Shown: one piece after another, positions 1 through 64,000 of the stretch
Layout of the letters: every line of letters begins with the position of its first letter
How positions within the stretch are numbered: position 1 is the first letter of the stretch
Assembly (NCBI GenBank): GCA_000690595.2
Contig: JHUT02000002.1
Span: 210,878 to 274,877, forward strand
Direction: 5' to 3'
Source of the DNA: Natrinema mahii
Lineage (GTDB): Archaea > Halobacteriota > Halobacteria > Halobacteriales > Natrialbaceae
DNA length: 64,000 nucleotides
Program-made: the position numbers and the translations under genes
The notes under the pieces: generated by a model
Told to the model about the DNA's origin: nothing
Databases searched by the model: none
Seen by the model: only the letters and a program-made list of their open reading frames with translations

Positions 1-86
1 GAGCGACCGAAGGGAGCGAGCGGGCCGACGACTGATGTGAGCGAGGACTGGAAGGACGAGCGAACGGAAGGAGGAGTGCTTTTGAT

Positions 87-157
87 CGAAATTTTGCCGA
101 GGGACATCGCGCTGGCGGCTCTGCCGCCAGCGCGATAGACCGCAGAGCAAAATTTCG
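87..157. terminator. Nested inverted repeat abutting the tbsP stop
   Basis: Two concentric inverted repeats lie directly downstream of tbsP, which is read on the minus strand and ends at 158. The outer arms are CGAAATTTTG (87-96) and CAAAATTTCG (148-157). The inner arms are a perfect 14-bp stem at 106-119 and 123-136 with a 3-nt TCT loop. The outer arm touches the tbsP stop codon. An RNA from either strand could fold into a long two-part hairpin, so a terminator or 3' RNA-stability element is the simplest reading. No long U-run typical of archaeal termination follows, so the role is inferred. Confidence 0.55.
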
Positions 158-976
158 TTAGTTGAGAATCGATTGAGCCACCGTCGCGAGCTGGCCGTTG
201 TCGGCCTCGCTGAGGCGGTCGTCACCGATCTTCAGGCGGAGACGCGGACGACCGACGTCGATGGGAACCTTCTCGGTGTCGATCAGGCCCATGTCCTCGA
301 GCTTGGTCTTCGTCCGGGAGAACGTCGCCTTGGAGGCGATCCCAACGTCCTCGCCCCACTTGCTGATGTCGTAGAGCAGGGCCTCGTTCTTGGCGGCGAC
401 CAGCAGCGAGATGGTGACTTCGTCGAGCCCGTCGCCGTCGCCGCGGGCAGTCTCGAGCGAGTCCAAGATTGCGGTGAAGTCTTCTTCGGCCTCGGGGCTG
501 ATCTCGTCGGCGAGAGTCTCGCGGACGTCCGTGATCGGGGGCGTCCGGAGGTTGAACTCGCTGGCGTCGGCCCAGCGGTCGGCGTAGGTGTCGTAGGTGT
601 CGTCGACGAAGCTCTCGTCGTCGGTGACGAGCCCGCCGACGCGGTCGCCGGCGTGGACGATGGCGATGACGCGGTCCTCGCTGACGAGCAGGGAGTTCTC
701 GGGCGTCTCCTCGAGCGTCCGCAGGACGAGTGCCCCCTCGCTGATGAGGTCCGCGGCGTTCGAGGCGACGATGAAGTCGTCCATGACGTCTTTGAGCGTG
801 CGTTCGTCGGCCAGCATGTGGACCGACGGCAGGTCGTCGTTGAAGGCGGTCGCGACGGAGACGAACTCCTCGATGGCGTCCCGCGAGGGGTTGACCATGT
901 AGACGTCCCCGGTCACATCCCCGAGGACGGACTCGAGGATATCGTCAATTTGGTGGTTAAGTAAATTCGAGGTCAT
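158..976 (-). CDS. tbsP: TbsP-family transcriptional regulator
   Basis: A 272-residue haloarchaeal DNA-binding regulator recognised from its conserved beginning MTSNLLNHQIDDILESVLGD. Residues about 1-190 form the haloarchaeal-specific sensor-like half. The C-terminal part (ISLLVAAKNEALLYDISKWG, then GIASKATFSRTKTKLEDMGL and PIDVGRPRLRL) is a winged helix-turn-helix. Members of this family are known as TrmB-suppressor proteins that act with TrmB on glycolytic/gluconeogenic promoters such as gapII; that role here is inferred from the family. An upstream in-frame start exists, but the family begins at MTSNLL, so 976 is chosen. No partner gene is adjacent. Confidence 0.88.
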   Translation of the reverse strand: MTSNLLNHQIDDILESVLGDVTGDVYMVNPSRDAIEEFVSVATAFNDDLPSVHMLADERTLKDVMDDFIVASNAADLISEGALVLRTLEETPENSLLVSEDRVIAIVHAGDRVGGLVTDDESFVDDTYDTYADRWADASEFNLRTPPITDVRETLADEISPEAEEDFTAILDSLETARGDGDGLDEVTISLLVAAKNEALLYDISKWGEDVGIASKATFSRTKTKLEDMGLIDTEKVPIDVGRPRLRLKIGDDRLSEADNGQLATVAQSILN

Positions 977-1212
977 GCGTATACAGAAGTAATCGATAGC
1001 TCGGTACTTAATTTTGGTGGCCGTTTGCACGGCAGAACAGTTGGCTGCGCGCCTAAACCGGTAATTTTTGTCTCATATCACGTTAGTTCGCCGACGAAAC
1101 CTCGATAGTCGTTGTCGACTCCCGGACGGAACTGGAGGCGGGGACAGCGGTGGTCGCGACGGCCGTCCGACCGGCGCCGCGTCCTAATATGGGGACGGGT
1201 ACTATCGGCAAT

Positions 1213-1221
1213 AATTATATA
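1213..1221 (+). promoter_or_regulatory. TATA box for small ORF at 1248
   Basis: AATTATATA stands out in GC-rich surroundings and lies 27-35 nt before the ATG at 1248. This is the spacing expected for a leaderless haloarchaeal transcript. It is nearly symmetric and could also fire leftward, but no leftward gene starts nearby. Confidence 0.5.
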
Positions 1222-1247
1222 CACGTGTCGATGTATTACAGTATCGT

Positions 1248-1391
1248 ATGGCCGTTGCACACAATCGGCTCCGGCGGGTCGTTCACGAGTTGGCCGAACG
1301 CGTTCGAACCGCGTCGAGACCTGTCCGTGGCCGATCGCCCCCGGCGATGGCTCTCGAAGCAAAGCGCGTGAGTACGTACGGCGGACCCTGA
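1248..1391 (+). CDS. Small basic protein, 47 aa, unknown function
   Basis: An ATG-initiated ORF of 47 codons beginning MAVAHNRLRRVVHELAERVR, with a good TATA box 27-35 nt upstream. The N-terminal 20 residues would form a basic amphipathic helix, and the rest is Arg/Pro-rich. It is unusually basic for a haloarchaeal protein, which suggests nucleic-acid contact if it is real. It sits in the roughly 490-bp space between tbsP and the CHAT gene, which otherwise holds nothing I can recognise. I do not know a family for it. Homology or expression would be needed to confirm translation. Confidence 0.4.
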   Translation: MAVAHNRLRRVVHELAERVRTASRPVRGRSPPAMALEAKRVSTYGGP

Positions 1392-1467
1392 TACGGTTTG
1401 CTGTCCCGGTGGGACCGCAGGGCGGGTCGCGGTCCCACCGGCAGTGACGGACACGAGACCATATGAG

Positions 1468-3606
1468 TCAGTGATCGAACCGGGGCCACAGCTCCGTCGA
1501 CCAGTAAATGTCCCCGTCGTAGATCACTGACGCCTCCGTTTCTTTGAGCATCGTCACCAGTTCCGACGCTGTGAGCGTAAAACTCGACTCGTTGCCACAG
1601 AGGTAGGCGTAGTCGTTGGTCTCGGTGTGGGGGAAGTAGTAGGAGCCGGTCGCCCGCGTCGAGTAACAGTCGACGGTCAGCAGGTACTCCTTCTCGCCGC
1701 CGTCGGCGAGTTCCTCGAGCGTCGCGGTCGTCGGGAGCCGCTGTTCGCCCTGGACCAGCGAGTGGGTGCCGTCGCCGACGACGGCGTAGTCTTTTCCCAT
1801 CATGATGCGTCGGCGAGCCAGCGCCATCGCGCGCTCGATGCTGAACCCGTGGACCAACAACTTGGCGAACGTCGAGCCGACCTTGACGGCGTGATCGTTG
1901 AGGACCTTGGTGAACGTGACCGCGCCGGCGACGCTGCCTTTCTCGATCAGTTCTCGCCCCTCGTAGTAGGAGCCACAGGCGTTGAGAAAGAACGTCTGGG
2001 CGTTGCAGCGATCGAGGCTCGAGGCCGAAAGCGTCCCGTCGGGACAGCACAGACCACCGGTCTCGCAGTGGCCGATGTAGTGGACGAAATCGTGGTCGTC
2101 CTCGAAGACCCGAGCCAGTGCGGCCGTCTCGAGCGACTCCGCGACGGTGACATCCATCGAGAGTTCCTCGGAGCGACGGCGGTAGATCGCCGCGACGTCG
2201 TCGTGTTCGCCGGCCATTTCCGGGTCGTTGAGGACGACACAGATCGAGGTCGCGTCGCTGGCCCGTTCGAGGAACTCGAGGCGGTTGTGGTAGGCCTCGG
2301 GAGCGGATTTGAAGACGTCGATCGGGACGCCGTCGGCGAGCCAGCCGTGCGTGCGGCCGCTGCGGAGATCGGGTTTGACGATGTCGACCGAGGCCACTTG
2401 GCCGCCGCTGGCTCTGGGCTCAGCCGGCGGCGTCCGCTGGCCCGAACCGCGATCGCTGCCCCGGTAGAAGTCCTCGAGCGAGCGCTCGACGAGTTCCGGG
2501 CCCTCGAGTTCGGAGGTCCGGGGCGTGTAGACCATGCTCAGCCGGTCGAGCAGGAACGGCAGGGTCTCGACGCTGTCGTACTCGGGCGCGACGTACGTCG
2601 AGAGATGCCAGTCGGGGAGGCGGTGTTTGATCGCCGCGTAGGGCACGTCGAGATACGCGGCGAGGCGCTCCCGCGGGTCGGCGTCGTACAGGCGCTCGGC
2701 GTCGAGTTCGAGGGCCTCGAGCAGGCTGCGTTCGGCGAGGGTCGTCCCGTAGGGGCCGACGTTGCGAACGAGGCAATCGAGGAAGAAGGTCTTTCGGAGC
2801 AGCCGCTCGACGTCGCGCTCGAGGGCGGGCATCGCAGCGAGTTCGACGTCGATCCCCCGGTCGGGGATCCGGAGTCGCGGTCGATCGGGGGCCGCGCCGG
2901 TGTGGGTCCCGATGACCTCGTCGGTCGTCCGAACGGTCGCCTGCAGGTAGTACGCCAGCGGGGCCGTGACGAACAACGACTCGTAGTCGGGCGGGACGAT
3001 CAGCTCGATCCCGTGGTCCGGGGTTGCGACCCGGAGGCAGTCGGGAATCCGGAGTTCGGTCCCCCGTTCGATCAGCGAGGGATGGCCGCGGAGCGTGGGA
3101 TAGCTCCGGTCCGGGCCGTCGGTCTTGTGCGAGCCGGCCATGTGGGTGATGGCCTCCGCGATCGCCGGCGGGGAATCGGGAACGGTGATCGTCCCGGCGG
3201 GGAACTCGTGTCGGCATCGGACCCCGAGGACGACCCGGGTCCGCTCGGGGAACGAGACGATGATCTCCTCGTAATCGTCGGTCTTCGCGATCGTCGCGGC
3301 GCCCGAGAACCGCAGATAGGACTTGATCTCCGTATCGATGTCGACGACGTACTCGTCGGGGGACAACGGGAGGGGCTCGCCGCAGGGATCGAGTTCGTGA
3401 CCGTCCTCGACGCCGACCGAGAACGCGTAGACGACCGCGTGCGGGAATCGGAGTTCGTCAGTCGTCACGACGATGGTGTCGTCGACCGGGCGCGGGATGT
3501 CTTCCCCGGAGCCGTCGACGACGAGTTCGTCACCGGTGACCGCCAACTCGGCGTTGTCCGCGTCGGTGACGTGGAGGGTGTCGCCGTCTACCGCCCACTC
3601 TATCAT
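1468..3606 (-). CDS. CHAT-domain caspase-like protease, stand-alone
   Basis: A 712-residue protein whose C-terminal 250 residues carry the CHAT peptidase signature. The putative catalytic His is H513 in VHYIGHCETGG and the putative Cys is C544 in FFLNACGSYYEG. These are followed by GAVTFTKVLND and a helix with the basic stretch ALARRR, as in other CHAT domains. The N-terminal 430 residues are acidic beta-rich sequence that I cannot assign; there are no TPRs, signal peptide or membrane segments. CHAT proteases belong to clan CD and often act in bacterial defence or regulated proteolysis. The gene is divergent from glyA across a 163-bp gap and no obvious substrate or activator gene adjoins it. 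The protease assignment is strong by motif; the biological role is open. Confidence 0.75.
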   Translation of the reverse strand: MIEWAVDGDTLHVTDADNAELAVTGDELVVDGSGEDIPRPVDDTIVVTTDELRFPHAVVYAFSVGVEDGHELDPCGEPLPLSPDEYVVDIDTEIKSYLRFSGAATIAKTDDYEEIIVSFPERTRVVLGVRCRHEFPAGTITVPDSPPAIAEAITHMAGSHKTDGPDRSYPTLRGHPSLIERGTELRIPDCLRVATPDHGIELIVPPDYESLFVTAPLAYYLQATVRTTDEVIGTHTGAAPDRPRLRIPDRGIDVELAAMPALERDVERLLRKTFFLDCLVRNVGPYGTTLAERSLLEALELDAERLYDADPRERLAAYLDVPYAAIKHRLPDWHLSTYVAPEYDSVETLPFLLDRLSMVYTPRTSELEGPELVERSLEDFYRGSDRGSGQRTPPAEPRASGGQVASVDIVKPDLRSGRTHGWLADGVPIDVFKSAPEAYHNRLEFLERASDATSICVVLNDPEMAGEHDDVAAIYRRRSEELSMDVTVAESLETAALARVFEDDHDFVHYIGHCETGGLCCPDGTLSASSLDRCNAQTFFLNACGSYYEGRELIEKGSVAGAVTFTKVLNDHAVKVGSTFAKLLVHGFSIERAMALARRRIMMGKDYAVVGDGTHSLVQGEQRLPTTATLEELADGGEKEYLLTVDCYSTRATGSYYFPHTETNDYAYLCGNESSFTLTASELVTMLKETEASVIYDGDIYWSTELWPRFDH

Positions 3607-3769
3607 TCAGTTGGCTGAATGTCACTCCGACAAGTTAGTTGTATCGGGGCGTGATATCGTCACAAACGCGGCCGGTCGAGGCGCGGCGGGCGGTCGCCGG
3701 CGGCCGGTATCGCGGCGCGTGTTACCGAGGAAAGGTACACTTATGCGGCCGCCAGTCCCCACTCCGAAC

Positions 3770-5017
3770 ATGGACCACGACAAGGTACGGGACGTCGATC
3801 CCGCCGTCGCCGACGCGCTCGAGGGCGAGGTCGATCGCCAGCGCGAGACGCTCCAGATGATCGCCAGCGAGAACCACGCCAGCGAGGCCGTCATCGACGC
3901 GCAGGGCAGCGCCCTGACCAACAAGTACGCCGAGGGCTACCCCGGCGAGCGCTACTACGGCGGCTGTGAGTACGCCGACGAGGTCGAGGAACTCGCGATC
4001 GAACGCGCGACGGAGCTGTTCGGTGCCGACCACGTCAACGTACAGCCCCACGCCGGGACGCAGGCCAATCAGGCGGTGTACTTCGCGATGCTCGAGCCCG
4101 GCGACAAGATCCTGTCGCTGGATCTCAATCACGGCGGCCACCTCAGTCACGGCCACCCGGCGAATTTCACGGGGCAGCTCTACGAGGTCGAGCAGTACGA
4201 GGTCGATCCGGAGACGGGCTACATCGACTACGACGCCCTCGCGGACCACGCCGTCGAGTTCGACCCCGACATCATCGTCTCGGGCTACTCCGCGTACCCG
4301 CGCGAGATCGAGTGGGAGCGCATTCAGGCGGCCGCCGACGAGGTCGACGCACTCCATCTCGCGGATATCGCCCACATCACCGGGCTCGTCGCCGCGGGCG
4401 TGCACCCCTCGCCGGTCGGCATCGCCGACTTCGTCACCGGCTCGACCCACAAGACGATCCGCGCCGGTCGCGGCGGCATCGTCATGTGCGACGAGGAGTA
4501 CGCCGACGACATCGACGCGGCCGTCTTCCCCGGCGGCCAGGGCGGTCCGCTCATGCACAACGTCGCCGGCAAGGCCGTCGGCTTCAAGGAGGCGCTCCAG
4601 CCTGCGTTCACCGAGTACGCCGAACAGACGGTCGCCAACGCGAAGGCGCTTGGCGACTCCCTCGCCGAGAACGGCTTCTCGCTGGTCTCGGAGGGCACCG
4701 ACAACCACCTCGTCCTCGTCGATCTCCGCGAGAGCCACCCCGACACCTCCGGCGGCGACGCCGAGGAGGCCTTAGAGGAGGCCGGCATCGTCCTCAACGG
4801 GAACACGGTGCCCGGCGAGACGCGCTCGCCCTTTGACCCCAGCGGGATCCGCGCCGGCACGCCGGCGCTGACGACCCGCGGCTTCGACGAGGACGACTGC
4901 CGGACAGTCGGCGACCTGATCGCCCGCGTCGTCGACGCCCCTGAAGACGAGGCCGTCATCGAGGACGTCCGCGCCGAGGTTGCGGCCCTCTGTGACGCCA
5001 ACCCGCTCTACGAGTAG
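3770..5017 (+). CDS. glyA: Serine hydroxymethyltransferase
   Basis: A 415-residue PLP enzyme that interconverts serine and glycine while charging tetrahydrofolate with a one-carbon unit. The family hallmarks are MIASENHASEAVIDAQGSAL near the N terminus, YPGERYYGG, the HADIAH equivalent LHLADIAHITG, and the PLP lysine K228 in GSTHKTIRAGRGG. The ORF is open further upstream, but the ATG at 3770 gives the family length and alignment. It lies 1.1 kb from folD, so both parts of folate one-carbon generation are close although not in one operon. Confidence 0.97.
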   Translation: MDHDKVRDVDPAVADALEGEVDRQRETLQMIASENHASEAVIDAQGSALTNKYAEGYPGERYYGGCEYADEVEELAIERATELFGADHVNVQPHAGTQANQAVYFAMLEPGDKILSLDLNHGGHLSHGHPANFTGQLYEVEQYEVDPETGYIDYDALADHAVEFDPDIIVSGYSAYPREIEWERIQAAADEVDALHLADIAHITGLVAAGVHPSPVGIADFVTGSTHKTIRAGRGGIVMCDEEYADDIDAAVFPGGQGGPLMHNVAGKAVGFKEALQPAFTEYAEQTVANAKALGDSLAENGFSLVSEGTDNHLVLVDLRESHPDTSGGDAEEALEEAGIVLNGNTVPGETRSPFDPSGIRAGTPALTTRGFDEDDCRTVGDLIARVVDAPEDEAVIEDVRAEVAALCDANPLYE

Positions 5018-5213
5018 TCGACGACCGCGTCGGCCCGGTCGATCCGACTGCGAACCTGCTCTCCCGTTTTTCGGCGCGCTCGTATCGCGGCTCGAGGCTG
5101 TCGAAATCAGCGCCCGCGTTGTGCTGGACCTCGTGTCGCCGGTCGCCGCCCGTTTCGAGCGAGATCGCTTCGGACCGAACACCTTTTGTGACTGACTAAT
5201 GTGGGTTGGTAGC

Positions 5214-6026
5214 ATGAGTGCCGAAGCGGCGACGGCGATGTACCGCACGAGAACCGACACGCTCACGACCGATGTCGGCGAGGGCCAACCGGTCGTCTTC
5301 GCCCACGGCACGTTGATGGACCGGACGATGTTCGCGCCCCAGCTCGAGGCGCTGCGAGACGAGTACCGGGCGGTCGCCTACGACCTGCGGGCGCGGACGG
5401 ACCGGTACGCGCCGGGCTATGACCTGCGGGATCTGGCCGACGACTGCGCGGCGCTGCTCGACGGGATCGGCGAGGACAGCGCCGTCATCGCCGGCATGTC
5501 GATGGGCGGGTTCATGGGACTGCGCTTTGCCCTCGAGTACCCCGAGCGTGTCGACGGGCTGATCCTGATCGATTCGATGGCGACGCCCCATCCCGAAGAC
5601 GAGCGGGCGGAGTACGACGCCCTCGTCGACCCCTACGAGGACACCCTCGAGCCGCTGCCCCGCGCGATCGCGGAGGGCTCGACCGCCGAACTGTTCGGCG
5701 AGACGACCCGCGAGGCAAACCCCGAACTGGTCGAGGCGTGGGTAGACCGCTGGGCCACCTACCCCGGCCGAGCGGTCCACTACGAACTCAACTCGTGGCT
5801 CGGCCGCGAGGACGTGACGGATCGGCTCTCGGCGATCGACGTGCCGGTCCTGATCGTCCACGGCGAGGAAGACCCCTCGATCGCGCCCGCACAGGCCGAA
5901 CCGATGCTCGAGGAACTGCCCGACGCCGAGATGGCACTGATCCCGGAGGCTGGCCACACCTCGAACCTCGAGGGGCCCGACGAGACGAACGAGACGATTC
6001 GGACGTTCCTCGACGAGCGGTTCTGA
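5214..6026 (+). CDS. Alpha/beta-fold hydrolase
   Basis: A 270-residue single-domain hydrolase with a complete catalytic triad: nucleophile S96 in the elbow GMSMGG, acid D220 in VHGEEDPSIAP, and H248 in EAGHTSNLE. The oxyanion segment FAHGTLMD follows strand 3. Length and layout match carboxylesterase/ring-opening lactonase-type members (3-oxoadipate enol-lactonase-like), but substrate cannot be read from sequence. ATG at 5214 is chosen over one at 5199 because alignment to the family begins later. It lies between glyA and folD on the same strand, with gaps that argue for separate promoters. Confidence 0.85.
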   Translation: MSAEAATAMYRTRTDTLTTDVGEGQPVVFAHGTLMDRTMFAPQLEALRDEYRAVAYDLRARTDRYAPGYDLRDLADDCAALLDGIGEDSAVIAGMSMGGFMGLRFALEYPERVDGLILIDSMATPHPEDERAEYDALVDPYEDTLEPLPRAIAEGSTAELFGETTREANPELVEAWVDRWATYPGRAVHYELNSWLGREDVTDRLSAIDVPVLIVHGEEDPSIAPAQAEPMLEELPDAEMALIPEAGHTSNLEGPDETNETIRTFLDERF

Positions 6027-6121
6027 AGAGTATTCACGGACGTGCATATTCGGAGAGTTTCTAGACTCGTTCTGGGCACGGATCCGGGGATTAATGAGTC
6101 TCGCGGCCGCCCACTCGAGTA

Positions 6122-7015
6122 ATGACCGAGATCATCGACGGCAACGCCGTCGCGAGCGAGATCCGAGACGAGCTGACCGAATCGATCGAGCGACTCGCCG
6201 ACGCGGGCGCGCGACCGGGGCTGGCGACCGTCCTCATGGGCGACGACCCCGCGAGCCAGACCTACGTGAACATGAAACAGCGCGACTGCGAGGAGGTCGG
6301 CATCGAGAGTCACCACGTCGACGTCGACGGCGACGCCCCGCCCGAGGAGCTGTTCGACACCATCGCCGACCTCAACGAGAACGACGACGTCCACGGCTAC
6401 ATCGTCCAGGCACCGGTCCCGGACCACGTCGACTACCGCAACGTGATCCGCCGGGTCGATCCCGCCAAGGACGTCGACGGCTTCCACCCCGAGAACGTCG
6501 GTCGACTCGTCGCCGGCGACGCCCGGTTCCGTCCCTGCACGCCCCACGGCGTCCAGAAACTGCTCGAGTCGGCCGGTGTCGACACCGAGGGCAAAGACGT
6601 GACGATCGTCGGCCGCTCGGACATCGTCGGCAAACCCCTCGCCAATCTGCTGATCCAGAAGGCCGACGACGGCAACGCGACGGTGACGGTCTGTCACTCC
6701 CGGACCGACGACCTCGCCGAAAAGACCCGCAGCGCCGATATCGTCGTCGCCGCCGCCGGCGTCCCCGAACTCGTCGACGGCTCGATGCTCTCCGAGGGCA
6801 CGGTCGTCATCGACGTCGGCGTCAACCGCGTCGACGCCGATACGGAGAAGGGGTACGAACTCGTCGGCGACGTCGAGTTCGAGAGCGCGAAGGCAAAAGC
6901 CAGCGCGATCACGCCCGTCCCCGGCGGCGTCGGGCCGATGACCCGCGCCATGCTGCTGTACAACACGGTCAAGGCCGCCGGCCTGCAGGAAGGCGTCGAC
7001 GTCGACCTTCCCTGA
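6122..7015 (+). CDS. folD: Bifunctional methylene-THF dehydrogenase/cyclohydrolase
   Basis: A 297-residue FolD that oxidises 5,10-methylene-THF to methenyl-THF and hydrolyses it to 10-formyl-THF. The catalytic lysine is K52 in QTYVNMKQRDCEEVGI. The dinucleotide-binding motif VGRSDIVGKPLANLL and the C-terminal TPVPGGVGPMTRAML are intact. Together with GlyA it supplies formyl groups for purine synthesis and methylene groups for ThyA, encoded at 21.5 kb. Confidence 0.97.
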   Translation: MTEIIDGNAVASEIRDELTESIERLADAGARPGLATVLMGDDPASQTYVNMKQRDCEEVGIESHHVDVDGDAPPEELFDTIADLNENDDVHGYIVQAPVPDHVDYRNVIRRVDPAKDVDGFHPENVGRLVAGDARFRPCTPHGVQKLLESAGVDTEGKDVTIVGRSDIVGKPLANLLIQKADDGNATVTVCHSRTDDLAEKTRSADIVVAAAGVPELVDGSMLSEGTVVIDVGVNRVDADTEKGYELVGDVEFESAKAKASAITPVPGGVGPMTRAMLLYNTVKAAGLQEGVDVDLP

Positions 7016-7084
7016 GCGCGGTCCGGACCGACTCGCCGGCAGTTTTCTCCGGCCGACCGACGACCACGGTGAGTCCGGCGTGAC

Positions 7085-7450
7085 TCACTCCCCGGTCGCT
7101 TCGTTCGCTTCGAACCGGACGAGATCCCGCTCCTCGAGTTGCATGAGAAAGTGCGCGAGCGTCTCGTCGACGGGATCGACCCGGTCGGACTCGTGGGACG
7201 ACGCGACGCGTTCGGCGATCTCCGCGACGGTGTGGTCGCCGTCGCAGTGTCGCCACACGGTCGTCCCGACGGGATCGAGCTCGAGTTCCCGCTCCCGATC
7301 GGTCCCGAAGAGGTCGAACAGGAACCGGTCGAGCCGGTTGCGCGGCCGCTTGGTCCAGTGGATCGTGACCCGCGGCTCGCCGTCGACGGTCGCTACCTCC
7401 CAGTTCTCGGCGTCGCGTCTCGGAACCGCGGTCGGGCCGTGTTCGGTCAT
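7085..7450 (-). CDS. PqqD-like winged-helix protein
   Basis: A 121-residue protein whose second half (LELDPVGTTVWRHCDGDHTVAEIAERV then DETLAHFLMQLEERDLVRF) matches the PqqD/RRE winged-helix fold. In characterised systems this fold binds precursor peptides for radical-SAM or other modifying enzymes. No radical-SAM enzyme or precursor is nearby. It sits 34 nt downstream of the OPT transporter on the same strand and is probably cotranscribed, so a link between peptide uptake and peptide binding is conceivable but unproven. Confidence 0.75.
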   Translation of the reverse strand: MTEHGPTAVPRRDAENWEVATVDGEPRVTIHWTKRPRNRLDRFLFDLFGTDRERELELDPVGTTVWRHCDGDHTVAEIAERVASSHESDRVDPVDETLAHFLMQLEERDLVRFEANEATGE

Positions 7451-7484
7451 GTGGCGGCGTTCTCGGTCGTCGTGTCGGGATCGA

Positions 7485-9467
<1,983 letters not shown>

Positions 9468-9813
9468 GGTCGATTGCAGCGAGGGCCGCGACCGTTCGTT
9501 CCGTGTCGCTCGAGCGCCGTCTCAGGAGACGGCAGCCGGTATCCACTGCGGTGGGACCGACGCTCGAGCGCGTTTCAAGCCTGTCTCGGTGGGTCGGCTC
9601 CGGCTCGTCCGCCGGTTCGAATCGGCGGCCGACACCGGGAGAGCGAGTTCGGGCGGGGCCGTCGCTGCGTTCGCCTGGCAATAATTGGGGGATCCTATAA
9701 GAATGAAAAGATTCGGACCGGCGGTTGTTGTCGGCCGCCATTCGGGCCGGTCGCCACCGCGTCCGTCGGCGGTGCCCGAATGCGGTCGGCGACCCGATCG
9801 GTTTCGGCCCGCG

Positions 9814-10524
9814 TTACTCGAGAGCGTCCAGTCGCTCTTGGGCCTGCGAGAAGGCGAACTCGTCGCCGCGCAGCCCGTTTGCCAGATCGCGTGTCGCCTC
9901 GACGAGCCGCTCGGCGGTTCGGGGTTCGACGTCGCCGTCGAGCATCCGGACGCGCTTGACGTGTTCGCCCAGCGTCTCGAGGGCCTGCCGTTCGCTGGCG
10001 GTCAGGTCGCGGTCCTCGACCCAGGTGCGGACGTCGCGTCGGTACTCCTGGACGGCATTGGCGTACGCCAGTCCGCGGGCCGCCCGCAGCGTCGGCGGGA
10101 CGTCCGCGACGGGCGGCCGCTCGCCCTGATCGGCATCGCGCAGCAGGGCGAGGAAGTACAGTTCCTCGCGGTCCTCGAGGCGGATCTCGCGGCCGACGAT
10201 GTCGGCGACGTGGAGCAACTCGCTTGCGGCGAGGTAGGTGTCGTCGAGGTCCCGAAGGGTGCCGGCGTTGACGAACCCGCGGCGGCGGACGTACTCGCGA
10301 CAGCGGTCGCCGGCCCGTGCCGCGAGGTCGTCGGTGTCGGCCTCGTCGATGGCGTTTCGAACCGGCGTCAGGTCGAACGACACGCGCAAGTCGGTGTGTT
10401 CGGTCCGCTCGTCGACGCCGACGCTCCGGAGGCTCCCGCAGGCCGGACAGCCGACGCTGCCCGTCTCGTAGTACGACCAGCGGGTCCCACACTCCTTGCA
10501 CTCGCGCTCGCCCCGGATCTTCAT
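9814..10524 (-). CDS. Zinc-ribbon haloarchaeal conserved protein
   Basis: A 236-residue protein with an N-terminal TFIIB-type zinc ribbon: C9/C12 in RECKECGTRW and C26/C29 in GCPACGS. The ATG directly before the ribbon is used; a longer in-frame extension upstream is low-complexity. The remainder is all-helical, charged and without recognisable catalytic motifs. Such proteins are widespread in haloarchaea and of unknown role; a nucleic-acid or protein-adaptor function is only a guess from the ribbon. It is transcribed away from the lipoprotein gene at 10780. Confidence 0.75.
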   Translation of the reverse strand: MKIRGERECKECGTRWSYYETGSVGCPACGSLRSVGVDERTEHTDLRVSFDLTPVRNAIDEADTDDLAARAGDRCREYVRRRGFVNAGTLRDLDDTYLAASELLHVADIVGREIRLEDREELYFLALLRDADQGERPPVADVPPTLRAARGLAYANAVQEYRRDVRTWVEDRDLTASERQALETLGEHVKRVRMLDGDVEPRTAERLVEATRDLANGLRGDEFAFSQAQERLDALE

Positions 10525-10779
10525 ACGCCGCGGTAGGGCCGGGACCGCAAAAGGCCCACCGGACCCGACTCGTGGGCGCGGTCCCGCTCGAGCCACCGTC
10601 GCCGGGTCGGGGCCGTCGAGCGGACGTCGCGGTCGCGCCGCGTTCGGTTCCGCCGGTAACGGACTGTTGGGTTCCGAAACCCGTGACCGTCATCGATACT
10701 CGGGTGACGTTTAAGAGGGTATTAACGGATAGCAGGTGCAGGCCATACTCGGACCAACTGGACCGTCCAACGAACGGAT

Positions 10780-11406
10780 ATGTCCCATCAGCGACTGACC
10801 CGACGGACGTTCGTGACCGCAAGCGGAACCGCAGCCGTCGCCGCACTGGCCGGCTGTGCGAACAGCGGCCCCGGCGGCGACGACAACGAGTCCGACGATG
10901 AGACGAACGACACCGACGACGGGGCGGACACCGATGACGACGGAACGTATACCCTGACGGTCACGGTCGAGGACGGTGACGGACCGGTCGAAGGCGCGAC
11001 CGTCACGCTCGAGCAGGCCGGGATGGGCGAGATGGACGGCGGAGACGGCGAAGCGGGCAACGAGTCGGACAACGAAACCGACGCCGGTGGCATGGAAACC
11101 GAGTCCGACAACGAGACCGCGGACGGCGGAACGGGCAACGAGACGACCACGGACGGCGAAGGCGCGGCGTTCCCGATGGAGGACGAGACCGACGGTGACG
11201 GCGAGGTCGAGTTCGAGGATCTCGAGGACGGCGAGTACACCGTCGCCGCCGAGAACGAGGGCGACGAAACCGAGGACGACGTCGAGATCGACGGCGACGA
11301 CGCGGACGTCACGCTCGCGTTCGGCGACGCCGACACCGGGGACGACGGAACCGGAAACGAGACCGAAAGCGGCGACGAGAACGCCACCGAAAGCGACGAC
11401 GCCTAA
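10780..11406 (+). CDS. Tat lipoprotein with carboxypeptidase-regulatory-like domain
   Basis: A 208-residue exported protein. The N terminus has a twin-arginine signal (LTRRTFVTASG) ending in a lipobox LAGC with C26 as lipidation site. Low-complexity Asp/Glu/Asn-rich linkers surround one small beta domain: YTLTVTVEDGDGPVEGATVTLEQ, later GDGEVEFEDLEDGEYTVAAE. This reads as a CarboxypepD_reg (transthyretin-like) fold split by an insert. It probably acts as a cell-surface protein; no partner gene adjoins. Confidence 0.8.
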   Translation: MSHQRLTRRTFVTASGTAAVAALAGCANSGPGGDDNESDDETNDTDDGADTDDDGTYTLTVTVEDGDGPVEGATVTLEQAGMGEMDGGDGEAGNESDNETDAGGMETESDNETADGGTGNETTTDGEGAAFPMEDETDGDGEVEFEDLEDGEYTVAAENEGDETEDDVEIDGDDADVTLAFGDADTGDDGTGNETESGDENATESDDA

Positions 11407-11595
11407 GCGAATCGCGCCCGGTCCGGTCGCGTCACCGTCCGCGACGTCCGGTCGGTTCACGCCGGACCGCGTTCGCACCGTCCCGAAACGGCCCGACGGC
11501 GGGCACGTCTCCACGGCCCGCGTCGCTCGAGCGATCGACGAGCGTGAGTCGAGCGCGTGCCGGCTTTTTTGCCCTCTCGGTCGATAGTGACTGGT

Positions 11596-11742
11596 ATGCG
11601 AGACGAAGAAGAAATCCGCGAGCAGTACGAGTTCCTCAAAGAACACCTCGAGAGCGACGAGATGCGCCACGACGGCGTCGAGGAGATGTTCACCTACTAC
11701 AAGCGCGCGATCGGCTGGGTCCTCGAGGAGGAACACATCTGA
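11596..11742 (+). CDS. Small acidic helical protein, 48 aa
   Basis: A 48-codon ORF starting MRDEEEIREQYEFLKEHLES, strongly acidic and predicted entirely helical, with the ATG at 11596. Codon use matches neighbouring genes (G/C third positions), which supports translation. I recall similar short conserved proteins in haloarchaea but cannot name a function. An in-frame start 39 nt upstream is less likely because it adds non-acidic, poorly patterned residues. Confidence 0.65.
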   Translation: MRDEEEIREQYEFLKEHLESDEMRHDGVEEMFTYYKRAIGWVLEEEHI

Positions 11743-11829
11743 TCGCGGCGGGCGTGGCCTCTCGGTCGGTCGGATCGACGCCCCCAACCCGTGTCGTTAC
11801 ATTTAAGTAGATACAACGGAATCGTCCAC

Positions 11830-11920
11830 GTGACGCTTCGCTTGGAGGGCCGAAGCGTCAGCGGGGACCAATTCAGGGCGGCAAGCGATCGCGTGACACT
11901 TTTCCGTCACGCGATCTGCT
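11830..11920 (+). ncRNA. Candidate small RNA with two stable hairpins
   Basis: The 483-bp gap between 11743 and 12225 contains no convincing protein gene. It holds a TATA-like ATTTAAG at 11801-11807, about 26 nt before a 9-bp perfect hairpin (GACGCTTCG 11832-11840 with CGAAGCGTC 11851-11859; the 10-nt loop contains GGAGG). A second 11-bp perfect hairpin follows (GATCGCGTGAC 11887-11897 with GTCACGCGATC 11906-11916), then pyrimidine-rich CTGCTTTCCTGTTTC. Promoter spacing, two hairpins and a T-rich tail together suggest a roughly 90-nt RNA. Strand is inferred from the TATA position. Confidence 0.4.
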
Positions 11921-12149
11921 TTCCTGTTTCGGAACGAGTGTTCTAGTCCCGACTGTTCCGGTCGACAGTCACCGACCAGTCGCCCGTGGAGCCGAAAACC
12001 GACTGCTCGACCGTCGTTCTCGGCAATATAAGTGTACGGAAACATAATAGCTGTACTGTAAACATGAACCGCTCGTTATGTGTGGTTCGCCGGACGATGC
12101 GTCACCGACGTTATGGATCCCGGCTGATCGAAACGGGACCGCTCACTGG

Positions 12150-12191
12150 TAATAAGGCTCTTTCACTCGAAACAACCCGATAGCCTTATTA
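12150..12191. promoter_or_regulatory. Inverted-repeat operator overlapping padR TATA
   Basis: TAATAAGGCT (12150-12159) and AGCCTTATTA (12182-12191) are perfect 10-bp inverted repeats with 22 nt between them. The right arm overlaps the TATA element CTTATTAAAA (12184-12193), which is 33-42 nt before the padR start. Binding of the dimeric PadR product here would block TBP, so autorepression is the natural inference. Confidence 0.6.
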
Positions 12192-12225
12192 AAATTCGAC
12201 AGTAAATGCGATTGGTACTTCCCCA

Positions 12226-12501
12226 ATGTACGACCTGACAGGATTTCAGCGTGACCTGCTCTACGTCATCGCTGGCGAGGAGGAGCCACACGGACTGGCC
12301 ATCAAGGAGGAACTCGAGCAGTACTACGAAAAGGAGATCCATCACGGCCGCCTCTACCCGAACCTCGATACCCTCGTCGACAAGGGACTCGTCGAGAAGG
12401 GCCGGCGCGACCGCCGAACGAACTTCTATACGCTCACACGGCGCGGCCGCCGCGAACTCGAGGCGCGCCGTGACTGGGAGTCCCAGTACGTCGATCTGTA
12501 G
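12226..12501 (+). CDS. PadR-family transcriptional regulator
   Basis: A 91-residue winged-helix repressor with the compact PadR layout: FQRDLLYVIAGEEEPHGLAIKEELEQYY, then HHGRLYPNLDTLVDKGLVEKG and a TNFYTLTRRGRRELEAR wing. It lacks the long C-terminal dimerisation helices of larger PadR proteins, as is usual in haloarchaea. An inverted repeat over its TATA box suggests autoregulation. The next gene, the MgtC-type membrane protein, begins 93 nt downstream and may be a coexpressed target. Confidence 0.9.
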   Translation: MYDLTGFQRDLLYVIAGEEEPHGLAIKEELEQYYEKEIHHGRLYPNLDTLVDKGLVEKGRRDRRTNFYTLTRRGRRELEARRDWESQYVDL

Positions 12502-12594
12502 CGCGCTCGCCGATCCGACTCGGCGACACACTCCGTTCCCGGCCGCCCCGCACCGAACCGCCACCGAACCGCCGTTACCGCCGGCGGGCCGCTT

Positions 12595-13920
12595 ATGTGC
12601 GACCACGGTGAACGGTCGGGAGTGAACGCGGTCCCGTTGCAACTCGCCGACGCACCCCTCGAGGAGACGGTCGTCCGCCTCGCGCTGGCCGGTGCGCTGG
12701 GGATGTTCCTCGGCCTCGAGCGGGAGTGGTCACAGAAGGCCGCCGGCATTCGGACGTTCTCCCTGATCAGTCTGCTCGGGGCGGTCTTTACCGTGCTGGT
12801 CCGCGAGGGCGACGTCGGCGAGAGCCTGCTCCTGCTGGGCGGTCTGTTGGTGATCGTCCAGGGGGTCTTGCTGGCCGTCCAGGGTCTCATGGAAGGCGAG
12901 GCGGCCGAGACCGGCCTCTCGCTGACGACCTCGGTGTCGATGCTCGTCGCCTACGGCGTCGGCGTGTTAGTCTCGGCCGGGTTCATCCTCGAGGGAGTCA
13001 CCGTCGCGGTCCTCTCGTCGCTGTTGCTGGTGTTGAAACGGGAACTCCACGAGTTCGCGTGGGGGCTCTCCCGCGAGGAAATGCGCTCGACAACCGAGTT
13101 CGCCATCCTCGCGTTCGTCATTTATCCGCTTCTCCCGGCGACCTACGAGCCCGAAGTCGCCGGCATCACCATCCCGCTCGAGCCGCAGGTCATCTGGCTG
13201 ATGGTCGTCGCCGTCGCGGGGATCGGCATCGCCAACTACGCGATCGTCTCGACCTACGGCGGCCGCGGCATCGCGATCACGGGCTTTTTCGGCGGGCTGG
13301 CCTCCTCGACGGCCGTCGTCGGGACGATGCTCGATCACGTCGACCAGCGCCCGGAGGCGGCCTCCTACGCCGTCGCCGCGATCCTGCTTGCCAACGCCGC
13401 GATGGCTGCCCGCAACCTCGCGATCGCGGTCGGCTTTACCGCCGGCGGCGAGGCCGGCATCCTCCTCGAGGCGATCGTCCCGCTGGGGGCCGTCATCCTC
13501 CTCGCGTTCGCGGTCGCGGCCGCGACCGCCGACTGGAGCGAGTCCGGGCCGATGGAACTCGAGAGCCCGTTCTCGCTGACGAACGCCCTCGGGTTCGGCG
13601 CGGTCTTTCTCGTCGTCCTCGTCTTCGGATCGCTAGCCGAGACGTGGTTCGGGACGCTTGGCTTCTACGCGACGGCCGTCGCCAGCGGCTTCGTCTCGAG
13701 CGCCGGCGCGACCACCTCGGCGGTCGTCCTCTACCGCGGCGGCCAGCTCGGGGCCGCCGAGGCGACGATCGCCATCCTGCTCGCGACCGTCTCGAGCATC
13801 GTGGTCAAGGCCCTACTGGCGGCGACGTCGACGAACGCCGGGTTTCGCAACCGGGTCGCGGCCTACAGCACCGTCTTGCTCGTCGGCGGTGCGCTCGCGT
13901 CCGTACTGCTCGTCGTCTGA
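12595..13920 (+). CDS. MgtC/SapB-DUF4010 membrane protein
   Basis: A 441-residue polytopic membrane protein. The N-terminal third carries the MgtC signature (LALAGALGMFLGLEREWSQK, then AGIRTFSLISLLGAVF). The rest corresponds to DUF4010, with about ten more hydrophobic helices and motifs ISTYGGRG-like (VSTYGGRGIAITGFFGGLAS) and SGFVSSAGATTSAV. Proteins of this architecture are common in prokaryotes; magnesium or envelope homeostasis roles are proposed for MgtC but transport is not demonstrated. A GTG at 12622 is an alternative start that would remove nine hydrophilic residues. Confidence 0.85.
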   Translation: MCDHGERSGVNAVPLQLADAPLEETVVRLALAGALGMFLGLEREWSQKAAGIRTFSLISLLGAVFTVLVREGDVGESLLLLGGLLVIVQGVLLAVQGLMEGEAAETGLSLTTSVSMLVAYGVGVLVSAGFILEGVTVAVLSSLLLVLKRELHEFAWGLSREEMRSTTEFAILAFVIYPLLPATYEPEVAGITIPLEPQVIWLMVVAVAGIGIANYAIVSTYGGRGIAITGFFGGLASSTAVVGTMLDHVDQRPEAASYAVAAILLANAAMAARNLAIAVGFTAGGEAGILLEAIVPLGAVILLAFAVAAATADWSESGPMELESPFSLTNALGFGAVFLVVLVFGSLAETWFGTLGFYATAVASGFVSSAGATTSAVVLYRGGQLGAAEATIAILLATVSSIVVKALLAATSTNAGFRNRVAAYSTVLLVGGALASVLLVV

Positions 13921-13947
13921 ACTGAGACCGAGCATCGGCGGATCGAC

Positions 13948-14103
13948 GTGAATACGGTCCTCGAGACGGCGTTCCGACGCGTGCTGTTGAGTTGGACTGG
14001 GCTACGAGACGCTGTGACTGCTGCCGCCGCTGGACGTGACAAGCGGGAGATCGAGCTGGGGATGGCGCTGTTGCTCGAGGCGATCGATGAGGCCGCGTCC
14101 TGA
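13948..14103 (+). CDS. Possible small ORF (51 aa) or gene remnant
   Basis: A GTG-started frame of 51 codons between the MgtC-type gene and VapBC-1. It reads VNTVLETAFRRVLLSWTG, then DKREIELGMALLLEAIDEAA. The pattern looks like an amphipathic alpha-helical coding sequence with normal codon bias, not random sequence. There is no clear promoter or family match, so it may be the 3' end of a lost gene. The following 97 bp up to vapB are AT-rich promoter DNA. Confidence 0.3.
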   Translation: MNTVLETAFRRVLLSWTGLRDAVTAAAAGRDKREIELGMALLLEAIDEAAS

Positions 14104-14157
14104 ATCCCGGGTCGGAATCGGTCACGTTTCTGGAAGCCGCACTCGATCACCTGAAAA

Positions 14158-14180
14158 TTAGGAGGCAAATTATTTCCTAA
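14158..14180. promoter_or_regulatory. Inverted repeat at VapBC-1 promoter
   Basis: TTAGGA (14158-14163) and TCCTAA (14175-14180) flank the AT-rich element AAATTATT, which lies about 25-33 nt before the vapB ATG and is the likely TATA box. This is the arrangement expected for an operator at which the AbrB-type antitoxin represses its own operon. Confidence 0.5.
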
Positions 14181-14200
14181 CTGACCGCGTAGAGTCGGGT

Positions 14201-14449
14201 ATGTCACACCGGGTCGAGGACGAAACGACCATAAACGACAGCTATTCCGTCACGGTTCCGGCAGCGGTCCGACGCGAACTCGATATCGAAGCCGGGGACA
14301 AAATCCGCTGGCGCGTCACCGAAGACGGAACCCTCTCCGTCGAAGTTGTAACGCAACGGTACGGTGCGTTTTCCGAACTCGACCCCGTTGATATCGGTGA
14401 GGAAACCGATGCGGCCGACGATCACGACCTCATCCCCGGAGACTCCTAA
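14201..14449 (+). CDS. vapB: AbrB/MazE-type antitoxin, VapBC-1
   Basis: An 82-residue antitoxin. Residues 8-50 form a swapped-hairpin AbrB DNA-binding domain (TTINDSYSVTVPAAVRREL, then GDKIRWRVTEDGTLSVEVV). The acidic C-terminal tail (DIGEETDAADDHDLIPGD) would neutralise the toxin. The stop codon overlaps the toxin start in TAATG, implying translational coupling. An inverted repeat around its promoter suggests autoregulation. Confidence 0.88.
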   Translation: MSHRVEDETTINDSYSVTVPAAVRRELDIEAGDKIRWRVTEDGTLSVEVVTQRYGAFSELDPVDIGEETDAADDHDLIPGDS

Positions 14450-14877
14450 TGGCTCGAGTCGTCGTCGATGCGAACGTTCTCATCGCCGCTCGGTTATCGC
14501 GGGACCAAAACCACGACCGTGCGGTTGCCATCTCGAGAGCGGTCGATCACGGAACCCTCCCGACTGCATACGTGTTGAGCGACGTCCTTGAGGAGGTCAT
14601 CAACTACCTCCAACGAAAGGGGACACATGACGTCGCTGTACGGACGCTCGACGCGATCATCGAAAGCAGTGGGTTCGAAATCGTCCATACGCCGAAACGC
14701 GATATCGACGCCGGACGATCGCTGTTCCGAAAGTACGAATCGCTCTCGCTGACGGATGCAGTCATCGCGGCGTCGATGGGCCGCCGCGAACTCGAGTTCC
14801 TCTACTCGTTCGACGACGGGTTCGATGCGGTCGACGGGATCACTCGTATCACGACGGCAACGAATCCGTTCGAGTAG
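14449..14877 (+). CDS. vapC: PIN-domain toxin, VapBC-1
   Basis: A 142-residue PIN-domain ribonuclease. The four expected acidic metal ligands are visible: D8 in VVVDANVLIAA, Glu in SDVLEEVINYL, Asp in LSLTDAVIAASM and Asp in SFDDGFD. It overlaps its antitoxin gene by one base. VapC toxins cleave tRNA or rRNA; the target here is unknown. It ends 29 nt before the convergent purD stop. Confidence 0.9.
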   Translation: MARVVVDANVLIAARLSRDQNHDRAVAISRAVDHGTLPTAYVLSDVLEEVINYLQRKGTHDVAVRTLDAIIESSGFEIVHTPKRDIDAGRSLFRKYESLSLTDAVIAASMGRRELEFLYSFDDGFDAVDGITRITTATNPFE

Positions 14878-14905
14878 TCTCTCTCCGTCCAGACGGGGCC
14901 GATCG

Positions 14906-16249
14906 CTACTCGCCGCGGAGTTCGTTCACGTGATCGATTCGCTTCTGGACGAGGTCCGCCTTGCCGATGTCGTGGCGGATCCGCAGTCCCTTCTCGCCGG
15001 CGACGGCGAGCGCGTCCTCGGCGATCTCCTCGGCCGCGGCGATCGAGTCCGCGACGCCGACCAGAGCGAACGACCGGGAGGTCGTCGTGTAGATCCCGTC
15101 GTCGCGTTCGTCCACGCTGGCGTAGTACAGCAGCGCATCCCCGGCACTCTCTCGCGGCTCATCGCCGCTCTCCGTGGCGCGGACCGACCGCGCCACGCTC
15201 TCCTCATCGACCTGCACTTTCGCGCCGGCCTCAGGATCGGTCGGATAGCCGTCCGGCACGGCGTACTTACAGACCGTCGCCTGCCCGGCAAAGTCGAGTT
15301 CGGGCGGGGCCTCGCCGTCCCGTGCCGCGGTGAGTACGTCGAGGAAGTCGCTCTCGAGGACGGGCAGGGTGTTCATCGCCTCTGGGTCGCCAAAGCGGGC
15401 GTTGAACTCGACGACGCGGGGACCGGTCTCGGTCAGCATGAACTGGCCGTAGAGGATCCCGCGGTAGTCCTCGAGGGCGTCGACGGTGGCTGCGATGATC
15501 TCGACGGCCTCGGCGTAGTCGTCCTCGGTCATGAAGGGCAGTTCCGGCGTCGCGTCGGCGTAGCTGCCCATCCCGCCGGTGTTGGGCCCCTCGTCGCCCT
15601 CGTAGGCCCGTTTGTGGTCCTGCACCGCGGGCGCGGTCCGGAACTCGCCGTTGGCGACGAACGCCTGGATCGTGAACTCCTCGCCGATCAGCCGTTCCTC
15701 TAAGACGATCCGGTCGTAGTCGGACTCGCGGATGTACTCCTTGCCCTCCTCGGCGGTCACCTGGTCGCCGATGACTTTGACGCCCTTGCCGCCGGTCAGC
15801 CCGGCGGGCTTGATCGCCAGGTCGCCGTCGTACTCGTCGATGTAGTCACAGGCGGCCTCCATGTCGTCGAAGGTCTCGAAGTCGGGACAGCCCGGAATGT
15901 CGTTTTCCGCCATGAACCGCCGCTGGAAGGCCTTGTCCGTCTCGATCCGGGCGTCGGCCTCCTTCGGTCCGAAGGGGTAGACCCCCGCGGCCTCGAGCGC
16001 GTCCGCGACGCCGGCCTCGAGCGGCGCCTCCGGGCCGATGACGGCGATGGTCGCGTCGATCTCCTCGGCGTACTCGACGACGGCCTCGGGGTCGGTCGTC
16101 TCGAGCGCCTCGAACCCGGCGGCGATCCGGGCGATGCCGGGGTTCCTGTTCCCGGCGCAGGCGTAGAGGTCGGCCTCGCTGTCCTCGAGCGCGCGGGCGA
16201 TGGCGTGTTCGCGGCCGCCGCCCCCGATCAGCAGCACGTTCTCTCGCAT
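14906..16249 (-). CDS. purD: Phosphoribosylamine-glycine ligase
   Basis: A 447-residue ATP-grasp enzyme that joins glycine to phosphoribosylamine, the second step of purine synthesis. The order is an N-terminal Rossmann-like domain (NVLLIGGGGREHAIARAL), the ATP-grasp region (LAIKPAGLTGGKGVKVI, GEEFTIQAFV), the signature RVVEFNARFGDPEAMN, and the C-terminal domain. It is slightly longer than bacterial PurD. It stands alone, not in a pur operon, and converges with VapBC-1. Confidence 0.97.
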   Translation of the reverse strand: MRENVLLIGGGGREHAIARALEDSEADLYACAGNRNPGIARIAAGFEALETTDPEAVVEYAEEIDATIAVIGPEAPLEAGVADALEAAGVYPFGPKEADARIETDKAFQRRFMAENDIPGCPDFETFDDMEAACDYIDEYDGDLAIKPAGLTGGKGVKVIGDQVTAEEGKEYIRESDYDRIVLEERLIGEEFTIQAFVANGEFRTAPAVQDHKRAYEGDEGPNTGGMGSYADATPELPFMTEDDYAEAVEIIAATVDALEDYRGILYGQFMLTETGPRVVEFNARFGDPEAMNTLPVLESDFLDVLTAARDGEAPPELDFAGQATVCKYAVPDGYPTDPEAGAKVQVDEESVARSVRATESGDEPRESAGDALLYYASVDERDDGIYTTTSRSFALVGVADSIAAAEEIAEDALAVAGEKGLRIRHDIGKADLVQKRIDHVNELRGE

Positions 16250-16420
16250 GGTCGATAGCGGAACGCACGAACCTGTAAGCGTTGCTCTTTCGCCGGCCGG
16301 AAGTATCCACGGTCGTGTACAAGTGGGCCGAAAAGGTATCGAGCAGTCACCGCCGATGACGTATCTCCGAATTGAACGCTGTCGAAGCGATGGTTGATAC
16401 CTGTGAACCGGAGCCTACAA

Positions 16421-17128
16421 TTACGGAAGTGAAGAGAGCGCCCCGATTTCGACCTCGTTTGCAGTGAGATAGATGCTGACGCCCGCTGACCGAGAAAGAT
16501 CGTCTGCAAACGTCGCTGTAGTTTTGTCGTCCCTGTTAACAGTGAGTTCGTACTCCGTCGCTTCGTCGCTCTCAACGCGATGTTCGATACCTTCCTCGCT
16601 GTCGAGTGCGAGAGACTCCTCGAGTATCGTTTCGTCGTCGGACTCCGTTACAGAAGTCATAACGACCGACACGTCGCGTTCGGAATCGTCGAAGTTTGCG
16701 AGTAGAACGAGATATCCATCAGGTCTCTCAGCTGGCGAAGCGGTGACACGCTGTACTTGATTTTCAGTAACACGATAGGTTGTAATACCGTACGCCGACG
16801 ATGGATACTCTGCGATCCCGTCTTCGAGAGTGGCGCTTCCGCCACAACGAGTCAAAACGTAGAACGCGGATTCGATTTCTCGGTCGAAAACGGCGTTACA
16901 GCTGGCGTCAATGGATTCTGGGTTCTGCTCGTTCGAGAGGATGTGATTATGAAACGTTGCCGTTTCGTACTTTCTGACGAAGTCGACAACTGAGTCGGAC
17001 GTTAACTGTTCGGGGGGCGTTGGATGGTCTTCGGGTTCCGGAGCAGGCTCTCGGGATTCTTCGTAACATCCGCTTATGCCGAGAACAGAGCTTGCCCCTA
17101 TCGTCATAAGGAGATTCCTGCGGTTCAT
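16421..17128 (-). CDS. Haloarchaeal lipoprotein, unknown function
   Basis: A 235-residue exported protein starting MNRRNLLMTIGASSVLGISG, with twin arginines and a lipobox ending at C21. After a Pro/Glu-rich linker come a helical segment (SVVDFVRKYETATFHNHIL), two conserved-looking cysteines (DASCNAVF, LTRCGGSA) and beta-rich sequence. Codon use is more A/T-rich than in purD next door, in keeping with the AT-rich accessory stretch from here to about 19.1 kb. I do not recognise a family beyond haloarchaeal lipoprotein. Confidence 0.7.
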   Translation of the reverse strand: MNRRNLLMTIGASSVLGISGCYEESREPAPEPEDHPTPPEQLTSDSVVDFVRKYETATFHNHILSNEQNPESIDASCNAVFDREIESAFYVLTRCGGSATLEDGIAEYPSSAYGITTYRVTENQVQRVTASPAERPDGYLVLLANFDDSERDVSVVMTSVTESDDETILEESLALDSEEGIEHRVESDEATEYELTVNRDDKTTATFADDLSRSAGVSIYLTANEVEIGALSSLP

Positions 17129-17419
17129 TCGATAAATAATACCAAGACACCAGTGGGTAAATGCCTTTCCCAAGCAAAGGTACCGATTGCAACTATCTAT
17201 CTCAGTGGTCCTACGAACAGTGGTACAATTTTTATGAGAGTCATGCTAAGTCAATTAGACTCCCGGTGTTTACCAGATCATTTCTAATACCCATTCTGTA
17301 TATATTCATCACTCGATTAACACCCATTAGTTATTCCATTTTCCAGGTGTTTACATTTCTATTATCGGTATAGTAAATTATAAGTTCCAGCCACAATTAT
17401 TATCGTCTGGATTGTATCC

Positions 17420-18229
17420 ATGAAGGATGAAAATAAAGGCAGAACGAATCGGAGAAAAATTCTAAAGACAACCGCGGTAGGTGGAATCGGTATTATTGGA
17501 TTGAGTGCGGGAACAGCACAGGCGAGACCAAAACAGGGAATCCACTTTGTTGAAGCCGGCTACGAACACGCTGTTGATTTTTCTTCTCTCCCAGCGAGCA
17601 GATATAGGGATATTGAGGATCTCTACGAGGAGGCACTTGAAGAGGCCGAATTGAGCAAAAGCGAGGCGGCTGAGATGAGCGAGGAAAAATTGAAAGAAGA
17701 ACTATCGTTCCCCGGTGATCGGAGTAAATTAATCGATCCAACTATTTCGGGGGTGAATATTGAGGTGCCTCCGGATTCGGTTGCTGTTATTGAAGACGAG
17801 TTACACGTTAGATCGAATCAGAATACAGTTGCAAAGACTATCTCAAATAACGACGTAGTTGTTAAGCAGGAATCAAACGGGATTGCAGAGGATCGTAAGC
17901 CGGCACGGAGTACAATAGCAACCGATCTCGCTGGGTCTAAAAGCCCAAGTAGAGGATACAGCCTTGCTCCCGACGCAAACTATAATGTGCCTCGTTTTAA
18001 TGTCAGGTCGGTACACTCGGACAGCACTCTCAAAATTGAAACAGGAAGTATCACAAAGACAGTTAGAGCGTCTAAAAATGAAGAAGTCGAACATTCAAAA
18101 CGAGAAGTCAAATTACGGTTACGTCGGTATGACGGATCATTCACGACGGCATCTGTCAATGTCACACCGAAACTGAAACTAAAAAATCACGGAAGGGTCC
18201 GCCCAAAGGGGGTGGCAATCAATGACTGA
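17420..18229 (+). CDS. Tat-exported protein, AT-rich accessory gene
   Basis: A 269-residue protein with a clear Tat signal (NRRKILKTTAVGGIGIIGLS) and an AxA-like cleavage region (TAQARP). The mature part has a charged helical segment (EDLYEEALEEAELSKSEAAE), then beta-rich sequence and a basic C terminus. Base composition is far lower in GC than the chromosome around it, a sign of recent transfer. Its last eight bases overlap the start of the metallopeptidase gene, so the two were translated together. An AT-rich promoter element lies at 17374-17383. Function unknown; a chaperone, inhibitor or propeptide-like partner of the peptidase is possible. Confidence 0.65.
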   Translation: MKDENKGRTNRRKILKTTAVGGIGIIGLSAGTAQARPKQGIHFVEAGYEHAVDFSSLPASRYRDIEDLYEEALEEAELSKSEAAEMSEEKLKEELSFPGDRSKLIDPTISGVNIEVPPDSVAVIEDELHVRSNQNTVAKTISNNDVVVKQESNGIAEDRKPARSTIATDLAGSKSPSRGYSLAPDANYNVPRFNVRSVHSDSTLKIETGSITKTVRASKNEEVEHSKREVKLRLRRYDGSFTTASVNVTPKLKLKNHGRVRPKGVAIND

Positions 18230-18935
18230 TTTCGATACTGTCTCTGAGCGAACATGGGGCAACGGCGATGACTGTCTACGGGTTCATATATTTGCTGAGA
18301 ATGGTGTAAGTCGTGAAGAGTTAGATATTGCATATGATGCGTTAACAGATGCGGTTGGACAGGTCTACAATGACGATGAACGGGCGAGTAACATAGATTA
18401 TGCACAGGTTCTTGCACACGATGCAAATGAGGATTTACCCTGTTCCGGTGATGACAGGCAGGATCGAAGAGAAAATATGCGGCAGCATATCCATGAATGG
18501 CTAACAGATCATAATTTTACGGAACAAGGATGTTATCTATGGTTGACTGAATGTGGTGTAGGGAACGGCCAGGATGGGGCTTGGAATGGCACGGCTGTTG
18601 CGTTCATCAGTACGGACTGGTATAGGTCTCCAGACGATTACCTTGGCGCAATGGCTATACATGAATCTTTACACACATAGATTAATCATGGTTGTGATGA
18701 TGTGAGCAACCGGACAGACGGAAATGAGCATGACCTTGGAACCGTGACAAGTTACGATAATGTTACACCATTAGCTGCTAGCTACGAAAACAGCGAAAAA
18801 TATCACGAAAATGGGAATTGCTCTGGCCAAAATCCGGACAGTAATTCATACACATATTGGCTATCTGGTTGCACAAGGCGCTCTGTGAGTGATTCACTTG
18901 AACACAAAAATGCTTGGTTCCATGATGGGTTTTAG
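18222..18935 (+). pseudogene. Zinc metallopeptidase gene interrupted by TAG
   Basis: One reading frame of 237 codons is broken by a single TAG at 18678-18680. Codons 1-152 end in AMAIHESLHT, containing the HExxH zinc site (H147, E148, H151). Directly after the TAG the same frame continues as INHGCDDVSNRTDGNEHDLG, through an EHDLG segment that could give the third zinc ligand, and on to a Cys-containing C-terminal part ending at 18935. Frame and composition are maintained on both sides, so this is one gene with a recent nonsense mutation, or less likely a readthrough product. There is no own signal peptide. It overlaps the Tat protein gene by 8 nt. Confidence 0.7.
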
Positions 18936-19137
18936 ACCATAATATTATATAAATTTTATATCGAGGTTTATTATTTAGGATGTTATGAGTTGATATTTCA
19001 CTTGACTAACTCTTCAGAAGCTGATTATCTATCACTATACTGATTACCTCTCGGCGTAATTATCCTCCATCATAGATATCCACCAAATGACATGAACCTG
19101 CAAGTACGATCATAAAGTCCCTGAGCGGGACGGTCAA
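18936..19137. other. AT-rich intergenic segment
   Basis: About 200 bp of AT-rich DNA ends the accessory island before the high-GC Tat protein gene. No ORF, repeat end or tRNA is seen. Confidence 0.5.
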
Positions 19138-19932
19138 CTACCGGAGGGAGTCGTCGTCGATGGTGATCGTATCCTCGTCGACGGGGTCGAATTCGGCGGC
19201 CACGAGGTTCCCCACCGGATCGAATATTTCGGCTTCGTTGCGCATCACGTAGAGGTTGCCCTCCTCGGTCGCTGCCCCCTCTTGGGGGAAAAAGAGGAAC
19301 CGGCGTTTCGTCCCGAAATACTCCGCATGGACGGTGTTGTAGTCGGTGAAGAGGCCGCTCTGTGCGATGTCGTCGGGCACCCAGCCCTGCGGTCCCGAGA
19401 CGATCTCGAACGGCGCGCTCGGGAAGAAGTTGTCCGGTCGGACGGCGGCCTCGCCGCCGCCGTCGTCGAAGATTTCGAAGTCCTCCTCGGTCTCGAGTTC
19501 CAGCGGCAACTCCTCGTCGGTGAGCGGCCGGTACTCGACGCGAACGAGGCCCTCGTCCGCCAGTTCGTCGTCGATCGGCGACGAGAGCCGGTCGTCGAAG
19601 ACGTACTGTTCGCCCTCCTCGATCGCCGTCCCCTCGGGGACGAACAGGTACTCCTCCTCGTTCGTGTTGAAGTGCTGGATGACGCGCACGCTGTAGTCGT
19701 CCAGGACCGTCGGCGGATCCGCGATCGGGGCGTCCTCGAGCGGCGGCGATGACACCCTGAAGAGCGTCCCGGAGACGTACGCGCCCCGGGTCGCGATCGC
19801 CTCGCGGAACCGTCCGCCGCCGTCGCTTTCCGACTCCTGTGCCGCCGCGGTCCCGACCGCGCCGAGGCTCAGTGCGCTCGCCGTGATCGATCCCGCCTTC
19901 ACGAACCGTCGTCGCGACGTTCGATCGTGCAT
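19138..19932 (-). CDS. Tat-exported protein, unknown function
   Basis: A 264-residue protein with a Tat signal (TSRRRFVKAGSITASALSLG) and cleavage after TAAAQ. The mature part is acidic and appears to contain two related halves, each with a YLFVPEGTAIEEGEQYVF-like segment (first copy) or FLFFPQEGAATEEGNLYVM (second copy). An internal duplication is therefore likely. No lipobox, membrane anchor or catalytic motif is visible, so it should be released or surface-attached. Not recognised beyond haloarchaea. Confidence 0.7.
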   Translation of the reverse strand: MHDRTSRRRFVKAGSITASALSLGAVGTAAAQESESDGGGRFREAIATRGAYVSGTLFRVSSPPLEDAPIADPPTVLDDYSVRVIQHFNTNEEEYLFVPEGTAIEEGEQYVFDDRLSSPIDDELADEGLVRVEYRPLTDEELPLELETEEDFEIFDDGGGEAAVRPDNFFPSAPFEIVSGPQGWVPDDIAQSGLFTDYNTVHAEYFGTKRRFLFFPQEGAATEEGNLYVMRNEAEIFDPVGNLVAAEFDPVDEDTITIDDDSLR

Positions 19933-20038
19933 GGTGTCTCAGTGCCTCTCGGACGGTCGACCGCTTCGGCCCGTCCGCCGATAGTAGTCGTGCCGGCCTT
20001 TGCAGCCGTCCGTCGCGGGCGGTCGTCCCGGCGAATGC

Positions 20039-20650
20039 CTACCGGCCGTCGGCGCGGAGCCGCCGCCCGAAGAAGCCGACGAGCCCGCGGACGTATCCCG
20101 TCCCCCAGATCGCGACGAGCACCGCGCCGACGGCGTTGAACACGAAGTCCGTCACGATGTCGTCGATCCCGTAGACGGTGACCAGCCCGCCGAACGTGAA
20201 CTCGAGGACCTCCCAGACGACGCCCGCGGCGAGGACGAAGACGACGATGAACACCGAGCGAAACGCCGGTGGGACGTCGATCTCGTCGGAGTGCAACTCG
20301 AGCGCCCGGAACGCCGCGTAGCCGACGCCCGCGATGATCGTCGCCGAGACCGTGTGGGTGATCTCGTCGTACCACTGGAACTCGACGTAGAGCCAGAGCG
20401 AGCCGACGGTGTGGAGGACGACGGCGACCGCGATCCAGCAGACGAGTCCGGGGTCCATCGAGTAGCCGTACTCCCGGCGCAACAGCGCCGGCAGGAACGT
20501 GACCGCGAGCGCGAGGGCGGCCGTCGTCGCGATCGTGAACTCCCCCGTCGCGAGGCCGTATCCGACGACGACGAGCAAGACGAGTTGCAGGGCCCGCGTG
20601 ATCGCTCGCTCCTGGGAGTCCGAGAGCCCCAGCGCGTCGCCGAGCGTCAT
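20039..20650 (-). CDS. DUF2238/YjdJ-like membrane protein
   Basis: A 203-residue membrane protein with about six hydrophobic helices. The conserved segment FQWYDEITHTVSATIIAGVGYA and later VVWEVLEFTFGG with DIVTDFVFNAVGAV match the VanZ/DUF2238 type of membrane proteins. Its ATG overlaps the stop of the upstream gene in ATGA, so the pair is translationally coupled. Role unknown. Confidence 0.75.
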   Translation of the reverse strand: MTLGDALGLSDSQERAITRALQLVLLVVVGYGLATGEFTIATTAALALAVTFLPALLRREYGYSMDPGLVCWIAVAVVLHTVGSLWLYVEFQWYDEITHTVSATIIAGVGYAAFRALELHSDEIDVPPAFRSVFIVVFVLAAGVVWEVLEFTFGGLVTVYGIDDIVTDFVFNAVGAVLVAIWGTGYVRGLVGFFGRRLRADGR

Positions 20651-21228
20651 GGCGATCCCGTTCCGTTTCGGGAGACGCCGCCGGCGGGCTCGAACCGGGC
20701 GAAGTACATCTGGAGGAGCGCGCCGAGAACGAGGCCGACGCCGGTCACGACGACGAAGTCCCACTGGAGTTCGGCCTGTGACCGCAGGTACGCCGTCCCC
20801 AGCCACTGGTCCGCGTAGAACTGGGCGATAGTCCACAGCGCCTGTAGCGCCAGGGTCGTCAGCACCGCGAAGACGATCGCGAACCGGCGGCTCAGTTCGA
20901 CCGACGTGTACGCCTCGAGTTCGGCGACGACCAGCAGCGCGAGCGTCGCGATGGCGAGGTACGCCACCGGTTCGAACGAGGCCCCGGCCGCGCGGGCGAC
21001 CGCGGCGACCGCGGCGATCGCCATCAGCGGCCAGGGGACCGTCGCGGTCCAGTCGCGGGTCGCGACCGCCGGTATCGCTGCCACGGCCACGACGAGCAGC
21101 TCGAACCCGCCCCACAGGGGCACGTCGCGCAGGACGCCCTCGAGCCCGTCGACGGCGACGACGGCCGTCAGTAGCCAGCAGACGATATCGCCCCGCCGCT
21201 CGTCGTGGCCGAATCGCTCGCGGGTCAC
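20647..21228 (-). CDS. Haloarchaeal multi-spanning membrane protein
   Basis: A 193-residue membrane protein started by GTG at 21228, with five to six hydrophobic segments. Longer frames upstream run through the thyA promoter side and lack hydrophobic pattern, so the GTG is preferred. It overlaps the DUF2238-like gene by four bases, suggesting that the two form a small membrane complex. The gene is divergent from thyA with about 245 bp between them. No family name recognised. Confidence 0.65.
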   Translation of the reverse strand: MTRERFGHDERRGDIVCWLLTAVVAVDGLEGVLRDVPLWGGFELLVVAVAAIPAVATRDWTATVPWPLMAIAAVAAVARAAGASFEPVAYLAIATLALLVVAELEAYTSVELSRRFAIVFAVLTTLALQALWTIAQFYADQWLGTAYLRSQAELQWDFVVVTGVGLVLGALLQMYFARFEPAGGVSRNGTGSP

Positions 21229-21474
21229 TGTCGGATGGCTCGCCGCGCTCGCACTAAAACCCGGACCACGATTGTACGGCGTAAGAACGCTCGAGAGGCG
21301 TTCTATCGTTGCTCGAGACCGTCTCTCCGAACCGAACGTCTTCAGGACCGACCGCTCGAATCGACGGTCGGAGCGTCCGGCAGTCGCGCGATCGGTCCGG
21401 CCCCAACATCGGTCCCGGCGCGACGAGTTCCGGATGGTTGTTATTATGGTCGTCCGGTCGCTACGGTACGAGCA

Positions 21475-22491
21475 ATGCGACAGTACCTCGAGCTCGTCGA
21501 TACGGTCCTCTCCGAGGGCGCCCACAAGCCCAACCGGACCGGCGTCGACACGATCTCGTCGTTCAGCGAACACTACGAGGTCGACCTGCAGGAGGGGTAC
21601 CCCCTGCTCACGACCAAGGAGATGGACGGCTACCGCTGGAACTCGATGCTGCACGAAGTCTGCTGGTATCTCTCCGGCGAGGAACACATCCGCGACCTCC
21701 GCGAGGAGACCAAGATCTGGGACGCCTGGGCCGACGAGGAGGGCCGGCTTGACACCGCCTACGGCCGCTTCTGGCGGCGGTTCCCGGTTCCGGAAGACGA
21801 CGCCCGCCTCGAGGGCGAGTCCTGGCCCGACGAGAGCCACCAGTGGGTCACCGAGGAGGCCGACGGCCGGAAGACGTTCGACCAGCTACAGTACGTGATC
21901 GACACGCTCTCGGACTCGCCGAACTCCCGGCGACTGGTGGTCAACGCCTGGCACCCCGCCAACGCGGCCGTCTCGACGCTGCCGCCCTGTCACTACTCGT
22001 TCGTCTTCAACGTGCAGGGCGACCGGCTGAACTGTCACCTGACCCAGCGGTCGGGCGACACCGCGCTCGGGATCCCCTTCAATATCGCGGCCTACGCGCT
22101 CCTGACGAAGGTGATCGCCCAGCAGACCGGCTTCGAACCCGGCACCTTCGCCCACACCGTCGTCGACACGCACGTCTACTGTGGCCGCGGCGACCGGGGC
22201 GACTGGTACGCCGACAACCTCGAGACCCTCCAGTCGCGGCTGGCCGACGCCGACGAGCGGGCGGACTACCGCGAGATCAAGGAGTGGCTCGAGTCCGAGG
22301 CCCCGCCCGAGGCCGACGGTGACGAACGCCTCGATCACGTGCCGGGCCTCCTCGAGCAACTCTCGCGGGAGCCGCTCGAGCGCCCGACGCTCGCGGTCGC
22401 CGACGTCTCGATCGACGACCTGTCCTACGAGGACGTCGAGCTTCGGGACTACGAGTCCCATGACGGCATCGAGTTCTCGGTGGCCGAATGA
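21475..22491 (+). CDS. thyA: Thymidylate synthase
   Basis: A 338-residue ThyA that methylates dUMP with methylene-THF, producing dTMP and dihydrofolate. It shows RTGVDTISSFSEHY (dUMP phosphate arginine), the catalytic C172 in TLPPCHYSF, RSGDTALGIPFNIAAYALL, and HVYCGRGDR. Compared with bacterial ThyA it carries an acidic insertion around residues 100-130 and a longer, acidic C-terminal region. Its stop overlaps the folA start in ATGA, so the enzyme producing dihydrofolate is coupled to the one that reduces it. Confidence 0.97.
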   Translation: MRQYLELVDTVLSEGAHKPNRTGVDTISSFSEHYEVDLQEGYPLLTTKEMDGYRWNSMLHEVCWYLSGEEHIRDLREETKIWDAWADEEGRLDTAYGRFWRRFPVPEDDARLEGESWPDESHQWVTEEADGRKTFDQLQYVIDTLSDSPNSRRLVVNAWHPANAAVSTLPPCHYSFVFNVQGDRLNCHLTQRSGDTALGIPFNIAAYALLTKVIAQQTGFEPGTFAHTVVDTHVYCGRGDRGDWYADNLETLQSRLADADERADYREIKEWLESEAPPEADGDERLDHVPGLLEQLSREPLERPTLAVADVSIDDLSYEDVELRDYESHDGIEFSVAE

Positions 22492-23042
22492 GCGGGGATC
22501 GGGACGCGGCGGCCGCGACGCAGCCCCTCGAGTCCGACCGCGAACTCGTCGGCATCGTCGCCGTCGCCGACAACGGCGTCATCGGCAGGGACGGCGACAT
22601 GCCGTGGCACGTTCCCGCGGACCTCCAGCACTTCAAGGAAGCGACGATGGGCCACCCCGTCGTCATGGGCCGGGTGACCTACGAGGGGATCCTCGAGACG
22701 CTCGGCGAACCGCTGCCCGGCCGGACGACGGTCGTGCTGACGAGCCGGAACCTCGAGACGCCCGCGGGAGCCGTAGTCGCCCACGACCTCGAGTCGGCCC
22801 TCGAGCGGGCCGAGCGGGCGGCGAACGAGCGCCACGACGACGCGGATCGGATCTTCGTCGCGGGCGGCGCGACCGTCTACGAACAGTTCCTGCCCGCGCT
22901 CGACCGGCTGATCGTGACCGAGATCCACGACGACCCCGAGGGCGACGTCGCCTTTCCGGAGTGGGACCGTTCCGAGTGGGGCGTCGTCTCCCGAGACGAC
23001 CGGGACGGGTTCTCCTTCCTCGAGTACGTCCGTCGGGACTGA
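22488..23042 (+). CDS. folA: Dihydrofolate reductase
   Basis: A 184-residue DHFR (hdr in halophiles). Motifs: GIVAVADNGVIGRDGDMPWHVPADLQHFKE with the substrate Asp in the ADLQHF helix, HPVVMGRVTYEGI for NADPH, TVVLTSR, and FVAGGATVYEQFLP. There is an N-terminal extension of about 20 residues. It recycles dihydrofolate made by ThyA and is translationally coupled to it by a 4-nt overlap. Confidence 0.96.
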   Translation: MSGDRDAAAATQPLESDRELVGIVAVADNGVIGRDGDMPWHVPADLQHFKEATMGHPVVMGRVTYEGILETLGEPLPGRTTVVLTSRNLETPAGAVVAHDLESALERAERAANERHDDADRIFVAGGATVYEQFLPALDRLIVTEIHDDPEGDVAFPEWDRSEWGVVSRDDRDGFSFLEYVRRD

Positions 23043-23682
23043 GATCGGCGAGAGCGGGTCCGAATCGTCGTTTTTTCCCCCAGTTCGCCCGTCGTAATAC
23101 GTCGTTTGTCCGGTATCGGGCAGTATCGGCCGCCGGCGAGAGCGGACGGGATCGGCGCGTGAACGACGACCTACCCCGCGTTGCGTTCGGCGGCCGCGTC
23201 CGGTCCGATCGACCGGCGATTGCGATGGCCGGCGAGTCGGTCCGTCTCCGCGACAGGTACGGCGTGTGAGAACTCTCGCGTACTGCCCTCTCGAGTGACC
23301 GTTCGGGAAAAGCATCTGTTTCCCGGATGATTCACCCGTGTTGTCCCCGACATCGGGACAGCAGCGAGGGATGGCGCTTCGACACCAAATCGTCGGCGGT
23401 CGCCCGAAGCGGGCCGCGTTCGATGCGACCGGGTTCGATGTGCGAGCCGCCGGGTTTAACGAGAGCGAACGGCGCGGGGGACACGCAGTTCCGCCCGAAA
23501 AACGATCATTGCTGATACGTCGTTCCGCGACGGCCGAGAGCCCCGATATCACGTCCCGTAACGGCTCTCGATGATCGTTACCAGTCGAAATCCGCCGTAG
23601 ACGGTGAAACGATGGTCCCGACTTATGCGAAAAATCGGCCAAGGACCGTCTACCCCGAACAGGGGAACTCAGAGTGAGAGAC
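23043..23682. other. Gene-free 640-bp interval
   Basis: Between folA and the Tat protein gene no frame shows convincing coding pattern. Several 60-80 codon frames exist but have Arg/Ser-rich composition atypical of haloarchaeal proteins. No repeat copy or tRNA was seen. It may hold the promoter of the gene at 23683. Confidence 0.5.
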
Positions 23683-24282
23683 ATGACAGAAGAAACTGAC
23701 AGCGGATTATTCGGCGACTCGCGGCGATCGTTCATGAAAAAGAGTGCGCTCACTGCGGGCGCAGTAGCGCTCGGAACGGCGGGCGCGGGGACTGCGGCCG
23801 CCCAAGACGACGGCGGGAGCGGAAGCGTGACCGTGTTCGGCGAGGACTACGAACCCGGCGTCGACTTCACCGTCGCGTCGGCGCTGAACGACGGAACGAA
23901 AGACGAGTTGTTCCAGGAGATCGGTGCCGAAGCGGAGTTCGACAGTCCGGACGACTGGGACGTGTACCTCATCAACTACGACGTCGGCGGCTCCGCGCCG
24001 TCGCTTGGCTTCCTGATGACCGAGGACGTCGACCTCAGTGCCGGCGATAGCGAGACGATGGGCGCGGACGGCCAGTTCCGCAACGCCGAGCTGAACCTGA
24101 TCGAGGCCACCCCTGGTGAAACCGGCGACGGCGGCGATGGTGAAGACGGCGGCGACGAAGAGGACGAAGGGATGGACGGCGAGGAACCCGCAGCCGACGA
24201 AGAAGACGGAGGGATGGGCGGCGACAACGAGACCGCCGGCGGCAACGGCGGCGGTAATGGCGGCGGTAACGGCGGCAACTAA
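23683..24282 (+). CDS. Tat-exported acidic protein with Gly-rich tail
   Basis: A 199-residue protein: Tat signal (SRRSFMKKSALTAGAVALG) and cleavage near GTAAAQD. A compact domain follows at about residues 45-135 (VTVFGEDYEPGVDFTVASALN, then DDWDVYLINYDVGGSAPSLG). The C-terminal 60 residues are low-complexity Asp/Glu/Gly ending in GGNGGGNGG repeats. A GTG nine bases upstream is an alternative start. A calcium-binding or surface role could be imagined from the acidic tail, but nothing proves it. Confidence 0.7.
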   Translation: MTEETDSGLFGDSRRSFMKKSALTAGAVALGTAGAGTAAAQDDGGSGSVTVFGEDYEPGVDFTVASALNDGTKDELFQEIGAEAEFDSPDDWDVYLINYDVGGSAPSLGFLMTEDVDLSAGDSETMGADGQFRNAELNLIEATPGETGDGGDGEDGGDEEDEGMDGEEPAADEEDGGMGGDNETAGGNGGGNGGGNGGN

Positions 24283-24558
24283 ACCGCTCGTTTTTCGATC
24301 TTCTCCCGTTTTGTTCCCAGCCGGTGACGGCACCGTCTGTCGTCCTCGACGCGGCGTTCCGCCGACGAGAGACATCGACCGACGCCGGATCCACGTTCGA
24401 TCGATCGCCCGGTCTTGGGCGATGGACGCCCGGCGACTCGCGATCGCCGTTGCCACCGTTCGGCGGTGGCAACCCCTTCCCCCCGACAAATGACGGGAGT
24501 TGGTCGACAGACTTGCGGTTCTCGACGGATTCAAATCACGGGGCGCCCAACTCCGGTC

Positions 24559-27294
24559 ATGGCAACTGACGATTTCTCGGACGCGATCCGGGAGTTCGAA
24601 CACGACGGCGAGAGCTACAAGATGGCCGATCTCACGGTCCTCGAGGAGCGGGGTCTCTGTGACCTCGAGAAACTGCCGGTGAGCATCCGGATCCTGCTCG
24701 AATCGGTGCTGCGCAACGCCGACGGGGAGACGATCGACGGGGACGCCGTCCGCGCGGCGGCCTCGTGGGAACCCGACGTCCCGGACGCCGAGGTGCCGTT
24801 TACCGTCTCGCGGGTCGTCCTGCAGGACCTGACTGGCGTCCCGGCGGTCGTCGACCTCGCGGCGCTGCGCTCGGCCGCCGAACGGAACGATGTCGACCCG
24901 ACGGTCGTCGAACCCGAAGTCCCCTGTGACCTCGTGATCGACCACAGCGTCCAGGTCGACCACTTCGGAAGCGGGGACGCCTACGAGAAGAACGTCGAAA
25001 TCGAGTACGAACGCAACGAGGAGCGATACCGTGCGATCAAGTGGGCCGAACAGGCCTTCGAGGACTTCAACGTCGTGCCGCCGGGCACGGGGATCGTCCA
25101 CCAAGTCAACCTGGAACACCTCGGCCGCGTCGTCCACGAGCGCGAAGTCGACGGCGAGCAGTGGCTCGTGCCCGACACGCTCGTCGGCACCGACAGCCAC
25201 ACCCCGATGATCGGCGGTATCGGCTCCGTCGGCTGGGGTGTCGGCGGTATCGAGGCCGAGGCCGCACTGCTCGGCCAGCCGATCAACATGAGCCTGCCGG
25301 AAGTCGTCGGCGTCCGCCTCTCGGGCGACCTCCCCGACGGCGCGACCGCGACCGACCTCGTGCTCCACATCACCGAGAAACTGCGCCAGGTCGGCGTCGT
25401 CGACAAGTTCGTCGAGTTCTTCGGCCCCGGCGTTGCCGAGCTCTCGGTCGCCGACCGCGCGACCATCTCGAACATGGCCCCCGAGCAGGGCTCGACCATC
25501 AGCATGTTCCCCGTCGACGAGAAGACCCTCGAGTACCTCGAGTTGACGGGTCGCGACCCCGACCACATCGAACTCGTCAAAGCGTACCTCGAGGCACAGG
25601 GCCTCTTCGGCGAGCAGGACCCCGAGTTCACCGAGGTCGTCGACTTCGACCTCGGCGAGGTCGAACCCAGCCTCGCGGGCCACAAGAAGCCCCACGCCCG
25701 CATCCCGATGGGCAACCTGGACGAGCACTTCCCGACGCTGCTCGAAGAAGAGGGCGTCATCCCCTCGGGTGCCGCCGAGAGCGACGGCGGACTCGTCGCC
25801 GAGAGCACGCCCGCACTCGACGAGAAGATCCCCGTCGAACTCGAGGACGGCACCGAAGTCGAGATCGGCCACGGTGACATCCTCGTCAGCGCGATCACGT
25901 CCTGTACGAACACCTCGAACCCGTCCGTGATGGTCGCGGCCGGCCTGCTCGCACGCAACGCCGCAGAGCAGGGACTCGAGGTGCCCGACTACGTCAAGAC
26001 CAGTCTCGCACCCGGGAGCCGCGTCGTCACGGAGTACCTGAAGCGTGCGGAGCTGCTCGACGACCTCGAGGAACTGGGCTACCACGTCGTCGGCTACGGC
26101 TGTACGACCTGTATCGGCAACGCCGGCCCGCTGCCGGAGCCGGTCGAGGCAGCCATCGACGAACACGACCTCTGGACGACGAGCGTCCTCTCGGGCAACC
26201 GCAACTTCGAGGCCCGGATCCACCCGAAGATCAAGGCGAACTACCTCGCCAGCCCGCCGCTGGTCGTCGCCTACGGCCTCGCAGGCCGGATGGACATCGA
26301 CCTCGAGGAGGAGCCGATCGGCACCAACGACGAGGGCGAGCCCGTGTTCCTCGAGGACGTCTGGCCGGACACCGAGGAAGTCCGCCGGACGATCCACGAG
26401 AGCGTCTCCCCCGACATGTTCGAGGAGAAGTACGCGAGCATCTACGAGGGCGACGAGCGCTGGGAGGCACTCGACGCGCCGACCGGCGCGGTCTACGACT
26501 GGGACCCAGAATCGACGTATATCCGCGAGCCGCCGTTCTTCCAGGACTTCCCGCTCGAGGAGCCCGGCGTCGACAACGTCGAGGACGCCCGCGCGCTGCT
26601 GACGCTCGGTGACACCGTCACGACCGACCACATCAGCCCCGCCGGGCCGTTCGGCGAGGACCTGCCGGCCGGCCAGTGGCTCACAGAGCGCGGCGTCGAG
26701 CCCTACGAGTTCAACACCTACGGCTCGCGCCGCGGCAACCACGAGGTCATGATGCGTGGCACCTTCGCCAACGTCCGCATCAAAAACGAACTGCTGGACG
26801 GCAAGGAGGGCGGCTACACCGTCCACCACCCGACCGGCGAGGAGACCACCGTCTTCGAAGCCTCCGAGCGCTACCGCGAGGAGGACACGCCGCTGATCGT
26901 CATGGCCGGCGAGGAACTCGGGACCGGCTCGAGCCGTGATTGGGCCGCGAAAGGGACCGACCTGCTCGGTATCCGTGCGACCATCGGCAAGAGCTACGAG
27001 CGGATCTACCGTGACAACCTCATCGGCATGGGCGTCTTGCCCCTGCAGTTCCAGGACGGCGAGGGCTGGGAGGAACTCGGCCTCGAGGGCGACGAATACT
27101 TCGAAATCGAGGGCTTAGAGGACGGCCTTGAACCCAACGCCGAACTGACGGTCACCGCCGAGGACGACGACGGCGAGACCACCGAGTTCGAGGTCACCGC
27201 ACAGGTCGACACGCCGATGGCGGTCGAGTACGTCGAGAACGGCGGCGTTCTCCACCTCGTGCTGCGGCGCCTGCTCAACGAAGAGTTGCAGTAA
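24559..27294 (+). CDS. acnA: Aconitate hydratase (AcnA/IRP1 type)
   Basis: A 911-residue TCA-cycle enzyme converting citrate to isocitrate through a 4Fe-4S cluster. It is of the AcnA/IRP-like full-length type. Recognisable segments are VLQDLTGVPAVVDLAA, DSHTPMIGGIGSVGWGVGGIE, the first cluster Cys in AITSCTNTSNPSVM, the other two in YGCTTCIGNAGPL, and the swivel-domain GTFANVRIKN and GSSRDWAAKG. Bacterial AcnA-type length distinguishes it from the shorter archaeal aconitases. The start at 24559 fits family alignment. Confidence 0.96.
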   Translation: MATDDFSDAIREFEHDGESYKMADLTVLEERGLCDLEKLPVSIRILLESVLRNADGETIDGDAVRAAASWEPDVPDAEVPFTVSRVVLQDLTGVPAVVDLAALRSAAERNDVDPTVVEPEVPCDLVIDHSVQVDHFGSGDAYEKNVEIEYERNEERYRAIKWAEQAFEDFNVVPPGTGIVHQVNLEHLGRVVHEREVDGEQWLVPDTLVGTDSHTPMIGGIGSVGWGVGGIEAEAALLGQPINMSLPEVVGVRLSGDLPDGATATDLVLHITEKLRQVGVVDKFVEFFGPGVAELSVADRATISNMAPEQGSTISMFPVDEKTLEYLELTGRDPDHIELVKAYLEAQGLFGEQDPEFTEVVDFDLGEVEPSLAGHKKPHARIPMGNLDEHFPTLLEEEGVIPSGAAESDGGLVAESTPALDEKIPVELEDGTEVEIGHGDILVSAITSCTNTSNPSVMVAAGLLARNAAEQGLEVPDYVKTSLAPGSRVVTEYLKRAELLDDLEELGYHVVGYGCTTCIGNAGPLPEPVEAAIDEHDLWTTSVLSGNRNFEARIHPKIKANYLASPPLVVAYGLAGRMDIDLEEEPIGTNDEGEPVFLEDVWPDTEEVRRTIHESVSPDMFEEKYASIYEGDERWEALDAPTGAVYDWDPESTYIREPPFFQDFPLEEPGVDNVEDARALLTLGDTVTTDHISPAGPFGEDLPAGQWLTERGVEPYEFNTYGSRRGNHEVMMRGTFANVRIKNELLDGKEGGYTVHHPTGEETTVFEASERYREEDTPLIVMAGEELGTGSSRDWAAKGTDLLGIRATIGKSYERIYRDNLIGMGVLPLQFQDGEGWEELGLEGDEYFEIEGLEDGLEPNAELTVTAEDDDGETTEFEVTAQVDTPMAVEYVENGGVLHLVLRRLLNEELQ

Positions 27295-27399
27295 CGGACG
27301 CGAATCGACGTCCCATAGCAGTCGATTTTTTGCCGCCGTCGCCGCCTCGAGAGTGGGTCGTACGTCGGGCTTTTACAACTCCTGGCCGTACGCGTCCCT

Positions 27400-29595
27400 A
27401 TGACGACCCCGACCGAGCGCAACCGGCTCGACGAGGAGGAAAGTCCCTACCTGCGCCAGCACGCGGACAACCCCGTCAACTGGCAGCCGTGGGACGAGCA
27501 AGCCCTCGAGGCCGCCAAGGAACGTGACGTCCCCATCTTCCTCTCGATCGGCTACTCGGCGTGTCACTGGTGTCACGTGATGGAAGAGGAGAGCTTCGCC
27601 GACGAGGCCGTCGCCGAGGTACTCAACGAAAACTTCGTTCCGATCAAGGTCGACCGCGAGGAGCGTCCCGACGTCGACAGCATCTACATGACCGTCTGCC
27701 AGCTCGTCCGCGGACAGGGCGGCTGGCCGCTCTCGGCGTGGCTCACGCCCGAGGGCAAGCCCTTCTTCATCGGGACCTACTTCCCGCGGGAGGGCAAGCG
27801 GGGCCAGCCCGGGTTTTTGGACCTCTGCCAGCGGATCAGCGACTCCTGGGAAAGCGAGGAGGACCGCGAGGAGATGCAACACCGCGCCCAGCAGTGGACC
27901 GACGCCGCCAAAGACCGCCTCGAGGAGACGCCGGATTCCGCGGGCGTCGAGGGCGGCGGAGCCACGGAGCCGCCCTCGAGCGATGTCCTCGAGACGGCCG
28001 CCGACGCCGTCCGCCGGAGCGCCGACCGCGAGTACGGCGGCTTCGGGACCGGGCAGAAGTTCCCCCAGCCCTCGCGGCTGCGCGTCCTCGCGCGGACGTA
28101 CGACCGCACCGGCCGCGAGGAGTACCGCGAGGTACTCGCGGAGACGCTGGACGCGATGGCCGCCGGCGGGCTCGCCGACCACGTCGGCGGCGGCTTCCAC
28201 CGCTACTGCGTCGACCGGGACTGGACGGTCCCCCACTTCGAGAAGATGCTCTACGACAACGCGGAGATTCCCCGCGCCTTCCTCGCGGGCTATCAGCTCA
28301 CCGGCGAGGACCGCTATGCCGAGACCGTCGCGGACACCCTCGCGTTCGTCGAGCGGGAGCTGACCCACGACGAGGGCGGCTTCTTCAGTACGCTCGACGC
28401 CCAGAGCGAAGATCCCGAAACCGGCGAGCGCGAGGAGGGCGCGTTCTACGTCTGGACCCCCGAGGAGGTCCACGACGTCCTCGAGGACGAGACCGACGCC
28501 GCGCTCTTCTGTGCCGGGTACGACATCACCGAGGCGGGCAACTTCGAGGGGACGAACCAGCCCAACCGCGTCGCTCGGGTGTCGGAGCTGTCCTCGCAGT
28601 TCGACCTCGCGGAGAGCGAGGTCCTGAAGCGGCTCGACTCGGCCCGACAGCGGCTGTTCGAGGCCCGCGAGGAGCGCCCCCGGCCCGCCCGCGACGAGAA
28701 GATACTGGCGGGCTGGAACGGGCTGATGATCTCGACCTACGCCGAGGCGGCGCTGGTGCTGGGCGAGGACGGCTACGCCAAGACGGCGGTCGACGCGCTC
28801 GAATTCGTCCGGGATCGACTCTGGGACGACGAGAGCCAGCGCCTCTCGCGGCGCTACAAAGCTGGGGACGTCAAGGTCGACGGCTACCTCGAGGACTACG
28901 CCTTCCTCGCGCGGGGCGCACTCGATTGCTATCAGGCCACCGGCGAGGTCGACCACCTCGCGTTCGCGCTCGAGTTGGCGCGGGTCATCGAGGCCGAGTT
29001 CTGGGACGCCGACCGCGGGACGCTCTATTTCACCCCCGAGAGCGGCGAGTCGCTCGTCACACGGCCCCAGGAACTGGGCGACCAGTCGACGCCCTCGTCG
29101 ACCGGCGTGGCGGTCGAAACGCTGCTCGCGCTCGACGAGTTCGCAGCGAGCGAGTTCGGCGACATCGCCGCGACCGTCCTCGAGACCCACGCGAACGAAC
29201 TCGAGGCCAACGCCTTGGAACACGCGACGCTGTGTCTCGCCGCCGACCGACTCGAGGCCGGCGCGCTCGAGGTGACCGTCGCGGCCGACGAGTTGCCGAC
29301 CGAGTGGCGCGAGGCGTTCGCGTCGCGGTACCTGCCCGATCGGCTGTTCGCGTTGCGGCCGCCGACCGAGGCGGGCCTCGAGGCGTGGCTCGACCGGCTC
29401 GGACTCGAAGACGCACCCCCGATCTGGGCCGGTCGCGAGGCCCGCGACGGCGAGCCGACGCTGTACGTCTGTCGCGATCGGACGTGTTCACCGCCGACCC
29501 ACGACGTGGACGAGGCGCTCGAATGGCTCGAGGGGAATACCGACGGCGTCGGCCCCGGTGAATCGTCGGTCGACGACTCGGGAAGTCCGTTCTGA
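27400..29595 (+). CDS. DUF255 (YyaL/SSP411) thioredoxin-domain protein
   Basis: A 731-residue protein of the spermatogenesis-associated protein 20 family. Residues 1-160 form a thioredoxin-like DUF255 domain with the CxxC site C55/C58 in GYSACHWCHVMEEESF and the segment RGQGGWPLSAWLTPEGKPF. The rest resembles a six-hairpin (alpha/alpha)6 barrel (GGFHRYCVDRDWTVPHFEKM, DEKILAGWNGLMI) like N-acylglucosamine epimerases. The family is widespread but biochemically undefined. It sits 105 bp downstream of acnA and may have its own promoter. Confidence 0.9.
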   Translation: MTTPTERNRLDEEESPYLRQHADNPVNWQPWDEQALEAAKERDVPIFLSIGYSACHWCHVMEEESFADEAVAEVLNENFVPIKVDREERPDVDSIYMTVCQLVRGQGGWPLSAWLTPEGKPFFIGTYFPREGKRGQPGFLDLCQRISDSWESEEDREEMQHRAQQWTDAAKDRLEETPDSAGVEGGGATEPPSSDVLETAADAVRRSADREYGGFGTGQKFPQPSRLRVLARTYDRTGREEYREVLAETLDAMAAGGLADHVGGGFHRYCVDRDWTVPHFEKMLYDNAEIPRAFLAGYQLTGEDRYAETVADTLAFVERELTHDEGGFFSTLDAQSEDPETGEREEGAFYVWTPEEVHDVLEDETDAALFCAGYDITEAGNFEGTNQPNRVARVSELSSQFDLAESEVLKRLDSARQRLFEAREERPRPARDEKILAGWNGLMISTYAEAALVLGEDGYAKTAVDALEFVRDRLWDDESQRLSRRYKAGDVKVDGYLEDYAFLARGALDCYQATGEVDHLAFALELARVIEAEFWDADRGTLYFTPESGESLVTRPQELGDQSTPSSTGVAVETLLALDEFAASEFGDIAATVLETHANELEANALEHATLCLAADRLEAGALEVTVAADELPTEWREAFASRYLPDRLFALRPPTEAGLEAWLDRLGLEDAPPIWAGREARDGEPTLYVCRDRTCSPPTHDVDEALEWLEGNTDGVGPGESSVDDSGSPF

Positions 29596-29678
29596 TAGCA
29601 CGACGCGACTGTCCGGATTCACCGATGCGGACCGGCGGCTCCCCACCCGAACTCGCTTCACCCGAGCATTGATACCGC

Positions 29679-29696
29679 TGTATACTCGAGTATACA
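29679..29696. promoter_or_regulatory. 18-bp perfect palindrome before VapBC-2
   Basis: TGTATACTCGAGTATACA is a perfect palindrome ending one base before the vapB ATG at 29698. Its position across the expected transcription start makes it a likely operator for autorepression by the antitoxin or toxin-antitoxin complex. Confidence 0.65.
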
Positions 29697-29697
29697 C

Positions 29698-29928
29698 ATG
29701 AGCAAATCCGTCCGAGTCTCCGAGGAGTTTCACGAGTTCGTTACGGCTCACAAACGGGACGACGAGACGATGGAGGAGGCGCTTCGCCGGCTTATCGGCG
29801 GTCCGAACCCGGAAGACGTCGCCGGGATACTGTCGTCCGAAACCGCAGAGGGGATGCGGGAACGGCTGGCAGAAAAGCGCGAGCGCGACGTCGACGGGAA
29901 AGCGGAACTGCAGGAGCGCTTCGAATGA
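29698..29928 (+). CDS. vapB: VapB-type antitoxin, VapBC-2
   Basis: A 76-residue protein. The N-terminal part (SKSVRVSEEFHEFVTAHKRD, then TMEEALRRLIG) has a ribbon-helix-helix-like pattern, as in the CopG/DUF7557-type haloarchaeal antitoxins. The charged C-terminal helix (EGMRERLAEKRERDVDGK) would contact the toxin. The stop overlaps the toxin start as ATGA. The palindrome directly before its ATG is the presumed operator. Confidence 0.82.
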   Translation: MSKSVRVSEEFHEFVTAHKRDDETMEEALRRLIGGPNPEDVAGILSSETAEGMRERLAEKRERDVDGKAELQERFE

Positions 29929-30317
29929 TCCTCGATACGTCGTTTCTCATCGACCTCTTCGACGGCCGGCGACACGCCTTCGAGAAAGGTCGTGAACTGT
30001 CCGACGACGGGACCATCCAGCGGGTTCCGGCACCGGTGGTCATGGAACTCTCGTACGGTGCAGCGTTCGGTGACGAAGACGAACGACGGGCAGTTCGGAA
30101 CGCCCTCCGGATGTATCCGATCGTCGAGCAGACGGATCACATCGCCCAGCGTGCTGGCCAGCTACTCGCCCAGGCCGATCTCGCCGCCGACGGTCAAAGC
30201 GGGATCGACAAGGTCGATCCGATGATCGCAGCTGTCGCGGATCAATACGATGAGCCCGTATTGACGGATACCGTAGCTGATTTCGAAGCGCTCGACGTGT
30301 CCGTCGAGAGTTATTGA
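29925..30317 (+). CDS. vapC: PIN-domain toxin, VapBC-2
   Basis: A 130-residue PIN-domain ribonuclease with all acidic ligands in place: D4 in MILDTSFLIDLF, Glu in APVVMELSYGA, Asp in DKVDPMIAAVA, and Asp in VLTDTVADFE. It is coupled to its antitoxin by a four-base overlap. Its 3' end overlaps the convergent thioredoxin gene by seven bases. Confidence 0.9.
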   Translation: MILDTSFLIDLFDGRRHAFEKGRELSDDGTIQRVPAPVVMELSYGAAFGDEDERRAVRNALRMYPIVEQTDHIAQRAGQLLAQADLAADGQSGIDKVDPMIAAVADQYDEPVLTDTVADFEALDVSVESY

Positions 30318-30688
30318 TCGAGTTCTGATTCAAGGTGGTCGGCCAGCCAGACTGCCGGCGGCACGTCTTCTTCCTCGACGAACCGGACGATCTCCTCGCC
30401 GTCGTCGGTCTCGACGACGATCGTCGGGATGTACTCGATGTCGTATGCCTCGACGCCCGGTCCCTGCTTGTCCTCATCGACGTTGACCTCCTCGATACGG
30501 TCGTCGGGGACCTCGGCGGCCTCGAGCGCCGCGCCGAAATCGGGCAGCAAGGCGCGACAGTCCTTGCACCAGTCCCCGCCCCAGACCTTGTATACGAGTT
30601 CGTCGTTGTGCGCTGCGAGCGTCTCGACCGCCCCCTCGTAGGACGCCGCGTCCCACGTCGGGTTCGGCCGCATGGTCTCGAGACTCAT
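30311..30688 (-). CDS. Small thioredoxin-family protein
   Basis: A 125-residue thioredoxin-fold protein with the redox motif WCKDC (C41/C44 in WGGDWCKDCRALLPDF) and the cis-Pro loop in EYIPTIVVE. The fold is short and has no signal peptide, so it should act in the cytosol as a disulfide reductase. The initiation ATG at 30688 is chosen over a longer in-frame start whose extra 31 residues do not look like thioredoxin. The acidic C-terminal helix is typical of haloarchaea. Confidence 0.85.
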   Translation of the reverse strand: MSLETMRPNPTWDAASYEGAVETLAAHNDELVYKVWGGDWCKDCRALLPDFGAALEAAEVPDDRIEEVNVDEDKQGPGVEAYDIEYIPTIVVETDDGEEIVRFVEEEDVPPAVWLADHLESELDQ

Positions 30689-31071
30689 ACGTACGACTTG
30701 TCGGCCGGTGGGCTTAACGCCGGTGTTTCCGACGGGAGACTCGCTCGAGGGTCCGTTCCCACGTTTCGGTCCGATCTGCACTGCAGTTTATTGACCGATT
30801 GCGTCGGCAGGGATTGCAGCGCGCGGATGTTCAGGCGCCGGCCGTCACGGCTCCCCATCTCATGGCGGCCTCGCCGTCGTGAAGTTGCCGGGAATGTTGC
30901 TGAACGAACGCCGATCGAAGGAGTCCAACTCGAATCCGCACTTCGCCATCCATCCGCTGGCTCGCTTTCTGACCACACGATAGCGACCGATATCCCCTGC
31001 AATCGACTCGCTGCTCAGAGAGAGATCGGTTGATCCGTGAAAAGACGGGCCCGTAGTGTCGGACGCAGTCG
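30689..31071. other. Gene-free 380-bp interval
   Basis: No convincing gene is visible between the thioredoxin and aldehyde dehydrogenase genes. Frames here have atypical amino-acid composition. Composition shifts toward lower GC across this stretch, marking the edge of the 31.0-36.5 kb cluster. Confidence 0.45.
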
Positions 31072-32592
31072 CTATAGCTCGGGCTCGTCGAGTTGCATGT
31101 TAACCGTTTTCGTCTGCGTATAGTGATCAAGCGTTTCTTCAGCGCATTCACGGCCGATCCCGGAGCGTTTGTACCCGCCAAACGGAACACCGAGGTCATC
31201 GCCGGGGTATTTGTTAACTGCGATCAGGCCGGCTTCGATATCCGAAGCGGCCTGATGGGCGAGGGATGCGTTTTCGGTGATCACGTATCCTGCGAGGCCG
31301 TACTCGATATCGTTAGCCATCTCGATCGCTTCGTCGTAGTCGGAGAAGGTGAGGAGACACTCGACCGGTCCAAAGATCTCCTCTTGTGCAATTCTCATAT
31401 CGTTACTGACGTCGTCGAAGATCGTCGGCTCGATGAACCATCCGTCCTCGAGGTCCGGATCGTCTGGAGCGCTCCCCCCAGTCAGTACGGTTGCGCCTTC
31501 CTCCGTCCCGAGTTCGATATAGTCCGTGACCTTCTCGTACTGGCCCTGATGCGCCAGGGGCCCCATCATGGTCCCCTCTTCGAGGGGGTCGCCAACGGTG
31601 TAGTCGGCTGCGTGGTCGAGGAACGCCTCCGTGAACTCCTCCTTAATGTCCTCGTGGAGGAGGATACGCGACGCGGCGTCACACGCCTGCCCGGTGTTGT
31701 AGAAGATACCGTCCGCGGCCGCTTCGGCAGCGGTTTCGACATCCGCATCGGGGAACACGATCATGGGACTCTTCCCACCGAGTTCGAGCGTCACTGGTGT
31801 GATGTTGGCCGCGGCTGCCTTCATAATCGTCTCCCCGGTCAGATCTTCGCCAGTGAAGGCGATCTTGCGAACGTCTTCGTGTTCCGTCAGTGGAGCGCCG
31901 GCCTCTTCGCCGTATCCGGGAACGACGTTCAAAACGCCGTCAGGAAGAATGCCCTCGGACAGTTGAGCAGCGTATAGGGCGGTCAGCGGTGTGAGTTCTG
32001 CAGGTTTGATCACGACGGTGTTCCCGGTCGCTAGCGCGGGACCGATCTTCCACGCTAACAGATAGAGGGGGAAGTTCCACGGCGTGATCTGTCCACAGAC
32101 CCCGTAGGGCTCGCGTTGTGTATAGACCAGAGAATCCCCGTCAACGGGAATCTGTTTTCCGCCGTGTGACCGCGCGATATCCGCATAATACGAGAGGAAA
32201 GCGATTGCCCCGTCGATTTCTTCTTTTGCGAATTCGAGCGGTTTCCCCGTATCGAGACTCTCGAGAAGACCGAGTGTGTCACGGTGTGCCGAAAGTTCGT
32301 CGGCCCACTCGTTCAGTAGCGCGGACCGTTCGGAGACTCCGATATCGCCCCATTCGCCCTCGAAAGTGGACTGAGCAGCGTCGACAGCAGCTTCGATCTC
32401 ATCGCCGGTACATCGCGGGATTTCCGCGATTGGTTCATCGATCACTGGGTCATTCGTCTGGAAGGTCTCCCCGGTGCTTGCCGATCGTGTTTCACCGTCA
32501 ATCCAAGCGCCGAAAGTGATCTCCGCAGTTGCTTCGTCGATCGCACGACGGTGTCGTTGGCGGATCCCTCCATTGGACTCATCGTTATCCAT
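31072..32592 (-). CDS. Aldehyde dehydrogenase (NAD(P)-dependent)
   Basis: A 506-residue ALDH-superfamily enzyme that oxidises an aldehyde to the acid. It shows the oxyanion Asn region PWNFPLYLLAWKIGPALATGNTVVIKP, the general base in TLELGGKSPMIV, the nucleophilic Cys in YNTGQACDAASRIL, and EEIFGPVECLL. The ATG at 32592 is preferred to a TTG seven codons upstream. A TATA element (TTTAATAAG read on this strand, 32615-32623) is correctly spaced. It is divergent from an NhaC transporter and near a class III aminotransferase, so amine-derived aldehydes are likely substrates; the exact one is unknown. Confidence 0.93.
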   Translation of the reverse strand: MDNDESNGGIRQRHRRAIDEATAEITFGAWIDGETRSASTGETFQTNDPVIDEPIAEIPRCTGDEIEAAVDAAQSTFEGEWGDIGVSERSALLNEWADELSAHRDTLGLLESLDTGKPLEFAKEEIDGAIAFLSYYADIARSHGGKQIPVDGDSLVYTQREPYGVCGQITPWNFPLYLLAWKIGPALATGNTVVIKPAELTPLTALYAAQLSEGILPDGVLNVVPGYGEEAGAPLTEHEDVRKIAFTGEDLTGETIMKAAAANITPVTLELGGKSPMIVFPDADVETAAEAAADGIFYNTGQACDAASRILLHEDIKEEFTEAFLDHAADYTVGDPLEEGTMMGPLAHQGQYEKVTDYIELGTEEGATVLTGGSAPDDPDLEDGWFIEPTIFDDVSNDMRIAQEEIFGPVECLLTFSDYDEAIEMANDIEYGLAGYVITENASLAHQAASDIEAGLIAVNKYPGDDLGVPFGGYKRSGIGRECAEETLDHYTQTKTVNMQLDEPEL

Positions 32593-33249
32593 ACACGGTG
32601 TGATGTCTCCCAATCTTATTAAACGTTGTTCATATTTTCCCTATTAAATTGGCTCTAGATCGATGATGGTGATGGTGAAATGGAGATTGGTGTCAGTAAG
32701 TACTACGGCGGAATGCTACGACCAGACGGTGTGGGTATGATGAACGGCGGCACTGGCTGTTCGAGAAACGAGTGAACCACCACGAGCAACACGATCCCTC
32801 CGTAGCTGGGTTCTCGTCGACCGATCCGGCTCTTGACTGTTTACTCTCGGGTCAACCTATAGTAGCTCTTGAAAGTCACTGCACACCTGATTGCAGGACA
32901 GCGTTGTGATCGGTGTGTAAATCGTTTCAAGAGCTACTATAGGCGCTCCAACGAGACCGACCGAAACGCGGCGAACATGATTTTCCCCCTCAAATTCGGA
33001 TCGAACGTTTCCGGATTCCAAGGTGAGCGGCCGGGCGGGCGCTCAGGAGTGCGATCGAACGGTTGATCTGTTACGACGGTCACCGACGATCCGATCGAAC
33101 TCTTGGCGGACAAATTCGATCGCGAGGACACAGAACTGGACCGACTCAATGTTGTACCTTGTTCAAGCAAGATACAATATGTAGAACATAGGCCATAGAT
33201 GATGCGTTATTAGTAAACTATATATTGTAGACTCTCTGTATGTTGGACT
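32593..33249. other. Divergent promoter region with repeat and gene remnant
   Basis: This 657-bp gap holds the ALDH promoter, one 84-bp hairpin repeat (32858-32941), and further right a short open frame (about 33060-33200, plus strand). That frame reads VTDDPIELLADKFDREDTEL, then DRLNVVPCSSKIQYVEH and a stop. It has the acidic composition of a real haloarchaeal protein but no start, so it is probably a remnant. AT-rich promoter DNA precedes the transporter. Confidence 0.4.
32858..32941 (-). repeat. 84-bp hairpin repeat, copy A (intact)
   Basis: Perfect terminal inverted repeats of 17 bp: TATAGTAGC-TCT-TGAAA and TTTCA-AGA-GCTACTATA. The inner arms TGATTGCA/TGTGATC(G) are partly paired. It is in inverse orientation to all other copies. 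It lies between two divergent promoters (ALDH and NhaC). Confidence 0.9.
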
Positions 33250-34974
33250 ATGTCAGCCACGACATACGGTGCATGGTCTCTGTTGCCACTGATACTCGCG
33301 ATCGGTGTCGCCATCAAAACTCGAAAAGCGATTATCGGGTTGTTTTTAGGTGTCTGGTCTGGGGGTGCTATTTATCGCTACTTCGACGGGGTCAACCTCG
33401 CCGAAAGTATATTCAGCGGGTTAGGACTTCCGGCCTACGAACCACTTACTATGGTGGTTGGTATTATCATCGCCGGATTCTGGGGATCCATTGATGCACT
33501 TCAATGGATTTCGGAGTCCGTCGGTGAAAGCGTGTTCAACATGCAGATCATCTTATTAGTACTATTCTTGGGCTCCGCTATTGCGATGATCTGGAAGTTG
33601 GGTGGGACACTCGCTGCCGCGGAGAAAGTCACGGAGTACGTCGATAGCAAACGAAAAGCCGGCTTAGCAGCGTGGATAATGGGAATGGGGTTGTTCTTCG
33701 ACGATTATGCCAACGCGGCGATCGTTGGGACGACGATGAAAGACATATCGGACGAGCTTAATATGTCTCGCGAAAAGTTGTCCTATATCGTCGACTCTAC
33801 GGCCGCACCGGTTTCGACTCTTGCATTATCTTCGTGGGTGGCCTTCCAAATGTCAATGATTAATACCGGCTATGAAGCGACGGACATTCCCGCCAGTGAA
33901 GTTCCGTCTTCTTTCTTGATATTTATCAAATCTATCCCGTTCAACATGTATTCTATCTTGGCGATTGTCATGGTCGGGATCATCGTAGTTACCCAGCGTG
34001 ACTTCGGTGCGATGCTGTCCGCGGAACATCGTGCCCGTGAAACCGGGAAGGTCAACGGGGAAAAGGCACAGCCGATGCAGGACATAAAAGGAGAACTGGG
34101 AGACCCCATCGAGGGAGCGCCGAGAATGCTCCGGACGTTTTTCGTTCCCGTCCTCGTTCTTCTGGGTGTCGTCACGGTCGGTGCAATCATAACGGGATAC
34201 GAACCCGGACGAACACTACGAGAGATACTAATTAACGCTGACTATATCTTCACCATCGTCGTTGGTTCGTTCGCTATGGTCGGGTCGACGTGGTACTACG
34301 CATACTTCTACGACTATATGTCAGTCGGTGAGAGCGTGGACACCTCGGTGAAAGGATTTAAGATTATGCTGACGCCGCTGACGATCCTCGTGCTGGCGTG
34401 GACTATTGGCTCTGTCGTCGAACAGTTGGGGACTGGCGAATACGTTGCAACGTACGCGACGATGGTATTGACGCCTGAAACGCTCCCCATCGTGGTTCTG
34501 CTGATTGGATCGTTCATGGCGTTTACGATGGGTGACTCGTGGGCAGTGATGGCGGTTCTGACTCCCATCGCAGTTCCGCTCGCCTGGGAGCTTACCGCCA
34601 GTCACACCATGGTCGCTGTCGTTGTCGGTGCGACGTTCTCGGGAGCCATCTTTGGGGACCACTCCTCACCAGTTGCGCCAACGACGGTCCTTGCGGCGAC
34701 GTTCACTGGAGCGGACCTGATAGACCACGTTCGAACGCAGGTTTACTACGCGCTCACCGTCGTCGCAGTTTCCACGGTCTTACTCCTGACGTGGGGCTAC
34801 GGCACCCCCATTTGGGGACGCTCGATCTGGGCAGCTGTCGCACTCCTTCTCGTTGGGAGCGTCCTCCTGACCGGTATCGTTTACTTCCTCTCGGGATGGG
34901 ACGCGAGGCGAAAGAACATCTCGGCTACCGTCACGAATCACGAAACGCATAGCTTGGAGGCCGGTGATGACTGA
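33250..34974 (+). CDS. nhaC: NhaC-family Na+/H+ antiporter or organic-ion exchanger
   Basis: A 574-residue membrane protein with about 12-13 hydrophobic helices. Family motifs are MGMGLFFDDYANAAIVGTTM, VDSTAAPVSTLALSSWVAF, and FSGAIFGDHSSPVAPTTVL. NhaC members exchange Na+ for H+, or amino-acid-related substrates for ions in some lineages (malate/lactate and arginine/ornithine types). Its place between an aldehyde dehydrogenase and an aminotransferase suggests it may import their amine substrate. Codon use is less GC-biased than typical neighbours. Confidence 0.9.
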   Translation: MSATTYGAWSLLPLILAIGVAIKTRKAIIGLFLGVWSGGAIYRYFDGVNLAESIFSGLGLPAYEPLTMVVGIIIAGFWGSIDALQWISESVGESVFNMQIILLVLFLGSAIAMIWKLGGTLAAAEKVTEYVDSKRKAGLAAWIMGMGLFFDDYANAAIVGTTMKDISDELNMSREKLSYIVDSTAAPVSTLALSSWVAFQMSMINTGYEATDIPASEVPSSFLIFIKSIPFNMYSILAIVMVGIIVVTQRDFGAMLSAEHRARETGKVNGEKAQPMQDIKGELGDPIEGAPRMLRTFFVPVLVLLGVVTVGAIITGYEPGRTLREILINADYIFTIVVGSFAMVGSTWYYAYFYDYMSVGESVDTSVKGFKIMLTPLTILVLAWTIGSVVEQLGTGEYVATYATMVLTPETLPIVVLLIGSFMAFTMGDSWAVMAVLTPIAVPLAWELTASHTMVAVVVGATFSGAIFGDHSSPVAPTTVLAATFTGADLIDHVRTQVYYALTVVAVSTVLLLTWGYGTPIWGRSIWAAVALLLVGSVLLTGIVYFLSGWDARRKNISATVTNHETHSLEAGDD

Positions 34975-35090
34975 CGCATCTCAGAGAGCTAGTTAGTCGG
35001 CCCTCGATCCGTCTGGCCGTAGCCGACCCCCTTGTTTGAACGGAGTGCAACTAAATCTCTATCACTCGTCTAACATCCTATATAAGAAAG

Positions 35091-35100
35091 TTTTATTATA
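35091..35100 (+). promoter_or_regulatory. TATA box of the aminotransferase gene
   Basis: TTTTATTATA lies 21-30 nt before the ATG at 35121, the expected leaderless spacing. The aminotransferase therefore has its own promoter in addition to any readthrough from the transporter gene 146 bp upstream. Confidence 0.55.
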
Positions 35101-35120
35101 TTTGAGTCCAGATAACGCGT

Positions 35121-36506
35121 ATGGACCTGGACAACCCCGACCACAAAGAACTGTACCGCGAACGTACGCAAGGGAATAAGGAATTTTTCGAGCGTGCGAA
35201 GAAGGTGACACCACTTGGTGTTGAGTCCAACGTACGACATTTCGATCCGTATCCGATCTACGTGAATCGTGCGGAAGGATCGTACGTTTACGACGTCGAC
35301 GGGAACGAATACCTCGACTTCTTGATGGCTCTTGGTCCCAAAATCTTGGGTCACAATCACCCTGCTGTCACCGAAGCAGTGAAAGAACAAGCGGAGACGG
35401 CTGATCTAACGGCTACCCCGCAGGTCATCAGTATCGAACTGATGGAAAAAATCGTCGAGTGGGTTCCCAGTATCGAGAAAGTCCGCTTGACAAACAGCGG
35501 TTCGGAGGCGACCATGCACGCGCTGCGCGTAGCTCGATCGTATACTGGCAACGATAAGATTGCCAAACCGGAAGGTGGCTACGGCGGCGCACACGATTAT
35601 CTTCTCCAGAGCGTCCTCGCTGACGAAGACGCGTTGGGTGACGAAAAACGGCCAAATACGGTGTCATACGGGTCGGGAATTCCTGACCAGATCAGTGATC
35701 TCACTGTCTCGTTCCCCTTTAACGATAAGGAAGCGACGGAGGAAATCCTCCGAGAACATGCCGATGACTTGGCCGCAGTCATCATCGAACCAGTGATGTT
35801 TTCCGCCGGCTGTCTGAAACCGCAGGACGGCTACCACGAATTCCTGCGTGACCTGACGGACGAATTGGATATCGTTTTGATTTGGGACGAGGTTATGACT
35901 GGCTTCCGTCTCGCTCCGGGTGGTGCTCAAGAACGGTTCGGTATCGAACCGGACATGACGACGTTCGCGAAAGCCGTCGGTGGGGGGTATCAGATGGCCG
36001 GATTCGGCGGGAAGGCCGACATCATGAACGAGATTATCCCTCCGGAAGAATCCAACGCCCAAAAGAGTTGGCAGACGACGGCGTTCCACGGTGGAACGTA
36101 CAACGGCCATCCCGTCTCGGCAGCCGCCTCGCTAAAGACCCTCGAGGTCCTCGAGGAGGAGGACGTCTACGCCGACATCGACCGAAAAGGCGAACTGCTC
36201 TTCGATGGGTTACAGGACGTCATCGACGACGTCGGCATTCCTGCTCACGTCGAGTACATCGGTTCGGCGGGTCAGGTCCTCATGATGGACGACGACTTGG
36301 ACGGGTTCCGTGATCTGTTCGGCGCAAACGGCGACCAGTTCAACGACTGGTTCGTCGAGGCCGCTGCCCGAGGAGTGCTCTTCGGCATTCCGCCGCAAGG
36401 CGAGCGGTTCTTTACTGCGTATAGCCACACCGAGGACGAAATCGAACGCGCCCTCGAGGTGGCCGAGGATGCGTTCAAGGCGGTCGACCACGAGTACGAC
36501 CAATAG
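35121..36506 (+). CDS. Class III aminotransferase, GSA-aminomutase-like
   Basis: A 461-residue PLP enzyme. Landmarks are YVYDVDGNEYLDFLMALGPKILGHNHPAV, the substrate/cofactor segment TNSGSEATMHALRVAR, WDEVMTGFRLAPGG, the PLP lysine in TTFAKAVGGGYQMAGFGG, and TAFHGGTYNGHPVSAAASL. It is closest in style to glutamate-1-semialdehyde aminomutase relatives, but the cluster with an aldehyde dehydrogenase and a transporter argues for a catabolic omega-amino acid or diamine transaminase and not for haem synthesis. It ends 29 nt before a hairpin repeat. Confidence 0.88.
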   Translation: MDLDNPDHKELYRERTQGNKEFFERAKKVTPLGVESNVRHFDPYPIYVNRAEGSYVYDVDGNEYLDFLMALGPKILGHNHPAVTEAVKEQAETADLTATPQVISIELMEKIVEWVPSIEKVRLTNSGSEATMHALRVARSYTGNDKIAKPEGGYGGAHDYLLQSVLADEDALGDEKRPNTVSYGSGIPDQISDLTVSFPFNDKEATEEILREHADDLAAVIIEPVMFSAGCLKPQDGYHEFLRDLTDELDIVLIWDEVMTGFRLAPGGAQERFGIEPDMTTFAKAVGGGYQMAGFGGKADIMNEIIPPEESNAQKSWQTTAFHGGTYNGHPVSAAASLKTLEVLEEEDVYADIDRKGELLFDGLQDVIDDVGIPAHVEYIGSAGQVLMMDDDLDGFRDLFGANGDQFNDWFVEAAARGVLFGIPPQGERFFTAYSHTEDEIERALEVAEDAFKAVDHEYDQ

Positions 36507-36535
36507 CCGGCAGCTGGCGGTCGCCACTTCTATCG

Positions 36536-36619
36536 TATAGTAGCTGCTGAAACGATTCACACACTGATCGCAACGCCGTCGTTCGATCAGGTGTGCAATG
36601 ACTTTCAGCGGCTACTATA
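36536..36619 (+). repeat. 84-bp hairpin repeat, copy B (intact)
   Basis: Left arm TATAGTAGC-TGC-TGAAA and right arm TTTCA-GCG-GCTACTATA pair with a single T-G wobble. Inner arms CTGATCGCA and a matching (T)TCGATCAG-type arm face the loop. It lies 29 nt after the aminotransferase stop. Its terminal TATA is shared with decayed copy B2. Confidence 0.9.
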
Positions 36620-36699
36620 GTTCTCGAAACGGATCGCACACCGATCGCACCGCTGTCCTGCGATCGGGCGTGCAGTGACTGTCAAGACCGCCTCGAGTA
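36616..36699 (+). repeat. 84-bp hairpin repeat, decayed copy B2
   Basis: It begins at the TATA that also ends copy B. The central part (GATCGCACACCGATCGCAC, then CGATCGGGCGTGCAGTGACT) is well conserved. The outer arms have drifted (TTCTCGAAAC; GTCAAGACCGCC), so it can no longer fold like the others. It seems older than copy B, or to have lost function. Confidence 0.7.
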
Positions 36700-36759
36700 G
36701 CCGGCACGTCCTGCCTGTGTCCAGCACGGGTTTACGTCTCGAATCCCTATTGCAGGCCA

Positions 36760-37740
<981 letters not shown>

Positions 37741-37871
37741 CCGGCTCGAAGAGCGCGATTTCGCCAGAGGTCCCATGACCACGTCGACCGCCGCTCGAGT
37801 GTGGACTGGTACAAACGACTCTTTCACCTAGCCGAACCGCCTTTAGGTCCCCCTTCGTACGGTCAGGTAGA

Positions 37872-38660
37872 ATGACACGCCCCTCCAGGCGGACGCTACT
37901 GAGTACCACTGCAGGACTGCTCGCGCTCTCGGCCGGCTGTATCGCCGACAGCACCGGGGACTCGCCCGACGAGGACGACGAGAGTGACGATCCCAGCGAA
38001 GACGACCCCGGTTCGGACGACGACGGAAGCGAGGACCTCCCCGAGGAGGTGACCGGCTACGAGACACAAAACTACCAGTTCTCTACGGATACGGAGACGG
38101 AAACGTCATCTGTCGACCTCGTCCGGGACGCCGACGACGCGACCGAGTGGCTCGAGACGCGGACGCTCTCCGACACCGACCCCCTCACCGGCTTCGTCGA
38201 CGACACCGACTTCGAGACGTCGATCCTGGTCTCGCTCGAGTCCGAGGCACCGAACCCCTGTTACGAATTGGTCCTCGAGTCGATCGATGTCCAACCGATC
38301 GAGGACGACGAGACCGACGAGGGGAGCGAGACCGACGGCGACGACGAACCCAGTAGCAGCAGTACCGGCGACGACGAGACCGACAGCGACGGGACGGACG
38401 GAAGCGCCGACAAGGAACTCGTCCTCGAGGCAGGTGTACGGGACACGGCGGACGAGAACGAGGCCTGTACCCCGGTGATCACGACCGTCGGCCGGCTCGT
38501 TCGGGTGACCTTCGAATCGGAGCCGCTGACGGCGCTTTCCGCGACGGTCGTCGATCACGAGGGCAATAAAAGCGGTGCCTCGATGCGCAGCGACAGCGCC
38601 AGCGCGTCGGAGAGTACGAGCGTCGAGTCGGATGACGGAACGGCCGAGGACGGCTCGTAA
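37872..38660 (+). CDS. Tat lipoprotein, unknown function
   Basis: A 262-residue exported protein starting MTRPSRRTLLSTTAGLLALS, with twin arginines and a lipobox ending at C23. Acidic low-complexity linkers flank a globular part from about residue 60 (YQFSTDTETETSSVDLVRDA, DFETSILVSLESEAPNPCYE, later ENEACTPVITTVGRLVRVTF). The two cysteines could form a disulfide outside the membrane. No catalytic motif. Lipid-anchored surface protein of a haloarchaeal type. Confidence 0.75.
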   Translation: MTRPSRRTLLSTTAGLLALSAGCIADSTGDSPDEDDESDDPSEDDPGSDDDGSEDLPEEVTGYETQNYQFSTDTETETSSVDLVRDADDATEWLETRTLSDTDPLTGFVDDTDFETSILVSLESEAPNPCYELVLESIDVQPIEDDETDEGSETDGDDEPSSSSTGDDETDSDGTDGSADKELVLEAGVRDTADENEACTPVITTVGRLVRVTFESEPLTALSATVVDHEGNKSGASMRSDSASASESTSVESDDGTAEDGS

Positions 38661-38681
38661 CCGCTCGAGCGACGGCCCCCG

Positions 38682-39272
38682 CTACGGCGTATACTCCGCC
38701 TCGGTCAGGCGAACGACCAGCGTCTCCGCGACGTCCCGGAGATCGTACTCCGGAAGCTCGCCGTCCGTTCGCCGGACGTACAGCGGCTCGACGAGCCGAT
38801 AGGTCGGTCCCCCGCCGGCTCCGCTCGAGGCTGCAGCGGCTTCGTTTTCTCCACCCTCGCTCGTGGTCGTGGACTCGTCGGTCCCGCTCGCGGCCGCCGT
38901 ATCAGGTGTGTCGACCTCGTCGTCGACGGCGGGGACGACTCGCTCGAGGCCGTAGATCTTGCAGAACTCGCCGGTCTCGTCGGCCTCGATCTCGCCGTTC
39001 CGGAGCCGCGTCGCGAGCGCTCGCGAGAGCCACTCGTCGTCGCTGATGCTCGGTTCCCGGACGAACGCCTCGTCGACGAACCGCGTGCAGTACCAGTTCA
39101 GGTCGTTCAGCAGCGAGACGGCGGCCCCGACGCTGACCGTCCGCAGGGCCAGCGAGTTCTCGAACGGCCGCTCCAAGTCGTAGGTCGCGAGCGCCTCGCG
39201 GGCCGTCTCCCGCGAGAGGAGTTCGTACTGGAGGTTGCTCCCGGCCTCGCCGATGAGACAGACGCGGGTCAC
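38682..39272 (-). CDS. Haloarchaeal conserved protein (DUF5804-like)
   Basis: A 196-residue soluble protein starting MTRVCLIGEAGSNLQYELLS. The N-terminal 110 residues and the C-terminal 45 (YRLVEPLYVRRTDGELPEYD) look conserved, separated by an Ala/Ser/Glu-rich linker at about 115-150. I associate it from memory with DUF5804, unverified. Function unknown. It converges with the lipoprotein gene, whose stop is only 21 bp away. Confidence 0.7.
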   Translation of the reverse strand: MTRVCLIGEAGSNLQYELLSRETAREALATYDLERPFENSLALRTVSVGAAVSLLNDLNWYCTRFVDEAFVREPSISDDEWLSRALATRLRNGEIEADETGEFCKIYGLERVVPAVDDEVDTPDTAAASGTDESTTTSEGGENEAAAASSGAGGGPTYRLVEPLYVRRTDGELPEYDLRDVAETLVVRLTEAEYTP

Positions 39273-39412
39273 TATCCGCTAGTGAACCCGGTCGCGTATT
39301 GGTAGTTTCGACATTCGCGAATCCCGGCTCGTTGACGGAGCGAACGAACAGGGACGGTCCGATACACCGTCCCGATCAGAACGAGATTGGACGGAAACGA
39401 TCGAGACACCGA

Positions 39413-39736
39413 TTACGACGATCGAAGCGTTCCACTGCCGTCCGTCCGTACTTTCCGGAGATAGTCCGCGATCACGAGTAGTGTGCCGACGAGCAGTCCG
39501 CCGCCGAGTAGGAAATCACCACGAGTGAGCCAATAGAGACCGCCACAACCCGTGAGACTCCCACCGACGATGCCGAGGGCGGTGTCCGGTATCGAAACGA
39601 TGCTACTACCGAGAAGCAGTATTGCTAGCCCCCCGAACAGAACGAGCCAAACGCGATTACCGAGCCTAGCTATCCCAGTGCTAGCGAGTAAAACGCTAAT
39701 GCCCACATTTCCCCAACGGACATTACGCTCGCCCAT
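39413..39736 (-). CDS. Small membrane protein, 107 aa
   Basis: A 107-residue protein with four hydrophobic stretches (including VWLVLFGGLAILLLG and GGGLLVGTLLVIADYL) and a basic C-terminal tail, thus probably an integral membrane protein with the tail inside. Codon use is somewhat less GC-biased than its neighbours. No family recognised. Confidence 0.6.
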   Translation of the reverse strand: MGERNVRWGNVGISVLLASTGIARLGNRVWLVLFGGLAILLLGSSIVSIPDTALGIVGGSLTGCGGLYWLTRGDFLLGGGLLVGTLLVIADYLRKVRTDGSGTLRSS

Positions 39737-39799
39737 GAGCGGATATAATACGCCGCATCAAATAATTTTACGTCTACCGCCGAAGTGGGCTGTGGGAAA

Positions 39800-40981
39800 T
39801 CATTCGAGAGTGACAAGCTCTGCGCTCTGCGCTGCTTCCTCGGCGCGCTCGAGCAGGTCGTCCGGCTCGTGCTCGAGCAGCGGCTCGAGGCGGGCGTTGG
39901 TCTCGACCTGATCGGGGGTGACGCGGTTGCAGCCGGCGTCGATCGTCGAGTCGCTGAAGGTACCGATCTCGCGGGCGCGGGCGACGATGTCCTGCTTGTC
40001 CCAGGTCAGGAGCGGCCGGTGGATCGGGAGCCGGGTCGCGCGGCTGGTGACCCCGAGGTTGCGGACGGTCTGGCTGGACTTCTGGCCGGCGGCCTCGCCG
40101 GTGACGATGCCGTCGGCGTTGACGCGTTCGGCCAGCGTCTCGGCGGCCCGGTAGAAGAAGCGCCGCAGGGAGAGCATCCGGCCCTGTTCCATCTCGCGGA
40201 CCAGAAGTTCGACCGTCTCGCCGCCCGGGATCCGGTAGACCTGCATGTCGACGTTCGGCGCGTAGTCCGAGAGGAGCCGGACCGTCTCCATCGCGCGGGC
40301 CTCGTGGTCGATCCCGCCGTAGTCGCCGAGGTCGACGTAGGCCGGGACGATCGGGCTGCCGCGGCGCATCATCTCGTAGGCCGCGACCGGCGAGTCGATG
40401 CCGCCGCTGATCAGGGCGATGACCGGCTCCTGGGAACCCAGCGGGAGCCCGCCCGGCCCCTCGCGCTGCTCGAGGTAGTGGAAGGCCGCGTCCTCGCGGA
40501 CCTCGACGCCGAAGGTCAGGTCGGGATCGTCGAGATCGACGTCGGGTTCGAACTCGTCCTCGACGGCCGCCCAGATGGCGTTGCCCGCCTCGCGGGCGAG
40601 GTCCTCGCTGTCGTAGGGCAGGCTCTTGTCCGCTCGGCGGGCGTCGACGGCGAACGTCCCGCCGTCGTAGTGTTCCCGGGCCGTCTCCGCGAGGGCCTCG
40701 AGGATCCGCGCTTTCTCCGTACTGGTCGTCAGGGCGGGGCTGGCGGAGACGACGCCGAAGGTGTCGGTCGCGGCGTCGGTGGCGGCCTCGACGGCGTCGC
40801 TCTCGGTGTGGATCAGCGGCCGGCTCCACCGGCGCTCGACCTCGCCGGGAATCGACCGCGCGGACAGGAGGGCCTCGAGGTTCTCCGCGAGGAGGTCCTC
40901 CATGTACCGCTTGACGGTGTTGCTCTTCGTGTTAACGTCCCCGTGACGGACGAGGACGGTGTCGGCTCCCGGGGGGTGCAT
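39800..40981 (-). CDS. thiI: tRNA 4-thiouridine sulfurtransferase
   Basis: A 393-residue ThiI that adenylates U8 of tRNA and transfers sulfur; the product also feeds thiamine-type sulfur chemistry in some organisms. An N-terminal ferredoxin-like/THUMP region (residues 1-170) is followed by the PP-loop motif ALISGGIDSPVAAYEM and the catalytic-domain segment GEAAGQKSSQTVRNL. There is no C-terminal rhodanese domain, as usual in archaea. The 3' end has an acidic helix. The gene is 79 bp downstream of the MFS gene on the same strand. Confidence 0.95.
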   Translation of the reverse strand: MHPPGADTVLVRHGDVNTKSNTVKRYMEDLLAENLEALLSARSIPGEVERRWSRPLIHTESDAVEAATDAATDTFGVVSASPALTTSTEKARILEALAETAREHYDGGTFAVDARRADKSLPYDSEDLAREAGNAIWAAVEDEFEPDVDLDDPDLTFGVEVREDAAFHYLEQREGPGGLPLGSQEPVIALISGGIDSPVAAYEMMRRGSPIVPAYVDLGDYGGIDHEARAMETVRLLSDYAPNVDMQVYRIPGGETVELLVREMEQGRMLSLRRFFYRAAETLAERVNADGIVTGEAAGQKSSQTVRNLGVTSRATRLPIHRPLLTWDKQDIVARAREIGTFSDSTIDAGCNRVTPDQVETNARLEPLLEHEPDDLLERAEEAAQSAELVTLE

Positions 40982-41060
40982 GGACTGTGATAGATGATCG
41001 GAGCTATAAGGGGGTTACGAGGACGGTATCGGCGCGTCGCCGACCTCGAGCGGTCGCGGC

Positions 41061-42314
41061 TCAGACGATCGACTCCTCGACCGTCGGGCTCAGGCTGCCC
41101 GTGTAGGAGTAGATCCCGACCACGAGGATCGCGCCGGCCAGCAGCGGGATCGTCGCGCTGAGCGCGTACAGCACGTCGAAGCCGATCGCCTCGGCGAACG
41201 GCAGCGAGAGCAGCGGGCCGACCGCGCCGCCGACGTCGCCGAAGACGTTGTTGGTCCCCATCGCTCGCCCCATCCGGTCCTCGGGCGTGAGATCTGCCAA
41301 GAGTGCGGTCAGCGGGCCGCCGACCCCACCCTGTCCCGCGCCGACCAGCGCGCAGGCGGCGACGACGACCGAGAGCGACGGCGCGATCGTCAGGACCGCG
41401 AACCCGAGACAACTCGTCACGAGGAAGACGAGCAACACGGGGACGCGAGCCCCGACAGCATCGCTGATCTTCCCGCCGAGGATGGTAAAGAGCGCGCCCG
41501 ATAGCGCCGAGACGGCCATCAGGAGGCCGGAGGTCCCCTGCTCGCCGTACTCGAGGGCGACCCCGCCGAACTCGAGGGTAAGGACCGTCGACTCCGCACC
41601 GAGATACAACACCAGCGTCGAGAACAGGACGCCGAAGTACGCGAAGTAGAGCCCGAAGTTGACCAGCCCGACGGTCAGCGCCGGCAGCGTCGTCTCGAGG
41701 TCCCAGGGCTTGATCGAGGCGTCGGGACTGTCGACGTGGGTCTCGGGGACGATGAAGTAGGCGATGATACTCGCCAGCCCGGCGAAGCCGGCCGCGAGGA
41801 CGAAGGCTTCGACGTTGCCGTAGACCTCGCTGACGATGCCACCCAGCACCATGCCCGCGGGGAAGCCGAAGGTGATCCCGGCCCGGACGATGCCCATGCT
41901 CTCGCCCCTCGAGTCGGCCTCGCTGACGTCGGCGGTGATGGTGTAGGCCGTCGCGAAGACAAGGGCGCTGCCGACCCCCCAGCAGACTCGCGCGAGGACG
42001 AACCAGAACTCGGGCACCGACGACGTGATCGCGACGACGTAGCCCGCGGTCGCGGCCCCCTCGATCGCCAGCCCCGCGACGAACGGTTTCCGGGTCCCGA
42101 TCCGGTCGACGAGCGCGCCGGCCGGGCCGTTCGCGACCAGTCGCGTCCAGCGGTTCGCCGAGAGGATGACGCCGACCATGAACGCCGAGATACCCAGCAC
42201 CTCGCCGAGGTTCGGCAGGATCGGGAACACGACGCCGCCGCCGAAGCCGACGAAGAAGGTACTCGCGACGACGGCGTAGACGACGCGGTTCGAACCGCTC
42301 GAGGGACGGGTCAC
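41061..42314 (-). CDS. MFS-family transporter
   Basis: A 417-residue secondary transporter with 12 hydrophobic helices and the major-facilitator loop motif in GPAGALVDRIGTRKPFVAG (between helices 2 and 3) and in GGKISDAVGARVP (second half). It looks like a drug/metabolite exporter subfamily, but substrate cannot be told. It stands upstream of thiI on the same strand. Confidence 0.88.
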   Translation of the reverse strand: MTRPSSGSNRVVYAVVASTFFVGFGGGVVFPILPNLGEVLGISAFMVGVILSANRWTRLVANGPAGALVDRIGTRKPFVAGLAIEGAATAGYVVAITSSVPEFWFVLARVCWGVGSALVFATAYTITADVSEADSRGESMGIVRAGITFGFPAGMVLGGIVSEVYGNVEAFVLAAGFAGLASIIAYFIVPETHVDSPDASIKPWDLETTLPALTVGLVNFGLYFAYFGVLFSTLVLYLGAESTVLTLEFGGVALEYGEQGTSGLLMAVSALSGALFTILGGKISDAVGARVPVLLVFLVTSCLGFAVLTIAPSLSVVVAACALVGAGQGGVGGPLTALLADLTPEDRMGRAMGTNNVFGDVGGAVGPLLSLPFAEAIGFDVLYALSATIPLLAGAILVVGIYSYTGSLSPTVEESIV

Positions 42315-42451
42315 GGATGATCGCTCTCGGGGGCGCCGAGTCGTAACGCGCTATCGATGGTGCACACCGTCGGCGCCAAAGGGTCTGTCGAAACCGGCGA
42401 TCACCCGACGCGGCAGCTCTCGATCGGGAGGTCGGGCGGTCGGCCCAGCCG

Positions 42452-43321
42452 TCAGCACTGCTCGCTCTCGGACTCGTCGATCGCGTACGAATACTCGAGA
42501 CTCTCCCGCAGCCTCCCCAGGGCGTCGATAGCCGCGTGCATCGCGTCTCGGTCTGGGAACGCGATCCGGGTCGGGGGAGCCACCGATTCGGGATCGAGCA
42601 GGCGCCGCAGAATCCGGCGCGGCCACGTCTCCGCGGCCGACGGGGCCCATCGGAGGACGACCTCCTCGCGGTTCGGGACGGGACGGACGCGTCGGAGTCG
42701 ATCTAGTTCGAACGCCGACCAGCGGTCTCGATCGGCGTCTCTCTCACGCCGGCGCAGTACGTCCCACGACAGTTCGTACCGGTCGCCGTTCGATTGCCAC
42801 GTAACGAGTCCGTCGACCGGAACGACGGTCGAGCGAGGTACCGATTCGAGTGCGTCGGTGACGGCCTGCAGGAGTGTGTCACAGCCGTCCGCGTGTAGTT
42901 CTCGAATATGGGCGTGATGGGGAACCGACCGATAACACCACGCGGCGTCGGTGCGGACGACGAACTCCTCGAGGGCAAAAACGCGATCGGCCCACGCGTC
43001 GGACTCGGCAGAATCGACGGCCAGCACCGACCGGACGACGTCGGCGTCGTCGGGGAGCGGCGCCCGATACTCCGGTCCGGCACCCGTAAGAACCCGATCG
43101 GCTCCGCGGACGCGCTCCAGTCGTCCGTCGGGGTCCAATCGAGACGCCGCCCCGTTCTCGAGACGCAGATGGACTGCGGTTCCCAGGGACGTCACGGCGT
43201 CGACGACGCGGTTCTCGACGGTGATCCAGCCGGTCTCGTCGTTGTCGGCGACGCCGGACGGTTGCCGCGTGATGACCCGGTGGGTTGCCGCGCGCTCGTC
43301 GAACGGCTTGCGGAGGGCCAT
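42452..43321 (-). CDS. Haloarchaeal conserved protein, unknown
   Basis: A 289-residue soluble protein starting MALRKPFDERAATHRVITRQ. No signal peptide, membrane span or catalytic motif stands out. It contains a predicted beta-rich N-terminal half (ENRVVDAVTSLGTAVHLRL) and a helical C-terminal half rich in Arg/Glu (SWDVLRRRERDADRDRWSAF). The ATG at 43321 is chosen because the longer frame adds nonconserved-looking residues. Real coding bias is strong. Function unknown. Confidence 0.65.
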   Translation of the reverse strand: MALRKPFDERAATHRVITRQPSGVADNDETGWITVENRVVDAVTSLGTAVHLRLENGAASRLDPDGRLERVRGADRVLTGAGPEYRAPLPDDADVVRSVLAVDSAESDAWADRVFALEEFVVRTDAAWCYRSVPHHAHIRELHADGCDTLLQAVTDALESVPRSTVVPVDGLVTWQSNGDRYELSWDVLRRRERDADRDRWSAFELDRLRRVRPVPNREEVVLRWAPSAAETWPRRILRRLLDPESVAPPTRIAFPDRDAMHAAIDALGRLRESLEYSYAIDESESEQC

Positions 43322-43415
43322 TACCGGACGGTACGGGATCCGTGGATAAAACGTCACTTATCCGACGTGGCGCTATCGGGTCCGAGACTGGGCCGCGGTT
43401 CGGATCGAGGCCCGA

Positions 43416-44621
43416 TCAGAACGTCGAGAGGTCGCCGTCGATCACGCTGCGCGTGATCTCGGTGACGTCGGCGAGTTCCGCGTCGACGATGGCCGCGACG
43501 TCGTCCTCGACGTCCGCGACGGAGACGCCGTCGTCGGTGACGACCTGCACGTCGGCGACGTGGGGCTGATCGATCGGGCGGCCGATCTGGGAGAGCAGGC
43601 GCACACGCAGGTCGCGGATGCCGTCGACTTCGCCGACGACCTCCTCGGCGATCGCCGTCGAGAGCAGATTGTAGATCTTCCCGATGTGGTTGACGGGGTT
43701 CTTGCCGCTGGTCGCTTCCATCGACATCGAGCGGTTCGGCGTGATGAGTCCGTTGGCGCGGTTGCCGCGGCCGACGGAACCGTCGTCGCCCTGCTCGGCG
43801 GAGGTGCCGGTCACCGTGAGATAGATCGAGCCCTCGTCGTAGTCGTCGGCCGTGTTGACGTGGACGTCGACCGCGCGGTCGGTGTGTTCGCGCGCGACGC
43901 CGTCGACGAACTCGCGGACCGACTCGACGGCCTCGACGTACTCGTCGAGGTCAGCGACGTACTCGTCGACCATCGCGGCCGCGACGGTGACGTCGATCTC
44001 GTCGCCCTCGCGCTTGCCCATGATCTTCACGTCCGGCCCGAGTTCGGGATGCTCGTCGGCGTATTCGCCGTTCAACCGGGCCTCGGCCTCGCGGACGATC
44101 TGCTCCGTCTCGGTCAGCGGCGCGTGGCCGACGCCGAAGCTGGTGTCGTTGGCCATCGGAACCGACACTTCGTCCTCGCCGAAGACCTCCTGCAAGTCCC
44201 CGCTGCCCTCGCCGAGCTTGACGTCGACGACGACGTCCTCGCCGACGGTCAGCTGGGGGATGTTCGCCTCGAGGTACTCCCGCGCCGCTCGCAGCGCGAT
44301 CGTCTCGGCGGGAATCGTCTGGCCCTCGTAGTGTTTGGTCGCGCGGCCGACGATCAGCAGATAGATCGGGTCGACGACCTCGCCGCCGCCGAAGGCGGGC
44401 GCGGCCTCGCCTGCGACGAGCTGGGTCTCGTCGGTGTTGAAGTGCAACACTTCGCCGACGCGGTCTATGTATTCGCGTGCAAGCGCCCCGGCGACGCTCT
44501 CGGCGATCCCGTCACAGATGGAGTCGGGGTGACCGATTCCCTTTCGCTCGACGATTTCGACCTCCTGGTCCTCGACCGCTTGCCGGTCGATGGACTCGAC
44601 ACGGATGTTCCGCTCGCTCAT
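43416..44621 (-). CDS. mat: Methionine adenosyltransferase, archaeal type
   Basis: A 401-residue archaeal S-adenosylmethionine synthetase, distantly related to bacterial MetK. It makes SAM from methionine and ATP. Features: [19 protein letters not shown] at the N terminus, [39 protein letters not shown], and [14 protein letters not shown]. With cysM and the folate genes in the window it links sulfur and one-carbon metabolism. It starts at ATG 44621 and stands alone. Confidence 0.96.
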
Positions 44622-44723
44622 TGGCGGTTCTTGACGGACCGCGTTCGTATAACTTGCGGAAACAGATACGGGCCGTAAAATGCCTGTAAGTTATGGATTC
44701 GTCGGCGTCGCTTTCGTACTCTC

Positions 44724-45266
44724 TCAGGACTCGAGCAACAGGCCGAGATACGACGTTCGAAGCTGGTCGTCTGGATCCAGCCCCAGCCGCTCGAGGACGT
44801 CGTAGGCCCCCTCGCGGGCGGTCTCGAGTTCGGCTTCGGACTCGACTTCGGTCTCGACCTCGACGTAGTCGCCGACGTCGGCGACCGAATCGAGGGTAAC
44901 GGTATACCCCTCGAGCGAGAACCGCTCGCGCTCTTTGCGGACCGTCGCGGCGGGCTCGAAGCCGAGGTTCGTCAGGATCGCGTCGGTCTTTTCGCCGTCC
45001 GCGACGGCGGTTTCGACCTCCTCGCGGGTCTTGGACTCGTCGTCGACGAGCGGCCCCTTGTACGTGACGCGGGTCTCCGTCTCGCCGTCCTCGGGGCGCT
45101 CCGATCGGATTCGTAGCGCCTCGTCGGTCTCGGCGAACGCCCGATGGGGCGCGTCGTAGTAGGTGTCGACCTGCACGACCGCGCCCTCGGGCGTCGCTGC
45201 GAGGGCCGCGAGCCGTTCGCGGACGACCCCGAGGTCCGCGGGAACCTTGGCTTCGACCTCGTACAT
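44724..45266 (-). CDS. cyaB: CYTH-domain (CyaB/thiamine-triphosphatase-like) protein
   Basis: A 180-residue single CYTH domain. The signature ExExK appears at the N terminus as YEVEAKVP, followed by DTYYDAPHR, ALRIRSERPEDGETETRVTYKGP with the basic residues of the tunnel, and EVETEVES. CYTH proteins hydrolyse or cyclise triphosphates; class IV adenylate cyclase and tripolyphosphatase activities both occur, so the activity is unsettled. The start at 45266 fits the family. It is divergent from the FKBP gene. Confidence 0.85.
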   Translation of the reverse strand: MYEVEAKVPADLGVVRERLAALAATPEGAVVQVDTYYDAPHRAFAETDEALRIRSERPEDGETETRVTYKGPLVDDESKTREEVETAVADGEKTDAILTNLGFEPAATVRKERERFSLEGYTVTLDSVADVGDYVEVETEVESEAELETAREGAYDVLERLGLDPDDQLRTSYLGLLLES

Positions 45267-45323
45267 GCTCGAGGCGACGTGGGGGGATCCTAAGTATCGG
45301 TCGCTCTCGCCCGAAAACGTCGT

Positions 45324-45332
45324 ACTTAAATG
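45324..45332 (+). promoter_or_regulatory. TATA box of FKBP gene
   Basis: ACTTAAATG lies 23-31 nt before the ATG at 45355, at the position expected for a leaderless transcript, in otherwise GC-rich DNA. Confidence 0.5.
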
Positions 45333-45354
45333 TAGACGGCCGGACGTACAACGT

Positions 45355-46311
45355 ATGACCGAGGAACAAGAGGCCGAGCTAGACGAGCAGGCCGATGACG
45401 TCGACGAAGAAGTAGCCGACGAAGCCGCCGACGGACTCCAGACCGGCGACTTCGTCGAACTCGAGTACACCGCCTACACCGTCGAGGACGACCAGCTGGT
45501 CGACACGACCGACCCCGAGGTCGCCGAGGAAGAGGGCGTCGACGAGCAGGGCCAGGAGTTCAAGCCCCGAACGATCGTCGTCGGTGAGGGCCACATCTTC
45601 GAGGCCGTCGAGGACGACATCGTCGGCGCCGAGCCCGGCGACTCCGGCACCGTGACCGTTCCCGCCGCGGACGCCTTCGGCGAGTACGACCCCGACGACG
45701 TCCAGACCGTCAGCGCCGAGAAGATCGACGAGGACGACCGCTACCCCGGTGCCAACGTGCAGATCGAGGGCCAGCAGGGCTACATCAGCACGATCATCGG
45801 CGGCCGCGCCCGCGTCGACTTCAACCACCCGCTGGCCGGCGAGGACGTCGAGTACGAGTACACGATCGTCGAGGAGGTCGACGACCGCGAACAGCAGGCC
45901 GCCGGCCTCTTCGAGATGTACCTCGGGATGGAGCCCGAACTCTGGATCGAGACCGACGAGGTCGAGGAAGAGGTCCCCGTCGAACCCGACGAGGACGACG
46001 AGGACGCCGAGCCCGAATTCGAGACCGAGACCGTCGAGAAGGAGACGCTCTACCTCGAGGCCACGCCCCAGATGACCATGAACCAGCAGTGGATGATGGG
46101 CAAACAGCAGATCGGCCAAGACATCATCGAGAAGGTCGGCGTCGACCGCGTCATCGTCCAGGAAGTCATCGACGGCATGGGTGGCATGGGCATGGGCGGT
46201 ATGATGGGCGGCATGGGCGGTATGGGCGGCGGCGACATCGAGGAGGCCCTCGAGGACGCCGACGTCGATGCCGACGAAATCGTCGACGAACTCGAAGGCG
46301 CAGAAGAGTAA
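45355..46311 (+). CDS. Long FKBP-type peptidyl-prolyl isomerase (SlyD-like)
   Basis: A 318-residue cytosolic isomerase/chaperone. After an acidic N-terminal extension (about 30 residues) comes the FKBP domain (DFVELEYTAYTVEDDQLVDT, then GEGHIFEAVEDDIVGAEPGD) with the inserted flap/IF chaperone domain (AADAFGEYDPDDVQTV, PLAGEDVEYEYTIVEEV). This is the archaeal long FKBP architecture. Near residues 262-300 there is a Gly/Met run (GGMGMGGMMGGMGG) followed by an acidic helix. The run resembles the GGM tail of group I and II chaperonins. Leaderless promoter as above. Confidence 0.9.
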   Translation: MTEEQEAELDEQADDVDEEVADEAADGLQTGDFVELEYTAYTVEDDQLVDTTDPEVAEEEGVDEQGQEFKPRTIVVGEGHIFEAVEDDIVGAEPGDSGTVTVPAADAFGEYDPDDVQTVSAEKIDEDDRYPGANVQIEGQQGYISTIIGGRARVDFNHPLAGEDVEYEYTIVEEVDDREQQAAGLFEMYLGMEPELWIETDEVEEEVPVEPDEDDEDAEPEFETETVEKETLYLEATPQMTMNQQWMMGKQQIGQDIIEKVGVDRVIVQEVIDGMGGMGMGGMMGGMGGMGGGDIEEALEDADVDADEIVDELEGAEE

Positions 46312-46407
46312 GCCGACGCCGCCGACCGGCCGCTCACCGGTCGCTGCCGACGGACAACGAGCATGTGCGGATCGACTTTTTCACCACGAAACCGTCCGAA
46401 GAGAGGC

Positions 46408-46491
46408 CACCGTAGCCACGGCAACGTCTCACAGACTGATCGCGACGCTGTCGTGCGGGCAGGTGTGCAATGACGTTCAGTGCCCGGTCTA
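46408..46491 (+). repeat. 84-bp hairpin repeat, decayed copy C
   Basis: Only partial identity with the family: GTAGCCACGGCAACGTCTC at the left, ACTGATCGCGACGCTGTCGT in the middle, and GGTGTGCAATGACGTTCAG at the right. The TATA ends are lost. It lies 97 nt after the FKBP stop and between converging genes. Confidence 0.65.
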
Positions 46492-46563
46492 GAACGGTCG
46501 GATCGACGAGCGAACCCGATCTCGGACGACGTGACCGGTCGGCTCACACAGCGGCGGCGGGAC

Positions 46564-47190
46564 TCACGCGATGTCGCGGCTCGTGTCGATCGCCACTTCT
46601 TCCGTCAACTCGAGCTTGATCGCGTCGGTCGGCTGGCTCCCGCCGCGGAACTTCGGGATCGTGAGGTGGTTCTCGAGTTCGGTCCCCGAGATCTCGGTCC
46701 GCAGGTCGAAGACGGCGTCGGCGGCGTGGTAGGTCCGGGATCGGTTCGAGGGGGGATCTGCTCCTTTCAGACAGTGGAGGACGGCGATGCTGCCCGTCTC
46801 CAGCATGTGCGACTTGAGTTCGTTGAGGAATTCGATGTACTCGTCGGTGTCGCAGCGCTCGAGGACGTCCATCGTATCGATGATGAGGTTCGCCCCGTCG
46901 GGCAACGCGCCGATGAGTCGGGTCGCTTCCTCGAGGGTGTCCTCGCCGCTGACGTGTCTGACCGTCGGGCTGCCGACCGAGGAAGGCGAGGTCTCGATGG
47001 CGTGGCGGACGGCGTCGTCGTCGCGCTCGGTCGTGAGATACAGCGTACCGCGGGCGGCCGTGAGTTCGTAGAGGAGAAGTTCGGACTGGCTGGCCGGCTC
47101 GGCGGTGTACGCGACGATACACCCCGGCGGGAGCCCGCCGTCGAGCTTCCGGTCGAGGACATCGATCCCAGTGTCTAGCCGGCCGACCAT
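46564..47190 (-). CDS. RecA/KaiC-fold protein with degenerate Walker A
   Basis: A 208-residue haloarchaeal relative of RAD55/KaiC ATPases (GIDVLDRKLDGGLPPGCIVA at the start, NLIIDTMDVLERC as Walker B, and the segment DAIKLELTEEVAIDT at the end). The usual Walker A GxxxxGK[ST] is replaced by YTAEPASQSELLLYEL, so no lysine is available for ATP phosphates. It probably binds no nucleotide or does so weakly and may be a regulatory partner. It stands alone. Confidence 0.75.
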   Translation of the reverse strand: MVGRLDTGIDVLDRKLDGGLPPGCIVAYTAEPASQSELLLYELTAARGTLYLTTERDDDAVRHAIETSPSSVGSPTVRHVSGEDTLEEATRLIGALPDGANLIIDTMDVLERCDTDEYIEFLNELKSHMLETGSIAVLHCLKGADPPSNRSRTYHAADAVFDLRTEISGTELENHLTIPKFRGGSQPTDAIKLELTEEVAIDTSRDIA

Positions 47191-47238
47191 ACAGTTGTGA
47201 TCAATTGCTGCAGTGTCTGTATAACTCTTTGCCTTAGA

Positions 47239-47379
47239 TCAACGGCGGTGTTCAGATACGGATGAAGAGTGAGGCGGAACGATTTTTGAGTGGTCTATGC
47301 TCGAAAACTGCGCCTCAACGGCGGTGGCGGCTGTTTCGAGTTCGATTTTCTGGAAGATGTTTGACAGCGTTGAGAACGG
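47239..47379 (-). pseudogene. Open-frame remnant between hairpin repeats
   Basis: A startless minus-strand frame reading PFSTLSNIFQKIELETAATA, then VEAQFSSIDHSKIVPPHSS and a stop at 47239. It begins directly at the end of repeat copy D, so the repeat insertion may have cut the gene. Composition is like a real protein; I cannot assign a family and transposase origin is only likely by context. Confidence 0.35.
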
Positions 47380-47381
47380 TC

Positions 47382-47465
47382 TATAGTAGCCGTTGAAACG
47401 ATTTACACGCTGGTCGCAACGATATCGTGCGATCAGGTGTACAATGACTTTCAGCGGCTACTATA
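47382..47465 (+). repeat. 84-bp hairpin repeat, copy D (intact)
   Basis: Left arm TATAGTAGC-CGT-TGAAA and right arm TTTCA-GCG-GCTACTATA pair with one T-G wobble. The inner arms GGTCGCA/TGCGATC are mostly paired. Its right end abuts the transposase fragment. Confidence 0.9.
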
Positions 47466-47549
47466 GTTCAGTACCTCCTCGGCAGGTGTTCGGCCATTCA
47501 GCGCTCGATTCGGCCGATCGTTGTTGTAGTTGTGTTCAGCGGTTGCATG
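47466..47549 (-). pseudogene. Integrase-type transposase C-terminal fragment
   Basis: A 28-codon minus-strand frame containing HNYNNDRPNRALNGRTPAE, the well-known end of rve/DDE transposases of the IS3/IS481 kind (Y-N-x-x-R-P-x-x-A-L-x-G-x-T-P). It is bounded on both sides by 84-bp repeats (copies D and E), is 85 bp including the edge, and has no other transposase portion in the window. It is the residue of an insertion sequence. Confidence 0.7.
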
Positions 47550-47550
47550 C

Positions 47551-47634
47551 TATAGTAGCTCTTGAAATGATTTACACACCGATCACAACGCTGTCCTGCG
47601 ATCGGGTATGCAGTGACTTTCAAGAGCTACTATC
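47551..47634 (+). repeat. 84-bp hairpin repeat, copy E (intact)
   Basis: Arms TATAGTAGC-TCT-TGAAA and TTTCA-AGA-GCTACTATC pair except for the last base. The spacer resembles copy A in inverse orientation (GATTTACACACCGATCACAAC). It is separated from copy D by only 85 bp. Confidence 0.9.
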
Positions 47635-47827
47635 GTGAGCCTAACTCGAAGACGTCCGATCCGTGGTGTACCGCAGGGACAGACAATAGGGACAGTCGCG
47701 GTCGAGTGTCTATCCAAGTGTTGAGGCACCGTTGACCAGCGGGTCTCTACGGGAGGTTGGCCTTCGATTCCGAGGCGGCCTGCTCCCGTCCGCGACGGGT
47801 AGTCACCTGCTTGGTCCGGCGCTGTCT
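47635..47827. other. Gene-free interval with possible insertion-sequence debris
   Basis: This stretch between repeat copy E and the membrane protein shows no intact gene. Its composition and the debris to the left suggest degraded mobile DNA. Nothing can be assigned with confidence. Confidence 0.4.
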
Positions 47828-48250
47828 TCAGGCATCATCCCGCGAATAGTACGCTACCACGAGTATCGTTGCGGTGAGCGCCGCAGCGTTCCCCAAGACG
47901 ACCAAGACGAACTCGTCAACCGCTGTCCCGGACTGCAGCAGCGCCGCGCCGACGGCCGCGCTGGCGAAGAATGGACCCACAACTGCCGCCGAAATCAGGA
48001 TTTGGTAGGTTCCGGTGGCGGTGACGATCGGTAGCCGGTGGGGGACGAGCAGGTCCATGGTGAGAAACGCGAGAAACGTAACTTCGAACCCGCCAACGAA
48101 AAGTACGGGGAGAGCGTAGCTTGGCACTCGCCCCGCGCCGACCTGTGTGAGGACTCCGCCGTTGATGAGTGCAAGTAATGCTCCGACGTCCCACAGCCAG
48201 GACCGGTTCCACGCGGAACGAGCGTACAGCCAGCGAGCCGAAAGACGCAT
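47828..48250 (-). CDS. Small membrane protein, four helices
   Basis: A 140-residue membrane protein with four hydrophobic segments (LWDVGALLALINGGVL, YALPVLFVGGFEVTFLAFL, ILISAAVVGPFFASAAVGA, LVVLGNAAALTATILVVAYY). It has a properly spaced AT-rich promoter element (48271-48280 on the opposite side of the start). It is divergent from another small membrane protein gene at 48423. No family recognised. Confidence 0.65.
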   Translation of the reverse strand: MRLSARWLYARSAWNRSWLWDVGALLALINGGVLTQVGAGRVPSYALPVLFVGGFEVTFLAFLTMDLLVPHRLPIVTATGTYQILISAAVVGPFFASAAVGAALLQSGTAVDEFVLVVLGNAAALTATILVVAYYSRDDA

Positions 48251-48422
48251 ACTATCGTTACGGGCATCCGAATAAAAAATTGCGATGGATAATATTTATA
48301 TCCGATAGCAGACGGCGAGCTGTCGATCCTGCTCCGGGACCCCCGGCTGCACGTACGGATGATTCGAGATTATACAACACACTGACGTAAAAAATATACA
48401 CCTAGAAGGAAAATGAAAATCC

Positions 48423-48617
48423 ATGTTTAGTACCCTCCGAACGATCCTCGTCGCGTTCGTCGGTATGTTTGTTGGCACTGTGGCGGCAGCGGCGATCGTC
48501 TCAGACCCGACCAGTCTGTTGGGAATGACGATCACGCTCGTCCTAGTCGCAGTGTTCAGTTATGCCGCCTACCATCTTGACGAACGTTTCGCCGGGAACT
48601 CGAGTACGAACGCCTAA
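48423..48617 (+). CDS. Small two-helix membrane protein, 64 aa
   Basis: A 64-residue protein with two membrane segments (LVAFVGMFVGTVAAAAI and MTITLVLVAVFSYAAYHL) and a short Ser/Asn-rich tail. A TATA element (AAAAAATATA, 48388-48397) is 26-35 nt upstream of ATG. Hypothetical but probably real, as codon use and topology are orderly. Confidence 0.6.
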   Translation: MFSTLRTILVAFVGMFVGTVAAAAIVSDPTSLLGMTITLVLVAVFSYAAYHLDERFAGNSSTNA

Positions 48618-48669
48618 GCTTCCGACTTCTTCACTCTGCCAGATGTGACTGCTCGCGTTCGTGGGATGC

Positions 48670-48792
48670 TCACGACTCATAGCGAGCCGGAGTTTCCTGT
48701 AACATCGATTCCATGCCAGATTCCGAGGCCGTCAACTGCTCGGTCCGACGCACCAGTTCCTGTCTCGCCGTTCGGAACCTCTCCAGTGGCAT
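48670..48792 (-). CDS. Possible small helical protein, 40 aa
   Basis: A 40-codon ATG-started minus-strand frame that reads MPLERFRTARQELVRRTEQL, then TASESGMESMLQETPARYES. The pattern is that of an amphipathic helix. It has normal codon bias but no visible promoter or family. It may also be the fragment of a degraded gene; it lies in the 370-bp gap that ends with repeat copy F. Confidence 0.25.
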   Translation of the reverse strand: MPLERFRTARQELVRRTEQLTASESGMESMLQETPARYES

Positions 48793-48920
48793 CTGACGTT
48801 CACTCGCCTACGTGTTCGGCGATCGTCCACAGTGGTTAATCACGATTGACCGCTCGCATGGCGGCCGACAAAAGGAACCGCAGTGGGGTCCCGATACGGA
48901 CTGGATAAACTCGCTTTTAT

Positions 48921-49004
48921 TATAGTAGCAATTGAAACGATTTACACACTGATCGCAATGCCCTCGTGCGATCAGGTGTAAAATGACTTTCAGTTGCCAC
49001 TATA
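48921..49004 (+). repeat. 84-bp hairpin repeat, copy F, supplies a stop codon
   Basis: Left arm TATAGTAGC-AAT-TGAAA; right arm TTTCA-GTT-GCCACTATA: pairing has one T-G wobble and one A-C mismatch. Its right end encodes the last four residues and stop of the Tat protein gene that ends at 48990. Confidence 0.9.
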
Positions 49005-50174
49005 GTCCGCCCCGATGACGTTGTACGACATGCCGAAGCCCTTGTCGAGGGGGTTGCTTGTATCGGTGAAGTTTATCGTGATCGCCCCGGGAAGCGACAG
49101 GTTAGCCAAGTCAACCGCCATTCGGATACCGAACGCGTATGTGTCACCCTCGATCAGTTCCGTGGTGAATTCGTAATCAGTATACGGGGCGTCGTCACCT
49201 GGCCCCGCACCGTCCCCTGGTCCCCACTGCTCGTCGATGATGTCGACGGCGTCATACCAATCCGAGCTTAGCGTCCCGAGATGGATCGAATCCTGTGTGT
49301 CCTTGTCGACGTTCCTGACGAACCCGAGGAAGTCCGTCCCGGCGGCCATCCCGAGGCTGGAAACCGTCCCTGCAGTATACCCATCAAACGTGATGTCGAA
49401 ATTACCTGTCTTCATATCATTGTCGACCAACGTGTAGACTTCTGCGTAGGCATCCGCCTCGATAGAGACGGCAGCGTCAGTCACCGTAACACCACACCGA
49501 TTGTCGTCTTCGTCGACATCAGTTGCCCAGTTGATCCCTTGCACCCAACAGGGTCCGGGACAGTCTTGATCACTGTCGCCGTCATCGGCCTCGGTGGCAG
49601 AGTAATCGTAGTGGGAAGACGCGGTACTCAGAGTGGACTTCTTCGATAGGTCCGCAACTTGGTTTTGGCTGGGATTGGCGGAGGCAGCGAAGTCGGCGTC
49701 TCTCTCCGAGTGAGCGACGACCTTTTCCCGTTGGTTCTGCTTGAGGGACCCCACGTCGTCAGACGAGAGGATGGTCTTGAACCGCTGGTCATTAATTTTC
49801 TTGAGGAACGTGCTGCCGTCGCGGTCCATCGCTGTCGTGACCTCGGCCGTATATCCGTCCTCGAACTCCAATCGTTGGATCATCATCGACCGACCGTCGT
49901 CTCGGTTCGCCTTTGCCACCGACGCTAAGCGCTTGCTTGAGTGCGCTACGTTAGTCGGTCCAATCGCGGCATACTCAGTGTCGACGACCTCGCCATGTCG
50001 ACGCACGGTCGACTGCCACGCCTTCCGGACCTCTTCATTGATGTCATCAATCTCTAGCCGCTGCTCGCCCTCTGCCGTATCACCGGCAACCAGACCAATA
50101 CCCAACTGCGCAGTTGCTCCGAGACCGATCGTTCGTAATGCGGTACGGCGTTTCAAACGAGGGGTATCAGACAT
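48990..50174 (-). CDS. Tat-exported protein ending inside a repeat
   Basis: A 394-residue protein with Tat signal (KRRTALRTIGLGATAQLGIG). An N-terminal helical, charged region is followed by a beta-rich domain from about residue 200 with cysteines in QDCPGPCWVQGINW and NRCGVTVTD, so it is disulfide-linked outside the cell. The C terminus is D-Y-S-G-N, where the last four codons (TAT AGT GGC AAC) and the TGA come from repeat copy F. Therefore the natural end was replaced. An AT-rich promoter lies at 50199-50210. Function unknown. Confidence 0.75.
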   Translation of the reverse strand: MSDTPRLKRRTALRTIGLGATAQLGIGLVAGDTAEGEQRLEIDDINEEVRKAWQSTVRRHGEVVDTEYAAIGPTNVAHSSKRLASVAKANRDDGRSMMIQRLEFEDGYTAEVTTAMDRDGSTFLKKINDQRFKTILSSDDVGSLKQNQREKVVAHSERDADFAASANPSQNQVADLSKKSTLSTASSHYDYSATEADDGDSDQDCPGPCWVQGINWATDVDEDDNRCGVTVTDAAVSIEADAYAEVYTLVDNDMKTGNFDITFDGYTAGTVSSLGMAAGTDFLGFVRNVDKDTQDSIHLGTLSSDWYDAVDIIDEQWGPGDGAGPGDDAPYTDYEFTTELIEGDTYAFGIRMAVDLANLSLPGAITINFTDTSNPLDKGFGMSYNVIGADYSGN

Positions 50175-50586
50175 CCCGCCATAATATCAATGAGTTATAC
50201 ACATATATTTTACTGAATTAATATATTTAAGTGAATCACTCCCATTCGGTCACTCAATTGAGGTGGGGTACTGCGATCGAATACCCTACCACTGTTCCTA
50301 TACGATCGTGGATAGCTGTTCGGACGTTTCGTCAACCGGCCGTGGAAGGGTCAGGACCGGCGTCCGGTGCAACTGCTCGTCGCCGTCCGACTGCGGATGG
50401 GTGCGACGGTGTGAGACGAACACGCAACGCGTTCGATCGAACGGGTCAGCTGCGGGTCAGGCTCGACTGGCGAGCCACCCGTGTTCAGAATCGAGCGGCT
50501 ACCGCCTGCGGCCGAGTCGTCGATCGCTATCGACGACAAATGGCGGGATTCAAGGTGGTCCCGAGAGCGTACGCAAACGACAACGA
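50175..50586. other. Gene-free 412-bp interval before pyrB
   Basis: The left end contains the AT-rich promoter of the Tat protein gene. The right 350 bp show no convincing gene and no 84-bp repeat. It must contain the pyrB promoter, though a clear TATA element is not obvious. Confidence 0.45.
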
Positions 50587-51531
50587 ATGCGCCACGATCA
50601 CCTCATCACGAGCAAACAACTCTCGCGGGCGGACATCGAGACGGTCCTCGACCGCGCGGCCGAGATCGACGCCGACCCGTCGGCGGTCGCCGATCGCCAC
50701 GCGAACACGCTGCTCGGACTGCTCTTTTTCGAGCCGAGTACGCGGACGAAGATGAGCTTCGAGACTGCGATGAAACGGCTCGGCGGCGACGTCGTCGATA
50801 TGGGTTCGGTCGAGTCCTCGAGCGTGAAGAAAGGGGAGACGCTGGCCGATACCGTCCGGGTCATCGAGGGCTACACCGACGCTCTGGTCCTGCGCCATCC
50901 CAAACAGGGGGCGGCGACGATGGCCAGCGAGTTCGTCGACGTCCCGCTGCTGAACGCGGGCGACGGCGCGGGTCATCACCCGACACAGACGATGCTCGAT
51001 CTCTACACCATCCGGGAAAACGCCGGCCTGGACGACCTGACGATCGGCATCATGGGCGATCTCAAATACGGCCGGACCGTCCACTCGCTGGCCCACGCGC
51101 TGACGAACTTCGAGACCCAGCAACACTTCATCAGCCCGGAGAGTCTGCAGTTACCCCGCGAGGTCGTCTACGACCTCCACCAGCGACAGGACGGGTCGGG
51201 GATCAAGGAACACGAGTCGCTCGAGGCCGTCTTGCCCTCGCTGGATGTCCTCTACGTGACCCGGATCCAGCGCGAGCGGTTCCCCGACGAGAACGAATAC
51301 CAGAAGGTCGCCGGCGAATACCAGATCGACGCCGCGACGCTCGAGGCCGCGAGCGACGACCTGACGGTGATGCATCCGCTGCCACGGGTCGACGAGATCG
51401 CTCCCGAGATCGACGACACCGATCACGCGGCCTACTTCGAGCAGGCCCACAACGGCGTCCCGGTCCGGATGGCGCTGCTCGACCTGCTGTTGAGCGACGA
51501 TCGGGGGATCCGAGGTGAGGCCGATGAGTGA
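50587..51531 (+). CDS. pyrB: Aspartate carbamoyltransferase catalytic subunit
   Basis: A 314-residue PyrB that carbamoylates aspartate, the committed step of pyrimidine synthesis. Motifs are [22 protein letters not shown] (carbamoyl-phosphate site), [34 protein letters not shown], and [13 protein letters not shown] at 50587 gives the expected length; upstream in-frame sequence is not conserved-like. The stop overlaps pyrI by eight bases. Confidence 0.97.
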
Positions 51532-52012
51532 CGATCACGACCACCACGACGGCGACGACGACCACGAACTGCGGGTCAGCAAGATCCGCGACGGAACCGT
51601 TATCGATCACGTCCGCGGCGGACAGGCGCTGAACGTCCTCGCGATACTTGGCATCGACGGGACCGACGGCGAGGAGGTCTCGATCGGGATGAACGTCCCC
51701 TCCGACCGGTTTGCGCGCAAGGACATCGTCAAGGTCGAGGGCCGCGAACTCAGCCAGGACGAGGTCGACGTCCTCTCGCTGATCGCTCCCGACGCGACGA
51801 TCAACATCGTCCGCGACTACGACGTCGTCGAGAAACACCGCGTCGAACGCCCCGAGGTCGTCGAGGGCGTCCTCTCGTGTCCCAACGCCGGCTGTATCAC
51901 GACCGGCGACGAGCCCGTCACCTCCCGGTTTAGCGTCCTCGAGGACGGCGTCCGCTGTTCGTACTGCGAGCGGATCGTCCGCGAGGAGATCGCCTCGCTG
52001 ATCGACACCTGA
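51524..52012 (+). CDS. pyrI: Aspartate carbamoyltransferase regulatory subunit
   Basis: A 162-residue PyrI. An N-terminal His/Asp-rich extension precedes the nucleotide-binding domain ([20 protein letters not shown]) and the C-terminal zinc domain with four cysteines in CPNAGCITT and CSYCERIV. It binds nucleotides and imposes allosteric control of PyrB. It overlaps the pyrB end by eight bases, and a GTG at 51515 is an alternative start. Confidence 0.96.
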
Positions 52013-52099
52013 CCGCCGCCCGCTCTTGGCGTCGGGTTTTCACGTTCGGATTACTATCCAGAATACCTAAGTATTCGCCGGCCGTATTCTCCCCTGTAC

Positions 52100-52213
52100 A
52101 TGTCACGTACCGTCAAAGTCGTACTCGCCCTGTTCGTCATCGCCGTCCTCTACAAGGTCGCCTTCAGCGGCTCCTCGGACGTCGAAGTCGACTACGAACC
52201 GACCGAAGAATAG
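52100..52213 (+). CDS. Tiny single-helix membrane protein, 37 aa
   Basis: ATG at 52100 opens 37 codons reading MSRTVKVVLALFVIAVLYKV, then an acidic tail ending in EYEPTEE-like sequence (YEPTEE). It has one transmembrane helix with positive residues before it, so the acidic tail should be outside. AT-rich promoter sequence lies upstream (around 52060-52075). Coding bias agrees with neighbours. It fits between pyrI and the gene at 52260. Confidence 0.6.
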   Translation: MSRTVKVVLALFVIAVLYKVAFSGSSDVEVDYEPTEE

Positions 52214-52259
52214 CGCTCGATTCCGAACGGCTTACGGGTGCGGGGCCGGACACTGAGGT

Positions 52260-53102
52260 ATGTACGGCGTCGTCACCCGTAACGCCGAGGAAGTACGGTG
52301 GCCGGAGTTCGACCGCGGCTTCTACGAAGTCAAGGACGTGACCGGCCGGTCCGCCGAACCGATCGAGGACGGGGTGAACATGGTCTCGTGTTTCGGCGAC
52401 AACGCCGCCGCCGACGCCGACCCGTCGCTGGTCCCCGTCGACGACATGGGCCGGCCGGCCGACCGCGAGCGACAGTACTTCGACTGGGCCTACATCTGTC
52501 CCTCCCGGACGGATTACCGGGAGGGGTTGCTCGAGGTCATCGACGACTGCGTCGCCGAAAACGAGGACGTCCGCCTCGACGACGTCGGCTTTCCGCGCGC
52601 GGAGTACTGTCACTGCGGCGTCTGCGAGCAGGCCTTCGCGGAAAGCGAGTACGACGACCGCATGGCCTGGCGGGCCAGCGTCATCACGGACTTCGTCGCC
52701 GAGGCCGCCGACCGCATCCCCGGCACCGTCTACATGACCCTCTATCCCGACCCCTACCCGGGCCATCTCTACGAACGGGCCGGCATCGACCTCGAGGCCG
52801 TCGCCGAACACGTCGACGAGTTCGTCGTCCCGCTGTACGACACCGCCTACGGGACGACCTACTGGCTCGAGACGATCGCGAAGGGGTTCGACAGCGCGCT
52901 CGAGACGCCCTTTAATATCGAGTTGTACGCGGTAAACGTCGATGTCGAGAACCTGATTCACGCCCTCGAGGTCGCCGAGGAGTACGCCGACGGCGTCTTC
53001 TTCGGCTACGACGCGAGCAAGGGCCGCGCCGCGTTGCGTCGGATGCAAGCCGACGAGCGCGAGGGCGTGACCCACGGCGAACCCGGCGACCCGGACGCGT
53101 AA
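52260..53102 (+). CDS. Haloarchaeal conserved protein with Cys cluster
   Basis: A 280-residue soluble protein starting MYGVVTRNAEEVRWPEFDRG. A compact cysteine cluster, EYCHCGVCEQAF, may bind metal. The pattern of alternating strands and helices (DDVGFPRAEYC, GTVYMTLYPDPYPGHLYERA, EFVVPLYDTAYGT, NIELYAVNVDVENL, GVFFGYDAS) suggests a TIM-barrel fold such as that of glycoside hydrolase-like proteins. No catalytic residues can be pinned down. Function unknown. Confidence 0.7.
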   Translation: MYGVVTRNAEEVRWPEFDRGFYEVKDVTGRSAEPIEDGVNMVSCFGDNAAADADPSLVPVDDMGRPADRERQYFDWAYICPSRTDYREGLLEVIDDCVAENEDVRLDDVGFPRAEYCHCGVCEQAFAESEYDDRMAWRASVITDFVAEAADRIPGTVYMTLYPDPYPGHLYERAGIDLEAVAEHVDEFVVPLYDTAYGTTYWLETIAKGFDSALETPFNIELYAVNVDVENLIHALEVAEEYADGVFFGYDASKGRAALRRMQADEREGVTHGEPGDPDA

Positions 53103-53391
53103 TCGACGGCACTCGAGCCCGGCAGTTCCCGTCGCAACTCCTACTTCTCCGCTCCAACGGACGATTACGCGCCCGTCCAGCGACGTTGTGAGTGATTACG
53201 TCCAACCGGTATCGTCTCCCGGTCGTCTGCCGGCCGTTCGCGCTCGCGTCGCCGGTCGCCCGGTTTTCGAAGTTACAAGTGATTGGGGTTGGGCTTCGGA
53301 TCGGAACCGACGCCGGCCTTTATTTGCGTCTCGGTCGCGCTCTCCCGTGACCGAGGAGCGCCGACGGTGACCGCGTCCTCAGGTGCATACG

Positions 53392-54546
53392 ATGAGAGAC
53401 CACCAGAGCCAGCAATCCACGGAGCGGATGAGCGAGTCGACGATCGAACGGAGCCAACAGACCATGGAACGGTTGATCGACCTCCAGCGGAACATGGCTG
53501 AGATGACCCTGAGCGCGCTCGAGTGGGGCGAAAGCGCCCAGCGACAGGGTCTCGAGTTGACCCAGTCGATGCTCGAGAGCGCGCCGGGACCGCAGTTCAC
53601 CGAGTCGATGATGGAGCGCTATCTCGAGGGGATGGAGGCGATCGTGCCGGAGATGGAGCAAGCGATGGCGGAGGGAACCCGGGCCGTCACCACCCCCGGT
53701 ATGCCCGGAGCCGCCGCAACGGGACACGCCGAACGGGCCGGCGGCCGGACGGGAGCGGCAGGGGGTCGAATGGAGGGCGGAACGGGGCGCTCGAGCGGTC
53801 GGCCACGGACCGAGGAGTACCGGGGGCAACAGTATCGGGACCAGCAAGGAGGCGGCGAGCGCGGACGGACGACGGAGGACCGCCGGCGGCCGACCCACCG
53901 GTCGATGGGCGAGCCGCCGAGTCAGCAGCCGATGGACGGACACCGGTCGACCCAGCAGCCGATGGGCGAACAGCGACGATCGCCCCCGCAGCCGATGGCC
54001 GGGCGGGGATCGAACCGACGGCAACGCGGCCGGCAGGCCTCGAGCGATCGCTCCCAATCGCGGCAACCGCAGCGGTCCGGCGGACCCGGCGAGGCGTCTC
54101 CCGAGACCGGGGAATGGGTCACGCCACGGGAGTACGGCGGCGAATCGACGGGGACGGCCGAGTACCAGCAGCGGCCGCTGTCGGCCGCGCCGAATCCGTC
54201 ATCGGCCGGGTCCGAGCGAGACTCCCAGCGGGGACGCGACCAGCCCGGCAGACCGACGGGAAGCGGCGATCGGTCCCGCGGCGCTCGAGAAGGCCACCAA
54301 CCGGCGGAAGGCGAGCGATCGGAGCCGGGGCCGGGGCAGACCGAGCAGGGTCGGCTTCGGGAGCAGTACGCACAGCGGATCGACCCCGACCGCGGCGGGG
54401 CCGATCGGGTCGATGCCGGCCGCAGCGAGGACGACGACCGCGGTCGATCACCGGAGCGACGCGCGATGGAGGGGACCGACGTGACCGCCGAACAGCCCCA
54501 GCAACCGACCGAGACGCCGACCGACGAACTGCCGGAAGAGGAGTGA
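53392..54546 (+). CDS. Phasin-like helical protein with long disordered tail
   Basis: A 384-residue protein. Residues about 10-105 are predicted helical and amphipathic (SQQTMERLIDLQRNMAEMTL, LELTQSMLESAPG, EAIVPEMEQAMAEG), resembling phasins that coat polyhydroxyalkanoate granules. The remaining 280 residues are disordered, Gly/Arg/Gln/Ser/Pro-rich, with repeated QQPMG-type units (SQQPMDGHRSTQQPMGEQRR). A GTG at 53383 is an alternative start. No PHA synthase is in the window, so the phasin idea is only structural. Confidence 0.65.
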   Translation: MRDHQSQQSTERMSESTIERSQQTMERLIDLQRNMAEMTLSALEWGESAQRQGLELTQSMLESAPGPQFTESMMERYLEGMEAIVPEMEQAMAEGTRAVTTPGMPGAAATGHAERAGGRTGAAGGRMEGGTGRSSGRPRTEEYRGQQYRDQQGGGERGRTTEDRRRPTHRSMGEPPSQQPMDGHRSTQQPMGEQRRSPPQPMAGRGSNRRQRGRQASSDRSQSRQPQRSGGPGEASPETGEWVTPREYGGESTGTAEYQQRPLSAAPNPSSAGSERDSQRGRDQPGRPTGSGDRSRGAREGHQPAEGERSEPGPGQTEQGRLREQYAQRIDPDRGGADRVDAGRSEDDDRGRSPERRAMEGTDVTAEQPQQPTETPTDELPEEE

Positions 54547-54598
54547 TGCGACCGCCCGGCGGCCCCGGCCGTCGCTCGAGGGGAAAACGCGAACGGAA

Positions 54599-55129
54599 TT
54601 AGCGGGTGTCGTGATCGCGGTCGTCGTTGTCGCCGAGCAGTCCCTCGTCGTCGTCATCGTCGCCCATCAGCGGATCGTCCTCGTCGCGACGGACCTCGTT
54701 CTCGTCGTCGACGCCGCTGATGTCGTCGTCGTCCCGATCGATACCGCGATCGCTCTCCGTACCGGCCGTGTCGGCGTCGCTGCCGATGCCGGTCGGGTCG
54801 TCGTCCGCACTCGAGTCGATCTCACCTGTCCCGGTGTCCGTCATCCCGACGTCGGGGTCGGACTCGGTCCCGGCCGAGCGGCCGCTCGAGCGGTCGCCCT
54901 CGAGGTGGATCGCGTCGTCGGTAACGTGACCGACCGCCGCTTCCTGCAGCGGGTAGGTGTCCTCGCCGCTGTCGGTCCAGCCCAGCGCCGCCTTGATCGA
55001 GTCAGTGATTCCCGGGTCCGGTTCGACGTGGGCGGTGCCGTGGTCGACGTCGACGACCATGCCGACCTCGTCGCCCGCATCGTTGACGACGTCCTTGCCG
55101 ATGTCGTCGTCGGTAAACTGTGTGGACAT
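54599..55129 (-). CDS. PRC-barrel-like protein with acidic tail
   Basis: A 176-residue protein. The N-terminal 75 residues form a PRC-barrel-like domain (STQFTDDDIGKDVVNDAGDE, VGMVVDVDHGTAHVEPDPG). The rest is Asp/Glu/Arg-rich and disordered. The ATG at 55129 is used: the frame continues upstream into repeat copy G and gives MNRFSGYY, which is the repeat and not native. It converges with the phasin-like gene. Stress-related or RNA-binding roles are only guesses. Confidence 0.7.
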   Translation of the reverse strand: MSTQFTDDDIGKDVVNDAGDEVGMVVDVDHGTAHVEPDPGITDSIKAALGWTDSGEDTYPLQEAAVGHVTDDAIHLEGDRSSGRSAGTESDPDVGMTDTGTGEIDSSADDDPTGIGSDADTAGTESDRGIDRDDDDISGVDDENEVRRDEDDPLMGDDDDDEGLLGDNDDRDHDTR

Positions 55130-55233
55130 TGCGGGTCGGTTGACGGTCGGTTCGCGCAAGGCCGTGGTGCTTGCGGGTGCTTGCGGCCGATTCGAGCGCG
55201 TGACCCGGCCGCCGTCACCGCCCTCGAGCGAGT

Positions 55234-55317
55234 TATAGTAGCCACTGAAACGATTCACACACTGATCGCACCGCTGTCGTACGATCAGGTGTGCAATGAC
55301 TTTCAGTGGCTACTATA
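55234..55317 (+). repeat. 84-bp hairpin repeat, copy G, supplies a stop codon
   Basis: Perfect arms TATAGTAGC-CAC-TGAAA and TTTCA-GTG-GCTACTATA, inner arms CTGATCGCA/TACGATCAG with one wobble. Its right end gives the last codons and stop of the crotonase gene ending at 55303. It lies between the 5' end of the PRC-barrel gene and the 3' end of the crotonase gene, both read on the minus strand. Confidence 0.92.
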
Positions 55318-56076
55318 GAACTCCGGCTCCCGATCCTCGAGGAGGGCGGCGACACCCTCCTCGTGGGCCTCGGACGTCCGGGCCTGGGACTGGAGCAGGT
55401 TCTCGTAGTCCAGCGCGTCGTCCCAGGAGCGCCCGAGGTTCTCGTGCATGGCCTGTTTCATCAGCCCGATCGTCTCCGTCGGGCCGGCCGCGAGCGCATC
55501 GACGGTCTCGGCGACGCGGTCGTCCAGTTCGTCGGCCGGCACCGCCTCGTTGACCAGCTCGAGGTCGGCCGCGCGCTCGGCATCGAAGAACTCGCCCGTA
55601 AACGCGAGTTGCTTCGCGGCCCGCAGGCCGACGATGCGGGGTAACATAACGGTGCCGCCGGTGTCGGGGACGAGCCCGACCCTGACGAACGCACAGGAAA
55701 AGGTCGCGTCGGCGGCCGCGTAGGCGATGTCCGAAAGCGCGACGATCGACAGTCCCGCGCCGATGGCGTCGCCGTTTACCTTCGCGACGATCGGCACTCG
55801 GCACTCGAGCATCGCCTCGACGGCGCGGCCGAAGCTCGCGGTGACTTCCTCGTAGGCGTCCCGTGAGGTGTCGGGCGTCTCCGCCAGCATCTCGAGGTCG
55901 CCGCCGGCGCTGAACGCCTCGCCCGCGCCTGTGAGGACGATCGCGTCGTACTCCTCGGGGGTCGCGGCTTCGATCTCGTCGGCCAGTTCGACGGCCGTCT
56001 CTCCAGTGATCGCGTTGAGCGCGTCCGGTCGGTCGAACGTGAGTCGCAACACGCCGTCATCGTCAGTGATTCGCAT
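55303..56076 (-). CDS. Enoyl-CoA hydratase/isomerase (crotonase) family
   Basis: A 257-residue crotonase, probably a fatty-acid or CoA-thioester hydratase/isomerase. Oxyanion loops are AFSAGGDLEML and KVNGDAIGAGLSIVAL. The general-acid/base helix sequence VRVGLVPDTGGTVMLPRIVG carries the position of the catalytic Glu, here replaced by Asp/Thr (VPDTGG), so isomerase activity may apply. ATG 56076 is the family-like start. The last codons TAT AGT AGC CAC and TGA come from repeat copy G, so a few native C-terminal residues were replaced without loss of length. Confidence 0.9.
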   Translation of the reverse strand: MRITDDDGVLRLTFDRPDALNAITGETAVELADEIEAATPEEYDAIVLTGAGEAFSAGGDLEMLAETPDTSRDAYEEVTASFGRAVEAMLECRVPIVAKVNGDAIGAGLSIVALSDIAYAAADATFSCAFVRVGLVPDTGGTVMLPRIVGLRAAKQLAFTGEFFDAERAADLELVNEAVPADELDDRVAETVDALAAGPTETIGLMKQAMHENLGRSWDDALDYENLLQSQARTSEAHEEGVAALLEDREPEFYSSH

Positions 56077-56245
56077 GCGCCACACATGGGCCCCCCGGAT
56101 AGTAACTGTGGGCGGTTCGCGGTCGTGCGACGTCGGTCGAAGCGCGGATCGGTGGTCGCACTCGCGGGCGACGCTCGACGGACGATCCAGCCACTGGTGG
56201 TGATCAAACGCATCGAGTCGGCGGGAGGACGCGGTCGGAGCGGCG

Positions 56246-56914
56246 TCAGTTCGTGGGGATCGGCGGCGCGGCGGTGTCTTCCTCGGTCACGTTGAGTTCG
56301 GCGGTGACGAGCGCGCGGTAGGCCCGGCGCAGCCGTTCGGACAGCGCCTGGTGGGAGATCCCGAGTTCCTCGGAGAGTTCCTGCATCGAGACCTCGCGCG
56401 GGATCTCGAAGTAGCCGTGATCGATGGCGGCGACCAGCGTCTCGTACTGGCGGGCCGTCAGGCCACACTGGGAGTTGCTCTCCTCTGCGAGGTCGAACAG
56501 GCGGACGATCGTCGGGGTGACGTCGTCGTCGTCGAGTCGGTCGTAGAGCGAACTCACGCTCTCGCGGTCGATGACGCGGATACTGAGCAGCCACGTGCCG
56601 TCCGCGGCCGAGGCGCTCAGGACGGTGCCGCCCTCCTCGAGGACGATCTCGAAGGGGTCGACGGTGTCCGGTTCGAACTCGATGTCGTAGAGCCAGCGGT
56701 CCTCGTCGCTGCTGATCTGGGAGTACCGACCGATCGCGTCGGCCCCGTCGAGCGCCGCTTCGATCTCGGACTGCGAGGGACCCGCCAGCCAGAGGCCGTG
56801 CCCGCTCGAGGCGATTACCCGCTCCATCTCACACGTCAGGGAGGGGACGGCCTCGAACAGCTGACCGGTTCCGGTGCCGTCGGCCGGGATCTCGATATCT
56901 GCGATGGATGTCAT
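56246..56914 (-). CDS. HTH_10 (bacterioopsin-activator-type) regulator
   Basis: A 222-residue regulator. The N-terminal 150 residues are a sensor-like domain without identified ligand. The C-terminal 60 form the HTH_10 domain (CGLTARQYETLVAAIDHGYF, EIPREVSMQELSEELGISHQ, ALSERLRRAYRAL). Such proteins are abundant single-component regulators in haloarchaea. ATG at 56914 removes 16 doubtful residues. Target unknown; it lies near the crotonase and the molybdate cluster, in neither operon. Confidence 0.85.
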   Translation of the reverse strand: MTSIADIEIPADGTGTGQLFEAVPSLTCEMERVIASSGHGLWLAGPSQSEIEAALDGADAIGRYSQISSDEDRWLYDIEFEPDTVDPFEIVLEEGGTVLSASAADGTWLLSIRVIDRESVSSLYDRLDDDDVTPTIVRLFDLAEESNSQCGLTARQYETLVAAIDHGYFEIPREVSMQELSEELGISHQALSERLRRAYRALVTAELNVTEEDTAAPPIPTN

Positions 56915-57047
56915 GAGTCTCGGTTGTCCGTACAGCGACGATGTCCATAACCGCACTTCCAAAGCACTTAGAACCGGTTAGAGCGAATTACACACGATCT
57001 GATCGGTTTTTGTTCGAACCCGACGGAAGCGCCGCCGTCACCGTCGA

Positions 57048-57980
57048 TCAGCCCCGGCGGGGGGTACCGACCAGCAACTGGACGGCGACGACGACGATCA
57101 CGGCGATCGCGAGCAAGGCGAGCGCGATCGGAACGATGGCGTCGATCCCGCGAGCGATGAAGGCGACGCGGATCCGGGTCGGCATCGTCCGCGGCGTGTA
57201 CGCGACCATCATCGTCGCGCCGAACTCGCCGATCCCCCGGACGAACGTCAGGACGATCCCGGCGGCGATGGCGTTGCGGGCAAGCGGCAGCGAGACCAGC
57301 CGTATCGTCCGCAGTCGGCCGTACCCCATCGTCCGCGAGGCCTCCTCGAGGCGGGGGTCGACCTCGTCGAAGCCGGCGCGGGCGGTGACGACCAGAAACG
57401 GCGCGGCGACGAACGTCTGGGCGAGGACGACGCCGGCGACGCTGCCGGTCAGCGGCAACCCCACCGCTGCGGCGGCGGCTCCGATCGGCGTATAGCGGCC
57501 GAGGACGGTCAACAGCATGACGCCGCCGACGATCGGCGGGACGACCAGTGGCAACAGGACGAGCGCTTCGACCAGTCGCTTCCCGCGGAACGAGGCCCGC
57601 GAGAGGACGTAGGCCAGCGGCACGCCGAAGACGGTCGCGACGGCCGTCGAGACCGGGGCCGTCAACAGCGACGTCGCGATCGCATCGCGGACCGCGGGAT
57701 CGGCGAGTCCGGCGACGACGTCGACGCGCCGACTCCGGAACAGGAAGGCCGCGACGGGGACGACGAAGTACGCGAGCAACACCGTCCCGAGCAACGCGGG
57801 GACGGCCAGCCCGCCGGCGGTCCACGGCCGACGGACGCCGAACCAGCCGCGGCCGCCGCTCGAGGCAGCCCGGCGCCCGCCGTCGTCGTTCGACGGGTCC
57901 TCGGGCTCGCGGTCCGAAGCGGTCCCGCGACCGCCATCGGCGGCCGACGCCCGCTCGTGCTCGCGGCTCGAGGGGGTCAC
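57048..57980 (-). CDS. wtpB: Molybdate/tungstate ABC transporter permease
   Basis: A 310-residue inner-membrane permease with a low-complexity N-terminal extension of about 60 residues, then six hydrophobic helices. The ABC permease EAA signature is DPRLEEASRTMGYGRLRTIRLVSLPLARNAI. GTG at 57980 is the start and overlaps the binding-protein stop by four bases. It is grouped with an oxyanion-binding protein and MobB, so molybdate or tungstate is the substrate. The ATPase (wtpC/modC-type) is absent from the window. Confidence 0.82.
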   Translation of the reverse strand: MTPSSREHERASAADGGRGTASDREPEDPSNDDGGRRAASSGGRGWFGVRRPWTAGGLAVPALLGTVLLAYFVVPVAAFLFRSRRVDVVAGLADPAVRDAIATSLLTAPVSTAVATVFGVPLAYVLSRASFRGKRLVEALVLLPLVVPPIVGGVMLLTVLGRYTPIGAAAAAVGLPLTGSVAGVVLAQTFVAAPFLVVTARAGFDEVDPRLEEASRTMGYGRLRTIRLVSLPLARNAIAAGIVLTFVRGIGEFGATMMVAYTPRTMPTRIRVAFIARGIDAIVPIALALLAIAVIVVVAVQLLVGTPRRG

Positions 57981-58924
57981 GGCGCGATCCCCTCCGGTGG
58001 ATCGCCGTGGAACCGCGGCAGGGTGTCGTCCACCCGCAAGCCGTGGTCGGCCAACAGGGCCTCGTTGTCGAGCAGGAAGGAGACGAACGCCCGGCCGGCG
58101 TCCGGATCGTCGGCATCGGCCGGGACCGTCGCGTTGTAGACGACGGGCGACCCCGTGACGGTGTGGCCGCTTTCTGTGGTGTAGCTCGCCCGCGCGTACC
58201 GGTCGGCGTACTCGCGAGTGCCGAAGTTGTAAGCGTCGTCCAGCCGGCGAACGGCCGCGTCGCGCTCGGTCGCCATGTTGCGGTAGGCGACGACACAGGC
58301 CCGGTCGCCGTTCTCGAGCCCGGCGAGCAGGCGGGGCTCGTCGGCGACGTGGGCGACGCGGTCGGCCATCGCCGCCCGGAACCCCTCGAGGCCGTGTTCG
58401 CGCTCGGCGAGTTCGAACAGGAGCAGCGCCCGGTAGCCCAGCGGATCGATGTCGGGGTCGCTGATCGCGATCTCCCCAGCGTCGGCGTCTGCCAAGACGT
58501 CGTACCACGGCTCGCCGGCCGCGAGGCGCCCGCCGAGGTCCGTTTCGGGAGCGTACGCGATCACGACCTCGTTGGCCGCGAACGTCGCGTCCCAGTCGGC
58601 GTGGTCGGGGTAGAGCCGGTCCCGGAGGAGGGCGGCGTCGGCGCCGATCACGACGTCGGGGTGCTTCGTCCCATCGACGACCAGCCGCAAGACGGCGTTG
58701 GTCCCGTAGTACTCGCCCGCGTAGCCGAACTCGGTCTCGGCCTCGAAGGCCGGGCCGATCCCGTTCTCGAACGCGGCGGCCAGGCTGCCCGCGGCGAGGA
58801 CGCGGACCTCGTCGGTGGCACCGAGACAGCCTGCGGTCCCGACCGCTCCCGCCGTCAGCCCGCCCGCCGTGGCGAGGACCGCCCGGCGGCTCGTCGGATC
58901 CTCCCCACCGTCGTCACTGCGCAT
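57977..58924 (-). CDS. wtpA: Molybdate/tungstate-binding lipoprotein
   Basis: A 315-residue substrate-binding protein with a Tat signal (SRRAVLATAGGLTAGAVG) and lipobox TAGC. The mature domain has the oxyanion-binding signatures VRVLAAGSLAAAFENGIGPA and PDVVIGADAALLRDRLYP (DVVIGADA-type motif of ModA/WtpA), then VVAYRNMATERDA. Start at ATG 58924. It overlaps the permease gene by four bases. It gives the oxyanion to the permease outside the cell membrane. Confidence 0.85.
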   Translation of the reverse strand: MRSDDGGEDPTSRRAVLATAGGLTAGAVGTAGCLGATDEVRVLAAGSLAAAFENGIGPAFEAETEFGYAGEYYGTNAVLRLVVDGTKHPDVVIGADAALLRDRLYPDHADWDATFAANEVVIAYAPETDLGGRLAAGEPWYDVLADADAGEIAISDPDIDPLGYRALLLFELAEREHGLEGFRAAMADRVAHVADEPRLLAGLENGDRACVVAYRNMATERDAAVRRLDDAYNFGTREYADRYARASYTTESGHTVTGSPVVYNATVPADADDPDAGRAFVSFLLDNEALLADHGLRVDDTLPRFHGDPPEGIAP

Positions 58925-59071
58925 ACGCCCCCTTCGAACGCCCGCATAAAGACAACTGGTTTCGGTTCCTACTTTGCAGGAAAACAACCGAATGGGATTA
59001 CGTTATGTTGGGGACCTGACTGGCACACGCCGCGGTCGGCGGACCCGTGCGGCGGTTCGACTCGAGTCGGC

Positions 59072-59623
59072 TCAGTCCCCCGACTCGTCCGAACGGGGTC
59101 CGTCGGTCGATACCGCCGTCCCCTCGAGCGAGCGGATCGTCTCGAGGAGGTCGTCGACCGGGTCGTCGCCGCGGCCGACGACGGTCCCGCCGACCGCTTC
59201 CGGGTCGCGGTCCCCGACGAGGATCGTCGGCAACGGCGCCGCGGCGAAGCCCTCCACGATCACCGTATCGTAGCCCCGGTCGGCCAGCCGCTCGAGGGTG
59301 CGCGAGAGCGCCCGCAGTTCGGGGTCGTCGGTCTCGAGCAGCGACTCGTCGGCGGTCGGCTCGGGCGGGTCCCGTTTCCCGCGGGTCGTGATGTCGAACG
59401 TGAGTTCTGGCGTGACCCCGACGACGGTCTCGGCACCGGCGCTCCGGTGGCGGTGGGTGTCGGTTCCCGGGGTATCGATCTCGATGTCGTGGTGGATCGA
59501 CTTGACCGTCGCGACGCGGCCGTCCGCGGCCAGCCGCGGGACCAACCGCTCGACGAGCGACGTCTTGCCCGCGTCACTCGGGCCCGCCAGACAGACGACC
59601 CGCAGCCTCGAGTCCTGACTCAT
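59072..59623 (-). CDS. mobB: Molybdopterin-guanine dinucleotide biosynthesis protein B
   Basis: A 183-residue P-loop GTPase. Walker A is CLAGPSDAGKTSLVERLVPR; TVKSIHHDIEIDTPGTDTHR follows as in MobB, and DTVIVEGFAAAPLPTILVGD is the typical distal motif. MobB helps link GMP to molybdopterin with MobA. It is 147 bp upstream of the molybdate-binding protein gene on the same strand, supporting a molybdenum/tungsten role for all three. Confidence 0.92.
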   Translation of the reverse strand: MSQDSRLRVVCLAGPSDAGKTSLVERLVPRLAADGRVATVKSIHHDIEIDTPGTDTHRHRSAGAETVVGVTPELTFDITTRGKRDPPEPTADESLLETDDPELRALSRTLERLADRGYDTVIVEGFAAAPLPTILVGDRDPEAVGGTVVGRGDDPVDDLLETIRSLEGTAVSTDGPRSDESGD

Positions 59624-59788
59624 ACGGATCCGTTCCGGGCCCGGGTACAAGCCCCGTTCGGACCGCCGTCCGGCAGCGGGGATTCTCGGCTACCGAGTGA
59701 CGCCTCTCAGCCACTCGTCCGGGAGACCCAGCACGATGTGGGGTATCGGCCCGCACCGAGGTCCGCGGTCGTCGCGACCGGGAACGGC

Positions 59789-60454
59789 TCAGAACAGGTC
59801 GACCCGAATCCCGTCGCCCTCGAGGTCGGCGGCGAAGGCCTCGGCGTCGGTTTCGATCGGCTCGAACGTGTCGTAGTGTTCGGGCAGGACCAGCTCCGGT
59901 TCGACGCTCCGCGCGAAGTCGGCCGCTTCGTGGCGATCCATCGTGAAGTGCCCGCCGATCGGCGGGACGAACACGTCGGCCGTGATCGACTCGTGATGGG
60001 GCAGGAAGTCCGTATCCGACGGGACGAACACGGTCGCTCCCTCGAGGGAAAGCACCAGCCCGATCACCTCCCCCTCGGCGTGGAACGGCTCACCGTCTTC
60101 GTCGACGTGGTCGCCCGCGGGGTCGTTGTACGCCGGCACCGTCCGCACGTCGATCCCGGCGACGGTCGCCTCCCCCTCGTGGGGCAAGTCGACGACGTCG
60201 AACGCGAGGTCACCGGTATCGATCGCCTCGTAGGCCGCGACGGTCGCGTCCGGCCCCGCGACCGCCTCGATCGCGGCCGCGTCGTAGTGATCCATGTCGT
60301 CGTGGGTGACAACGACCACGTCGCCGTCCGCGGGTTCGCCCGCGAGGACCTCGCCCCACGGATCGACGTAGATCACGGTTCCGTCGTCGGTTTCGATGCG
60401 GACGCTCGCATGGCCCGGTCGCTCGAACTCGAGCCCCTCGTAGGTGACGCTCAT
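59789..60454 (-). CDS. MBL-fold metallohydrolase (UPF0173-like)
   Basis: A 221-residue metallo-beta-lactamase-fold protein. The metal motif is VVVTHDDMDHYDAAAIEAVA (HxxxDH type, here THDDMDH); VPSDTDFLPHH and IGGHFTMDRHEAADFA follow. It matches the UPF0173 / UlaG-like hydrolases of unknown substrate. Start at 60454 fits the family. It has no signal peptide. Confidence 0.88.
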   Translation of the reverse strand: MSVTYEGLEFERPGHASVRIETDDGTVIYVDPWGEVLAGEPADGDVVVVTHDDMDHYDAAAIEAVAGPDATVAAYEAIDTGDLAFDVVDLPHEGEATVAGIDVRTVPAYNDPAGDHVDEDGEPFHAEGEVIGLVLSLEGATVFVPSDTDFLPHHESITADVFVPPIGGHFTMDRHEAADFARSVEPELVLPEHYDTFEPIETDAEAFAADLEGDGIRVDLF

Positions 60455-60555
60455 CGTGGCTCGAGGGTACGGTACGAGTCGTCTTATAGGTCGGTCAGTC
60501 CCGGGTCGAGTCCAACGGCCAGCGAGGATCGTCGCCCTCGAGAGACGGCGACCGA

Positions 60556-60972
60556 TCACGCGGATTCGTCGCGAAACCGCTCGACGGAGTCGGTCACGCC
60601 GTCGAAATCGTCGTCGGCTCCGACCAGCAGCGTTCCGTTCACCACGTGAGCCGTCGCGAGCGCGTACGCATCGCCGAGTGCCATCGAATAGCCGTCCTTG
60701 AGGGCCGCCGCCGTCTCCCAGCAGTCGGCCGGGTCGTACTGCTCGACGCCCAACTGCTCGAGTCGCTCGAGGCTCGCTCGGACTGCCTCGGGAGGAAAAC
60801 CGACCCGGGAGCCGACGTACAGCACCTCCGTCTTCGTCACCGGGCTGATGTAGCCGTCGACTGTCCCCGACGAGACGCGGTCGATCCAGCGTTCGACGAC
60901 GTCGCTTCCCGGTTCGTCGTCGAGATACGCCACGAGCGGTTCCGCGTCGAACACGATCGCCTCGACCGTCAT
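60556..60972 (-). CDS. vapC: PIN-domain toxin, VapBC-3
   Basis: A 138-residue PIN-domain ribonuclease: D9 in IVFDAEPLVAYL, Glu in SPVTKTEVLYV, Asp in MALGDAYALATA, and Asp residues in LLVGADDDFDG. The first segment has acidic ligands DAEPL instead of the usual DTSAL, but is still compatible. It overlaps its antitoxin gene by four bases. Confidence 0.87.
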   Translation of the reverse strand: MTVEAIVFDAEPLVAYLDDEPGSDVVERWIDRVSSGTVDGYISPVTKTEVLYVGSRVGFPPEAVRASLERLEQLGVEQYDPADCWETAAALKDGYSMALGDAYALATAHVVNGTLLVGADDDFDGVTDSVERFRDESA

Positions 60973-61277
60973 TCGTCCTCGTCGCGGTCGAACCGATCGA
61001 CGACCGCCTCGAGATCGCGTTTCTCTCGCTCGCGGGTATCGCGGAGTTCCGCCGTCGCGGGTCGGTCCCCGTCGTCCGTCCGCTCGAGGCCCCGAAACTC
61101 GCGCATCGATCCGACGGGGCGGACGACGATATCGCCGTCCTCCGTCTCGACGAACTTCACCCGTCCGGGCGCGGAAATGCCGTGTTCGTCGCGAAGTTCC
61201 TTCGGGATCGTCGCCTGCCCTTTTTCAGTGACGGTGACGATCCGCTCCTCGTCGCCGTTTGTAGTATTACTCGACAC
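60969..61277 (-). CDS. vapB: AbrB-type antitoxin, VapBC-3
   Basis: A 102-residue antitoxin, GTG-started. An AbrB domain (VTVTEKGQATIPKELRDEHG, then GRVKFVETEDGDIVVRPVG) is followed by a charged helix (ATAELRDTREREKRDLEAVV) that binds the toxin. The start codon lies within a palindrome at 61263-61287. The order antitoxin then toxin, coupled by ATGA-type overlap, is as in VapBC-1 and -2. Confidence 0.85.
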   Translation of the reverse strand: MSSNTTNGDEERIVTVTEKGQATIPKELRDEHGISAPGRVKFVETEDGDIVVRPVGSMREFRGLERTDDGDRPATAELRDTREREKRDLEAVVDRFDRDEDE

Positions 61278-61287
61278 GAGTAATACT
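61263..61287. promoter_or_regulatory. Palindrome over the VapBC-3 start codon
   Basis: AGTATTACTCG (61263-61273) and CGAGTAATACT (61277-61287) are perfect 11-bp arms with a 3-nt spacer. They cover the GTG start of the AbrB antitoxin gene. Probable autoregulatory operator; the coding part of the palindrome gives residues S-S-N-T. Confidence 0.65.
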
Positions 61288-61489
61288 CGTGCGACGAATT
61301 ACTTCAGTCTACCGCCGATGCGACCGTGCGATGGAACGACCGTCCGGTGCCCCCTCGAGACGGCACTGAATACCGACTTCTCGACCCGTTTCGGCGGACC
61401 GAGTACGAACTACCCAACACAGAGACGGCCTTCGGGGGCTCGTTCACGTCACGGGTGCCGCGCTGCTGGCCACGGATCGTTCGTCGCAA

Positions 61490-61508
61490 AAGCGGGCCGG
61501 GCGCGATT
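61490..61508. repeat. 19-bp direct repeat of the tRNA-Lys 3' end (outer copy)
   Basis: AAGCGGGCCGGGCGCGATT here is repeated exactly at 61610-61628, where it is the 3' acceptor/T-arm part of tRNA-Lys. The two are 120 bp apart. The identity continues with one indel (GATTATGAAC against GATTTGAAC). This is either an integration scar or a tRNA end duplication. Confidence 0.7.
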
Positions 61509-61579
61509 ATGAACTACGCCCAGAAATGCTCGCTTCGCTGCGCCTTTCTGGTCTAGTTCAAATCCCACCGGTTCCGATG

Positions 61580-61609
61580 CTCGCCGCTCGCGGGTTTGCT
61601 CGCGGCGAG
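61580..61609 (-). terminator. Hairpin directly 3' of tRNA-Lys
   Basis: CTCGCCGC (61580-61587) pairs with GCGGCGAG (61602-61609), an 8-bp stem. It lies four bases beyond the tRNA 3' end (tRNA read on the minus strand). It may help termination or processing; no T-run is seen. Confidence 0.4.
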
Positions 61610-61612
61610 AAG

Positions 61613-61686
61613 CGGGCCGGGCGCGATTTGAACACGCGACCGTCTGATTAAGAGTCAGACGCTCTGCCGGACTGAGCTACCGGCCC
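61613..61686 (-). tRNA. tRNA-Lys(CTT)
   Basis: 74 bases on the minus strand fold as a cloverleaf. The acceptor stem is GGGCCGG paired with CCGGCCC, the D arm contains AGCTCAGTCCGGCAGAGC, the anticodon loop is CTCTTAA with anticodon CTT, and the T arm holds GTTCAAATC. Discriminator base is G, and CCA is not encoded. No intron. An exact 19-bp piece of its 3' end is repeated at 61490. Confidence 0.95.
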
Positions 61687-61844
61687 TGTACCTCCGACTT
61701 TCCGTCGGTCCTTCAAATACGTTTCCCTTGGGCGGTGCTGTGGCAGTGATCCACGAGCGTACGTCCCTCGAGTCGTCCGGGTCGGTTCTCGGGACGTCCC
61801 ACTCTTCGGGAGGGTTAAGTGCGGTGGGTCCGACCACTCGGGCA

Positions 61845-63299
61845 ATGAGTACGGGGGTTACGATCTCGTCCATCTCCGATTACGCTATCTTGGGTTGCGG
61901 GAGCGTGGGATACGCCGTGGCGGAGGAACTCGTCGAACAGGGCAAGGACGTGCTGATCATCGACCGCGACGAGAGCCGCGTCGAGTCGCTGCGCGATCAG
62001 GACTTAGACGCCCGGCGGGCCGACATCCGCGAGCCCGAGGCCGCGGAGCTGGTGGCCGATCGGGACGTGGTCCTCATTCTGGCCTCCGACGTCGAATCGA
62101 ACAAACAGGCCGTCGAACACATCCGCGCGGCCGACGACAGCCAGTTCGTCGTCGCACGCGCGAGCGACCCCGTCTCCGGCGACGAACTCTCCGAACTCGG
62201 GGCCGACATCGTCATCAACCCCTCCTCGGTGATCGCCGAGTCTGCCCTGCGGGCGCTGGAATCGGGCGAACTCGAGTACAACGCGGGCAAGCTGGCGGAT
62301 CTCGTCGAGACGACGGCGACGCGGCTGGCGATCGTCACGCAGGACAGCCCCGACCCGGACTCGATCGCGTCGGCGGCGGCCCTGCAGGCGATCGCCGACC
62401 ACCTCGGCATCGAGTCCGATATCATCTATCTGGGCGACGTGGGCCACCAGGAGAACCGCGCGTTCGTCAACCTGCTCGGGATCGATCTGGTCCAGTGGGA
62501 CGAAATCGAGGACCACTCGGTCTACGACACCGTCGCCCTGGTCGATCACGGGACCGCGGGCCAGATGGAACTGCCCGTCGACATCGTCATCGATCACAAC
62601 GAGTCCGAATCCGAGTCCGAACCCGAGTTCGTCGACATCCGGCCGAACATGTCCTCGACGTCGACGATCATGACGAAGTACATCCAGGAGTTCGACATGA
62701 ACGTCTCCGAGGAGGTCGCCACCGCCTTGCTCTACGGCATCCGCGCGGAGACCCTGGATTTCAAACGCGACACGACTCCTGCCGACCTGACCGCCGCGGC
62801 CTACCTCTACCCCTTCGCGAACCACGATACCCTAGAGCAGGTCGAGTCGCCGTCGATGTCGCCCGAGACCTTAGACGTCCTCGCGGAGGCGATCACCAAC
62901 CGCGACGTCCAGGGAAGTCACCTCATCTCCAACGCCGGCATCGTCCGCGACCGCGAGGCACTGACCCAGGCCGCCAGCCACCTGCTGAACCTCGAGGGCG
63001 TCACCACGACCGCGGTCTTCGGCATCGCCGACGAGACGATCTTCCTCGCCGGCCGCTCGAAGGACATCCGCATCAACATCGGGAAGGTACTCGACGACGC
63101 CTACGGCGAGATCGGCGAGACGGCGGGCCACTCGACGCAAGCCAGCGCGGAGATCCCGCTTGGCATCTTCACGGGGATCGAGATCTCGGAGGACACGCGG
63201 GATACGTTGCTCGAGCTGACCGAAGAAGCAGTCAAACGGACGCTGTTCGACGCGATGGGCGTCGAGGGCGGCGGGAGCGAAGGCTCGAACGGGAGCTAA
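61845..63299 (+). CDS. TrkA-N/DHH-DHHA1 fusion protein
   Basis: A 484-residue protein. Residues 1-130 form a TrkA-N (RCK) Rossmann domain (YAILGCGSVGYAVAEELVEQ, DVLIIDRDESRVESL). Residues 150-370 form the DHH phosphoesterase domain (TQDSPDPDSIASAAALQAIA, DTVALVDHGTAG with the DHG-type variant of DHH, VDIVIDHNESES). A DHHA1 domain with GGRS-like segment (FLAGRSKDIRINIGKVLDDA) ends it. DHH-DHHA1 enzymes act on c-di-AMP, nanoRNA or pyrophosphate; RCK domains bind NAD or cyclic di-AMP. Coupling is likely, but the substrate is unknown. It is transcribed divergently from tRNA-Lys. Confidence 0.88.
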   Translation: MSTGVTISSISDYAILGCGSVGYAVAEELVEQGKDVLIIDRDESRVESLRDQDLDARRADIREPEAAELVADRDVVLILASDVESNKQAVEHIRAADDSQFVVARASDPVSGDELSELGADIVINPSSVIAESALRALESGELEYNAGKLADLVETTATRLAIVTQDSPDPDSIASAAALQAIADHLGIESDIIYLGDVGHQENRAFVNLLGIDLVQWDEIEDHSVYDTVALVDHGTAGQMELPVDIVIDHNESESESEPEFVDIRPNMSSTSTIMTKYIQEFDMNVSEEVATALLYGIRAETLDFKRDTTPADLTAAAYLYPFANHDTLEQVESPSMSPETLDVLAEAITNRDVQGSHLISNAGIVRDREALTQAASHLLNLEGVTTTAVFGIADETIFLAGRSKDIRINIGKVLDDAYGEIGETAGHSTQASAEIPLGIFTGIEISEDTRDTLLELTEEAVKRTLFDAMGVEGGGSEGSNGS

Positions 63300-63320
63300 G
63301 CGCCGCGAAACGGACTCCGA

Positions 63321-63614
63321 TCAGGCCAGCAGTTCGTCTTCTTCCTCGTCGGGTTCGCGGACTCGTTCGACGACGTCGTTGATCAGGACGATGTCGCCGA
63401 CCGAGCGGACCCAGCGGTAGGGGACGATGATGCCCTGTCCGGTCCGGGCTTCCTCGGCGAACAGTTCGCCGTTTAAGTTCGCGAGCGCGAGGCCGGAGAC
63501 GGCCTGGCCGTCGATGTTCAGTCGGAGATCCTCGACTTCGCCCACGAAGACGCCGTTGTTCGAGTAGACCTCGCGGCCGACGAGGGAGGTGATCTCTTGG
63601 GGTGTCTCGTCCAT
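63321..63614 (-). CDS. PRC-barrel domain protein
   Basis: A 97-residue PRC-barrel protein (EITSLVGREVYSNNGVFVGE, VEDLRLNIDGQAVSGLALAN, GIIVPYRWVRSVGDIVLI), typical of archaeal small PRC proteins related to RimM-like barrels. The ATG 63614 is preferred to one 12 bases upstream. It converges with the TrkA-N/DHH gene. The exact role in haloarchaea is undefined; RNA processing or cell division links are suggested for relatives. Confidence 0.85.
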   Translation of the reverse strand: MDETPQEITSLVGREVYSNNGVFVGEVEDLRLNIDGQAVSGLALANLNGELFAEEARTGQGIIVPYRWVRSVGDIVLINDVVERVREPDEEEDELLA

Positions 63615-63720
63615 GTCAGGGTGCATGCGTGGCGGACTCTTAACTTTTGGTCAGACATGACAGTCACCGGTTGGTACTTGTAGCACGTCACGGACTACCG
63701 CGGCGAATCCGCGTCGAGTC

Positions 63721-63972
63721 TCACGCCGCCCAGACTGCGACCCCGATAGCGAGAGTGAGAGCAACGAGCGCAAGGATCACATAATAGATTTTCGGTCGGT
63801 CCTCAGAGACGGCACGAAACCGATTCGAGAAGAGTCTGAGCCCGGAAAGGAATCCGAGACCAAGAAAGCCGACTGCCAACAGCACGTTGCCGTTCGAAAA
63901 CAGACACAGCCAAAGGACCATGCATAAAGACGAGACGAGGGCGAGTAGATCGCTAACAGGACGCTGTCTCAT
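63721..63972 (-). CDS. Small membrane protein, 83 aa
   Basis: An 83-residue protein with three hydrophobic stretches (LLALVSSLCMVLWLCLF, VLLAVGFLGLGFLSGL, YVILALVALTLAIGVAVWA) and basic residues in the loop (FSNRFRAVSEDRPK). Codon use is less GC-biased than usual here. ATG at 63972. No family recognised. Confidence 0.6.
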   Translation of the reverse strand: MRQRPVSDLLALVSSLCMVLWLCLFSNGNVLLAVGFLGLGFLSGLRLFSNRFRAVSEDRPKIYYVILALVALTLAIGVAVWAA

Positions 63973-64000
63973 ACTTCAGGCGCATTATTCGAGCGGCCAA

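Follow-up and report, generated by a model that had tools for sequence, protein, structure and literature searches.

In this work, we analysed a stretch of 64,000 nucleotides of Natrinema mahii DNA (the window), in which the last codons of a crotonase gene come from a short mobile repeat that lies within the stop codon of this gene. The repeat is very likely a non-autonomous MITE that is mobilised in the IS630 manner at TA and especially CTAG sites, with insertions in coding sequences being selected against and insertions in stop codons being tolerated, where they leave a TGA in a fixed phase. The element itself, its TA duplication, its preference for CTAG, the emptiness of the stop-codon sites in relatives and the constant phase are all directly observed.

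The repeat copy that concerns the crotonase, termed copy G, lies exactly where the original prediction had placed it, and its 84 bases form a near-perfect hairpin (TATAGTAGCCACTGAAA...TTTCAGTGGCTACTATA, -44 to -50 kcal/mol). Read on the minus strand, the protein terminates in ...EDREPEF-YSSH*, and the predicted final codons TAT AGT AGC CAC TGA are confirmed by both coordinates and translation: the stop (55305-55303) is inside the right arm of copy G, and the last 15 bases, or five codons, are made up of the duplicated TA and of repeat arm sequence. In G042 and G006, the two closest relatives, which at this locus are about 90% identical to the source genome, the orthologous genes are free of the repeat and end GAG TTC TAA, followed by CTC or CCC, while the gene of a third relative (G004), also without the repeat at this place, ends GAG TTC TAG. 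The filled site thus reads GAGTTC-TA[80 nt]TA-ACTC, versus GAGTTC-TA-ACTC or GAGTTC-TA-ACCC in G042 and G006. Removing the repeat and one TA restores the sequence of the relatives exactly, and therefore the element inserted into the TA of an already existing crotonase stop codon. In the remaining members of the genus, the crotonase ends EF-E* (GAG or GAA, then TAA, TAG or TGA). We also observed, in the spacer 3' of the crotonase (55132-55302), repeated GCAAGCACC motifs close before the next gene, which are conserved across the genus, unlike the rest of the spacer.

The consensus of the element is 80 nt long (TAGTAGC-NNN-TGAAA...TTTCA-NNN-GCTACTA), has no coding capacity and carries terminal inverted repeats in the form of 17-nt perfect end arms. 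It is short, non-coding and dispersed, and empty sites confirm its TA duplication, which are the features that define a MITE. A search of the 3.79-Mb genome with a covariance model based on 33 copies detected 126-127 distinct copies, when about 9 matches to one arm pattern would be expected by chance. Eight copies are identical within the source genome, so the MITE has moved recently. The repeat is also present in other Natrialbaceae. A strict pattern located copies in 15 of the 25 genomes searched within the genus and in no genome among 16 sampled from other families, and a scan of 84,980 species returned the pattern in Natrinema (8 named species), Natronolimnohabitans, Natronosalvus, Natronorubrum, Natrarchaeobius, Halostagnicola, Haloterrigena and Halomicrobium. 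An Rfam search gave no match except a tRNA. The original view of the repeat as a mobile element is supported by its copies, its TA duplication and its empty sites.

The family also comprises some unusual forms. Tandem dimers, in which two copies abut head to tail, are present in the source genome (G000:C4:183169-183332 and G000:C6:94602-94765) and at three loci of Natrinema thermotolerans (L271, L278 and L293); they have an 80-nt period with no bases between the copies, or short spacers, and simple TA insertion does not predict them. A longer subfamily is represented by three copies that contain about 41 nt of additional internal sequence, closely similar among them and with a small hairpin of its own (CGGTTC..GAACCG). 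The copies in the window are listed in Table 1 together with variant copies from elsewhere in the genome.

Table 1. Positions of the MITE copies and associated genes in the window, and of variant copies elsewhere in the source genome (G000)
Feature	Position	Strand	Remarks
MITE copy, TCT/AGA arm subfamily, intergenic	32858..32941	-	absent from orthologous region of G042 and G006
MITE copy adjoining a degenerate second copy	36536..36619	+	site empty (CCTCTAGTAGCC) in G042
Degenerate MITE copy, ends not intact	36619..36690	+	in tandem with copy 36536..36619
Old degenerate MITE copy	46408..46491	+	absent in G004, G006 and G042
MITE copy, CGT/GCG arms, intergenic	47382..47465	+
MITE copy, TCT/AGA arms, intergenic	47551..47634	+
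MITE copy F	48921..49004	+	within stop of ORF 48990-50174; GAC TAA TAA once emptied
ORF without Pfam hit	48990..50174	-	now ends YSGN* within copy F
MITE copy G	55234..55317	+	80-nt element (55236-55315) with duplicated TA on either side; near-perfect hairpin; within crotonase stop codon
Crotonase (enoyl-CoA hydratase/isomerase)	55303..56085	-	Pfam PF00378, 2.8e-49
Copies with internal insertion of about 41 nt	G000:C1:242102-242226, C1:802319-802443, C14:63877-64001
Copies with inverted-complement outer 4-mers	G000:C3:104623, C1:677961, C1:662220, C1:179537, C5:82954

The target of the element could be defined by comparing relatives, and the duplication at empty sites is the 2-bp TA. This TA is mostly found within CTAG, which makes up 76 of the 122 target sites in the source genome, versus 1.7% of its TA sites, and 57 of the 81 target sites in other species, versus 2.0%; beyond the C and G beside TA, no strong target preference was seen. 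Of the two targets first proposed, TA or TATA, the former stands and the latter does not, as TATA is the terminal TA of the element plus the duplicated TA. Indeed, a 4-bp TATA duplication, suggested by tandem copies that share TATA, is ruled out both by the TA empty sites and by the outer 4-mers, which vary in an inverted and not in a direct manner (TATC..GATA). This variation of the outermost 4-mers as inverted complements (also GATA..TATC and CGTA..TACG) keeps the end pairing even at the insertion boundary.

The fixed reading phase follows from this target, because TA forms positions 1-2 of TAA and TAG, and the interrupted gene then reads TAT AGT AGC NNN TGA. An insertion in a stop codon thereby adds four residues (XSSX) before the TGA, and the phase and the length of the tail are the same in both orientations because the element is palindromic. 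The gene that ends in copy F, which is unrelated to the crotonase, shares this phase as predicted (TAT AGT GGC AAC TGA versus TAT AGT AGC CAC TGA). Its empty site was sought in G042, G006 and G004, and the gene region is absent from all three. The proposal that the element acts as a mobile stop codon holds in that the element supplies the final stop; it does not, however, close a gene that was open at its end, but replaces an existing TAA or TAG with its own TGA four codons further on.

Two such genes say little about the behaviour of the element in general, and the comparison of copies with stop codons against TA-site expectation, which had been proposed as a check, was run genome-wide. All 122 insertion sites, with tandem copies merged, were emptied of the element in silico, and genes were called over about 463 kb, in stretches around the copies; a first gene finder, which gave 34% intergenic, was replaced for this by a self-trained, home-made three-class codon model. 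It was found that 27 insertions (22%) are exactly in a TAA or TAG stop, 10 are in coding sequence and 85 are intergenic, versus 6.5, 52 and 63 expected from TA sites matched for flanking bases, these expected values being approximate because of the gene model. Enrichment in stop codons is therefore real. If coding hits are considered as purged, the expectation for stops rises to 10.4; it is 7.5 when only genes of at least 100 aa are retained (20 observed) and 5.9 for genes of at least 150 aa (15 observed, P=0.001). In 26 of the 27 cases, the insertion gives exactly four extra residues (YSSH, YSSR, YSSS, DSSR...), and the orientation is unbiased (14:13). A multi-junction search in three relatives, taken with the loci found earlier, made 15 of these insertions testable, and the element-free relative has TAA or TAG at the same TA in 14 of them, the exception being C9:105363, which has TGG, not a stop, in G004. 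In other species (80 loci), 12 of 81 insertions are in stops, versus 5.3 expected from matched sites or 8.4 after purging of coding hits (P=0.13).

These numbers allow one to weigh other readings of the pattern. That two genes merely happened to enter the repeat in the same phase has a negligible probability: the agreement of the two phases, originally offered as evidence, is weak by itself, as it would arise about one time in three, but the census repeats the phase in 27 cases, and the relatives carry native stops at the same TA. The hairpin anatomy and the high copy number could also evoke a REP/IS200-type palindromic repeat whose single-stranded form is moved by a Y1 transposase. The hairpins of IS200/605 elements are subterminal, and these elements are not known to make a target duplication. 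The clean 2-bp TA duplication seen at empty sites and the inverted repeats at the very ends contradict such an origin, which is extremely unlikely. A further reading is that the element actively seeks stop codons or gene 3' ends, for instance through a host factor, beyond its preference for TA and CTAG. In the source genome, the significant excess of stop insertions over the purged expectation, which persists in genes of at least 150 aa, argues in its favor, but this excess is not significant in other species, the majority of the copies are intergenic, and errors of the gene finder in the background could explain part of it; we thus regard active seeking as unlikely. The predicted preference for gene 3' ends is therefore retained as an enrichment, though most copies are elsewhere, and CTAG preference together with purging accounts for most of the pattern, an extra preference being unproven.

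The hairpin raises another possibility, which is that the element is a domesticated 3'-end device, a hairpin plus a stop, kept because it terminates or stabilises transcripts. Across subfamilies, changes in one arm, at positions 10-12 (NNN) and in the inner stem, are matched by compensating changes in the other arm, and the NNN are complementary in 112 of 180 arms, versus 28 by shuffling, whereas the IS ends described below differ from each other at these positions in every copy listed. Pairing is thus maintained in the MITE, whether by selection on the folded strand or by arm-to-arm correction. A bias of wobble pairs between strands (220 G-T on the plus strand versus 103 on the minus) was discarded as proof of an RNA role, since it is dominated by few subfamily-level changes. 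In addition to its strong hairpin and its compensated stem, a domesticated device has in its favor the number of copies between convergent genes (26 versus 12.5 expected) and the fact that hairpins can end transcripts in Haloferax, where one tested hairpin gave 59% (PMC7237163). Intergenic terminators of Haloferax are, however, T stretches, with T5C reaching 95% (PMC7237163), and T runs in the MITE copies do not exceed 4 (the maximum is 2 or 3 in 121 copies and 4 in 5 copies), so that the roughly 5-T tract of a terminator 3' end is lacking. Moreover, the numbers of copies between divergent genes (21) and between tandem genes (33) are near expectation, the stop insertions have no orientation bias, and recent identical copies sit at unrelated places. 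Altogether, domestication seems distinctly improbable, any role as a terminator is hypothetical, and a MITE tolerated where it does little harm remains the preferred explanation.

Concerning the origin of the movement, the element inserts at TA with a 2-bp duplication, as is typical of IS630/Tc1-mariner elements, and its ends are related to those of an autonomous IS630-type IS of the host clade. This IS (1055 bp, PF13358) is found in the genus, with two copies in the source genome; its ends, located at C[TA]G sites, read TATAGTARNCRTTAGAA. Past the first 9 nt, the right arm of the MITE (TAGTAGCCACTGAAAGTCATTGCACAC) shares 15 of 20 positions with an IS end (TAGTAGCCATTAGAAGTAATTGCTCAC), a score reached by 0 of 200,000 shuffles, while the likeness of the left arm to the other IS end is weaker (10/20). 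The two differ in that the IS has TTAGAA where the MITE has CTGAAA; no exact parent IS with CTGAAA ends was found among the PF13358 loci examined, and G006 and G004 have many MITE copies, yet no PF13358 match. Judging from these sequence features, the MITE is very probably moved in trans by a transposase of the IS630/Tc1-mariner family. As a separate observation, at L042 (G000:C2, at the start of the contig; slippery run near L042:542) and L043 (G000:C9) the coding region of the IS630-type transposase is divided between two frames that overlap, the overlap containing AAAAAAAG, and the same second ORF of roughly 178 aa recurs in many other IS copies of the genus, which suggests programmed frameshifting or transcriptional slippage.

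In the phase set by insertion into TAA or TAG, the fifth codon is a stop in both the IS and the MITE, namely TAG or TAA (TTAGAA/TTAAAA) in the former and TGA in the latter. It is conceivable, though less likely than not, that stop codons are safe harbours to which the terminal repeat has become adapted, selection on the element having linked the preference for CTAG targets to a back-up stop that lies in phase in each arm. Any insertion in a CTAG stop would then mend itself with a four-residue tail. The in-phase stop is kept in 27 of 27 gene-facing arms versus 191 of 217 other arms, a difference that is suggestive only (P=0.09).

The mechanism that we favor is then as follows. An IS630/Tc1-mariner-family transposase would act in trans to insert the element at TA, preferably within CTAG, and duplicate the TA. 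The genome is GC-rich, and TA, above all CTAG, is scarce within genes but present in TAA and TAG stops. Selection would remove insertions inside genes, and spacers and stop codons would tolerate them. At a stop codon, the result is always TAT AGT AGC NNN TGA in the same phase, with a protein that gains XSSX and ends at the TGA built into either arm. Such an insertion would be nearly harmless and leave an element-encoded stop, because only four residues are gained before this TGA.

This explains exactly how genes that are unrelated to one another come to end, time and again, in codons of a mobile repeat: as CTAG contains TAG and the arms carry an in-phase stop, an insertion swaps one stop for another and adds four residues. 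It offers a countable example of a transposon that uses stop codons as low-damage sites, and calls for caution with Natrialbaceae proteins whose C-termini read ...YSSH or ...YSSR, as these may be repeat-derived. The roughly 126 copies, together with the empty alleles of relatives, enable tests of 3' ends, termination and C-terminal tails.

The family appears to be undescribed in the searchable literature, where a search for stop-codon-targeting IS630 MITEs found nothing direct, and it is comparable to RUP and Correia elements. RUP of pneumococcus is a hairpin repeat of about 100 nt, present in more than 100 copies, with ends like those of IS630-Spn1 and causing target duplications (PMC3049150). 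The Natrinema MITE resembles it in being a short hairpin repeat with more than 100 copies, ends resembling an IS630-family IS and a target duplication, but differs in its sequence, its archaeal host, its quantified CTAG preference and its replacement of stop codons in a fixed phase. Correia elements have a TATAG.. end at a TA target. These elements, or NEMIS, of Neisseria are palindromic MITEs with more than 100 copies (PMC10969869); unlike the present family, they have drawn attention mainly because of promoters, IHF sites and cleavage by RNase III, and were mapped upstream of genes, not in stop codons. IS630 and ISY100, of the Tc1-mariner superfamily, insert at TA and duplicate it (PMC2170065), and IS630 prefers CTAG according to Tenzen and Ohtsubo (1991), as cited in PMC2170065. 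The MITE shares these three properties, whereas these IS are autonomous and about 1 kb long. In haloarchaea, the MITEs and SMRs of Haloquadratum walsbyi are short transposase-free repeats with terminal inverted repeats (PMC3119063), but they insert mainly into other mobile elements, and SMRs cause no duplication. Thus, the Natrinema MITE is a new family of an already known kind, and its consequence is the replacement of stop codons.
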